A DNA stretch of 27,218 nt, from IMG/VR virus record IMGVR_UViG_3300025889_000783, positions 1 to 27,218 of that record; one strand, written 5' to 3'. The position numbers and the translations under genes were made by a program. Of this stretch, positions 1 through 27,218 are shown piece by piece. The notes under the pieces are model-generated. The model worked only from the letters and a program-made list of their open reading frames with translations, was not told the origin of the DNA and made no database searches. The stretch is from a virus. How positions within the stretch are numbered: position 1 is the stretch's first letter; each line of letters begins with the position of its first letter.

Positions 1-957
1 CTCGCCCTCGCCAAGTCCGTCGGCCGCACGCCGGAGGGCTTCTATGTGCCCTTCGAAGTATGGCGCCGCGATTTCAACGTCGGCACGACCACCGAGGCGG
101 GCAACCTCGTCGGCACGTCGATTCGCCCCGACTTGTATGTCGACGCCCTGCGCAATGCGCTCGTCATGGCGCGCCTGGGCGCCCGCGTGCTCGTCGGCTT
201 GACCGACAGCATCACCATTCCACGAAAAGCCACCGCCTCGAGCTTGGGCACATTAACGGAAATCGGCAGCGCGACCGAAAGTGCGCCGACCACCGCCGGG
301 CTCGGCCTTTCGCCCAAGCGCGTCGGCGCGTTCATCGAGGTATCCAAGCAAGCCATCATCCAATCGGCCCTTAGTCTCGAGGGCATGATGCGCGACGACT
401 TGCTCATGGGCGCCGCGGTGCAACTGGAAAACCTCGCCATCAACGGCAACGGCACCTCGCCGCAACACGCCGGCATCCGCAACACCACCGGCCGCGGCAC
501 CGTCGTCGGCGGCACCCACGGGCTCGCGCCTGCGTGGTCGCATTTCGTCGACCTCGAATCGGCGTGTGCCAACAGCAACGCCGAGCCCGACGCACTCGCC
601 GGCTACCTCCTCAACACCAAGACCCGCGGCAAGCTCAAGCAAACGCAGCTCGGCACGAATCTTCCCTTTATCTGGACGCCGGGCGCCTTCCCGGTCAACG
701 GATACCGGGCGCTCGTTTCGAACAACGTGCCCTCGAATCTCACGAAAGGCACGTCGACGACGGTGTGCTCAAGCGCGATTTTCTCGAGCGATTGGTCAAT
801 GGAGGTGCTCGCGTTCTTCGGCGCGCCCGATATCACCGTCGACCCGTACACCAAGGCCGACACCGGGCAAGTCAAGATCACGCTCAACCAGTTCGCGGAT
901 TCGGGCGTGCGCCTGCCGGCCGCCTTCGCAACCATCGACGACATGCTCGCCGGCTAA
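1..957 (+). CDS. HK97-fold major capsid protein (5' partial)
   Basis: The reading frame is open from base 1, so the gene starts before the window; 318 residues are visible. The N-terminal part (GFYVPFEV, then a segment running to the conserved IPRK) and the following P-domain-like stretch with ENLAINGNGT resemble HK97-type phage major capsid proteins. The C-terminal part, with the MEVLAFFGAPDITVDPYT region, matches the usual end of that family, where the subunit forms the A-domain of the icosahedral shell. It is the first visible gene of the rightward structural operon, and a head-tail joining gene follows two genes later. No prohead protease domain is visible; it could be fused upstream or be a separate gene. 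An internal GTG at 46 could be mistaken for the start, but there is no reason to prefer it because coding continues upstream. Confidence 0.85.
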   Translation, partial: LALAKSVGRTPEGFYVPFEVWRRDFNVGTTTEAGNLVGTSIRPDLYVDALRNALVMARLGARVLVGLTDSITIPRKATASSLGTLTEIGSATESAPTTAGLGLSPKRVGAFIEVSKQAIIQSALSLEGMMRDDLLMGAAVQLENLAINGNGTSPQHAGIRNTTGRGTVVGGTHGLAPAWSHFVDLESACANSNAEPDALAGYLLNTKTRGKLKQTQLGTNLPFIWTPGAFPVNGYRALVSNNVPSNLTKGTSTTVCSSAIFSSDWSMEVLAFFGAPDITVDPYTKADTGQVKITLNQFADSGVRLPAAFATIDDMLAG

Positions 958-1002
958 CGCAACGGGAGGACACCCGGCGGCCGTCACGGTCGCCGGCCGC
1001 TT

Positions 1003-2535
1003 ATGACTTGGCACATGGACGCCCCGCAAGGGAGCGAAGCGCGCAAGGTGCGATTCGACGTCGTGCAATACTGCGCATCGGGCATCGATGTCGGATGCGG
1101 CCCCGCGAAAGTATGGCCCGGCATGATCGGCGTCGACTCGCTCAAGGACACCGAGCTATTCGGCATCCCGATGAAACCCGACATCGTGGTCCCCGATGCG
1201 GCGCGCTTGGGCCTTTTCGGCTCGGAAGTGATGGAGTGCGTATTCTCCTCGCACCTCCTCGAGCATATTGCCGACTACAAGGCCGCGCTCGCGGAATGGT
1301 GGCGGCTCGTTCGACCGGGCGGCTATCTGGTGCTCTACCTGCCGCACCGTGATTTTTATCCGAACATCGGCGAGCCGGGCGCCAATCCCGACCACGTCCA
1401 CGACTTCGCGCCCACCGATATCGTCGACGCCATGCGCGAGCTCGCGCCCGATTGGGACCTCCTCGAGAACCAAGACCGCAACGGCGGCCTCGAGTACAGT
1501 TTCTTGCAGGTTTACCAGAAAACCGCACCCGGCACCGGCCAGCGGTACACGTGCGAGGCGCCCAAGCCCGCCAAAACGGCCGCCATCGTGCGCGTCGGCG
1601 GGCATGGGGATGCGCTTTGGGCAAGCTCGCCGGCGGCGCTCCTCAAAGAACAAGGCTATCACGTCACCATCTACACGACGGCCGGCGGCGCCGACGTCCT
1701 GCGCCATGACCCCAACATCGATCGCGTCGTCGCGCTTCCAAGTAGCGCCATGACCGACGAGGATTTGCTCGAGTATTGGGGGCACCTCGGCCGCCAATAC
1801 GATCGCTTCGTCAATCTCATCGGATCCGTCGAGCAATCGTTGCTACTCCACGACACCGAAATCGGCTTCTATCGACCGCACGCGCTACGGCACAAACTCT
1901 GCAACACCAACTACCTCGAGCGCGTCCATGACTTCGCCGAGGTGGCGTATGACTTCCGCCAAAAGTTCTATCCCACGCCGGCCGAACTCGAATGGGCCCG
2001 CAAGATGCGCGCCGAGCTCAAGGGCCCGCTCGTGGTCATTGCGCCGGCCGGCTCCGGGCAAGTGAAGTATTGGCCGCATGCGCAATCGCTCATGCAATCG
2101 CTCGGGCATCATGGGATTTATTCCGTCGTCCTCGGCGACGTGCGTGACCCCAAGCTCGTCGGCGTCGAACCCTGGGGCAGTGTCATCGGGATGGATTGGC
2201 CGATCCGATTGGCCCTCACGTTCGCCACGCTCGCCGACGCCGTCGTCGGCACCGAGTCGCTCATCGTCAACGCCGTCGCATTCGAGCCGATGCTCAAGAT
2301 CGTCACCATGTCGCACTCGAGCGCCGAGAATCTCACAAAGCACTGGACCAACACCGCGGCCGCCGAGCCCGTCGGCGTGGCCTGCCACCCATGCCATCGG
2401 ATTCACGGCTCGTTCAACTTTTGCGCGCAAGACAAGGGCACCGGCGCGGCCGCCTGTCAGGCATTCATCACGGCCGACATGGTCCTCGGCGCCTTGCTCA
2501 ATCACCTCAATTTCGAAAAAGCCGAGGCGGCCTAA
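1003..2535 (+). CDS. SAM-dependent methyltransferase fused to GT9-like glycosyltransferase
   Basis: A 510-residue two-domain protein. Residues about 20-175 look like a class I methyltransferase: the SAM-binding motif GIDVGCGP is at 27-34, HLLEHI at 84-89, and the VRPGGYLVLYLPH strand at 103-115. Residues about 190-500 resemble glycosyltransferase family 9 (ADP-heptose type): the N-terminal Rossmann start KTAAIVRVGGHGDALW is at 191-206, and a nucleotide-sugar-binding-like second domain runs from VVIAPAGSG (344-352) through GTESLIVNAVAFEP (416-429). The C-terminal region has a Cys/His cluster (C461, C464, H465, C474, C485) that could bind a metal. The gene sits between the capsid and head-tail joining genes, so a role in modifying virion proteins is possible, but this is inference; surface-polysaccharide modification is the alternative. 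There is no clear ribosome site, and ATG at 1015 is an alternative start. Confidence 0.75.
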   Translation: MTWHMDAPQGSEARKVRFDVVQYCASGIDVGCGPAKVWPGMIGVDSLKDTELFGIPMKPDIVVPDAARLGLFGSEVMECVFSSHLLEHIADYKAALAEWWRLVRPGGYLVLYLPHRDFYPNIGEPGANPDHVHDFAPTDIVDAMRELAPDWDLLENQDRNGGLEYSFLQVYQKTAPGTGQRYTCEAPKPAKTAAIVRVGGHGDALWASSPAALLKEQGYHVTIYTTAGGADVLRHDPNIDRVVALPSSAMTDEDLLEYWGHLGRQYDRFVNLIGSVEQSLLLHDTEIGFYRPHALRHKLCNTNYLERVHDFAEVAYDFRQKFYPTPAELEWARKMRAELKGPLVVIAPAGSGQVKYWPHAQSLMQSLGHHGIYSVVLGDVRDPKLVGVEPWGSVIGMDWPIRLALTFATLADAVVGTESLIVNAVAFEPMLKIVTMSHSSAENLTKHWTNTAAAEPVGVACHPCHRIHGSFNFCAQDKGTGAAACQAFITADMVLGALLNHLNFEKAEAA

Positions 2536-2811
2536 ATGGAACGCGACCCGGTCGCCGACTTTTTCGATCCGCTCGACGGGCTCACCACCCCGGCGCGCGT
2601 CGACGGTCGCACCATTCCCGTCCTTTTTGACGCCGCGTATACCGACGTCCTCGGCGTGGGCAGTGCATCACCGGCGGCCACGTGCTCGGATGCCAGCCTC
2701 GAGGGCGTGCGTGCCGGCGCGTTGATGACCATCAAAGGCGTCGACTATCGCATCGACATGCTCGAGCCCGACGGCACGGGCGTCACACTTGCGCGGCTAT
2801 CGAGAGCATAA
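2536..2811 (+). CDS. Head-tail joining protein (lambda gpFII-like)
   Basis: A 91-residue protein. The layout is an N-terminal D-P-V-A-D-F-F-D helix, then PVLFDAAYTDVLGVG, then an EGVRAGALMTIKGVDYRI strand pair, ending LEPDGTGVTLARLSRA. This is the pattern of the small lambda FII-type head-tail connector family, which caps the portal neck and forms the joint for the tail. The start codon lies directly after the stop of the preceding gene, so the two are translationally coupled. The position after the capsid gene and before the tail genes fits this role. Confidence 0.75.
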   Translation: MERDPVADFFDPLDGLTTPARVDGRTIPVLFDAAYTDVLGVGSASPAATCSDASLEGVRAGALMTIKGVDYRIDMLEPDGTGVTLARLSRA

Positions 2812-2815
2812 AAAC

Positions 2816-3046
2816 ATGCCGATCGTTTCCTCCTCCTACGCGATCGACGCCCACCAGCAGCAGGACGGCGGGCGCTACGTGCGCGAGACGCACACGGACA
2901 ACACCGGCAAGGTGTACGACGGCATCATTTACAAGCTGCCTGCGGGTGCCGGAACGACAGAAGCAGATGCGTTCCTGGCGCAGCATGCGGCGTCGCTCGA
3001 CGTGCAACTTGCCGAGGCGGAAGCGGAGGCCCTGATTGGCGATTAG
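2816..3046 (+). CDS. Small phage virion-associated hypothetical protein
   Basis: A 76-residue protein beginning MPIVSSSYAIDAHQQQDGGR and containing YVRETHTDNTGKVY, followed by an Ala/Glu-rich helix ending in LIGD. Similar short proteins occur next to tail-fiber genes in phages, but I know of no assigned function. The ATG at 2816 is preferred over an upstream ATG at 2789, which would overlap the preceding gene by 23 bases. Codon use changes here: Gln is CAG and Leu is often CTG, whereas the rest of the window prefers CAA and CTC. This is the first gene of a compositional island. Confidence 0.65.
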   Translation: MPIVSSSYAIDAHQQQDGGRYVRETHTDNTGKVYDGIIYKLPAGAGTTEADAFLAQHAASLDVQLAEAEAEALIGD

Positions 3047-3359
3047 TCTCAACCATCAAACCGAAGCAGAGTTCGCCGCACGTTTCTGGGCGAAGGTGCG
3101 CGAGGTGCGTCAGCAGTTTGAGGCTGCGGCACCTGGATCTCGTGAGAAACGTCTGTACGGTGAGAAGTTTGGCTACCTCATCTGGTGGTTGCACGGCAAG
3201 GTGACGAGCGGTGACATTACGAGCAACGCGGCGCGGCTGTCGTTCAACGCCGCGTATGGCCGTTCGCTCACCGCAGGGCAATGGAATACGTTCGTGACGG
3301 ACACGTTGATGCCGATCCGCGATAGGTATCAGGCGATGCTCGATCAGGGTGACATCTAA
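3036..3359 (+). CDS. Small alpha-helical hypothetical protein, TTG start
   Basis: A 107-residue mostly helical, charged protein (FWAKVREVRQQFEAAAPGSR near the N-terminus, then a W-L-H-G-K motif and a C-terminal DRYQAMLDQGDI). The start is TTG at 3036, overlapping the end of the preceding gene by 11 bases; the preceding gene's codons contain a GCGGAGG stretch that could serve as its ribosome site. The stop overlaps the next gene's ATG (TAATG). It belongs to the same compositional island. Function is not recognised; the position suggests a virion accessory protein or fiber chaperone. Confidence 0.55.
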   Translation: MAISLNHQTEAEFAARFWAKVREVRQQFEAAAPGSREKRLYGEKFGYLIWWLHGKVTSGDITSNAARLSFNAAYGRSLTAGQWNTFVTDTLMPIRDRYQAMLDQGDI

Positions 3360-4696
3360 TGGCGATCCAGTATTACACCTCGGCCGGAAACGGCACAGAC
3401 CCCACAGCAGGTTGGACGACAGGACACGCCACTTTAGCGGCGGCTCTTTCGGCGGCTAGTTCGGGCGACTCGGTATACATCGACATGGCGAATATCGCTT
3501 CCGGTGACTCTGGTGTAACTACCGCCACGACATGGACAGTCTCGGCCGGCGTAACGCTGCATGTCGGAACGCAAAATGGCGCGACTGATATTACGACCGG
3601 TTACATGGGCACGACATATTGGATCGGTCGATCTACGGCTGGCGCAAATATCACATTAAATACGGGGAAAGGGTGCAAGATCATCGGCGGACTGACACTC
3701 CGGGAGCATGGAGGCAATAGCCTTGTCGTGAACACTACTACGGGCAGCGGGTTTTTGTATGCAGACACGTTGACGCTTTGGCATAGTTCCACAACCGGAG
3801 GGGGCACCTCTAGGATTGGAGGGCAGCAAAACAACCAAACTCAAATCGAGACGCTAAACATAACATATGCTCGTACAAGCTCGACAATCAGTGAGTTTCA
3901 AGTCGCGGGAATTGTGCGGATTGGAGTCTTAACGCTGACCACGGGCGGCGCGACCGCCCCTTCGGGCGGCTGGATCAATGACCCGAATGTCTCCGCTGCG
4001 GCCAATCTGACGGTGAATGGTGGTGACATTTCTGCGCTTGGCAGTGGCGCGACCATTATTGGTGATTGCGGTAGTTCGCCGCTAACGTGCCGACTTGAGA
4101 ACACAATTCTCCCCGCAAGTTTTGTCGGCGTGACCACGCAGACAGGTGGCCTCGCTGGCGGTGAGTTGTTCTTGACCGATTGCTACGAGAGCACCGTTGG
4201 TGCGGTTCCTTTCGGCTACTTTAACGACTCTGGTCAGGTGATTGTTGATACCGGAATTTTCTTGACGGCAGGCATTTCGTCATCTTCGTGGAAAATCTCT
4301 ACTACAAGTAGATGTACTGCGCGCGAACCATTTTGGACGCCATTCATTTTTGAATACCAAGCGGCGGCTACGGTCACGCCTGAGTTTGAAGTGCTGCGTG
4401 AGGGCAATTCTTCTGCATACACAGACGCGGAATTCTGGATGGAGTCGCTTACTAAGCAGACATCCTCATCCGTCGAAACCACTTTTGAATCCACGCAAGG
4501 AACGGGGACGAATATAACAACAGGGGTCGGCACCTCATCATGGACGGTTAGCGGATCGCCGGGCGATTCTGGTGACTGGTCAGGCATTCTCTCCCAAGGA
4601 TCGACAGTGCTAGCAGAAGATGGCTTCGTTAAGAGCCGTATCTGCGCGGCTGTTGCCTCTTCCACGATTTACGTTGATCCGGGGCCGGTAGGCTAA
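3359..4696 (+). CDS. Beta-rich (predicted beta-helix) virion-associated protein
   Basis: A 445-residue protein dominated by short Thr/Ser/Gly/Val-rich strands. It opens MAIQYYTSAGNGTDPTAGW, then AHATLAAALSAASSGDSVYID-like sequence (in fact GHATLAAALSAASSGDSVYID over residues about 22-42), a pattern typical of the first turn of right-handed parallel beta-helix proteins. Repeated I-x-G-x-L-T-L and N-x-T-L units follow, and the C-terminus (about 355-445) looks like a separate domain. No enzymatic motif was seen. GC content is clearly lower than that of the neighbours, with AT-ending codons throughout, indicating horizontal acquisition. The ATG overlaps the upstream stop and the stop overlaps the next ATG. 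Likely a surface-exposed fiber, spike or decoration protein; the precise role is unknown. Confidence 0.6.
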   Translation: MAIQYYTSAGNGTDPTAGWTTGHATLAAALSAASSGDSVYIDMANIASGDSGVTTATTWTVSAGVTLHVGTQNGATDITTGYMGTTYWIGRSTAGANITLNTGKGCKIIGGLTLREHGGNSLVVNTTTGSGFLYADTLTLWHSSTTGGGTSRIGGQQNNQTQIETLNITYARTSSTISEFQVAGIVRIGVLTLTTGGATAPSGGWINDPNVSAAANLTVNGGDISALGSGATIIGDCGSSPLTCRLENTILPASFVGVTTQTGGLAGGELFLTDCYESTVGAVPFGYFNDSGQVIVDTGIFLTAGISSSSWKISTTSRCTAREPFWTPFIFEYQAAATVTPEFEVLREGNSSAYTDAEFWMESLTKQTSSSVETTFESTQGTGTNITTGVGTSSWTVSGSPGDSGDWSGILSQGSTVLAEDGFVKSRICAAVASSTIYVDPGPVG

Positions 4697-5568
4697 TGGC
4701 TGCAACCTCACGCGCATCACCAGGAGGCGGATGGAGTGTAGGAAGTGACTCCGATACGTTCTCCCGTGCCGTTCCCGGTGCCGAGTGGGAAGTGCAACAG
4801 TCCGCCGCCGGCCCGACTGACCTCGCCCTAGCTGACTTGTCGCACGGCCACACGCTCGACCACCTCGACCTCACGCAAACCCACGTCCTGGCCCCGGCCG
4901 ACTTGTCGCACGGCCACACGCTCGACAACCTCGACCTCACGCAAACCCACGCCCTGACCGTCGCCGATATATTGCACGCGCACGGCTTGGACAACCTCGG
5001 CCTCACGCAAGCCCACGTGCTCGCCCTAGCCGACGCGACGCACGGCCACACGCTCGACAACCTCGGCCTCACGCAAGCCCACGTGCTCGCCCTGGCCGAG
5101 CTATTGCACGGCCACACGCTCGACAACCTCGGCCTCACCGGCGCCGGCGATCTCGCCATCGCAGACGCGACGCACGGCCACGCGCTCGACAACCTCGCGC
5201 TCACGCAAGCCCACGTCCTCGCCCTGGCCGAGCTATTGCACGCGCACGCCGCCGACAACCTCGTGCTCGCCGGCGGGAGCTCACTAACGGTTGCCGACAT
5301 CGCGCACGGCCACATCGCCGACAACCTCGCCCTCGGTCAAGTCCACGTCCTCGCGCTCGAGGACGCCTTGCACGCGCACCTCGCCGACGGCCTCGCGCTG
5401 TCGCAATTGCACGTGCTCGTCATATCCGAGGCGGCGCACGCGCACCTACTCGACAACGTCGCCCTCGGCTTGGGCGGCACCGTGCCGCCGCGGCATGTCC
5501 TCGTCGTGCGCGGCGAATCGCGCACGCTCGTCGTCATGCCCAAGTCACCCACGCGCATCATCCACTAA
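4696..5568 (+). CDS. Histidine-rich tandem-repeat protein (ten 22-residue repeats)
   Basis: A 290-residue protein. After a 42-residue N-terminal segment come ten consecutive 22-residue units (residues 43-262), each approximating LALAD-x-x-HGHTLDNLxLTQAHV. Every unit has H-x-H at positions 8-10 and D-N at 13-14; most also have a third His at position 21. A 28-residue C-terminal tail (VPPRHVLVVRGESRTLVVMP) follows. The regular hydrophobic spacing suggests an elongated solenoid or fiber-shaft structure, and the aligned histidines could bind metal. Both ideas are inference. The first 40 codons share the composition of the preceding island; the repeats share that of the main phage backbone, so the junction lies inside the gene. 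Confidence 0.75.
   Translation: MAATSRASPGGGWSVGSDSDTFSRAVPGAEWEVQQSAAGPTDLALADLSHGHTLDHLDLTQTHVLAPADLSHGHTLDNLDLTQTHALTVADILHAHGLDNLGLTQAHVLALADATHGHTLDNLGLTQAHVLALAELLHGHTLDNLGLTGAGDLAIADATHGHALDNLALTQAHVLALAELLHAHAADNLVLAGGSSLTVADIAHGHIADNLALGQVHVLALEDALHAHLADGLALSQLHVLVISEAAHAHLLDNVALGLGGTVPPRHVLVVRGESRTLVVMPKSPTRIIH
4822..5481 (+). repeat. In-frame tandem repeat, 10 units of 66 bp
   Basis: Ten 66-bp units encode the 22-residue histidine repeats. The first five or six are the most alike at DNA level, sharing blocks such as CACGGCCACACGCTCGACAA; the last four have diverged. This gradient suggests unit duplication concentrated at the 5' end, and the copy number may vary between relatives. 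Confidence 0.85.
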
Positions 5569-5585
5569 CCGCCAAAGGCTCGCCC

Positions 5586-5849
5586 ATGAAAATCACCGCC
5601 ACCGCCAATTTCAAGCACGGCCGTTTCGCCTTTGCCAAGGGCGCCGCGTATGACGTGCCCGACCGTTTCGCCGGCCTTTTCCTCGGCAACGGATGGGCGA
5701 TCGAGGCGGGCGACGACGCGCCATGTATGCCCGTCGGCATCGCCGAGCTCGGCGCCAATGCGCCCGTCGGCGCGCTGCCCTCGGTCGACCGCGCCACGCT
5801 CACCGTCGAATCGGTCAACCACGCCGGCGCCAACAGTAACGCCGGCTAA
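5586..5849 (+). CDS. Small phage hypothetical protein
   Basis: An 87-residue protein starting MKITATANFKHGRFAFAKG and running through YDVPDRFAGLFLGNGWAIEAGD. The N-terminal half has the strand-turn-strand, then 'x-LFxGNGWAxEA' look common in short phage head or neck proteins. The C-terminal half is Ala/Val-rich and low in complexity. It lies between the repeat protein and two other small structural genes. No function is assigned. Confidence 0.6.
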   Translation: MKITATANFKHGRFAFAKGAAYDVPDRFAGLFLGNGWAIEAGDDAPCMPVGIAELGANAPVGALPSVDRATLTVESVNHAGANSNAG

Positions 5850-5875
5850 CGGTTCAACTCACCAAGGACGCAATC

Positions 5876-6277
5876 ATGGCGAAACGATGCAATCCCACCC
5901 TCCTCGACAAGATGCTCGACGCACTCAAAACCGGCTATTCGGGATTCGGCCCGGTCGATAAACAAGTCGCCTGTTCAGCCGAGCCCACGACATTCGCCGA
6001 GGCCAATGCCACGTATGCGCTCGCCGACGTGGCACTCTCGGGAACCGACTTCACGATCGCCAACGGCGACGGCGCCGGCAACACGCCCCGCAAAGCCACC
6101 GTCGGCGCCAAGTCGGGCGTCACGGTCGATACCAACGGCACCGCCACGCACGTCGCACTCATCGATACCGCGAATTCGCTTTTGCTGGAAGTCACCACAT
6201 GCACGAGCCAAGCTCTCACCGCAGGCAACACGGTGAACTTCCCCGCGTGGGATATCGAAATCGGCGCGCCGACCTAA
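5876..6277 (+). CDS. Small beta-rich structural-type hypothetical protein
   Basis: A 133-residue protein (MAKRCNPTLLDKMLDALKTG at the start). The C-terminal two thirds carry repeated TFAEANATYALADVALSGTDFTIANGDG-type strands and end in FPAWDIEIGAP, a beta-sandwich-like pattern found in short phage structural proteins. An AAGGA ribosome site precedes the ATG (about 5866-5870). It directly precedes the fiber-tail adaptor-like gene. Likely a virion protein; the role is unknown. Confidence 0.6.
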   Translation: MAKRCNPTLLDKMLDALKTGYSGFGPVDKQVACSAEPTTFAEANATYALADVALSGTDFTIANGDGAGNTPRKATVGAKSGVTVDTNGTATHVALIDTANSLLLEVTTCTSQALTAGNTVNFPAWDIEIGAPT

Positions 6278-6281
6278 TGCC

Positions 6282-6782
6282 ATGACGGCCGGCTTTTACA
6301 TCGCCGACGACCAAGTCGACGAGATCATCAAAGATCCGGCCGACGACTTGCCGTATGCGTTGGCGTTCTACGATTGGCTGCGCGGCTCGGATCAATACTG
6401 GTCGCATCGGCGCATCGTCAAGCCGGGCGAGACATACACGCCGGCCGCGGCCGCGTTGAACGGCTACCGCTACCGATGCAAAAAAGGCGGCCTCACCGGC
6501 AACGCGGCGCCCACATGGCCGACCACCGGCTCGGCCGATATCACCGACGGCGGCGTGACTTGGGTATTAATCGGCGCCGAGGACACGCTCGCCACCGTAA
6601 GCGTCACCCCTGAGTCGGGACTCACCGCCGACTCGCCGGAACTCGACGAAACCGGCACGCGCGCGCGGTTCAACCTGTCGGGCGGCACCGCCGGCCGGGC
6701 TTACCTCGTGACGGTCGAAGTCGCCACGACGCAGAGCAAGACCAAGCAAACGACGTTCCGCGTGCGGATGCGAGAATCATAA
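6282..6782 (+). CDS. Phage fiber-tail adaptor-like protein with an inserted domain
   Basis: A 166-residue protein. Residues 1-38 (IIKDPADDLPYALAFYDWLRG) and 101-166 (DTLATVSVTPESGLTADS to the SGGTAGRAYLVTVEVATTQ and TFRVRM strands) together match the small all-beta adaptor proteins found between neck and tail genes in many phages. Between them, residues about 40-100 form an extra module with GYRYRC, PTWPTT and DGGVTWVLIG. That signature is a small aromatic-rich domain usually seen at the ends of fiber proteins. The domain interrupts the adaptor exactly at the WLRGSD/DTLATV junction. The gene abuts the tail terminator gene with no gap. Confidence 0.6.
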   Translation: MTAGFYIADDQVDEIIKDPADDLPYALAFYDWLRGSDQYWSHRRIVKPGETYTPAAAALNGYRYRCKKGGLTGNAAPTWPTTGSADITDGGVTWVLIGAEDTLATVSVTPESGLTADSPELDETGTRARFNLSGGTAGRAYLVTVEVATTQSKTKQTTFRVRMRES

Positions 6783-7229
6783 ATGGCGCACGTTCGCACA
6801 CAAATCCGCGACGCGCTGGCGCTCCTCCTCGCCGGCCTCACCACGACGGCCGATCGCGTTTTCGTCTCGCGCGTCTCGCCCATCCCGCAAGACGACTTGC
6901 CCGCACTCGTGGTCAATGTCGACGAAGAAGAAATCGAACTCGCCACCGCCTCGACGGCGCCGACGATTTCGCGCGGCCTCACCATCCGCGTCGCCGCTCT
7001 CACGCGCCTCGTCGACGGGCTCGACGACGAGCTCGACGCCATGACGCTCGAGCTCGAGCTCGCGATCGCCGGCGACGACACGCTCGCCGGCCTGCTCAAT
7101 GAGCCCATGATCCTCACCGGCCTCGAGGTAGAACGCAGCACCGAGGGCGACGCGCCCATCGGCCGAATCACGCTCACCTACGCAACACGCTACGAAACCA
7201 CCACCTCGGCGCCCGACGTCGCCCTTTAA
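6783..7229 (+). CDS. Tail terminator-like protein
   Basis: A 148-residue protein starting MAHVRTQIRDALALLLAGL, followed by a strand (RVFVSRVSPIPQDDLPALVVNVDEEE region), an amphipathic helical segment rich in Asp and Leu, and a C-terminal strand pair (TGLEVERSTEGDAPIGRITLTYATRYET). This is the layout of lambda gpU-like or DUF3168-like tail terminators, which stop tube polymerisation. The position immediately before the tail tube gene matches that role. The start is one base after the preceding stop. Confidence 0.7.
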   Translation: MAHVRTQIRDALALLLAGLTTTADRVFVSRVSPIPQDDLPALVVNVDEEEIELATASTAPTISRGLTIRVAALTRLVDGLDDELDAMTLELELAIAGDDTLAGLLNEPMILTGLEVERSTEGDAPIGRITLTYATRYETTTSAPDVAL

Positions 7230-7241
7230 GGAGTAACCGCC

Positions 7242-7889
7242 ATGCCCTCTCTTTCCAAATGGGTCAAAGTCAACATGAAGCTCGGCACCCTCGGGACCGC
7301 CGTACCGATCAGCGGCATCACGCTCGCGTCGCCGGCGGTGGTCAGTTACACCGGGACCGATCCGACGGACGGCAACTACCTCGCCATGACCTCGATTCAG
7401 GGCATGGACGCCATCGCCGATCGCATTTTCCGAGCCGATAACACCAACGGCGCCGGCGACACCACCGAGCTCGAGGGCGTCGATTCGACCGCCTTTGACG
7501 CCTTCGTGTCGGGCAACTTTCAGCCGATCACCTTTGGCAACACCCTGCAAACCATCATCGACCCCGGCGCCGGCGGCGGCGTGTTCGATTTCATCGATAC
7601 GTCCGTCGTCCATAAGGGCATCAAAACACAGATCCCCAACATGGCCGACCCCGTGATTTTTAACATGCGATCGCAATGGGATCCGGGCGACGCCGCGCTC
7701 GCCGCCCTCGCGGCCGCTTCCGAGGCGCAAACCTTGCGCGCATTGCTGCTCACCTTCGGGAACGGCTACAAAACGCTCGCCCTCGGCTACGTCGGCGCGA
7801 CCCTCGTGCCAACCGGCTCCGTCGGCACGTTGGTCGAAACGCCCGTCGTGTTCACCGCCGCCGGCCTCATCACCAACTACACCACATGA
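7242..7889 (+). CDS. Major tail tube protein
   Basis: A 215-residue protein beginning MPSLSKWVKVNMKLG. The middle (MTSIQGMDAIADRIFRADN and FDFIDTSVVHKGIKTQI) and the small C-terminal domain (GYKTLALGYVGATLVPTGSVGTLVETPVVFTAAGLI) resemble siphovirus tail tube subunits, which form stacked hexameric rings. A GGAGTAACCGCC leader just before the ATG provides a good ribosome site, as expected for a highly expressed subunit. The order terminator, tube, chaperones, tape measure is canonical. Confidence 0.75.
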   Translation: MPSLSKWVKVNMKLGTLGTAVPISGITLASPAVVSYTGTDPTDGNYLAMTSIQGMDAIADRIFRADNTNGAGDTTELEGVDSTAFDAFVSGNFQPITFGNTLQTIIDPGAGGGVFDFIDTSVVHKGIKTQIPNMADPVIFNMRSQWDPGDAALAALAAASEAQTLRALLLTFGNGYKTLALGYVGATLVPTGSVGTLVETPVVFTAAGLITNYTT

Positions 7890-8254
7890 CCGACGACGAG
7901 CTCAAAAGCAAACTCGCCGCCGCCCGCGAATTCGAGTACCGGGCCGGCGAGCGCGTATCGATTCGGCTTGCCATCCCGTCGCAAGATGCCATCCGGCGCA
8001 TTTACGCCCGGCATCCGTCCGACGTCCGGCTCAATGAAGGCATGGCCGATACGCTCACGGCGTCATTGCGCGGCATCCGCGGCGCAACGCTCGCCGACCT
8101 CGGCCTCGCCGGCGAGGACGCATTGCCCGATTCGGCCTTGTCGGCGCGCGAGTACGTGGCCGAGCACCCGGCACTCGCCGACGAGCTCGCGTATGAGCTA
8201 TTCCGGCGCGCGCGCGAGCGATTCGACAGGATCGAGCAAGACCGAAAAAACTAA
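7886..8254 (+). CDS. Tail assembly chaperone (gpG-like)
   Basis: A 122-residue mostly helical, acidic protein (MTDDELKSKLAAAREFEYRA at the start), overlapping the tube gene stop by ATGA. Tail assembly chaperones coat the tape measure during tail polymerisation and are encoded between tube and tape measure genes, as here. The stop codon immediately follows an A AAA AAC slippery heptamer, and the -1 frame continues as a second domain. It is therefore expected that both the short form and a longer fusion are made, as in lambda G and GT. Confidence 0.75.
   Translation: MTDDELKSKLAAAREFEYRAGERVSIRLAIPSQDAIRRIYARHPSDVRLNEGMADTLTASLRGIRGATLADLGLAGEDALPDSALSAREYVAEHPALADELAYELFRRARERFDRIEQDRKN
8245..8251 (+). 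promoter_or_regulatory. Programmed -1 ribosomal frameshift slippery site (A AAA AAC)
   Basis: In the upstream frame the sequence reads CGA AAA AAC TAA, so bases 8245-8251 form A_AAA_AAC, a well-characterised efficient -1 heptamer, placed directly before the stop. After slippage the frame continues with CTA ATC GAG and stays open for 84 codons. GC-rich sequence downstream could form a stimulatory structure, which I did not model. Confidence 0.85.
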
Positions 8255-8505
8255 TCGAGCGCCTCGAGTATGACCTCGGGCAAGCCGAGTCGCTCAAACG
8301 AATGGGGTTCACCGATGCCCAAATCGCGCAGACACGCCCGGCCTTATCTGAGCCCGCCGAGGAGGCACTCATCGTCTACCGCGCCCTCGGCGGATGGTTT
8401 CCCGAACGCCTGCCCATCGTGCTCACGTTCGTCGACGTGGCGCACCTCGACGGGCTATTCGATCGCCTGCTCACCATCCGCGATTTCGCCGAGGCCGCCG
8501 AATGA
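8251..8505 (+). CDS. Frameshift-encoded C-terminal domain of tail assembly chaperone (gpT-like)
   Basis: This is the -1 frame continuation of the chaperone gene. It gives 84 further residues (LIERLEYDLGQAESLKRMGF, then a helical segment with EEALIVYRALGGWFPERLP), so the fusion is 206 residues long. There is no strong independent start: an ATG at 8302 exists but has no ribosome site. In lambda the GT fusion binds the tape measure through the T part. The stop overlaps the tape measure ATG (ATGA). Confidence 0.75.
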   Translation, partial: LIERLEYDLGQAESLKRMGFTDAQIAQTRPALSEPAEEALIVYRALGGWFPERLPIVLTFVDVAHLDGLFDRLLTIRDFAEAAE

Positions 8506-10676
8506 GTGAGCCCGTCATCGCCCTAACGGCCGCCGACCGCACGGCGGCCGCCTTTGCCAGCGTCACAAAACGATTCGACGGCCTGCAATCCAAAGCGTCG
8601 GCCTTGTCGGCGCCCTTTGCCAAGCTCAACGGCGCGCTCGTGGCGTTGGGGGCGATCGGCGCAGTTGCGGCACTCAAGGGCGCCGTCGACAGCGCCGACG
8701 CGCTGGCGAAGCTATCACAGCGCGCCGCGGTATCGGTCGAAGCACTCTCAACGCTGCAATTCGCCGCCTCACTCGCCGACACGGACGTCAAACAACTCGC
8801 CGACGGCCTGCGTCAATTGAACGTCCGCATGGCCGACGCCCAACGCGGCACCGGCGAGGGCCTCGGCGCCTTTAAGGCCCTCAACCTCGAGCTCGAGTCG
8901 ACGCCCGGCATACTGCGCCCCACCGAGGACGTGCTCCTCGACATCGCCGACCGATTCGCCGGATTCGCCGACGGCGCAAACAAAACCGCCCTGGCCGTGA
9001 AGATTTTCGGCGACGCCGGCGCGAACCTCGTGCCGTTCCTCAATCAAGGCCGCGCCGGCATACAAGCACTCCGCGAGGAGGCCGAGCGCCTCGGCCTCAA
9101 GCTCGGCACCGACGTCGCCCGCGACGCCGAGCGATTCAATGACAATTTGAGCACCTTGGGCCGCTCAGTGTCGGCGCTTGGCAAGTCGATCGCCGAAAAA
9201 TTCCTACCGCCGCTCGTCCAGATCACCGACCAGATGCGCCTCGCCGCGGAAAAGGGCGGGCTATGGGCCGCGGCAATGGCGGGCGTGCGCGAATCGTTCG
9301 CGCAACTCTTCCTCGCACAAAGCACGGTCGCCGGCGCCGGCGGCACCATCGACACCATCAACGCCGCCATCATCGAGCAAATCCAGCTCATCGAGCGGCT
9401 CGAAACCACCGAGGCACGCCGCGGCACCCGCGGCGCCCTCAATCGCCCGCGCCAAATTCAAGCCGCCAAGGCCGAGCTCGAGCGGCTCAAACAAGAGTCG
9501 ATCAAGGCGCAAATCCTCGCCCAATTCGATCGGCCCGGCGGGCTCAATGAGGGCGTCACCAAACCTGCGGCGCCGGGGCTCGCCAATCCCAACGACAGCG
9601 AAGGCAAAGCCTCGGCCGCCTTCCTCGACGGGCTCAAGAAAAAAATTCTTGCGCTCGAGGAGAATGAGTACGCCGTACTGCGCCTCGAGGCCGCACAAAA
9701 GAAAGTCGCCGAAAGCGCCGAGCCGCTCATCCAACAACTCGAGCGCGAAACCCGCTTCCGGGCCGAGCTCAAGGAAGGGCAAGAGCGCGACGCCAAAGCG
9801 GCCGAGGCGGAAATGGCCCGCCGCATCGGCCTCGTCAACGGCGTCGCCGATTATGTCGAGCAACTCGAGATCGAGGCGCGCATGCTCGGCCTCACCGCCG
9901 AAAATCGGCTCGTCGGCATTCAACTCCTCAAGCTCGAGGAGGCCGGCATCGCCAAGACGAGCGCCGAATATGCCGCGGCCGCCGAACGCATCGAAGAAGC
10001 CGTCGCCAAAGTCGCCGGCGCCAAACTGTTCACCGACACGCGCTCGCCCCTCGAAACCGTGCGCCAAGAAATCGAGCGTATCCGCGACCTGTACGTCAAA
10101 GGCGCCATCGACGCCGATACATTCGAGCGCGCAATCGCCAAGCTAAACGAAGAATTCACCAAACAAGCCACCGCCGGCAACAAAGCCAAATCGGCCGCCG
10201 AGGAACTCGGGCTTACGTTCTCCTCGGCATTCGAGGACGCCATCGTCGGCGGTAACAAACTATCGGACGTGCTCAAGGGCCTCGAAAAAGACCTCGTGCG
10301 GCTCGTATTGCGCAAAAACGTCACCGAACCGCTCGCCGATAGTCTCGGCTCACTGTTCAAACCGTCCGGCAAAGACGGCGGCGGCGGCCTGGGCGGGCTC
10401 ATCCAAACCGGCGCCAGCTTTCTCACCAACTTTTTCAAGGCATCCGGCGGCCCCGTCAACGCCGGGCAAACCTACCTCGTCGGCGAGCAAGGGCCCGAAC
10501 TATTCACGCCGCCGCGCGCCGGCAACATCACGCCTAACCACATGCTCGGGCGCACGAGCTCGCGCCCGATCAACATCACGATCAACATGCCCGCCAACGC
10601 CAATCGCGACACCGCCATGCAAGCCGCGGCGCGCGTCGGACAAGCGGCACAACTGGCACTAAGGCGCAACGGATGA
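8502..10676 (+). CDS. Tail tape measure protein
   Basis: A 724-residue protein. The N-terminus (MSEPVIALTAADRTAAAFAS) leads to a hydrophobic helix at about 43-60 (NGALVALGAIGAVAALKG). A long Ala/Glu/Lys-rich coiled-coil region occupies most of the body. The C-terminus has GQTYLVGEQGPELFTPPRAG, the motif found near the end of many siphovirus tape measures. At roughly 0.15 nm per residue it would specify a tail of about 110 nm. The start at 8502 is set by ATGA overlap with the frameshifted chaperone stop. No lytic domain was seen. Confidence 0.9.
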   Translation: MSEPVIALTAADRTAAAFASVTKRFDGLQSKASALSAPFAKLNGALVALGAIGAVAALKGAVDSADALAKLSQRAAVSVEALSTLQFAASLADTDVKQLADGLRQLNVRMADAQRGTGEGLGAFKALNLELESTPGILRPTEDVLLDIADRFAGFADGANKTALAVKIFGDAGANLVPFLNQGRAGIQALREEAERLGLKLGTDVARDAERFNDNLSTLGRSVSALGKSIAEKFLPPLVQITDQMRLAAEKGGLWAAAMAGVRESFAQLFLAQSTVAGAGGTIDTINAAIIEQIQLIERLETTEARRGTRGALNRPRQIQAAKAELERLKQESIKAQILAQFDRPGGLNEGVTKPAAPGLANPNDSEGKASAAFLDGLKKKILALEENEYAVLRLEAAQKKVAESAEPLIQQLERETRFRAELKEGQERDAKAAEAEMARRIGLVNGVADYVEQLEIEARMLGLTAENRLVGIQLLKLEEAGIAKTSAEYAAAAERIEEAVAKVAGAKLFTDTRSPLETVRQEIERIRDLYVKGAIDADTFERAIAKLNEEFTKQATAGNKAKSAAEELGLTFSSAFEDAIVGGNKLSDVLKGLEKDLVRLVLRKNVTEPLADSLGSLFKPSGKDGGGGLGGLIQTGASFLTNFFKASGGPVNAGQTYLVGEQGPELFTPPRAGNITPNHMLGRTSSRPINITINMPANANRDTAMQAAARVGQAAQLALRRNG

Positions 10677-11548
10677 GCTTTGTTGAATCCCCAAGATTCC
10701 CCGACCGCATCGGTTATCTGTCCGTAGGCGGGCCAACCTTCCGCACCGCCGTCGTCGAAACGAATAGCGGCGCCGAATACCGAAACGCCCGATGGGCCCA
10801 ATCCCTGCGGCGTTATGACCTCGCGCACTCCGGGCGCACCCAAGCCGAAATCGACGAGCTCCTCGCGTTTTTCCTCGCCGTCGGGCAAGGCCGCGCACAT
10901 ATGTTTCGCTTCCGCGATTGGGCCGACTACCGCGTCACCGTCACCGACGGGCGCCTCGAGCTCGGCGCCGGCACCGGCGAGCCCACCTACCAACTCGCCA
11001 AGGCATACGCCGCCGGCGCGTACACGCACTATCGCGACATCACCAAGCCGGTCGCCGGCTCGGTCGCCTGCTACCGCAACGCGGGCCTCCTCACCGTCGG
11101 CGCGGGCGCCGGCAATATCGCCATCGACACCACCACCGGGCTCATCACGTTCGTCGCCGATGCCTCGCAGGCAATCGCCTCGCATACGCCCGGCGCCACG
11201 CACGTTTTCACGACGGCCGCCGATATCAGCGGGCTTTCGATCGGAAGCAAAGTCTATCTCACCGGCATCGTCGGCACGGCCGCCGCCTCGCTCAACGCGA
11301 TCGCGCACACGATCAGCAACAAAACCGGAAGCGGCCCGTACACATGGACATTGTCCACCGCCACGACCGGATTGACGGTGAGCAGCAACGGCACGGCCGC
11401 CAAATTCCCGCAAGCCTCCGACGCGCTCACGTGGGCGGGCTCGTTCGATGTGCCGGTACGTTTCGACGTCGACGAATTCCCCATTCGGATCGAGGGCCCC
11501 GGCATCTACACCCTCGACACGCTCCCCCTCGTCGAGCGCCGAGTATGA
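10673..11548 (+). CDS. DUF2460 tail protein (distal tail or hub component) with inserted module
   Basis: A 291-residue protein. Residues 1-125 follow the DUF2460 pattern: SPRFPDRIGYLSVGGPTFRT, then RWAQSLRRYDLAH, then an Arg-rich AHMFRFRDWADY motif. Residues 258-291 (FDVPVRFDVDEFPIRIE) give the family's C-terminal strand. An extra segment at about 168-249 (THVFTTAADISGLSIGSKVYL to TTGLTVSSNG) resembles a small beta domain of the ubiquitin-E1 FCCH type seen inside some tail proteins, making this longer than the usual roughly 210 residues. It is the first gene of the GTA-like tip cluster and overlaps the tape measure gene by ATGA. Confidence 0.85.
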   Translation: MSFVESPRFPDRIGYLSVGGPTFRTAVVETNSGAEYRNARWAQSLRRYDLAHSGRTQAEIDELLAFFLAVGQGRAHMFRFRDWADYRVTVTDGRLELGAGTGEPTYQLAKAYAAGAYTHYRDITKPVAGSVACYRNAGLLTVGAGAGNIAIDTTTGLITFVADASQAIASHTPGATHVFTTAADISGLSIGSKVYLTGIVGTAAASLNAIAHTISNKTGSGPYTWTLSTATTGLTVSSNGTAAKFPQASDALTWAGSFDVPVRFDVDEFPIRIEGPGIYTLDTLPLVERRV

Positions 11549-12387
11549 AAACCATCAGCGTCGCCCTGGCCGCTCACTTCGCCCTCAATGCCGCCACCGT
11601 CGCGACGTGCTGGCTCATCGTGCGGCGTGACGGCGCGCGGTTCGCCTTCACCGACCACGTCGACCCGCTCACCATCGACGGCGACGTCTACCTCGCCTCG
11701 AGCGGCTACACCTCGAGCAACATCGAGACCAGCGCCGCGCTCAACGTCGACAATCTCGAGGTGAGCGGCGGCCTCGATTCTTCCGCCATCACCGAGGCCG
11801 ACTTGCTCGCGGGCAAATGGGACTTCGCAGAGGTGCGAATTTTTGAAGTGAACTATACCGACCTCTCGCAAGGCAAAAACAAACTGCGCCGCGGCTGGCT
11901 CGGCGAAGTCAAAACAAACGGGCCCGCGTTTACCGCCGAGCTCCGCGGCATGATGCAAGCACTACAGCAAAACATCGGCCGCATCGTCTCGCCGGCATGC
12001 GACGCGGCCGTCGGCGATGCGCGCTGTGGCCTCGACTTGGACGTCCTCACCGACGGGCGCGTCGCCGGCGCCGTCACCGCCGTCACGAGCGCCCGCGTTT
12101 TCACCGCCGCGGCACTGACTCAAGCCGGCGGATGGTTCGATGGCGGCGTCGTCACCTGGACCTCGGGCGCCAATGCCGGCCTCGAGATGGAGGTACGCAC
12201 CTTCGCCGCCGGGCTCGTGTCGCTCGTCTTGCCGATGCCGTTTGCCGTCGCCGTGTCCGATGCGTTTTCCATCACCGTCGGTTGCGACAACCTCGTCACG
12301 ACGTGCCGCGACAAATTCGCCAACGTCGTCAATTTCCGAGGATTTCCACACGTGCCGGGCGTAAATCGCATTATGAGCGGAACATGA
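11545..12387 (+). CDS. DUF2163 (BR0599-type) tail tip protein
   Basis: A 280-residue protein. The N-terminal half has FTDHVDPLTIDGDVYLASSG and an 'L-x-V-D-N-L-E-V-S-G-G-L' block, the hallmark of DUF2163. A Cys pair near the middle (SPACDAAVGDARCGL) and the C-terminal GCDNLVTTCRDKFANVVNF then RGFPHVPG complete the family pattern; the cysteines may bind metal. In gene transfer agents the homologous protein forms part of the baseplate hub. ATGA overlaps link it to both neighbours. Together with the DUF2460 and NlpC/P60 genes it forms a conserved block. Confidence 0.88.
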   Translation: MKTISVALAAHFALNAATVATCWLIVRRDGARFAFTDHVDPLTIDGDVYLASSGYTSSNIETSAALNVDNLEVSGGLDSSAITEADLLAGKWDFAEVRIFEVNYTDLSQGKNKLRRGWLGEVKTNGPAFTAELRGMMQALQQNIGRIVSPACDAAVGDARCGLDLDVLTDGRVAGAVTAVTSARVFTAAALTQAGGWFDGGVVTWTSGANAGLEMEVRTFAAGLVSLVLPMPFAVAVSDAFSITVGCDNLVTTCRDKFANVVNFRGFPHVPGVNRIMSGT

Positions 12388-12833
12388 CCCACGACGCCGC
12401 CATCACGCCCACGCGCATCGTCGCGGCCGCCCGCACGTACCTAGGCGCCGCCTTCGTCCACCAAGGCCGCACGCGGGCGCACGGCGTCGACTGCGCCGGC
12501 CTCGTCGCCTGCGTGGCGTATGACCTCGGCGTGCGCGACGTCCGCATCACCGACTACACGCCCCAACCCGATCAAAACCGGTTTCGCGCCATCCTGCGCG
12601 AGCACCTCGCGCCGATCGCGTACGCCGAGCTCGAGGCGGGCGACGTCGTGACATTTACCATCGTCGGGCGCGAGCAACACCTCGGCATCATCACCGACGC
12701 GGCGCCGCTTCGGTTTATCCACGCATACCAAACCGCCGGGCGCGTCGTCGAGCAACTCCTCGACCCGACATGGCGCCGGCGCCTGCGTGGCTGTTATCGG
12801 TTCCGCCTCGGCGGCGCCAACGGGAGAGCGTAA
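12384..12833 (+). CDS. NlpC/P60 family tail peptidase
   Basis: A 149-residue protein with a papain-like catalytic triad visible: Cys37 in HGVDCAGL, His99 in QHLGI and His113 in FIHAY. This family cleaves peptidoglycan stem peptides; when encoded in the tail tip cluster it is thought to open the cell wall during DNA injection. The length is normal for tail-borne NlpC/P60 proteins. It overlaps the DUF2163 gene by ATGA and is followed by a GTG-start gene two bases after its stop. Confidence 0.88.
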   Translation: MTHDAAITPTRIVAAARTYLGAAFVHQGRTRAHGVDCAGLVACVAYDLGVRDVRITDYTPQPDQNRFRAILREHLAPIAYAELEAGDVVTFTIVGREQHLGIITDAAPLRFIHAYQTAGRVVEQLLDPTWRRRLRGCYRFRLGGANGRA

Positions 12834-12835
12834 CC

Positions 12836-15800
12836 GTGGCCGTGCTCGCTTTCGCTGCAATGGGCTCGGCAATCGGCGCCGGCATCGGCGGTACGTTCCT
12901 CGGCGTAACGGCGGCCTCGTGGGGATGGTCCATCGGCGCAATGGTGGGGAATGCGCTATTCCCGGCCAGCGGCCCGGATCAACACAACGAGGGCCCGCGC
13001 TACACCGACACCAAGATCCTGAGCTCGGCATACGGGCAAGCCATCCCGCTCGTTTTTGGGACCTACTCGCTTGCGCCCAATATCATCTGGTCGAGCGCAG
13101 TGCGCGAAGTCGCCACGACCACGAGCCAAGACGTCGGCGGCAAAGGCGGCGGCGGCCAAACCGTGACCAACACCACGTATGCATACTATGCCGACGTTGC
13201 TTTGCTGCTCCATGACGGCGAAATTGTCGGCGTCCGCAAGCTCAAATTTAACGGAGAGCTCAAGTACAACGTCGCCGACGACGCGGATACCGACTCCGTC
13301 ATGGCATCGGCCCTCAACGCCGCGGCCGTGCGCGTCTACCGAGGCACCGAGACGCAAACCGCCGACCCGCTCATCGCCGCCGCCGAGGGCAATACCGCGC
13401 CCGCGTATCGCGGCTATGCGTACATCGTGCTCGAGGACCTCAACGTCACACCCTACGGCGGCAAAGTCCCTCAAATCGAAGCCGAAATCGTCACGCAAGG
13501 CTCGACCGCGGCCGAGCTCGCCATCTCCGACGGCGTCGCCGTCGGCACCACCGCCGTCATCAATGCCACGCCGGGCTTTGTGCTCGGCCGGCGCGGCAAC
13601 ATTTGGGGCCTCGGCGCCGTATCGAATACGGCCGTTCGAATCAACCTGTTCGCGCAAAGCGTCCAAAGTGTCTACACGCGCACGCTTTGGGGATATCGGC
13701 CGATTTCCCTGTCGCCCGATGGCGTGGCCGTGTTCAACAACAACGGCGGTTTTTTCGGCACGTTGAACGAGGACGGCACCGTCACCGAGTACAGTGCCGG
13801 CCCCGCGGCGCTCGGGAGCGGCGCGAGCGTCCGCCCGGTCGCGTGGGATAGCGCATATTCGGGCTACGCGCTCGGCGATAGCTCAAGCTCGAATAACTGC
13901 TACCGTTTCGTAACCAACACCACAACCAACCAAGTCGACGAGATTTCCATTTCGGCGGCCCGCGCCACGCACCTTTTCACCAACGCCACCGGCATCGCCG
14001 GGCGATGCTATGTGTACGGCTGGACGGTGTACGGCCACGAAGTCGGCTACCTCACGCCGGCGCTTTCCAAAGTCCTGCTATTCAGCGGCACACAATACGC
14101 CCCCGGCGGCCTGCTCGTGTCCTCCGACGGTTACTTGTGGATGGCGCGCTCGAGCACCGGCACCGACGTCGAGAAACGCGACGCCGCGGGAAATCTCATC
14201 GGCTCAGTGGCGATCCCCTCGGGAACCGTGTTCCGCGTGTTCGAAGCGCCGGATGGGTACATATGGGCGCATGTCAGCAGTGGCGCATGCTACGGCATCC
14301 ACCCGGCCACGCTCACCATCGACTACACCTCAGAAAATACCGGGACGAAAACGGCGCTCGGCTTTACCGAGGACGGCCGGCTCATTTTCTCCTCGCTCAC
14401 GGCCGGGACGTACTACATTCACCAAATGGAGCCGCTCCCGCGGATCTCCGCGAGCGCGTACGCCGCCGCAAGCGCGGTCGAGCTCATCGCCGGGCGCGTG
14501 GGCCTCGTGCCGGCCGACCTCGAGCTCGCCGCATTGACTGACAACGTGCGCGGTTACGGCATCGCGCGGCGCATGTCAGCGCGCGCCGCCCTCGAGCCGC
14601 TCCTCGCCGCCTATCGCACCGAGCTCGTCGAAAGCGATGACGTCATCAAAGCCGTCAAACGCGCCGGCACCGTCGTCGATACCGTCGACGAGCTCGACCT
14701 CGGCGCTCGCGTCTATGGCGATTCTCCGCGCTCGCCGCTCGTCGGCCGCCGCTTGCTCGAGACGGAATTACCGCGCCTGCTCGAGCTACGCTACCCCGAC
14801 GCCGACGCCGACTATGAGCCGGGCGTGCAACCGGCCAAACGCTTGACCGGCGGCAGCGTCGACGCGATCACCGTCGATTTGCCCGTCGTGTTAAGTGCGA
14901 CCGAGGCGCGCCAGCTTGCCGACGTCATGCTGTACGATCGATGGACGGGGCGCATGCTGTATTCGCTCGACCTGCCGCGCAAGTACGCCCACCTCGAGCC
15001 GACCGACGTCATCACGGTCGCCTCAGACGGCAGCGCCTATACGCTTCGCATCGTCGCGAAAACCGAGCTCGACGGGCTCCTGTCCTTCGAATGCGTCGCC
15101 GAGGATGCCGCGGTACATACCTCGTCGCTCGCCGGCGCGGCACTGCCCACGCCCTCGCGCACGGTCGACCAATCCGGCCCGACCGTCGTGCGCTTCCTCG
15201 ACATTCCGATCCTACGCGACGCCGACGACGGCGCCGGGTTCTACCTCGCGCCGGCCGGCTATTTCGCGGGCTGGCCCGGCGGCGAACTATGGCGCAGCGT
15301 CGACGCGGGCGTGAGCTACGCGCGCACCGACACCAATTTTCTCACCGCGGCCGTGATCGGCTCGACGGTCAACGCGCTCGCGACATTCGCCGGCGGCAAT
15401 ACGTTCGACGAAGCCAATACCGTCGACGTGCAGATCCTATCCGGCACCCTCTCGAGCTCCACCGAGGCGCTCGTGCTCGCCGGCGAAAATGCCGCTTATG
15501 TCGGCGGCGAAATTCTACAGTTCAAAACGGCCACGCTTCTCGGGACCAATCAATACCGACTCGGCGGATTGCTACGCGGGCGCAAGGGCACCGAGCAATA
15601 CATGACCACGCATGCGGCCGGCGAATCGTTCGTGCTACTGGACGCCGCCACGCTCAAACGCATCGCCGTCGACGACTCCGAAATCGGCCTCGCGCGCACC
15701 TACAAGGCGCCCGCCTTCGGGCAATCGCTCGCCGTCGTCTCGCCTGAACCCTTTACACTCGCCGGCGTCGGGCTCAAGCCGCTCGCGCCGATTCAGCTTG

Positions 15801-16117
15801 CCGCCGGCCGCACCGCCAATGCGGCGTGGGATGTCACGCTCAAATGGACGCGCCGCACGCGCCTCGGCGGCGATTGGCGCGACTATGCCGACGCCTCGCT
15901 CGGGGAAACGACCGAATCGTACGAAGTCGACATATTCGATGCGAGCTTCACCACGCTCAAGCGTACGCTCACCTCGAGCTCGCCGACGGTCACGTACACC
16001 AACGCGCAGCAAGTCACCGACTTTGGCTCGAGCCAGTCGACCATCTACGTCAAGGTCTACCAACTCTCGGCGACCATCGGCCGCGGATTTGCGGCACAAG
16101 GCACGCTCACCGCATGA
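12836..16117 (+). CDS. Large tail tip protein (GTA / phage-tail_3 type) with beta-propeller-like insertion
   Basis: A 1093-residue protein. The GTG start at 12836 follows a GGGAGAG site. An N-terminal glycine-rich hydrophobic region (about 8-45) and the tip-protein signature (RYTDTKILSSAYGQAIPLVFG, then YYADVALLLHDGE) lead to PQIEAEIV at 212-219. The usual continuation begins at about 535 (RISASAYAAASAVELIAGRVGLVPADLE, split here). The 300 residues between contain repeated GNIWGLG, SLSPDGVAVF, SSDGYLWMA and APDGYIWAHV units, like NHL/Vgb-type propeller blades. The C-terminal region (about 985-1093) is fibronectin III-like. It forms the tail tip hub that contacts the host. Confidence 0.82.
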   Translation: MAVLAFAAMGSAIGAGIGGTFLGVTAASWGWSIGAMVGNALFPASGPDQHNEGPRYTDTKILSSAYGQAIPLVFGTYSLAPNIIWSSAVREVATTTSQDVGGKGGGGQTVTNTTYAYYADVALLLHDGEIVGVRKLKFNGELKYNVADDADTDSVMASALNAAAVRVYRGTETQTADPLIAAAEGNTAPAYRGYAYIVLEDLNVTPYGGKVPQIEAEIVTQGSTAAELAISDGVAVGTTAVINATPGFVLGRRGNIWGLGAVSNTAVRINLFAQSVQSVYTRTLWGYRPISLSPDGVAVFNNNGGFFGTLNEDGTVTEYSAGPAALGSGASVRPVAWDSAYSGYALGDSSSSNNCYRFVTNTTTNQVDEISISAARATHLFTNATGIAGRCYVYGWTVYGHEVGYLTPALSKVLLFSGTQYAPGGLLVSSDGYLWMARSSTGTDVEKRDAAGNLIGSVAIPSGTVFRVFEAPDGYIWAHVSSGACYGIHPATLTIDYTSENTGTKTALGFTEDGRLIFSSLTAGTYYIHQMEPLPRISASAYAAASAVELIAGRVGLVPADLELAALTDNVRGYGIARRMSARAALEPLLAAYRTELVESDDVIKAVKRAGTVVDTVDELDLGARVYGDSPRSPLVGRRLLETELPRLLELRYPDADADYEPGVQPAKRLTGGSVDAITVDLPVVLSATEARQLADVMLYDRWTGRMLYSLDLPRKYAHLEPTDVITVASDGSAYTLRIVAKTELDGLLSFECVAEDAAVHTSSLAGAALPTPSRTVDQSGPTVVRFLDIPILRDADDGAGFYLAPAGYFAGWPGGELWRSVDAGVSYARTDTNFLTAAVIGSTVNALATFAGGNTFDEANTVDVQILSGTLSSSTEALVLAGENAAYVGGEILQFKTATLLGTNQYRLGGLLRGRKGTEQYMTTHAAGESFVLLDAATLKRIAVDDSEIGLARTYKAPAFGQSLAVVSPEPFTLAGVGLKPLAPIQLAAGRTANAAWDVTLKWTRRTRLGGDWRDYADASLGETTESYEVDIFDASFTTLKRTLTSSSPTVTYTNAQQVTDFGSSQSTIYVKVYQLSATIGRGFAAQGTLTA

Positions 16118-16323
16118 ACTCGCCGACCGAAATCAACGTCGCACTCATCCGCGCCCTCGGCATCGACGAGCTCGACGTGCGTGCCGTCAACATCAAACTT
16201 CGCCCGACACAATATCCACTGGTCACCGTGCAAAGATTCGCCCGCCGCGGCGCCGACCGACTCCTCGAGGCCGGCGAGCTCGCCACCATCACCCAACGCT
16301 ACCAACTGACGCCGAAACCATGA
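16114..16323 (+). CDS. Small phage hypothetical protein
   Basis: A 69-residue protein (MNSPTEINVALIRALGIDEL to ATITQRYQLTPKP), containing a strand-rich middle (RAVNIKLRPTQYPLVTVQRF). ATG overlaps the tip protein stop (ATGA), and its own stop overlaps the next start, so expression is coupled. Short proteins of this type lie between tip and fiber genes in related phages. No function is assigned. Confidence 0.65.
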   Translation: MNSPTEINVALIRALGIDELDVRAVNIKLRPTQYPLVTVQRFARRGADRLLEAGELATITQRYQLTPKP

Positions 16324-16973
16324 GCGATTCCACGCCAAAACTCGACAGCATTTCAGAGGCGCAAGCCGGCAAAGCCACCACCGCCAACGAAATTTTTTTC
16401 GGGCTCAGTGTCGCCGCCGCATTCGGCCGGCGCGCCGCCACCACCGGGCTCACTTGGGCCTATACCGGCGTCGATCGTTGGTACGTCAACGCGACCGCGA
16501 CCGTCAAAGCGAATTCGACCGTCGTGCTCACCGGCTCGAGTACGCGGTACATCCAAGCCGACCGCTCGCTCGGCGTGACCGAGGCGGCCTCATTCGATGC
16601 CGGAAAACTCGCGCTATACAAAGCCACCACCGGCGCGAGCTCAGTGTCGAGCTACGAGGACCACCGTGACCCGCATCACATCGTGCGCTTTCTCTATGGC
16701 CGCTTCGTGCTCGCAATGGGCGACGCCAACAAAACGCTCACCTATGAGCAAGCCATGTGCGAATCGATGGAGCTCACCGGCGCCCTCACGGCGTTGCGCG
16801 ACGTCACCGTTCCCACCGTGCCGCGCGCCTGGACCGTTTACGCGAACACGTCCGGCGGTTTCGGCGTGCGCGTCAAGACCTCGGCCGGCAGTGGCATCAC
16901 GGTCGCCGACGGCAAGCGCGCGATCGTCGAGTGCGACGGCACCAACGTCGTCCGCATCACGGCCGACGTGTGA
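16320..16973 (+). CDS. Tail fiber-like protein
   Basis: A 217-residue protein. The N-terminal ISEAQAGKATTANEIFFGLS has the 'AQA-K-xx-xNE' look of small phage fiber proteins. The C-terminus (GFGVRVKTSAGSGITVADGK, then IVECDGTNVVRIT) is a beta-strand module repeatedly found at the ends of phage fibers. It follows the tip protein gene, the normal place for a fiber or receptor-binding protein. It is short for a full fiber, so it may be a tip-attached distal subunit. Confidence 0.65.
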   Translation: MSDSTPKLDSISEAQAGKATTANEIFFGLSVAAAFGRRAATTGLTWAYTGVDRWYVNATATVKANSTVVLTGSSTRYIQADRSLGVTEAASFDAGKLALYKATTGASSVSSYEDHRDPHHIVRFLYGRFVLAMGDANKTLTYEQAMCESMELTGALTALRDVTVPTVPRAWTVYANTSGGFGVRVKTSAGSGITVADGKRAIVECDGTNVVRITADV

Positions 16974-16974
16974 C

Positions 16975-17373
16975 ATGGACCGCCGGCGCCGATTCAATTG
17001 GCTACATGCCGCGCTCGCGGTTCCAATGCTCGTGCTCGGGCGCTTCGCCGCCTTCGGCGATCGCGATACGCTTTTCACCAACACACTCGCGCGCCAAGGA
17101 CTCGAAACCTTTTGGGGATCGGTTCTCATACTGGTCGGCGGCGCCATCGTGCTCACGTCGTACTTTAGGCACCGAGGATTGACCGTATTAATGCACGGCG
17201 TCACGGCGTTTGTAATGATTTGGACGTGGTACATCGCCGCCGTCATCGGCGGCGTGCATACGCCGACCGTCGAGCTTGCGCTCGGCTTGGGGCTCTTCCT
17301 GGCGGCGGCGACGCTGGCCGAGGCGCTCGAAAGTGTCAACATCCGGCGTTGCCGCGGCTCGAGGGCCGCGTGA
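16975..17373 (+). CDS. Four-helix membrane protein, possible lysis accessory
   Basis: A 132-residue protein with a basic N-terminus (MDRRRRFNW) and four likely transmembrane segments at about 10-26, 45-64, 70-92 and 97-117. No known family was recognised. It lies directly upstream of another membrane protein and the endolysin, so a role in lysis (holin, antiholin) or in superinfection exclusion is plausible. The start is two bases after the fiber gene stop (TGACATG). Confidence 0.6.
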   Translation: MDRRRRFNWLHAALAVPMLVLGRFAAFGDRDTLFTNTLARQGLETFWGSVLILVGGAIVLTSYFRHRGLTVLMHGVTAFVMIWTWYIAAVIGGVHTPTVELALGLGLFLAAATLAEALESVNIRRCRGSRAA

Positions 17374-17374
17374 C

Positions 17375-17779
17375 ATGACGCTGGCCGACACGCACGGGCT
17401 CGGTCAATGCGCCACCACCGCGACCACGTGGCTTTGCGGCGTTGTCGCCACGCTGGCCGATGCCGAGCTCATTTTCTCGAGCTCGCCGGCGCTCGGTTTC
17501 CTGCTCTTTTCCGCAGCCGGCGCGGGCGTCGGCTTTTGCGCGCGCCTCGAGGCCGGCAACTACGATCACGATCCGGTTGTTCGACGTGTTCGCTCGTTCG
17601 TCACCCGGCTCGCCATTGGCGCCGGCATCGGCGTGTGCGCCGCGATCGCGTGGCGCGGCTACGGTTCACCGCCGCCGGGCCTTTGGTTGCTTTGCACGGG
17701 CGCCGCGTCGGCGTTCCCGCTCGAGGCGGCGCGATGGATCAAAAAGCGATTTTTTCCGATCACTAGAGGCGAAGGCTGA
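17375..17779 (+). CDS. Holin-like membrane protein
   Basis: A 134-residue protein with likely membrane segments at about 37-57, 77-94 and 101-118 and a basic C-terminal tail (ARWIKKRFFPITRGEG). Position immediately before the endolysin gene, size and topology fit a holin, which would form the membrane pore releasing the endolysin. No family-specific motif was identified. The spacing from the previous gene (TGACATG) repeats the pattern seen at that gene's own start. Confidence 0.55.
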   Translation: MTLADTHGLGQCATTATTWLCGVVATLADAELIFSSSPALGFLLFSAAGAGVGFCARLEAGNYDHDPVVRRVRSFVTRLAIGAGIGVCAAIAWRGYGSPPPGLWLLCTGAASAFPLEAARWIKKRFFPITRGEG

Positions 17780-17783
17780 CAAC

Positions 17784-18323
17784 ATGAACCGATTTGATCG
17801 CGTCATCGAGGGCTTGCCCTTGCGCGAGGGCATCTACAGCAAAGACCCGAACGACCGCGGCAACTGGACCGGCGGGCGCATCGGCGCCGGCGTCCTCAAG
17901 GGCACCAAGTACGGCATCTCGGCGGCGAGCTATCCCAATCTCGACATCGACAATCTCACGTGGTCCGAGGCGCGCGCCATCTACCGCCGAGACTTTTGGG
18001 ACGTCTTGCAATGCGACGAGCTCGGCGCGCCGCTCGACGATTTCCTTTTCGACTTCGCCGTCAATTCAGGCGCGCAGCGCGTAGCGGGCCTATTGCAATC
18101 GGCCGTCGGCACGATCCGCGACGGCATCATCGGCCCCAAAACGATCGCCGCCTATCTTCGGCGATCGCCGCGTGACGTCCTGCGGGCGCTTTTCGTCGAG
18201 CGCGCCATGATTTTCGCCCTCGACCCGACCGACCGGTATCACGGCCGCGGATGGTTCGCTCGCCTGTTCGATGTCCTCGAGCCGGCGCTCCTCGATTTGC
18301 ATACGCCGGCCGCGCCGGATTAG
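17784..18323 (+). CDS. Endolysin, glycoside hydrolase family 108 with peptidoglycan-binding C-terminus
   Basis: A 179-residue protein. The N-terminal segment (Glu15 in LREGIYSKDPNDRGNWTGG, then KYGISAASYP) is the GH108 N-acetylmuramidase active-site region, where the Glu is the catalytic acid. Residues about 90-170 (LLQSAVGTIRDGIIGPKTIAAY, split here, then LRALFVERAMIFALD) match the PG_binding_3 domain that normally follows. No signal peptide is evident, so release would depend on a holin. A GAGGCGAAGG leader stands upstream. It is flanked by membrane-protein genes on both sides. Confidence 0.85.
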   Translation: MNRFDRVIEGLPLREGIYSKDPNDRGNWTGGRIGAGVLKGTKYGISAASYPNLDIDNLTWSEARAIYRRDFWDVLQCDELGAPLDDFLFDFAVNSGAQRVAGLLQSAVGTIRDGIIGPKTIAAYLRRSPRDVLRALFVERAMIFALDPTDRYHGRGWFARLFDVLEPALLDLHTPAAPD

Positions 18324-18331
18324 GGGGGGGT

Positions 18332-18904
18332 ATGGGTCCGCTTGTCCCTGTAGCGTTGGAAATCGCCCGCGTCGCGGCCCCTGGCCTAATTCGCTGGCTG
18401 TCCGGCTCCGACAAAGCGGCCGCCGTCGCCGAGGAGCTCGTCGGCGTCGCGCAGGAAGTCACCGGCGCCACGTCGCCGGCCGCCGCCGTGCAAAGACTGC
18501 GTGCCGACCCGGCGCTCGTGCTCCAATTGCAAGCGCGAACGGTCGAAATCGACGCCCGGCTCGAGGAGGCATACTTAGCCGACAGGCAAGACGCTCGAAA
18601 AATGACCGTCGAGCTTGCCAAGTCCGGCGACACCTCCTCGCGCGATCGAAAATTCTTTATGGTGCGGCTCGACGTCGTCGGCCTCGTGCTCGGCCTCGCC
18701 GGCATGGTCCTCCTCGGCTGGCTCAAGAGCCAATACCCCGACAGTGTGAGCGACGGCGTTTTCGGCGCGCTCCTCGCCCAACTGTCGACCATCACCTCAT
18801 ACTTCGGGCTGTGCCTGCGTGACGCGCATCAATTCGAATTCGGCTCGAGTCGCGGCTCGCAAGACAAAACCGAAATGCTCGCCCGCGGCGCCGGGAAACC
18901 ATAG
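18332..18904 (+). CDS. 3TM holin family protein (GTA_holin_3TM-like)
   Basis: A 190-residue protein. The N-terminal third is helical and amphipathic (ALEIARVAAPGLIRWLSGSD). The middle has the LQLQARTVEIDARLEEAYLA and DRQDARKMTVELAKSGDTSS charged helix typical of 3TM phage and GTA holins. Membrane segments lie at about 113-132 and 140-160. It follows the endolysin gene after a run of eight G residues (18323-18330) that doubles as the ribosome site. It is the best holin candidate of the cluster. Confidence 0.7.
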   Translation: MGPLVPVALEIARVAAPGLIRWLSGSDKAAAVAEELVGVAQEVTGATSPAAAVQRLRADPALVLQLQARTVEIDARLEEAYLADRQDARKMTVELAKSGDTSSRDRKFFMVRLDVVGLVLGLAGMVLLGWLKSQYPDSVSDGVFGALLAQLSTITSYFGLCLRDAHQFEFGSSRGSQDKTEMLARGAGKP

Positions 18905-18919
18905 CGGGCGCGCGCGCCA

Positions 18920-19273
<354 letters not shown>

Positions 19274-19285
19274 ATCGCTGAGTGT

Positions 19286-19540
19286 CTACGCCGAGGCCGG
19301 TTTGTCTACGCTTTTGCCCACAGCGCGCGACCACGCGGCCATTGTTTTGAGCGCGAAACCGCCGTCGCCGGGCTTACAAAACACCGACGGCCCGCGCCGG
19401 CCGCATGCCGTACATGCGACCCAAAACTCGTTTTTAGTATGCCCGCCGCCGATGCCCGCGTGGGCTTCGCCGTGAATCTCGAGGCGCGTCTCGCCGTCGA
19501 CGCATGCCGGATTCGGGCATGGCGCCGGGACCGGCGCCAT
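19286..19540 (-). CDS. Lar-like zinc-ribbon protein (restriction-alleviation type)
   Basis: An 84-residue protein starting MAPVPAPCPNPACVDGE. Two Cys pairs (C8 with C13, then C-T-A-C in WVACTACGRRGP) are spaced like a zinc ribbon, followed by an A-W-S-R end. This is the layout of Lar-type proteins, small phage zinc-ribbon proteins named for the Rac prophage restriction-alleviation protein. Function here is by resemblance only. The start shares an A with the preceding stop (TGATG), so it is coupled to the coiled-coil gene. A longer upstream extension would overlap that gene fully and is rejected. Confidence 0.6.
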   Translation of the reverse strand: MAPVPAPCPNPACVDGETRLEIHGEAHAGIGGGHTKNEFWVACTACGRRGPSVFCKPGDGGFALKTMAAWSRAVGKSVDKPASA

Positions 19541-19725
19541 CAATTCGCGGCCCCTTGCCCGTCGAGATAACAGTTTATCGCCGCCTGCGCCTCGCTCAAT
19601 TCCTCGAGGGCGCAATTTACGGCGTTCCGAGCGAACGCCGCTTGCTTTCTTGCGTCCTCGAGCGCCGATTGTGCGCGGGATAATTCCTCGTGAAGCTCGG
19701 CGATGTTGCGCTTCGTGTCGCTCAC
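19540..19725 (-). CDS. Small coiled-coil hypothetical protein
   Basis: A 61-residue protein, almost entirely helical (ELHEELSRAQSALEDARKQA followed by more heptad-like repeats), ending YLDGQGAAN. The GTG start at 19725 overlaps the integrase stop, and its stop overlaps the next start, so it is translated as part of the integrase operon. It could be a small regulator or structural helper. No family was recognised. Confidence 0.55.
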   Translation of the reverse strand: MSDTKRNIAELHEELSRAQSALEDARKQAAFARNAVNCALEELSEAQAAINCYLDGQGAAN

Positions 19726-20726
19726 TTCGCGGCCTCCTGTTCGTCCGGCGGATCGATCCAGTCAAGGCCGGCGGCCTCAATGTATGTTTGCGTCATTGCC
19801 TTGCTCGAGTGCCCACCGAGCCGGCGCGCATTCTTGCCCTGGCGCTCGGCGTCGGTAATGGCCCGATGCCGCAAATCGTGAAAGTGTGCATCGGTCACGC
19901 CGGCGGCGTTGCACGCGCGTTCCCATGCCGAATTTGCGCCGCTATACGTCAACGGCTGGCCGGCGCGCGTGTGCACGACCCACAACGACGACACCTTAGT
20001 CGCCACGCGGCACCGCTCGAGCACCGCGCGCAATCGGGGCGTCATGCGGATCGGGACGGCGACAGCCGTTTTTTTCTGGACCTTCGCCGGCCGGAAAATG
20101 ATGCCATCGGCGCGGACGTCCGACCATTTGAGCGACAGCAAGTCGCCGATTCGCTGCCCGGTCACGAGCGCCAAGTCGACGAGTCCGGCCGTCATCGCCG
20201 AGGATTTCGCCTTGATGCGCGCGATTTCCTCGTCGGTCAAATACCTCGAGCGCGCGCTCACCGAAAAGCTCGCAATCTCGCGGACCGGATTGTCATCACG
20301 CCGGCCGCGGCGTACCGCGTAGCTCATAATGAGAAGAAGCAACGATCGATACGCATTGCCGGCGCGCGGGCGATCCTTCCATTGATCGACGAAGTCGGCC
20401 ACGTCCGACGGGCGCACGTCGGCGACTTCGAAGTCGCGGAAAGCCTCGGCGATGACGACGGCCATGCGCTCATATTCTTTTTTCGTCGCCGGCGAATACT
20501 TGCCGAGCTCCGCGCCTTTCCATGCCGACACGATTGCCGGCATGGCCGAATCGCTCGGCGGCCGATGGAGTCTCGCGAGGGCATCGTAAAGCGCGGCCGG
20601 GCCCTCGTCGACGCGCGACAACGGCAACCATCGCCGCTTGAGCCGGCCGCGCCGATCGCGCTCGACGGACTGCGCGATCCAGAAATAGCGCCCGTTTTTT
20701 GCTGTGACCTTCGGCGGTAGTTTCAT
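19722..20726 (-). CDS. Tyrosine recombinase (phage integrase)
   Basis: A 334-residue protein. The N-terminal part (about 1-55) looks like an arm-binding domain, followed by a SAM-like core-binding domain (about 60-150) and the catalytic domain. Catalytic residues seen: Arg192 in TGQRIGDLLSLKW, a Lys at about 216-219, HxxR in His283-Asp-Leu-Arg286, His306 in LGGH and the nucleophile Tyr315 in TQTYIE. It would integrate the phage at the tRNA-Pro site whose 3' half lies about 480 bases beyond its end. The ATG at 20726 is chosen because it overlaps the DUF4224 gene stop (ATGA). Confidence 0.92.
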   Translation of the reverse strand: MKLPPKVTAKNGRYFWIAQSVERDRRGRLKRRWLPLSRVDEGPAALYDALARLHRPPSDSAMPAIVSAWKGAELGKYSPATKKEYERMAVVIAEAFRDFEVADVRPSDVADFVDQWKDRPRAGNAYRSLLLLIMSYAVRRGRRDDNPVREIASFSVSARSRYLTDEEIARIKAKSSAMTAGLVDLALVTGQRIGDLLSLKWSDVRADGIIFRPAKVQKKTAVAVPIRMTPRLRAVLERCRVATKVSSLWVVHTRAGQPLTYSGANSAWERACNAAGVTDAHFHDLRHRAITDAERQGKNARRLGGHSSKAMTQTYIEAAGLDWIDPPDEQEAAK

Positions 20727-20977
20727 CGCCCCACCTCGCGCACGCGCGGCCGGTTCACGTCGCGGCCGTTGGCGACGTAGCGCCCGTCGCATACGGCCTC
20801 ATAATGTGCTCGCTCGAGAACGCACCGGCCGAGCCGGTCAATGCGCGCACGCGGAAAGCCGAGCCGATGGAGCTCGGCCAATTGCTCGCCGGCGCGGCTG
20901 TAGCCCGTGACGTCGAAGAGCTCGAGGTGAGACAGCGTCGGCGCCGCGCCGATGGGGGTGACGGTTCCGGTTTGCAA
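20723..20977 (-). CDS. DUF4224 protein (integrase-associated, possible excisionase)
   Basis: An 84-residue protein containing LELFDVTGYSRAGEQLAELH then LGFPRARIDRLGRCVLERAH, the winged-helix-like DUF4224 pattern found directly before phage integrases. By position and size it may act as an excisionase or directionality factor; this is inference. The start is TTG at 20977, seven bases after a perfect AGGAGG (20990-20985 on the minus strand), so it is preferred over an upstream extension that lacks a ribosome site. ATGA links it to the integrase. Confidence 0.75.
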   Translation of the reverse strand: MQTGTVTPIGAAPTLSHLELFDVTGYSRAGEQLAELHRLGFPRARIDRLGRCVLERAHYEAVCDGRYVANGRDVNRPRVREVGR

Positions 20978-20999
20978 TGGCGGACCTCCTCGAATGTCA

Positions 21000-21368
21000 T
21001 CAAACGCCGGGCCGGGCGCGTGAGGGCCCCAAGCTCGGCCGGCCGTAAATGACGCATTCACGATCGATCACCGCGGCGCCCGATCGCCATGTGCTCTCGA
21101 GCACCATGTCGCCGTCATGCGCGATCGGACAGGGCGCCACGCTGGCCGTTTCCACCGCCGGCGCATCGATGGGCTCGAGCGTAGATTGCCCGAAAAGAAA
21201 ACCCACGCCAAACACGCCGACGACGGCGATGACGCGATCGACGAGGCGCGTGCGTTGCACGTGTACCTCGCGATGAATATGGGCCGGATAGTCAAAAGGC
21301 CGGGCCGGCATGTCGCGCGCCGGCGCCTCGCGTGTTCCTGTCGTGTCGCCGTAAATGCGCGCGCTCAC
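21000..21368 (-). CDS. Single-pass membrane protein, unknown
   Basis: A 122-residue protein with one clear transmembrane segment at about 44-62 (RVIAVVGVFGVGFLFGQS) and a short C-terminal part with two Cys. The first start is GTG at 21368, overlapping the preceding stop by GTGA; an internal ATG (residue 20) is an alternative. It is encoded in the leftward early operon. Superinfection exclusion or a similar membrane role is possible, but nothing in the sequence proves it. Confidence 0.5.
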   Translation of the reverse strand: MSARIYGDTTGTREAPARDMPARPFDYPAHIHREVHVQRTRLVDRVIAVVGVFGVGFLFGQSTLEPIDAPAVETASVAPCPIAHDGDMVLESTWRSGAAVIDRECVIYGRPSLGPSRARPGV

Positions 21369-21625
21369 GGGACGAGCTCCAACGCCGGCGCCGTCGAGAC
21401 GGTCAAGAAAACCACCGTGCGGCTGTACGCCGGGACGCGCTCGACATGCCGGCGCACCGCCGTCGTCAAGCGGCGCCGATCGTTTCGGCAGGCATCGAGG
21501 AGGGCGCGCAGAAAGACGAGCTCGGCGGCCGCCTGGGCGCGCATCGGTGCGCTATGGTCGAGTCGCTCGAGGAGCAACTCCGCGCGTTCAGATTCGGCTA
21601 CGGTTAAGACGACTTCGCCATGCAT
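21365..21625 (-). CDS. Small helical hypothetical protein, first gene of the integrase operon
   Basis: An 86-residue protein (MHGEVVLTVAESERAELLLE at the start, then an Arg-rich helix), with no recognised family. The start at 21625 has a GGGAG site 9 bases upstream; an N-terminal extension to 21709 is open but would run into the operator region. It is the first gene after the O1/O2 promoter, so its expression should follow immunity control. Confidence 0.5.
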   Translation of the reverse strand: MHGEVVLTVAESERAELLLERLDHSAPMRAQAAAELVFLRALLDACRNDRRRLTTAVRRHVERVPAYSRTVVFLTVSTAPALELVP

Positions 21626-21709
21626 GGCCGGGACTCCCGAGGACAAAGACATCACCGGGCCGGATGGCGCGGCGAGCCCGCGGGCGTCCAACGCACCGCG
21701 GCACGCCAC

Positions 21710-21753
21710 ACAATAACCTAAAGGTTATACGTAAAGCAATACCGACGGGTTAT
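21710..21753 (-). promoter_or_regulatory. Promoter of the leftward integrase operon with operators O1 and O2
   Basis: O1, at 21713-21728, is a 16-bp site with perfect arms ATAACC and GGTTAT. O2, at 21738-21753, reads AATACC-N4-GGTTAT. On the minus strand TTGCTT (21739-21734) and TATTGT (21715-21710) are separated by 18 bases. The -10 falls in O1 and the -35 overlaps O2, so a repressor bound at both would block the promoter. Confidence 0.6.
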
Positions 21754-22154
21754 ATTTTCGGGATGTTTCGCCGCGGCCGCATGCCGGGCTCGATCGGCCC
21801 GCCATTGCCGATGACGCGCGCGAACTCGACCACGTGCGAGCGTTGCTCGGCCGACAGTGCCGACAGGATTTCGAATAATTGGGAAAGGTCAGGGTCGGCC
21901 TCGATCGGCCGCGTCGGCGTCGACCGCATGCCGAGCAGATAGCGCGCCGACACGCCGAGCAACTCGCACATGATGAGCAACTCCTCGGCGCTCGGTTCGC
22001 CTTTCCCCGCGAGCCAGCGCGAGACGCGGGCGCGTGTGATCTTCGGCGCCCGGCGCGCCACCAGACGCACCAAGCCTTGCACCGTACAGCCCGCGGCCGT
22101 CATGGCGTCCAGCAACCGCTCACACAGCGCCGGCCTTAAGTCACGGTCGGTCAT
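21750..22154 (-). CDS. XRE-family HTH regulator (repressor-like)
   Basis: A 134-residue protein. Residues about 10-70 form a Cro/CI-type HTH (AAGCTVQGLVRLVARRAPKI, then VSRWLAGKGEPSAEELLIMC and GVSARYLLG). The C-terminal part is a short helical dimerisation-like region. No LexA-type peptidase domain is present, so repression would not be relieved by RecA cleavage. The ATG at 22154 has only a weak ribosome site, and a longer N-terminal extension without support is open upstream. Its 3' end meets operator O2. Confidence 0.7.
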   Translation of the reverse strand: MTDRDLRPALCERLLDAMTAAGCTVQGLVRLVARRAPKITRARVSRWLAGKGEPSAEELLIMCELLGVSARYLLGMRSTPTRPIEADPDLSQLFEILSALSAEQRSHVVEFARVIGNGGPIEPGMRPRRNIPKI

Positions 22155-22197
22155 TGCCAGCCTGTTCTTTTTTGTATTAGTGAACTCGCAGTCTGTT

Positions 22198-22260
22198 ATA
22201 GCGCATTTCTGGCCGCGTGTACGAGGCATTAATAGCGCATTTCTGGCCGCGTGTACGAGG
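22198..22260. repeat. 34-bp-period direct repeat upstream of the XRE regulator
   Basis: A 29-bp sequence at 22198-22226 recurs without change at 22232-22260, offset 34 bp; similarity continues for several bases beyond each copy. It fills the gap between the two leftward regulator genes. It could be a binding site for a regulator or a recent tandem duplication; the sequence cannot tell which. Confidence 0.85.
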
Positions 22261-22262
22261 AA

Positions 22263-22709
22263 TTAGTCATCCGCGCCGGCTTTTTCTGGCTTGGCGGATC
22301 CCGGTAGACGGCCGGCGGCCCGGTAGGCGCGCGCACGTCGGGCGCGTACGGACAGCGTCGACAGTACGCGGCGTTGATCGTCAGGGAGGAGGGCACGATA
22401 GTCCTCAATGAGCTCGCGCGGAATATCGGCCGGGAGCGGCTCATCGCCGCCGATGCGATCCATCCAGCCGGGCGCCTTGCCGAAATGGTACTCGAGCGCG
22501 CGCGCGAGTCGGTCGCCGATGTTGCGCCGGCTGGCCTCCTGCGACGACGTGATCCGATACAGGCTCACCGGCGACGCCAGATTGAGCCGCCGCGCGACCT
22601 CGGCCACGTTGCCGCCGCATTCTTCACGAAGTAACCGATCGTATTGGATAGCTCGAACTCGATGGATTGCTAACGTCGGCACGGTCAAGGCCCCCGGTGA
22701 AAATGACAC
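22263..22709 (-). CDS. HTH repressor-like protein (CI position)
   Basis: A 148-residue protein. The N-terminal half has GGNVAEVARRLNLASPVSLY, an HTH, followed by ASRRNIGDRLARALEYHFGK and APGWMD, a signature common in phage repressor N-terminal domains. The C-terminal part is basic (VRARRARAYRAAGR) with no peptidase motif. It is divergent from the Cro/YdaS-like gene with operators O3 and O4 between them, the classic CI-Cro arrangement. The GTG at 22709 gives 148 residues; a GTG at 22682 is an alternative start preceded by GGGGG. Confidence 0.7.
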   Translation of the reverse strand: MSFSPGALTVPTLAIHRVRAIQYDRLLREECGGNVAEVARRLNLASPVSLYRITSSQEASRRNIGDRLARALEYHFGKAPGWMDRIGGDEPLPADIPRELIEDYRALLPDDQRRVLSTLSVRARRARAYRAAGRLPGSAKPEKAGADD

Positions 22710-22723
22710 TGCATTGTCGCCGT

Positions 22724-22785
22724 ATCATATCCTCGAGGTAAGACACCACGGGGCTATTGCCGTTTCATAACCCAGAGGTTATATT
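22724..22785. promoter_or_regulatory. Divergent immunity promoter region with operators O3 and O4
   Basis: O4 (22767-22782) has perfect arms ATAACC-CAGA-GGTTAT. O3 (22727-22742) is degenerate: ATATCC-TCGA-GGTAAG. The rightward promoter reads TTGCCG (22757-22762), 17 bases, TATATT (22780-22785), with O4 in the spacer and -10. The leftward promoter for the CI-like gene is weaker: TATGAT (22729-22724) touches O3 and no good -35 is seen. Confidence 0.65.
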
Positions 22786-22792
22786 CGGCCGT

Positions 22793-23044
22793 ATGGACTT
22801 CCGACTCTATTGGGCTACCCTCCGCGGCGAAGCGCGCCACGACTTCGCCAAACGGTGTGAAACGACCGTCAATCACCTCAACAACGTCGCCTATTCTGGC
22901 CGGCGCGTCGGTGAAGGATTCGCCATCCGCCTCGAGCGCGAAACCGACGGCGCCGTCACGTGCGAAGAAATGCGCCCCGATGTCGATTGGTCCTACCTTC
23001 GCGGGACCGCCCCACGCGCCGCCGGCGCCTTTCGGCCAGGCTAG
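22793..23044 (+). CDS. Cro/YdaS-like HTH regulator
   Basis: An 83-residue protein beginning MDFRLYWATLRGEARHDFAK. The region RCETTVNHLNNVAYSGRRVG followed by ALERE-like residues (GFAIRLERETDGAVTCEEMR) and PDVDWSYLRG is the YdaS/Cro-type HTH pattern used as antirepressor-side regulator. It is divergent from the CI-like gene and its ATG lies only 7 bases after the -10 box, so the mRNA may be leaderless. It is the first gene of the rightward early operon. Confidence 0.75.
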   Translation: MDFRLYWATLRGEARHDFAKRCETTVNHLNNVAYSGRRVGEGFAIRLERETDGAVTCEEMRPDVDWSYLRGTAPRAAGAFRPG

Positions 23045-23050
23045 ACCCGC

Positions 23051-23284
23051 ATGCGCCGCGCCCCCGATTTCGACGCCAGACTCAAGCGCGCGGCGTTCCT
23101 GCGGTTCCAAGGCTATTCGCTCCAACAAATCGCCGAATGTACGCGCTTACGCGAGGACACGTTGAGCCGGCTTTTTAAGGACATCGGCCCCTACCAACGG
23201 CGCGAGCCCGACGGGAGCATCGTCACCGCCGCGCGTACGGCTCGGCCGTATCCGGGCGCTCGAAACCTCGCTCGCTGGCAATGA
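23051..23284 (+). CDS. Small HTH DNA-binding protein
   Basis: A 77-residue protein. Residues about 12-45 (AAFLRFQGYSLQQIAECTRL, then REDTLSRLFKDIG) form a sigma/transposase-like HTH, similar to the N-terminal HTH of small terminase-like or regulatory phage proteins. The C-terminus is basic. Located between the Cro-like gene and the replication genes, it may regulate early transcription or aid replication; neither is shown. Confidence 0.55.
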   Translation: MRRAPDFDARLKRAAFLRFQGYSLQQIAECTRLREDTLSRLFKDIGPYQRREPDGSIVTAARTARPYPGARNLARWQ

Positions 23285-23595
23285 CGACGCCCATGACCAT
23301 CGCCGAGCGCATCGCCAACGATCCGACCTTGCCCGGCCGCGTCCTGCAATTGCGCCTCGCGCCGGCCGAATGGCGCCGGCTCATCGAGTACAACGTCGCC
23401 CACTTTATCGCCGACAACATCATCAAGGCCGGGCTCGACCTTGCCGGGCGCCGCGCCGAGCTCGAGCTCGTGCCCGATACCGTGCGCCGCGCCGTCGAAG
23501 CCAACCTCGTCCGCTACTTTTCCGGCCGCGCCGAGCTTCGTGCCCGCGATCGCGCGCATGCGCCCGGCGCCGTCGATTTCACCGGCGAACTATGA
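23281..23595 (+). CDS. Hypothetical protein of the early operon
   Basis: A 104-residue mostly helical protein (MTTPMTIAERIANDPTLPGR, then RLIEYNVAHFIADNIIKAGL). It is linked by ATGA overlaps to the upstream HTH gene and to the primase gene downstream, so the three are translated together. No family was recognised. The position suggests a replication accessory role. Confidence 0.6.
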   Translation: MTTPMTIAERIANDPTLPGRVLQLRLAPAEWRRLIEYNVAHFIADNIIKAGLDLAGRRAELELVPDTVRRAVEANLVRYFSGRAELRARDRAHAPGAVDFTGEL

Positions 23596-25856
23596 GCACC
23601 ATCGACCACGCCATCGCGCAGATGCGCGCCTTCGACATGCCGCCGCTCGAGCGGCCGACGATATCGGGCAAGGTCATTCGCTACGGCCCGAAAAAACGCG
23701 CGTGGTACGTGATGCGCGAATTCCAAACCCGCACCGGCGCGCGCGTCATCACCGGCGCCTTCGGGATTTGGGGCCGCCTCGACGCCGTCACCATCGAAGT
23801 CGATTGGACGGGCATATCCGAGGACGAACGACAACGCCTCGAGGCCGATCGGCGACAGCACCGCGAGGCCGAGGAGGCCAAACGCGCCGAGCGCGCGCAA
23901 TTCGCCGCGAACCGAGCGCGCCAGCAATGGCACGCCGCCAACCGCGTCGGCGGTTCCCCGTACCTGCAACGCAAACAAGTCACGCCCGAGCCCGCGTTGC
24001 GCTTCATGGCCGACGGCACCGTGCTCGTGCCCATGCTCCGGTACGACGGACAGCCGCGCCTCATGGGCTTGCAAAAGATCGCGCCCGACGGCGCCAAACG
24101 ATTCAATGCCGGCATGGCGAAAGAGGGCACCGCGTGCCGCTTGGGAAAACCGCCGACCGACGGCGACGTGATCGTCATCACCGAGGGCCTCGCCACTGCG
24201 CTATCGATCCGCATGGCGCTCGAGCGCCGCACGACGGTCTATGTGGCTTTCGATTGCCTGTCGCTTCTCCCCGCGGCGCGGATCCTGCGCGCGCTTTATC
24301 CATCAAGCCGCATTCTTTTTGCCGCGGATGACGACTACATGACCGAGGGCAACCCCGGCCTCACCAAAGCACACGCCGCCGCCGAGGCCCTTGGGAATGC
24401 GGACGTCGTCGCGCCGGTATTCAAGAGCCGCGACGCCGGCGCCAAGCTCACCGATTACAACGACCTCCACGTCACCGAGGGCCTCGCGTGCGTCGCCGAG
24501 CAAATGTCGCGCGCATTGAGCTCGGCAAGCGGGACAGCCGCGCCCGGCGCCGCCGCGCCCGGCGCCCGCGCCAAGCCTCGCAACCCGGTCGACCCCACGC
24601 GCCTCGAGCGCCTCCTCGAGCATTACACGTTCATACGCGGCACTGATACGGTGTACGACGGCGAGCACAAACAGATCATTAGCGTCGCCAACCTGCGCCT
24701 CGCCGAGAACAAAGCCGCCGTCAATGCGTGGCTCGAGCACCCCGACCGGCGTACCGTGATGGACGATTGCGTCCTATTCGATCCGACGTCGTCGAATGAC
24801 CCCGACACATCAATCAACCTGTTCGACCCCGCCGAGATTCGGGCGCCCAATGTCGGCGGCGCCTGCGAGCGCCTCATCGCGTTGCTGCAATACCTGTGCG
24901 GAGAAGCCGAGCAGGAAATGACGCCCGTCACCGATTGGGTGTTGCGATGGTTCGCGTACCCGCTGCAACACCTCGGCGCCAAGATGCACACCGCCGTCGT
25001 GTTCGCCGGGCCCGAGGGCACGGGTAAGAATCTGATATGCGGCGCCATTAAGGCCATGTATGGCCGCTACGGCGGGCTCATCACGCAAACCGAGCTCGAG
25101 TCGCAGTACACCGATTGGCGATCGCGCAAGCTATTCATCATCGCCAACGAAGTTATCACGCGACAGGAAATGCGCCACCAAGTCGGCAAGCTGCGCAACC
25201 TCATCACCGAGGACATGCTCCCGATTAACACGAAATTCATGTCGACGCGCTACGAAGCCAACCACATGAACCTCGTGTTTTTGTCGAATGAGTTACAGCC
25301 GCTTTTCCTCACGCGCGGCGATCGGCGGTACATCGTCATCCGCACGCCGGGCCCGATGTCCGATCAAACCTACGTCGACATCGCCGACGAGCTCGCCGGC
25401 GGCGGCGCCGACGCCTTCCATGCGTACCTTCTCAACCTCGACCTCGACGGATTCAAGCCGTACACGAAGCCGCCAATGACGGACGCCAAAGAGGCACTCA
25501 TCGAGCTCGGCATGACCTCGGTCGAGCTTTTCTTTCGCGAATGGTCCGCGGGCCTCCTGCCGTGGCCCTACGGCCCCGGCTTGAGTGAGGAGGTGTATGC
25601 CGCCTATCGCCGCTTCTGCGAGCGCGCCGGCGAGCGTATGCCGGCCAAAGACAATCGCTTCTGGCCCGAGCTATTGAGTCTTGCCGGCGATGCCCGCAAG
25701 ACCGTCGCGCGCGTCATCGATCCCGGCGACCCTTCCGCGCCCGCGCGCCAGCGTCGCGTGTTTATTGTCGGGCGTTGGGATGACACGCAAAAGCCCGGCG
25801 AATGGCTGCGCGAGCACATCGTCGCCTTTCACACCAGCATGGACGGCGCGAAATGA
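23592..25856 (+). CDS. TOPRIM primase / DUF5906-type P-loop helicase
   Basis: A 754-residue protein. Residues 1-115 are an N-terminal region with an Arg/Glu-rich helix (80-112). The TOPRIM domain spans about 190-300, with Glu198 in VIVITEGLATALS and the Asp cluster AADDD (244-248). After a Pro/Ala linker (about 310-335) the helicase part follows: Walker A GPEGTGKN at 473-480, Walker B-like KLFIIANE at 513-520 and LVFLSNE (561-567) as motif C, as in SF3-like/DUF5906 primase-helicases. It likely primes and unwinds phage DNA. The ATG overlaps the upstream stop. Confidence 0.85.
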   Translation: MSTIDHAIAQMRAFDMPPLERPTISGKVIRYGPKKRAWYVMREFQTRTGARVITGAFGIWGRLDAVTIEVDWTGISEDERQRLEADRRQHREAEEAKRAERAQFAANRARQQWHAANRVGGSPYLQRKQVTPEPALRFMADGTVLVPMLRYDGQPRLMGLQKIAPDGAKRFNAGMAKEGTACRLGKPPTDGDVIVITEGLATALSIRMALERRTTVYVAFDCLSLLPAARILRALYPSSRILFAADDDYMTEGNPGLTKAHAAAEALGNADVVAPVFKSRDAGAKLTDYNDLHVTEGLACVAEQMSRALSSASGTAAPGAAAPGARAKPRNPVDPTRLERLLEHYTFIRGTDTVYDGEHKQIISVANLRLAENKAAVNAWLEHPDRRTVMDDCVLFDPTSSNDPDTSINLFDPAEIRAPNVGGACERLIALLQYLCGEAEQEMTPVTDWVLRWFAYPLQHLGAKMHTAVVFAGPEGTGKNLICGAIKAMYGRYGGLITQTELESQYTDWRSRKLFIIANEVITRQEMRHQVGKLRNLITEDMLPINTKFMSTRYEANHMNLVFLSNELQPLFLTRGDRRYIVIRTPGPMSDQTYVDIADELAGGGADAFHAYLLNLDLDGFKPYTKPPMTDAKEALIELGMTSVELFFREWSAGLLPWPYGPGLSEEVYAAYRRFCERAGERMPAKDNRFWPELLSLAGDARKTVARVIDPGDPSAPARQRRVFIVGRWDDTQKPGEWLREHIVAFHTSMDGAK

Positions 25857-26173
25857 CCAAGCCTCGCGACCGTTCGCCCTATCGTGTGACAGGTATGACG
25901 GGCACGCTCGCGCTCCTGTCACGCGCTAACCCCCAGATTTACAACGCATGTGACGGGTGTGACGGGTGTGACGGGCTCGGCGCCTATATGCATGCGCGTG
26001 TGCGTGTGCGTGCGTGTGCGCGTGCGTGCGCGCGTGCATGCGCCGGTTATCTATTTATACCTGTAACACCTGTCACACCCTCACCAAACACAAAACAATC
26101 AAACGCTTGTCCTGTGACGGGTAGCGTGACACGTGTGACGGGCTCAACCGATCGGGGAGACGATGCAAATTGA
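25853..26173 (+). CDS. Uncertain small frame across the iteron region
   Basis: A 106-residue frame starting ATGA-coupled to the primase. It stays open because the 9-bp iterons are a multiple of three; the translation gives CDGCDGCDG and VTP/VTG runs and an Arg/Ala/Cys stretch from the alternating tract. It has no recognised domain. It is more likely a by-product of the repeats than a gene, but coupling to the primase leaves the possibility open. Confidence 0.25.
   Translation: MTKPRDRSPYRVTGMTGTLALLSRANPQIYNACDGCDGCDGLGAYMHARVRVRACARACARACAGYLFIPVTPVTPSPNTKQSNACPVTGSVTRVTGSTDRGDDAN
25885..26142. repeat. Candidate replication origin: 9-bp iterons around an alternating purine-pyrimidine tract
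   Basis: TGTGACGGG occurs at 25949-25957, 25958-25966, 25967-25975, 26113-26121 and 26134-26142. Variants are at 25885-25893 (TGTGACAGG) and 25894-25902 (TATGACGGG). Inverted variants occur at 25915-25923, 26060-26068 and 26069-26077 (CCTGT[A/C]ACA type). Between them is the alternating tract, followed by a short A/T-rich patch (26047-26059 and 26086-26104). Iterons, a melting-prone patch and an adjacent primase-helicase gene fit a phage origin; function is inferred. Confidence 0.55.
25985..26043. other. 59-bp perfectly alternating purine-pyrimidine tract
   Basis: Every base from 25985 to 26043 alternates pyrimidine-purine, mostly GC and GT/TG steps (ATGCATGCG at one end, GTGCATGCGC at the other). 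Such tracts can adopt Z-DNA under negative supercoiling. It lies in the middle of the iteron region, where a supercoil-sensitive element could help initiate or regulate replication. Confidence 0.8.
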
Positions 26174-26777
26174 CGTCAGAGTGAACGTGCGCGAACAACG
26201 GCGCGCCCTCAATCAATTCGGCGAGGACATCCGCAATCGTGTCGTCGCGCGGGCCCTCAATGAAGTCGCCAAGCAAGGCCGCACGCAAATGACGCGCGCG
26301 ATCGCCAACGAATTCGATATGCGTCAAGGCGAGATCCGATCCGGCTTGACGATAAGCCGAGCGCGCGCCACACGCGGGCGCCTGCAATTCGTGGTCGAGC
26401 TTCGCGCACTCCAAAAGTCTCGAGGGCGCGGATACAACCTGATCCGTTTCGTCGAAAACAAAGTCACGCTCGCCGAGGCACGCCGGCGCGCCAAGGCCGG
26501 CACGTTGCGTCAAATCGGATTCAAGATCAAACGCCGCGGCGGCATACGGCGCATCCCTGGCGCGTTCATCGCGCGCAACCCGCGCACCGGCGGGACGGCC
26601 GTATTCATGCGTGAGGGCGCCGGCCGGTTGCCCGTCAAGGCCCTCACAACCATCGACCTCGCGCAAATGTTCAACACGCGGCGCATCAATGCCAAAGTGG
26701 TCGCGTTCATGCGCCGACGGTTCGCCGAAATACTCCCGCGCGAGATCGCGTACTACGCAGGAAAGGCCCGCCCATGA
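26163..26777 (+). CDS. Minor tail protein Z-like protein
   Basis: A 204-residue, basic, helical protein. Features are MQIDVRVNVREQRRALNQFG, then VVARALNEVAKQGRTQMTRA and a GAFIARNPRTGGTAVFMREG loop near the C-terminus, matching the phage minor tail protein Z family, which completes tail-head attachment. A GGGGAGA site stands two bases before the ATG. Its place between the replication gene and the (unseen) terminase, well away from the other tail genes, is unusual. Confidence 0.7.
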   Translation: MQIDVRVNVREQRRALNQFGEDIRNRVVARALNEVAKQGRTQMTRAIANEFDMRQGEIRSGLTISRARATRGRLQFVVELRALQKSRGRGYNLIRFVENKVTLAEARRRAKAGTLRQIGFKIKRRGGIRRIPGAFIARNPRTGGTAVFMREGAGRLPVKALTTIDLAQMFNTRRINAKVVAFMRRRFAEILPREIAYYAGKARP

Positions 26778-27160
26778 CCATCGACCCGACCTTGTGGCAC
26801 GAATACGTCGCCGTCCTCGCCATGCTTGCCGGCGTGGTGGTCATTGTCCTCGCCGTCGTCGCCGCGGCCTTGTATGACGTCATGCCCGGCGCGCCCAACC
26901 CGCGGGCGCGCGCCATCCATCCGCCGCCTCGAGCGCCGGCGATGCCACCAGAGAAAACGCCACGCCCGCGCGAATGGCCGGCGCCCCCGCCGTCGTCGAC
27001 TGTCGCCCATGCCGAGCTCGTCGCTTTACTGCGCCGCTACCGAAACGAAACGCCACTCGGACATCAACCGCACATGATCGCGCATCGCGTCGACCGTGTG
27101 CTCGAGGCGCTCGAGAAGCCACAAGGTCCGCTGGCCGCTCGCGATCGGCGCCTCACATGA
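26774..27160 (+). CDS. Membrane-anchored proline-rich protein
   Basis: A 128-residue protein with one strong transmembrane segment at about 12-34 (YVAVLAMLAGVVVIVLAVVA), a Pro/Arg-rich linker (about 38-76) and a helical C-terminal part (AELVALLRRYRNETPLGHQP). It overlaps the Z-like gene by ATGA and the next gene by ATGA. No family was recognised; spanin-like or exclusion functions are possible but unsupported. Confidence 0.5.
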   Translation: MTIDPTLWHEYVAVLAMLAGVVVIVLAVVAAALYDVMPGAPNPRARAIHPPPRAPAMPPEKTPRPREWPAPPPSSTVAHAELVALLRRYRNETPLGHQPHMIAHRVDRVLEALEKPQGPLAARDRRLT

Positions 27161-27218
27161 ACGCCGCGCGTTGCTTCGTGGGTCCTTCCCACGCTTCGGA
27201 CGGTGCGGCGCGAAACGA
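27157..27218 (+). CDS. Start of next gene (3' partial)
   Basis: An ATG overlapping the preceding stop (ATGA) opens a frame with 20 visible codons (MNAARCFVGPSHASDGAARN) running off the window. Too short to identify. In this gene order a small terminase subunit or an endonuclease would be expected next, but that is only positional. Confidence 0.35.
   Translation, partial: MNAARCFVGPSHASDGAARN

Follow-up and report, generated by a model that had tools for sequence, protein, structure and literature searches.

A methyltransferase–GT9 fusion gene that follows the capsid gene in phage head modules of two unrelated types, and its possible role in virion glycosylation

The fusion gene in the head operon

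The window analysed here is a stretch of 27,218 bases that makes up an IMG/VR virus record. It begins with the C-terminal 318 residues of a major capsid protein of the HK97 fold (1–957, plus strand; the 5′ end of the gene lies outside the window), which was recognized by phrog_617 (E 1.8e-58) and TIGR01554 (E 6e-18). After a gap of 45 bases follows an open reading frame of 510 codons (1003–2535, plus strand, ATG to TAA) and then the gene for the head closure protein Hc1, a head–tail connector (2536–2811, plus strand; phrog_82, E 8.7e-8). The sequence at the latter junction, TAAATG (2533–2538, plus strand), joins the stop codon directly to the start codon of Hc1, an arrangement of translational coupling. 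A hairpin in the gap behind the capsid gene did not exceed shuffled sequence in strength (z −0.73). The initial annotation had described a methyltransferase fused to a GT9-like domain, placed between the capsid gene and a head–tail joining gene and coupled to the latter, and both the reading frame and its flanks are exactly as it said.

The N-terminal part of the protein (residues 5–176; 1015–1530, plus strand) is a class I SAM methyltransferase domain, as judged from PF08241, structural matches and alignment. PF08241 scored 38.7 bits in the window protein against a Pfam threshold of 21.2 (E 1.6e-9), and a profile search found it at E ≤ 0.01 in 40 of 40 homologues. The glycine-rich SAM motif, DVGCG, is located at residues 29–33 and is followed by the conserved motifs SSHxLEH (82–88) and NPDHxHDF (128–135). 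The C-terminal part (residues 190–509; 1570–2529, plus strand) is a GT-B domain of the GT9 (heptosyltransferase) type, an assignment based on structural matches and on PF01075 in homologues. In the window protein itself PF01075 stayed below threshold, with 17.9 bits against a cut-off of 22 (E 0.002); it was detected at E ≤ 0.01 in 15 of the 40 homologues, and the homologue from a Gallionellaceae MAG exceeded the cut-off with 27.2 bits. About 130 distinct full-length homologues retain both the fusion and its motifs, and the fusion is thus not a product of chance.

To model the structure, an alignment of 40 homologues with 34–66% identity to the window protein was used instead of the single sequence, for which AlphaFold gave a pLDDT of only 38. 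The alignment-based model had a mean pLDDT of 92.7 and a pTM of 0.86, and it contained both folds for which the initial annotation had proposed to look. Residues 5–176 have a Rossmann fold and matched SAM methyltransferases, with 3dli as the top match (Z 15.5, VIA-align), and the best matches of residues 190–509 were 3tov (Z 23.5), WaaF (Z 22.9), TibC (Z 19.9) and WaaC (Z approximately 19). Among the PDB and viral-structure matches listed, none covered both domains.

The predicted catalytic residues of the GT-B domain are conserved. In TibC, Asp-110 is the base, and Lys-230 and Thr-226 contact the phosphates of the donor (PMC4358343). The counterpart of the base is Asp203 in the motif RxGxxGD (1609–1611, plus strand), which was invariant in 40 of 40 homologues and aligned with the GD of 3tov; the motif was present in all 136 unique reading frames. 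Lys355 (2065–2067, plus strand), with Ser351 four residues before it, corresponds to the phosphate-binding pair. Lys355 was also invariant in all 40 homologues and aligned with the AKRWP of WaaF, and Ser351 was nearly invariant. The equivalence of these three residues to those of TibC is derived from motif spacing and from the 3tov and WaaF alignments, not from a superposition of coordinates. The Asp of the N-lobe GD and the Lys of KxWP, which are features of GT9 membership, are therefore present as D203 and K355. The donor loop of the fusion family, by contrast, reads E-[ST]-[GL]-x-x-N instead of the usual D-[ST]-G-x-x-H of GT9, with the invariant E418 in place of the Asp and Asn423 in place of the His. 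The usual loop is found in WaaF and most bacterial GT9 enzymes and is not obligatory for every member of GT9; the bacterial GT9s that we inspected in two genomes retained its Asp. For this reason we call the domain GT9-type and not an LPS heptosyltransferase. The two substitutions point to a donor pocket unlike that of the LPS heptosyltransferases, in which a sugar other than heptose may be bound.

Near the C-terminus Cys461, Cys464, Cys474 and Cys485 form a metal-finger-like cluster, CxxC-x9-C-x10-C (2383–2457, plus strand), in which all four Cys residues were invariant in 40 of 40 homologues. The initial annotation had considered such a cluster unusual for GT9. However, TibC has an iron-binding finger of the form CxxC-x15-C-x11-C (Cys-339, 342, 358 and 370; PMC4358343), and a C-terminal CxxC...C...C cluster was found in five of the seven GT9 reading frames of two bacterial genomes. 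After inspection of these genes we rejected the cluster as a peculiarity of the fusion. It is an ordinary feature, common in other GT9 enzymes and thus not diagnostic of TibC or Aah.

Position behind the capsid gene and distribution of the family

In IMG/VR, relatives are encoded by at least 469 stretches. No full-length fusion was found in 50,697 GenBank phage records or in 72,556 plasmids, and no description of such a fusion was found in the literature searched. Three matches in bacterial genome contigs came from a scan for close relatives, and a profile search identified nine carriers among 398 Pseudomonadota genomes, including the starting Gallionellaceae genome. The eight newly found carriers contain nine loci, two of them in one genome, and in each case the fusion is preceded, at a distance of about 0.9–4.9 kb on its own strand, by a phrog_1357-type phage coat gene. 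In the ninth carrier (L082) a capsid gene of the phrog_617 type is directly upstream. Because the relatives were gathered by sequence similarity, very diverged members at other sites would escape these counts; many of the IMG/VR records are fragments, and genes in the relatives were called by our own heuristic.

After removal of near-copies, 126 loci were left, and those lacking an upstream capsid gene were checked by hand. A capsid gene was located upstream on the same strand in 114 loci, and 11 were truncated. The sole locus with a capsid-like gene downstream of the fusion, and not upstream, was L155:4387-11502. When the search was started from the capsid side, the fusion was present in 16 of 18 and in 51 of 53 loci having enough sequence.

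These loci belong to two kinds of head module. In the HK97-type module the gene order is portal, protease–capsid protein (phrog_617), fusion, Hc1 and tail terminator; the relatives of the window capsid are protease–capsid fusions of 600–680 residues, 63–76% identical where they lie beside the fusion. In the P22-like module the portal (phrog_1216), scaffold and coat (phrog_1357) genes are separated from the fusion by one to several small genes, and the fusion is followed by an adaptor-like gene and then Hc3 (phrog_578). Most relatives have an abutting stop and start or an ATGA overlap at the downstream junction of the fusion. Cultured phages with related capsids, approximately 31–35% identical (S-CBS3, CRP-811, VP882, ECO1230-10 and RcRhea), have only small genes at the place of the fusion. 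In a tree, the fusions of the HK97-type phages formed one clade (100/100), which argues for a single move of the fusion between head types with retention of its slot. The fusion thus accompanies the capsid gene in both head modules, unrelated as they are, and its homologues do not sit randomly with respect to head genes, a point on which the initial annotation had staked its proposal. Within 8 kb, no family other than the fusion was widely common to both phage groups, and a common substrate would therefore be the capsid, a head protein too diverged to be recognized, or a host molecule.

Between Hc1 and the tail terminator, and outside the conserved unit, the window has a variable island of the fibre type (2789–6782, plus strand), in which the GC content drops to 52–59% at 3001–4500. 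It contains a Ser/Thr-rich reading frame of 445 residues (3359–4696, plus strand; 27% Ser+Thr), a reading frame of 22-residue tandem repeats (4696–5568, plus strand; 66-bp period, nine overlapping 198-nt register copies) and a reading frame resembling a fibre–tail adaptor (6282–6782, plus strand; PF23148). The reading frames at 2789–4696 had no homologue in any fetched relative, and the repeat reading frame had a weakly related one at L172:2385-3683. Tail-fibre genes occupy the equivalent place in S-CBS3. The initial annotation had named the island and repeat proteins as candidate substrates. These proteins are largely specific to the window phage, while about 130 other phage types carry the enzyme without them, and the island was therefore rejected as a general substrate. 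Further downstream, a tyrosine integrase and small helix-turn-helix regulators were noted by eye at 19722–20792, 21750–22229 and 22263–22709, all on the minus strand. The window phage is probably temperate.

Heptose genes and other enzymes at the slot

Genes for heptose donors were found close to the fusion in several lineages. In the group L069–L081 the next gene encodes a bifunctional heptose kinase/adenylyltransferase, with a GmhA-type isomerase upstream; within it, L071 has HldE directly after the fusion. In L032 a heptose kinase is located inside the head operon, between the portal and scaffold genes. Overall, an HldE adenylyltransferase was present in 7 and a GmhA-type isomerase in 6 of 47 records, a heptose kinase in 9 of 76 long records, frequently accompanied by further genes for ADP-D,D-heptose, and a GmhB-type phosphatase in 4 of the 12 records tested; the HldD epimerase was found in none of those 12. 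All four steps to ADP-D,D-heptose are encoded in G018 (L035). In this 67-kb phage record (also L261 and L262) the genes for GmhA, the heptose kinase, the HldE adenylyltransferase and a GmhB-like protein are divided between the two ends, and a short overlap of the kinase gene between the record ends suggests a circular map. TibC accepts ADP-D,D-heptose and not ADP-L,D-heptose (PMC4358343).

The window record contained no heptose genes when adenylyltransferase, isomerase and kinase were sought, so the donor would here come from the host or be another sugar. Among the 50,697 GenBank phage records, 37 matched the bifunctional protein, mostly through an adenylyltransferase domain in cyanophages; since the GenBank and IMG/VR collections differ, this is an indication that heptose genes are enriched in fusion-bearing records and not a measured ratio. 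Searched from the kinase side, 11 of 80 viral heptose-kinase loci carried the fusion (10 intact and one split), which shows that heptose genes are not specific to the fusion and serve other phages too.

In phages without the fusion, the slot can be filled by genes for other transferases and methyltransferases. A second type of fusion, in which an MptE-like domain (PF01973) is joined to a methyltransferase, was found in the same operon region at L042:5226-6719 and L333:12901-14448. In L333, which has heptose genes, the coat gene is followed by this MptE-like–methyltransferase gene and then by a GT8-type gene, where the contig ends. In L042 the MptE-like–methyltransferase gene and an FkbM-type methyltransferase gene adjoin the GT9 fusion. 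A TylF-type methyltransferase adjoins the fusion in L065 and L066, and in L022 one closely precedes the capsid gene; L208 has no fusion in its 5.2 kb and a weak methyltransferase match there. Together, these arrangements suggest that genes at this slot have sugar transfer and methylation as their common theme.

The two halves of the fusion are not equally well preserved. In two copies from one bacterial genome (L393:6839-8620 and L394:6018-7748) the conserved loop of the methyltransferase was lost and the glycosyltransferase domain was intact. In L299:19258-20851 the two domains were in separate frames, split by approximately 0.2 kb, and the intervening sequence looked by eye like a homing-endonuclease remnant. 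Because of this decay and this separation, the methyltransferase step is the weaker half of the function proposed below.

Proposed function and relation to known systems

As the fusion sits behind the capsid gene and some of the phages encode the synthesis of its presumed sugar, these phages probably decorate their own particles with sugar. We favour, with moderate confidence, a virion-glycosylating heptosyltransferase with a companion methyltransferase. The soluble two-domain enzyme would be a late product, made alongside the capsid and the connector. Its GT9 domain would move heptose onto hydroxyls of a virion protein, and the SAM methyltransferase domain would then methylate the transferred sugar or the glycosylated protein, resulting in virions capped with methylated heptose. 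A purpose in shielding, stability or adhesion may be imagined. The initial annotation had likewise proposed that the enzyme acts on the virion itself, for example by adding a methylated sugar to capsid or fibre. This remains the best reading and gains weight from the ADP-heptose genes of some phages, and the folds and the position that it named are supported; its views of the Cys cluster as peculiar and of the island as substrate are not.

There is perhaps one chance in four that the GT9-like domain uses a non-heptose nucleotide sugar and that the heptose genes of some phages serve other enzymes, which would still be compatible with a virion acceptor. In favour of this are the replacement of D by E and of H by N in the donor loop and the lack of heptose genes in most carrier records. 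However, heptose genes adjoin or even enter the head operon in several lineages (L071 and L032), and HldD was absent in all 12 records tested.

An acceptor other than the capsid is somewhat less probable. An enzyme of the same class could modify a tail fibre, an adhesin or a decoration protein; TibC and Aah act on autotransporter adhesins, in which Ser residues of a beta-helix become modified (PMC4358343). Some loci have Ser/Thr-rich or beta-helix-like reading frames downstream, such as the one at 3359–4696 in the window or L032:8323-9870 (weak PF13229). On the other hand, the fixed neighbour of the fusion is the capsid gene, no fibre family is widely common to both phage groups, and the island reading frames of the window at 2789–4696 lack homologues in the relatives fetched. 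The fusion-less L175, a single lineage, had lost 4 of 17 conserved Ser/Thr columns of its capsid compared to 3 of 62 other columns, a difference noted post hoc (Fisher p 0.035), but no Ser/Thr column cleanly separated fusion-bearing from fusion-less capsids, as other fusion-less capsids keep some, and in the P22-type coat no Ser/Thr column was lost with the absence of the fusion. Co-variation was thus dropped as evidence for a capsid acceptor. Residues 247–252 of the window capsid form a Thr/Ser-rich insertion, KGTSTT, that is conserved in fusion-adjacent capsids and absent in five cultured relatives, yet kept in the fusion-less L175.

Modification of the host envelope, either of the LPS core or of the O-antigen, during infection or lysogeny is an unlikely reading. 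It could provide superinfection exclusion or prevent the loss of progeny by adsorption to debris. The addition of heptose to LPS is the classical reaction of GT9 enzymes, envelope-modifying genes are frequent in temperate phages, and every cellular carrier found was Gram-negative. Such genes are, however, usually isolated morons at variable sites, whereas the fusion has a single slot, behind the capsid gene, in head types that are unrelated to each other, and is coupled to a connector gene. Moreover, the enzymes of the LPS core require L,D-heptose, and the heptose gene sets of the phages lack HldD. Glycosylation and methylation of phage DNA, a lipid or a small molecule instead of a protein is very improbable: DNA glycosyltransferases and methyltransferases do occur in phages, but the fold is that of GT9 and not of the DNA glucosyltransferase type, nucleotide-modification genes were not noticed nearby in a non-systematic inspection, and a slot in the head operon does not suggest DNA modification.

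Beyond a virion-glycosylating enzyme as such, we tentatively envisage a widespread system of capsid heptosylation, a possibility to which we give slightly less than an even chance. The fused enzyme would attach D,D-heptose to new capsids of unrelated phages and methylate it there, some of these phages would bring their own ADP-D,D-heptose pathway, and the slot would be a hot spot for interchangeable capsid-sugar enzymes. If glycosylation by the fusion is borne out, it is common in environmental phages and goes with the capsid gene in head architectures of unrelated kinds, the heptose chemistry of bacterial adhesins is also used by phages, and there would be a bearing on phage stability, adhesion and immune recognition. 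The fusion provides a simple marker gene, and sequenced bacterial genomes are available that contain it within phage head modules.

To our knowledge, phage virion glycosylation is documented for few systems. Capsid glycosylation in phage Che8 and the GT9 family are already known; a fused, capsid-linked and widespread enzyme was undescribed in the literature searched. Glycans on the Che8 capsid have been demonstrated (cited in PMC11256854), and phage-encoded glycosyltransferases of Che8 and the cluster F1 mycobacteriophages are held to modify the major capsid protein. In Maravista the glycosyltransferase genes are located towards the 3′ end of the genome (PMC11256854), while the fusion is a single enzyme in the head operon of phages with other hosts. 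Synechococcus phage S-T4 encodes a free-standing relative of the methyltransferase domain beside an HldE adenylyltransferase gene, in a glycan cluster that also encodes a phosphoheptose isomerase; this large T4-like phage has no GT9 fusion, and the cluster lies outside the head operon. WaaF, WaaC and the Veillonella GT9 enzyme 3tov share the fold (Z 19–23.5) and the GD and KxWP motifs, but the fusion differs in its E...N instead of D...H donor loop, its attached methyltransferase and its head-gene neighbours. TibC and Aah share the GT9-type GT-B fold (Z 19.9), counterparts of the Asp base and of the Lys/Thr-type phosphate site, and the C-terminal four-Cys finger; a protein acceptor would be expected in both cases, and the associated phages would supply ADP-D,D-heptose without HldD. 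In contrast, the fusion is located in phage head operons with no autotransporter gene, the identity is approximately 12%, and the N-terminal beta-barrel of TibC and Aah is replaced by a SAM methyltransferase. Because of this N-terminal domain the fusion was not classed as a bacterial autotransporter heptosyltransferase (BAHT).

Follow-up and report, generated by a model that had tools for sequence, protein, structure and literature searches.

A 22-residue H-x-H repeat protein and its linked partner in a tailed phage: a probable shaft of a virion adhesion fibre

Results

Gene organisation of the locus

The window, that is, the whole stretch of DNA analysed here, is a virus record from IMG/VR, 27,218 bp long. 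It contains a structural cluster of tailed-phage type, comprising the genes of an HK97-type capsid protein (46-957), an Hc1-like connector (2536-2811), a tail terminator (6783-7229), a tail tube (7242-7889) and a DUF2460 protein (at 10673). Judged from their sequences, other ORFs of the window probably encode a tape-measure-like, a tail-tip-like and an integrase-like protein. The repeat gene (4696-5568, plus strand) encodes 290 aa plus stop. It is preceded on the same strand by the gene of a 445-aa protein (3359-4696), whose stop codon overlaps the repeat gene's start codon (TAATG), and is followed, also on the plus strand, by the genes of a small 87-aa protein (5586-5849), of a 133-aa protein that turned out to be its near-obligate partner (5876-6277) and of a protein ending in a C-terminal Gp77 domain, known from the fibre-tail adaptor of phage GP4 (6282-6782). 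A homologue of the 445-aa protein (35% identical) is encoded directly upstream of the repeat gene in one relative (L114), and the product of 3359-4696 is likely the head or receptor-side partner; head and shaft would be split into two genes in the window and fused elsewhere. In relatives, the 87-aa gene often lies directly upstream of the partner gene (L009, L107, L109, L115, L131, L147). A 231-aa antisense ORF (4629-5324) was not taken as a gene, being presumably a shadow of codon periodicity.

Three further features of the window were observed. The gene between capsid and connector (1003-2535) encodes an N-terminal methyltransferase domain and has a weak C-terminal match to glycosyltransferase-9; L008 (59%) and L038 (39%) have homologues in the neighbourhood of repeat genes, and its product possibly modifies virion glycans. 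A 34-bp sequence occurs in two head-to-tail copies (22198-22265, 97% matching). At 25949-26043, TGTGACGGG is repeated three times exactly, followed by G/T-rich repeats of 12-16 bp in short tandem arrays.

The 22-residue units

Residues 41-260 of the repeat protein (4816-5475) form ten units of 22 aa (66 bp) with the consensus L-x-[VI]-x-D-A-x-H-[AG]-H-x-A-D-N-[VL]-x-L-T-Q-x-H-x. The H-x-H motifs start at residues 50, 72, 94, 116, 138, 160, 182, 204, 226 and 248, so that the spacing of 22 aa (66 bp) holds for all ten motifs of the ORF, as the earlier note had proposed, with zero exceptions. In 20,000 shuffles at best four H-x-H fell in register, compared with the ten seen. A third His, 11 residues past the second, is present in seven of the ten units (missing from units 5, 7 and 10), hence in most of them, as had been claimed. 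The impression that DNA conservation is strongest in the first units also holds: units 1, 2, 4, 5 and 6 are the most alike (54-57 of 66 bases in the best pairs, 82-86%), and identity falls to 37-47 of 66 (56-71%) in pairs involving units 8-10. TRF likewise detected periods of 66, 132 and 198 bp. In total, the protein contains 30 His in 290 aa.

About 40 residues precede the array, and no receptor domain can be recognised in the protein. The array is followed by a C-terminal tail (5476-5565) in which a pattern R-x-L-V-V-R-x-E-x-R-x-L-V-V can be made out by eye and which, likewise by eye, resembles the tails of Microcystis phage Mae-JY22 and of a prophage in a betaproteobacterial MAG. Short R-x-L-x-I-x-x-E pseudo-repeats, e.g., AETRALAIAAEVRALTIH, are shared by the post-array tails of the window protein, L009 and L146 (7516-8736); a tail of this kind is a possible anchoring or capping element. 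Podovirus-like relatives (L109 8324-9523, L113 8773-9501, L098 8520-10382, and L103) end, behind the repeats, in a different domain that is conserved among them, TGxxxSVxDLxxxYYGGLSGL...DHQRxYWxxQTGL.

A repeat family of environmental viruses

Searches of Pfam, PHROG and NCBIfam with the repeat protein gave no usable match, and scattered PHROG matches, e.g., to 'HNH endonuclease', were taken as repeat or composition matches. A leucine-rich repeat identity suggested by a PDB sequence match (E 0.0017) was dismissed as low-complexity leucine spacing; it was gone with a profile of 35 sequences. Using tblastn, one relative was found among 50,697 isolate phages, namely Mae-JY22 (38% identity over 96%). 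Scans of viral contigs gave 7 and then 147 relatives, the best 80 of which were taken forward. The comparison set comprises 77 distinct repeat proteins with 833 units, nearly all from metagenomic viruses, plus the one isolate. The repeat family is real, yet it has no name in Pfam and NCBIfam.

The 833 units were picked by H-x-H, and therefore H0 and H2 stand at 100% by selection. On the left side of the motif the conserved columns are L at -7 (90%), D at -3 (68%) and A at -2 (66%), and on the right side A/G/S at +1 (84%), A at +4 (75%), D/E at +5 (82%) and L at +9 (83%); in the region of the third His, Q at +11 reaches 56% and H at +13 42%. Unit spacing is overwhelmingly 22 across the family, with 20 and 23-26 also occurring. 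Nearly all length changes (59/62) fall within positions 10-14, between the fixed leucines +9 and -7, at the T-Q-x-H turn. The repeat proteins differ much in their N-terminal regions: Laminin_G_3 (LamG, lectin-like) was recognised in 7 of 52, and a carbohydrate-binding and a deacetylase domain once each. Scans of 84,980 prokaryote species genomes and of plasmids for the repeat, both with short exact peptide patterns and not exhaustive, gave zero matches; a partner-based scan of prokaryote genomes, also with short exact peptide patterns and not exhaustive, yielded four loci (in MAGs of Betaproteobacteria, Rubrivivax and Zixibacteria, and in Bellilinea).

The number of H-x-H copies per array, which the earlier note had suggested may expand and contract, ranges from 3 to 27 among the 77 proteins (median 11). 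Two close relatives, L011 and L012, share ~92% identity over 1,070 bp that take in most of the array and the downstream flank, and 87-89% ahead of this stretch; the gaps between their arrays total 198 bp, exactly three units. Unit number therefore changes between close relatives, which supports that suggestion.

Replaceability of the histidine columns

Since collecting arrays by H-x-H is circular, an independent collection of 36 repeat ORFs was assembled via the partner gene. Most of these arrays keep H-x-H, which is absent from nine (five distinct groups) with the rest of the unit intact. The motif is replaced by I-x-V in L098, L099, L100 and L143, by H-x-T in L103/L104 and, separately, in L113, by L-x-T in L109 and by S-x-Q in L137; the readable units of the Bellilinea prophage array have Q-x-Q. 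Among single broken units within H-x-H arrays, H-x-Q is the commonest form (34/57). The third His is kept in less than half of the family units. It is independent of H-x-H, because it goes with Q11 (found in 342 of the 374 units that have H13) and is still there in arrays devoid of H-x-H.

Besides His, the H-x-H columns thus admit Gln, Thr, Ser and aliphatic residues, and therefore look structural and exchangeable. Such replaceability would fit a side-chain ladder or a core position better than obligatory metal ligands, and stacked or buried positions of this kind would be expected in a repetitive beta structure. The metal binding put forward in the earlier note is left in part: it survives the refutation proposed there, namely that no homologue keeps H-x-H, since most homologues do, and metal at the H-x-H of the His versions is possible by analogy with gp37 and the pyocin fibres, while the replacements and the broken units weaken it and argue that metal is not a family-wide requirement.

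Predicted fold of the repeat protein

AlphaFold2 (AF2), run as a monomer with 35 in-register sequences, modelled the protein at medium confidence as an all-beta solenoid, with a pTM of 0.72 and pLDDT mostly 74-89 across the repeats; AF2 readily makes this fold from repeats. Turns were modelled at the H-x-H corner and at T-Q-x, and the indel sites at positions 10-14 agree with the modelled turn; a description of the unit as one long strand, from position 7 to position 17 (7-17), was given up, since the indels fall at positions 10-14. Structural matches of the model were weak and generic (best PDB E 2.7e-3, TM <=0.43). The proposal of an elongated repeat protein of a phage fibre gains support from the predicted whisker fold of the partner, the gp77-type adaptor and the lectin-like heads in relatives.

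The partner gene and the adaptor

The partner (5876-6277) was found by searching the relatives with the window proteins, and it recurs far above the other neighbours. It was located at 62 loci, 18 times downstream of the repeat gene within 62-394 nt and 44 times upstream. An HMM search found it at every one of the 22 repeat loci flanked by 4 kb or more on each side. In the reverse direction, using an HMM with the H-x-H columns masked, a repeat ORF was found at 19 of the 21 full-flank partner loci; one of the two exceptions, L117, contains at least one degenerate unit, LAIEDAAIAVGSSTLSL. Mae-JY22 is the only isolate with the partner apart from Roseobacter phage CRP-6, whose diverged version lies between the portal and 'tail fiber' genes. 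In L118 the gene of a YadA-head repeat protein (8594-10555) separates the partner gene from the repeat gene.

AF2 modelled the partner confidently (pLDDT 94.7, pTM 0.86). Foldseek placed the Sf14 neck and the Bas63 connector on top (9c39_K and 9mt4_K; prob 1.00, TM 0.60/0.72), followed by tail fibres of Agrobacterium phage 7-7-1 and a GP4 fibre/adaptor entry. The 9c39_K chain is Sf14 gp31, which together with gp30 forms the neck whiskers, attached via the adaptor gp37 (PMC11821841). A profile search of the partner against the PDB gave no sequence match, and its HMM had no match in Sf14; the likeness to a neck whisker is therefore a fold-level lead.

The protein encoded by 6282-6782 matches PF23148 with 52.8 bits (curated cut-off 27, 5.9e-14) and the GP4 structure 8jou_D with E 3e-8. 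According to the Gp77 HMM, such a gene adjoins 19 of 76 repeat loci, many of which lie on truncated contigs. A gp77-type gene follows the partner gene in Mae-JY22 and, judged from gene order and sequence, in the betaproteobacterial MAG prophage, and the module order of the two is the same. Genes of beta-helix or YadA-head proteins lie inside the module of some relatives, a beta-helix one in Mae-JY22. Across different architectures the module sits between capsid/portal and tail genes: straight after the major capsid gene in L098, L109 and L113, and after the portal gene in CRP-6 and L146.

Discussion

We consider it probable, with a confidence of roughly two in three, that the repeat protein forms the elongated, beta-structured shaft of an adhesion fibre at the neck or tail of the virion, docked by the partner, with its length set by the number of units and with a ladder that is not defined by metal. 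The anatomy of the repeats, the family, the linkage with the partner, the homology of the adaptor, the change in copy number and the replaceability of His are shown by computation, and the place in the virion, the order of docking, the shape of the rod and the role of the ladder are inferred. The 22-residue units would stack into a beta-rich rod. The receptor-facing part would be lectin-like or beta-helical, a domain that some relatives carry fused to the N-terminus and that in the window is probably supplied by the translationally coupled gene 3359-4696. The rod would be docked via the 133-aa whisker-like partner and, in a subset of phages including that of the window, also via the GP4-gp77-type adaptor, and it would lengthen or shorten in evolution as whole units are gained or lost. 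The H-x-H columns would represent a side-chain ladder or core position in the stack, usually His and tolerating Gln, Thr or aliphatic residues; His versions may bind metal or respond to pH, metal not being what defines the shaft. Several points speak against this reading: the repeat model is of medium confidence and its fold matches are weak, the partner resembles gp31 in structure only, gp77 was found at only about a quarter of the repeat loci, only a minority of the repeat proteins has recognised lectin-like domains, and that of the window has no receptor domain that can be recognised. A search for virion proteomics or microscopy of family members found none.

A metal-stabilised trimeric fibre of the kind of T4 gp37, the R-pyocin fibres and the P2 spikes, in which three wound chains would hold iron or another metal on the threefold axis at each H-x-H, up to ten metals in all, seems to us unlikely, if well worth considering. 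The solved H-x-H sites of T4 gp37, P2 gpV and the pyocin fibres bind Fe (PMC6116203), and for Alteromonas phage R22Y gp12, with four H-x-H 22 residues apart, an AF2 trimer with docked iron has been published (PMC11705849). H-x-H is moreover the majority state, both in the 833 units collected by it and in most partner-ascertained arrays, and the aliphatic replacements suggest an inward-facing site. However, homologous arrays next to this partner gene have I-x-V, L-x-T, H-x-T, S-x-Q or Q-x-Q in place of H-x-H, broken units are most often H-x-Q, and the repeat is not related in sequence to any of the solved H-x-H fibres, its HMM also missing the R22Y region. A fibre or decoration of the head (capsid) instead of the neck or tail appears rather improbable. 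The position of the module directly after the major capsid gene in several relatives and stray weak matches of the partner to head-protein and Hoc-like PHROGs favour it, but the best structural matches of the partner are neck/connector and tail-fibre proteins, the gp77 adaptor adjoins, and the CRP-6 and L146 modules follow the portal. We give hardly any credence to a protein outside the virion, such as a secreted or intracellular metal buffer or an immunity/moron protein; the richness in His and the absence of structural annotation in databases would suit it, but the gene sits in structural operons of unrelated phages, is linked to a virion-type partner and an adaptor, and has lectin-like N-terminal fusions in relatives.

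The preferred shaft reading can be compared with several known systems. The repeat array resembles the T4 gp37 needle, the R-pyocin fibre shaft and P2 gpV in having H-x-H in what would be a phage adhesion component. It differs from them in its ten in-register copies with D-A / A-D-N landmarks and in lacking detectable homology: the 35-sequence profile had no match in the PDB at E<=10, including the solved H-x-H fibres. Unlike fibres with H-x-H as an obligatory ligand, this family can replace the motif by Q, T, I, V or L. R22Y gp12 (L090 5949-7994) was considered as a homologue on account of its identical 22-residue H-x-H spacing, a relation that neither sequence nor HMM supports, and the common spacing may be convergent; its H-x-H copies are followed by I-x-D-I-x-G-L. 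The partner shares its predicted fold with the neck-whisker protein gp31 of Sf14 and its Bas63 counterpart, but has no sequence similarity to Sf14 gp31; the Sf14 whiskers consist of gp30 and gp31, and a search of a stretch of Sf14 revealed no shaft of 22-aa repeats. The 6282-6782 protein, like GP4 gp77, carries the PF23148 domain, also encoded beside the Mae-JY22 repeat gene and others, but fused behind an extra N-terminal part of ~90 residues; most gp77-bearing isolates (mycobacterio- and Gordonia phages) had no match in the repeat search. Right-handed parallel beta-helix tailspikes are similar in the generic coil-like AF2 model, and such a protein occurs in the same module in Mae-JY22, but the fold matches are weak and the repeat has strict 22-residue units and a polar ladder.

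Taken further, and only tentatively, the data may point to an unnamed, near-obligate two-gene adhesion module, a whisker-fold dock plus a 22-residue-repeat rod, found in viruses with differing capsid and tail sets, with an exchangeable His/Gln/aliphatic ladder and a length tuned by duplication, common among environmental viruses and almost absent from cultured phages. If this is true, His-rich members would line up as many as ~27 H-x-H pairs in one dimension, a row that could take up metal or react to pH. Adhesion parts set the host range of phages, and most environmental ones are without a cultured model. A recurrent rod-plus-dock module would now be named, with the partner gene as its marker and Mae-JY22 as the one isolate for study. 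The occurrence of His in some ladders and of Gln, Thr or aliphatic residues in others, all in one gene slot, would constitute a natural experiment, by which the rule that H-x-H means iron in phage fibres becomes testable.

Follow-up and report, generated by a model that had tools for sequence, protein, structure and literature searches.

The iterons on which SaPI Rep acts follow its own gene directly, and the protein engages them through its C-terminal domain, apparently as two hexamers (PMC7581432). In PICI origins an AT-rich region has a set of iterons on either side, and cloned pri-rep-ori is able to replicate (PMC6092414). The SCCmec helicase Cch2, for which a putative origin is described in PMC7581432, is also of the D5 type, and its isolated C-terminal domain binds downstream repeats; the passages on it describe three 5-nt iterons and neither paired inverted iteron arrays nor an RY block. 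In the pRN1 minimal replicon, an SF3 helicase with a winged helix requires sequence 3' of its rep gene, and a bidirectional start is suggested from symmetry, as it is here, whereas the primase is of the archaeo-eukaryotic type and a stem-loop is present with explicitly no iterons (PMC4234260). The alpha protein of phage P4 combines a Toprim primase, a helicase and a winged helix in one repeat-binding protein acting at ori, by the description in PMC4234260. P4 is a satellite.

The lambda-type ori resembles the proposed origin in having iterons, which a phage initiator binds in lambda. The lambda iterons are inside the initiator gene, and the host DnaB is recruited.

The sequence analyzed here is the IMG/VR record IMGVR_UViG_3300025889_000783, positions 1–27,218, a linear virus fragment of 27,218 nt designated below as the window. 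The following genes frame the locus.

1–957: capsid protein, Phage_capsid match
19722–20792 (−): integrase
23592–25856 (+): primase-helicase
26163–26777 (+): Minor_tail_Z

The window also holds further long ORFs of the late/tail region and two HTH repressor genes. A 34-bp unit, ATAGCGCATTTCTGGCCGCGTGTACGAGGAATTA, is in tandem duplicate with 97% identity at 22198–22265, at the start of and between the two minus-strand HTH repressor genes, and is a candidate operator. In the late-gene region, the ORF 4696–5568 contains coding repeats of 33/66/132 bp (4821–5395), and its product is composed of repeated HGHTLDNLxLTQAHVLALAD-like units.

The space between the primase-helicase and Minor_tail_Z genes is occupied by an element of 9-bp iterons around an alternating purine-pyrimidine (RY) tract. 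This element is very probably a DNA replication start site, and the best reading is an origin of the SaPI/PICI type with a self-loading primase-helicase. A probability of roughly 0.87 is assigned to the reading that it is the phage replication origin and that the upstream primase-helicase would assemble on it via a C-terminal winged helix, as judged from sequence, structure models and analogy. In common with the SaPI/PICI rep-ori (Ubeda 2007 as cited in PMC7581432; PMC6092414) are the helicase with a C-terminal domain that is here a putative DNA binder, the origin directly downstream of its gene, and two sets of short iterons around a putative melting region. The AT-rich middle is clear in low-GC relatives and is 13 bp in the window. 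Unlike SaPI/PICI, the element belongs to a tailed phage that has capsid and tail genes of its own, the primase domain is of the Toprim type, and the core has conserved RY blocks, not AT-rich DNA only. The record itself is not a PICI satellite, since it has Phage_capsid, Minor_tail_Z and further tail-region ORFs; by analogy, the element probably works like a PICI origin all the same. A pRN1-type origin was rejected because of the Toprim_3 and phrog DNA primase matches and the presence of iterons. A lambda-type origin was rejected as well: all five exact iteron copies are outside the initiator gene, 3' of its stop codon, and the initiator includes a helicase of its own.

Anatomy of the element and its layout in relatives

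The features of the element are as follows.

25853–26173 (+): 106-aa ORF, overlapping the primase stop (ATGA) and spanning the element, judged spurious
25885–25902 (+): left outer iterons TGTGACAGG TATGACGGG, one mismatch each against TGTGACGGG
25915–25923 (−): left outer inverted iteron CCTGTCACG, two mismatches against TGTGACGGG
25949–25975 (+): left inner array, three exact tandem TGTGACGGG
25985–26043 (no strand): RY tract, 59 nt, uninterrupted, predicted to be Z-prone
26047–26059 (no strand): short AT-rich stretch TTATCTATTTATA, candidate melting site from the sequence
26060–26077 (−): right inner inverted array CCTGTAACA CCTGTCACA, two and one mismatches, inverted repeat I1
26113–26142 (+): right outer direct iterons, exact at 26113 and 26134

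Exact copies of the iteron TGTGACGGG start at 25949, 25958, 25967, 26113 and 26134, five in 306 nt, and none is found in the remaining 26,912 nt of the window. Copies with one mismatch are at 25885 (+), 25894 (+) and 26069 (−), and those with two mismatches are at 25915 (−), 25917 (+) and 26060 (−). The order along the element is direct iterons, RY tract, inverted iterons and direct iterons again. The inverted copy at the left outer place recurs in relatives (e.g., L270, L280, L378), and the right outer copies have the same orientation in L270, L280, L285, L442 and L444. The RY run, at the length given in the record, is the longest in the window; in 60 dinucleotide-preserving shuffles of the window the longest run has a mean of 17.4 and a maximum of 23. 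The AT-rich part of the core is only 13 bp in the window, beside this GC-rich tract.

An earlier note, made from the letters alone, had placed a candidate iteron-type origin at 25885–26142, and these coordinates are correct to within a few bases. The 59-bp alternating tract flanked by direct and inverted 9-bp iterons was recovered as the 59-nt RY run with its exact and imperfect copies, and the placement directly downstream of the primase-helicase also holds, the first iteron copy following the stop at 25856 by 28 nt. The note further warned that the region can hide under a false gene call. The frame 25853–26173 is indeed open for 106 codons, with an ATGA overlap, and in Stenotrophomonas phage S1 a hypothetical protein, gp2 (L277 2454–2804), is annotated over the whole element. 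The possibility that the element is a protein-coding gene is nevertheless negligible: the ORF has no match in Pfam or PHROG, an ORF with the ATGA overlap is present in 28/120 and absent in 92/120 relatives among the matches listed, and the peptides are unrelated and repeat-derived. S1 gp2 is likely a false gene call.

The relatives were picked by primase similarity alone, from the best 80 matches per list in one collection, and the region 3' of the stop codon was then examined. By sequence comparison, the layout is common to about a hundred related viruses, while the iteron sequence varies. In 73 non-redundant loci among the matches listed, the longest RY run within 450 nt after the stop has a median of 17 against 9.0 in control windows of the same loci (Wilcoxon, 2e-13), and a run of at least 12 is present in 65 of them. 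The most repeated 8-mer in the region after the primase stop has a mean of 6.2 copies against 1.9 in dinucleotide shuffles, and the self-similarity of this region peaks at lag 9. The iteron orientation is mirrored, one way to the left of the RY run (175:9) and the opposite way to the right (138:25). The core between the inner arrays is ~90 bp (about 89–94 bp), with RY blocks at both inner edges and a more AT-rich middle. The pattern was kept in most loci on extension to 120 non-redundant DUF5906 loci and 7 VapE loci among the matches listed, the element being further downstream of the gene in the VapE group. Among the intergenic gaps listed for three complete, annotated phages, the one that follows the primase has the longest RY run.

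The origin claim of the earlier note was to fall if relatives that keep the primase lacked the layout; the layout is present in most of the 120 relatives, and its conservation after the primase supports a candidate origin of the iteron type, whose repeats the primase-helicase would read. Iteron turnover, covariation with the C-terminal domain of the primase and the AT-rich stretch in the core go beyond what the note described. The GC skew, a check named in the note, shows no switch at the element, neither in the window nor in three complete relatives, and is uninformative for the origin. A DNA-level search of the element among named phages gave no match, as expected from the turnover of the iteron sequence. 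In this large group of temperate phages, most origins lack an annotation or are covered by false gene calls, and the loci supply a candidate with defined coordinates.

Several variants of the layout were observed. In the VapE-type phages L446 and L481–L483, GTCCCAC/TGTCCTAC-type iterons and an RY block are ~380–640 nt after the VapE gene. In Moraxella-type phages (L281, L282, L366–L373) the primase is kept and iterons are kept in most, the RY block is missing, in a natural loss, and the core is AT-rich. The RY block is thus not universal among phages with this primase type. A CTCGCG box is recurrent, in 27/71 cores against 4.6 expected. In the form TCTCGCG/CGCGAGA it borders the RY blocks on their inner side, mirrored left and right (e.g., L300, L305, L311, L419, L427), and is perhaps a second protein site.

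The primase-helicase and iteron turnover

The proposed initiator is a 754-aa protein of the Toprim/DUF5906 (D5-like SF3) type. Its profile matches are phrog_2249 DNA primase (E-value 1.8e-121) and Pfam DUF5906 (3.6e-14), with a Toprim_3 match (6.9e-6) marginally below the Pfam cut-off. With the AF2 model of the whole protein (pLDDT 92.5), Foldseek against PDB returned the NrS-1 helicase (CTR) at 1.3e-20, D5/E5, the SaPI5 Rep primase-helicase 7ola at 1e-8, and PriRep1 7pds. The model predicts for the initiator a helicase fold of the D5/SF3 type, as in SaPI/PICI.

25509–25853 (+): C-terminal winged-helix domain, ~residues 640–754, proposed iteron reader (AF2 domain model)

The AF2 model of this domain (pLDDT 92.2) has the predicted order helix, helix, strand, wing, strand, helix. 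Its best neighbors in VIA-align are RFX DNA-binding domains (Z 6.8), followed by the winged helices of ORC/Cdc6 and the NrS-1 C-terminus at Z 5.0–5.5, all of them modest values. Foldseek with the domain alone gave no match under an E-value of 0.001.

The iteron differs by phage. It is TGTGACGGG in the window and TGTGCCGGG in L270, the nearest relative among the matches listed (primase 62% identical), and in others TGTGTTGGG, TGTGCAGGG, CCACGCC, CTACGGC or GTTAAGGG. Across 65 primases, iteron similarity tracks identity only at residues 694–754 (rho 0.274, against a highest value of 0.157 in 300 permutations). The partial correlation given whole-protein identity is 0.298 for these residues against 0.116, and a fine scan places the peak at the wing, residues 705–730. 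Control DNA from four places (core middle, core edge, downstream, and gene 3' end) shows no such signal for the same region of the protein, with partial correlations from −0.11 to 0.06. The covariation is of modest size (rho about 0.27), and comparing iterons by a 16-nt consensus measures their similarity coarsely. The winged-helix fold matches (Z up to 6.8) and the covariation together suggest that the C-terminal domain is an iteron-specific dsDNA binder. Dozens of iteron/initiator pairs occur naturally in these phages and could be used to derive the code by which the winged helix recognizes its sites.

We infer the following course of initiation. The C-terminal winged helix of the primase-helicase would bind the 9-bp iterons, and the inverted inner arrays would load two opposed helicase rings, a double hexamer, over the ~90-bp core. 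The core would then open, and the same protein would prime both forks for bidirectional replication.

The covariation also bears on two other functions of the arrays. An operator, attenuator or terminator controlling the downstream late genes, with the inverted arrays serving as repressor sites or working at the RNA level, is very improbable. The element does have an early replication gene on one side and late genes on the other, and its strand folds better than shuffles (z −4.6), but this fold is accounted for by the inverted repeats. No promoter or terminator match was found in a scan of the element, nor any Rfam match, several loci have direct copies at the right outer place, of which a hairpin would have no need, and the iteron sequence tracks the winged helix of the primase. 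A packaging site (cos or pac) recognized by the small terminase is still less credible: packaging genes are a few kb downstream in relatives, yet the element keeps its place at the primase stop, with the terminase genes ~2–3 kb off in PG1, Turba and H4907. Besides, it is the primase with which the iterons covary, and the same layout occurs beside several helicase families.

RY blocks of the core

The RY blocks adjoin the inner iterons and flank an AT-rich segment. The RY run is 15.8 at the left core edge against 9.7 in dinucleotide shuffles of the same 35-nt edges, and 10.2 against 7.1 at the right. CG/GC steps are enriched in the blocks and TA/AT steps are reduced. The AT-rich core middle is clear in low-GC relatives (AT 0.7–0.85), and in phages of 36–40% GC the blocks are GC-rich CGTGCGCGCG islands beside long A/T stretches. 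The idea that RY blocks merely substitute for AT-rich DNA in GC-rich genomes was rejected because these 36–40% GC phages carry GC-rich RY blocks adjoining AT-rich middles.

Alternating tracts can expand by slippage. It is unlikely, while compatible with the origin reading, that the RY tract is a neutral slippage product without function inside a real origin, as the extreme length of the 59-nt tract in the window and the Moraxella relatives without the block might suggest. Against it, the blocks are at fixed places, at both inner core edges, across primases 30–40% identical with differing letters; they exceed dinucleotide shuffles and are GC-rich islands in AT-rich genomes. An origin read by its structure, as proposed for pRN1 and phage BIP-1, has an initiator that recognizes a cruciform or stem-loop and not iterons. 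The inverted arrays could form a long stem, and the pRN1 data (PMC4234260) give this alternative a precedent. It is very unlikely here, since the RY tracts have no excess of self-complementarity (3.23 against 3.20 in R/Y-preserving shuffles), the repeats follow one another in tandem every 9 bp, some of them direct on either side, and their sequence covaries with the predicted DNA-reading domain.

For the origin read through its iterons, the RY blocks probably make the AT segment melt by storing or focusing negative supercoiling, either through a B-to-Z transition or as rigid, GC-rich borders. The window tract has an estimated Z threshold of |sigma| 0.028, the lowest of 101 loci in this rough estimate. 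The dinucleotide energies behind it are textbook values. The threshold alone is not distinctive, because many RY runs elsewhere in the same genomes are also below 0.05. Z-DNA formation by the blocks may take part in opening. The stronger proposal, which is tentative and rather doubtful, is that firing of a phage origin requires the paired RY blocks as a conserved Z-DNA switch: they would flip under negative supercoiling or upon wrapping of the iterons by the initiator, and would hold the melted bubble, bounded by B-Z borders, in the AT-rich middle. If true, natural and widely conserved Z-DNA would be a working origin part in phages whose initiator swaps its recognition sequence. GC-rich borders that favor melting of the AT stretch are a simpler option, discussed in a review (PMC5043065), which calls it unclear whether left-handed DNA or GC-rich borders help origin opening. 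The element offers a way to test whether either of them does. The kind of origin is already known from SaPI/PICI; for the conserved Z-prone RY blocks, or Z-DNA or RY tracts at phage origins in general, no matching earlier description was found in the open-licence literature.

Facing arrays beside other helicase families

DNA was also scanned for two TGTGACNNN units facing two inverted units, 60–90 nt apart. This facing pattern was found in 84 stretches of IMG/VR, against 28 with the opposite orientation, and half of the 84 have an RY run of at least 12 in the core. The same scan of 84,980 prokaryote genomes revealed 57 stretches. Helicase domains (D5_N, DUF5906, VapE-like or DUF927) are encoded by 16/20 genes near arrays, most of which end at the arrays; these 20 genes were hand-picked by eye and the fraction is indicative only. 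The sequences hint that the same origin layout may exist in another helicase family, DUF927. In L130 (11309–11411) and L239 (2534–2648), paired inverted 9-mers directly follow DUF927 (Cch-like) helicase genes, one of which includes the Cch helix-turn-helix domain.
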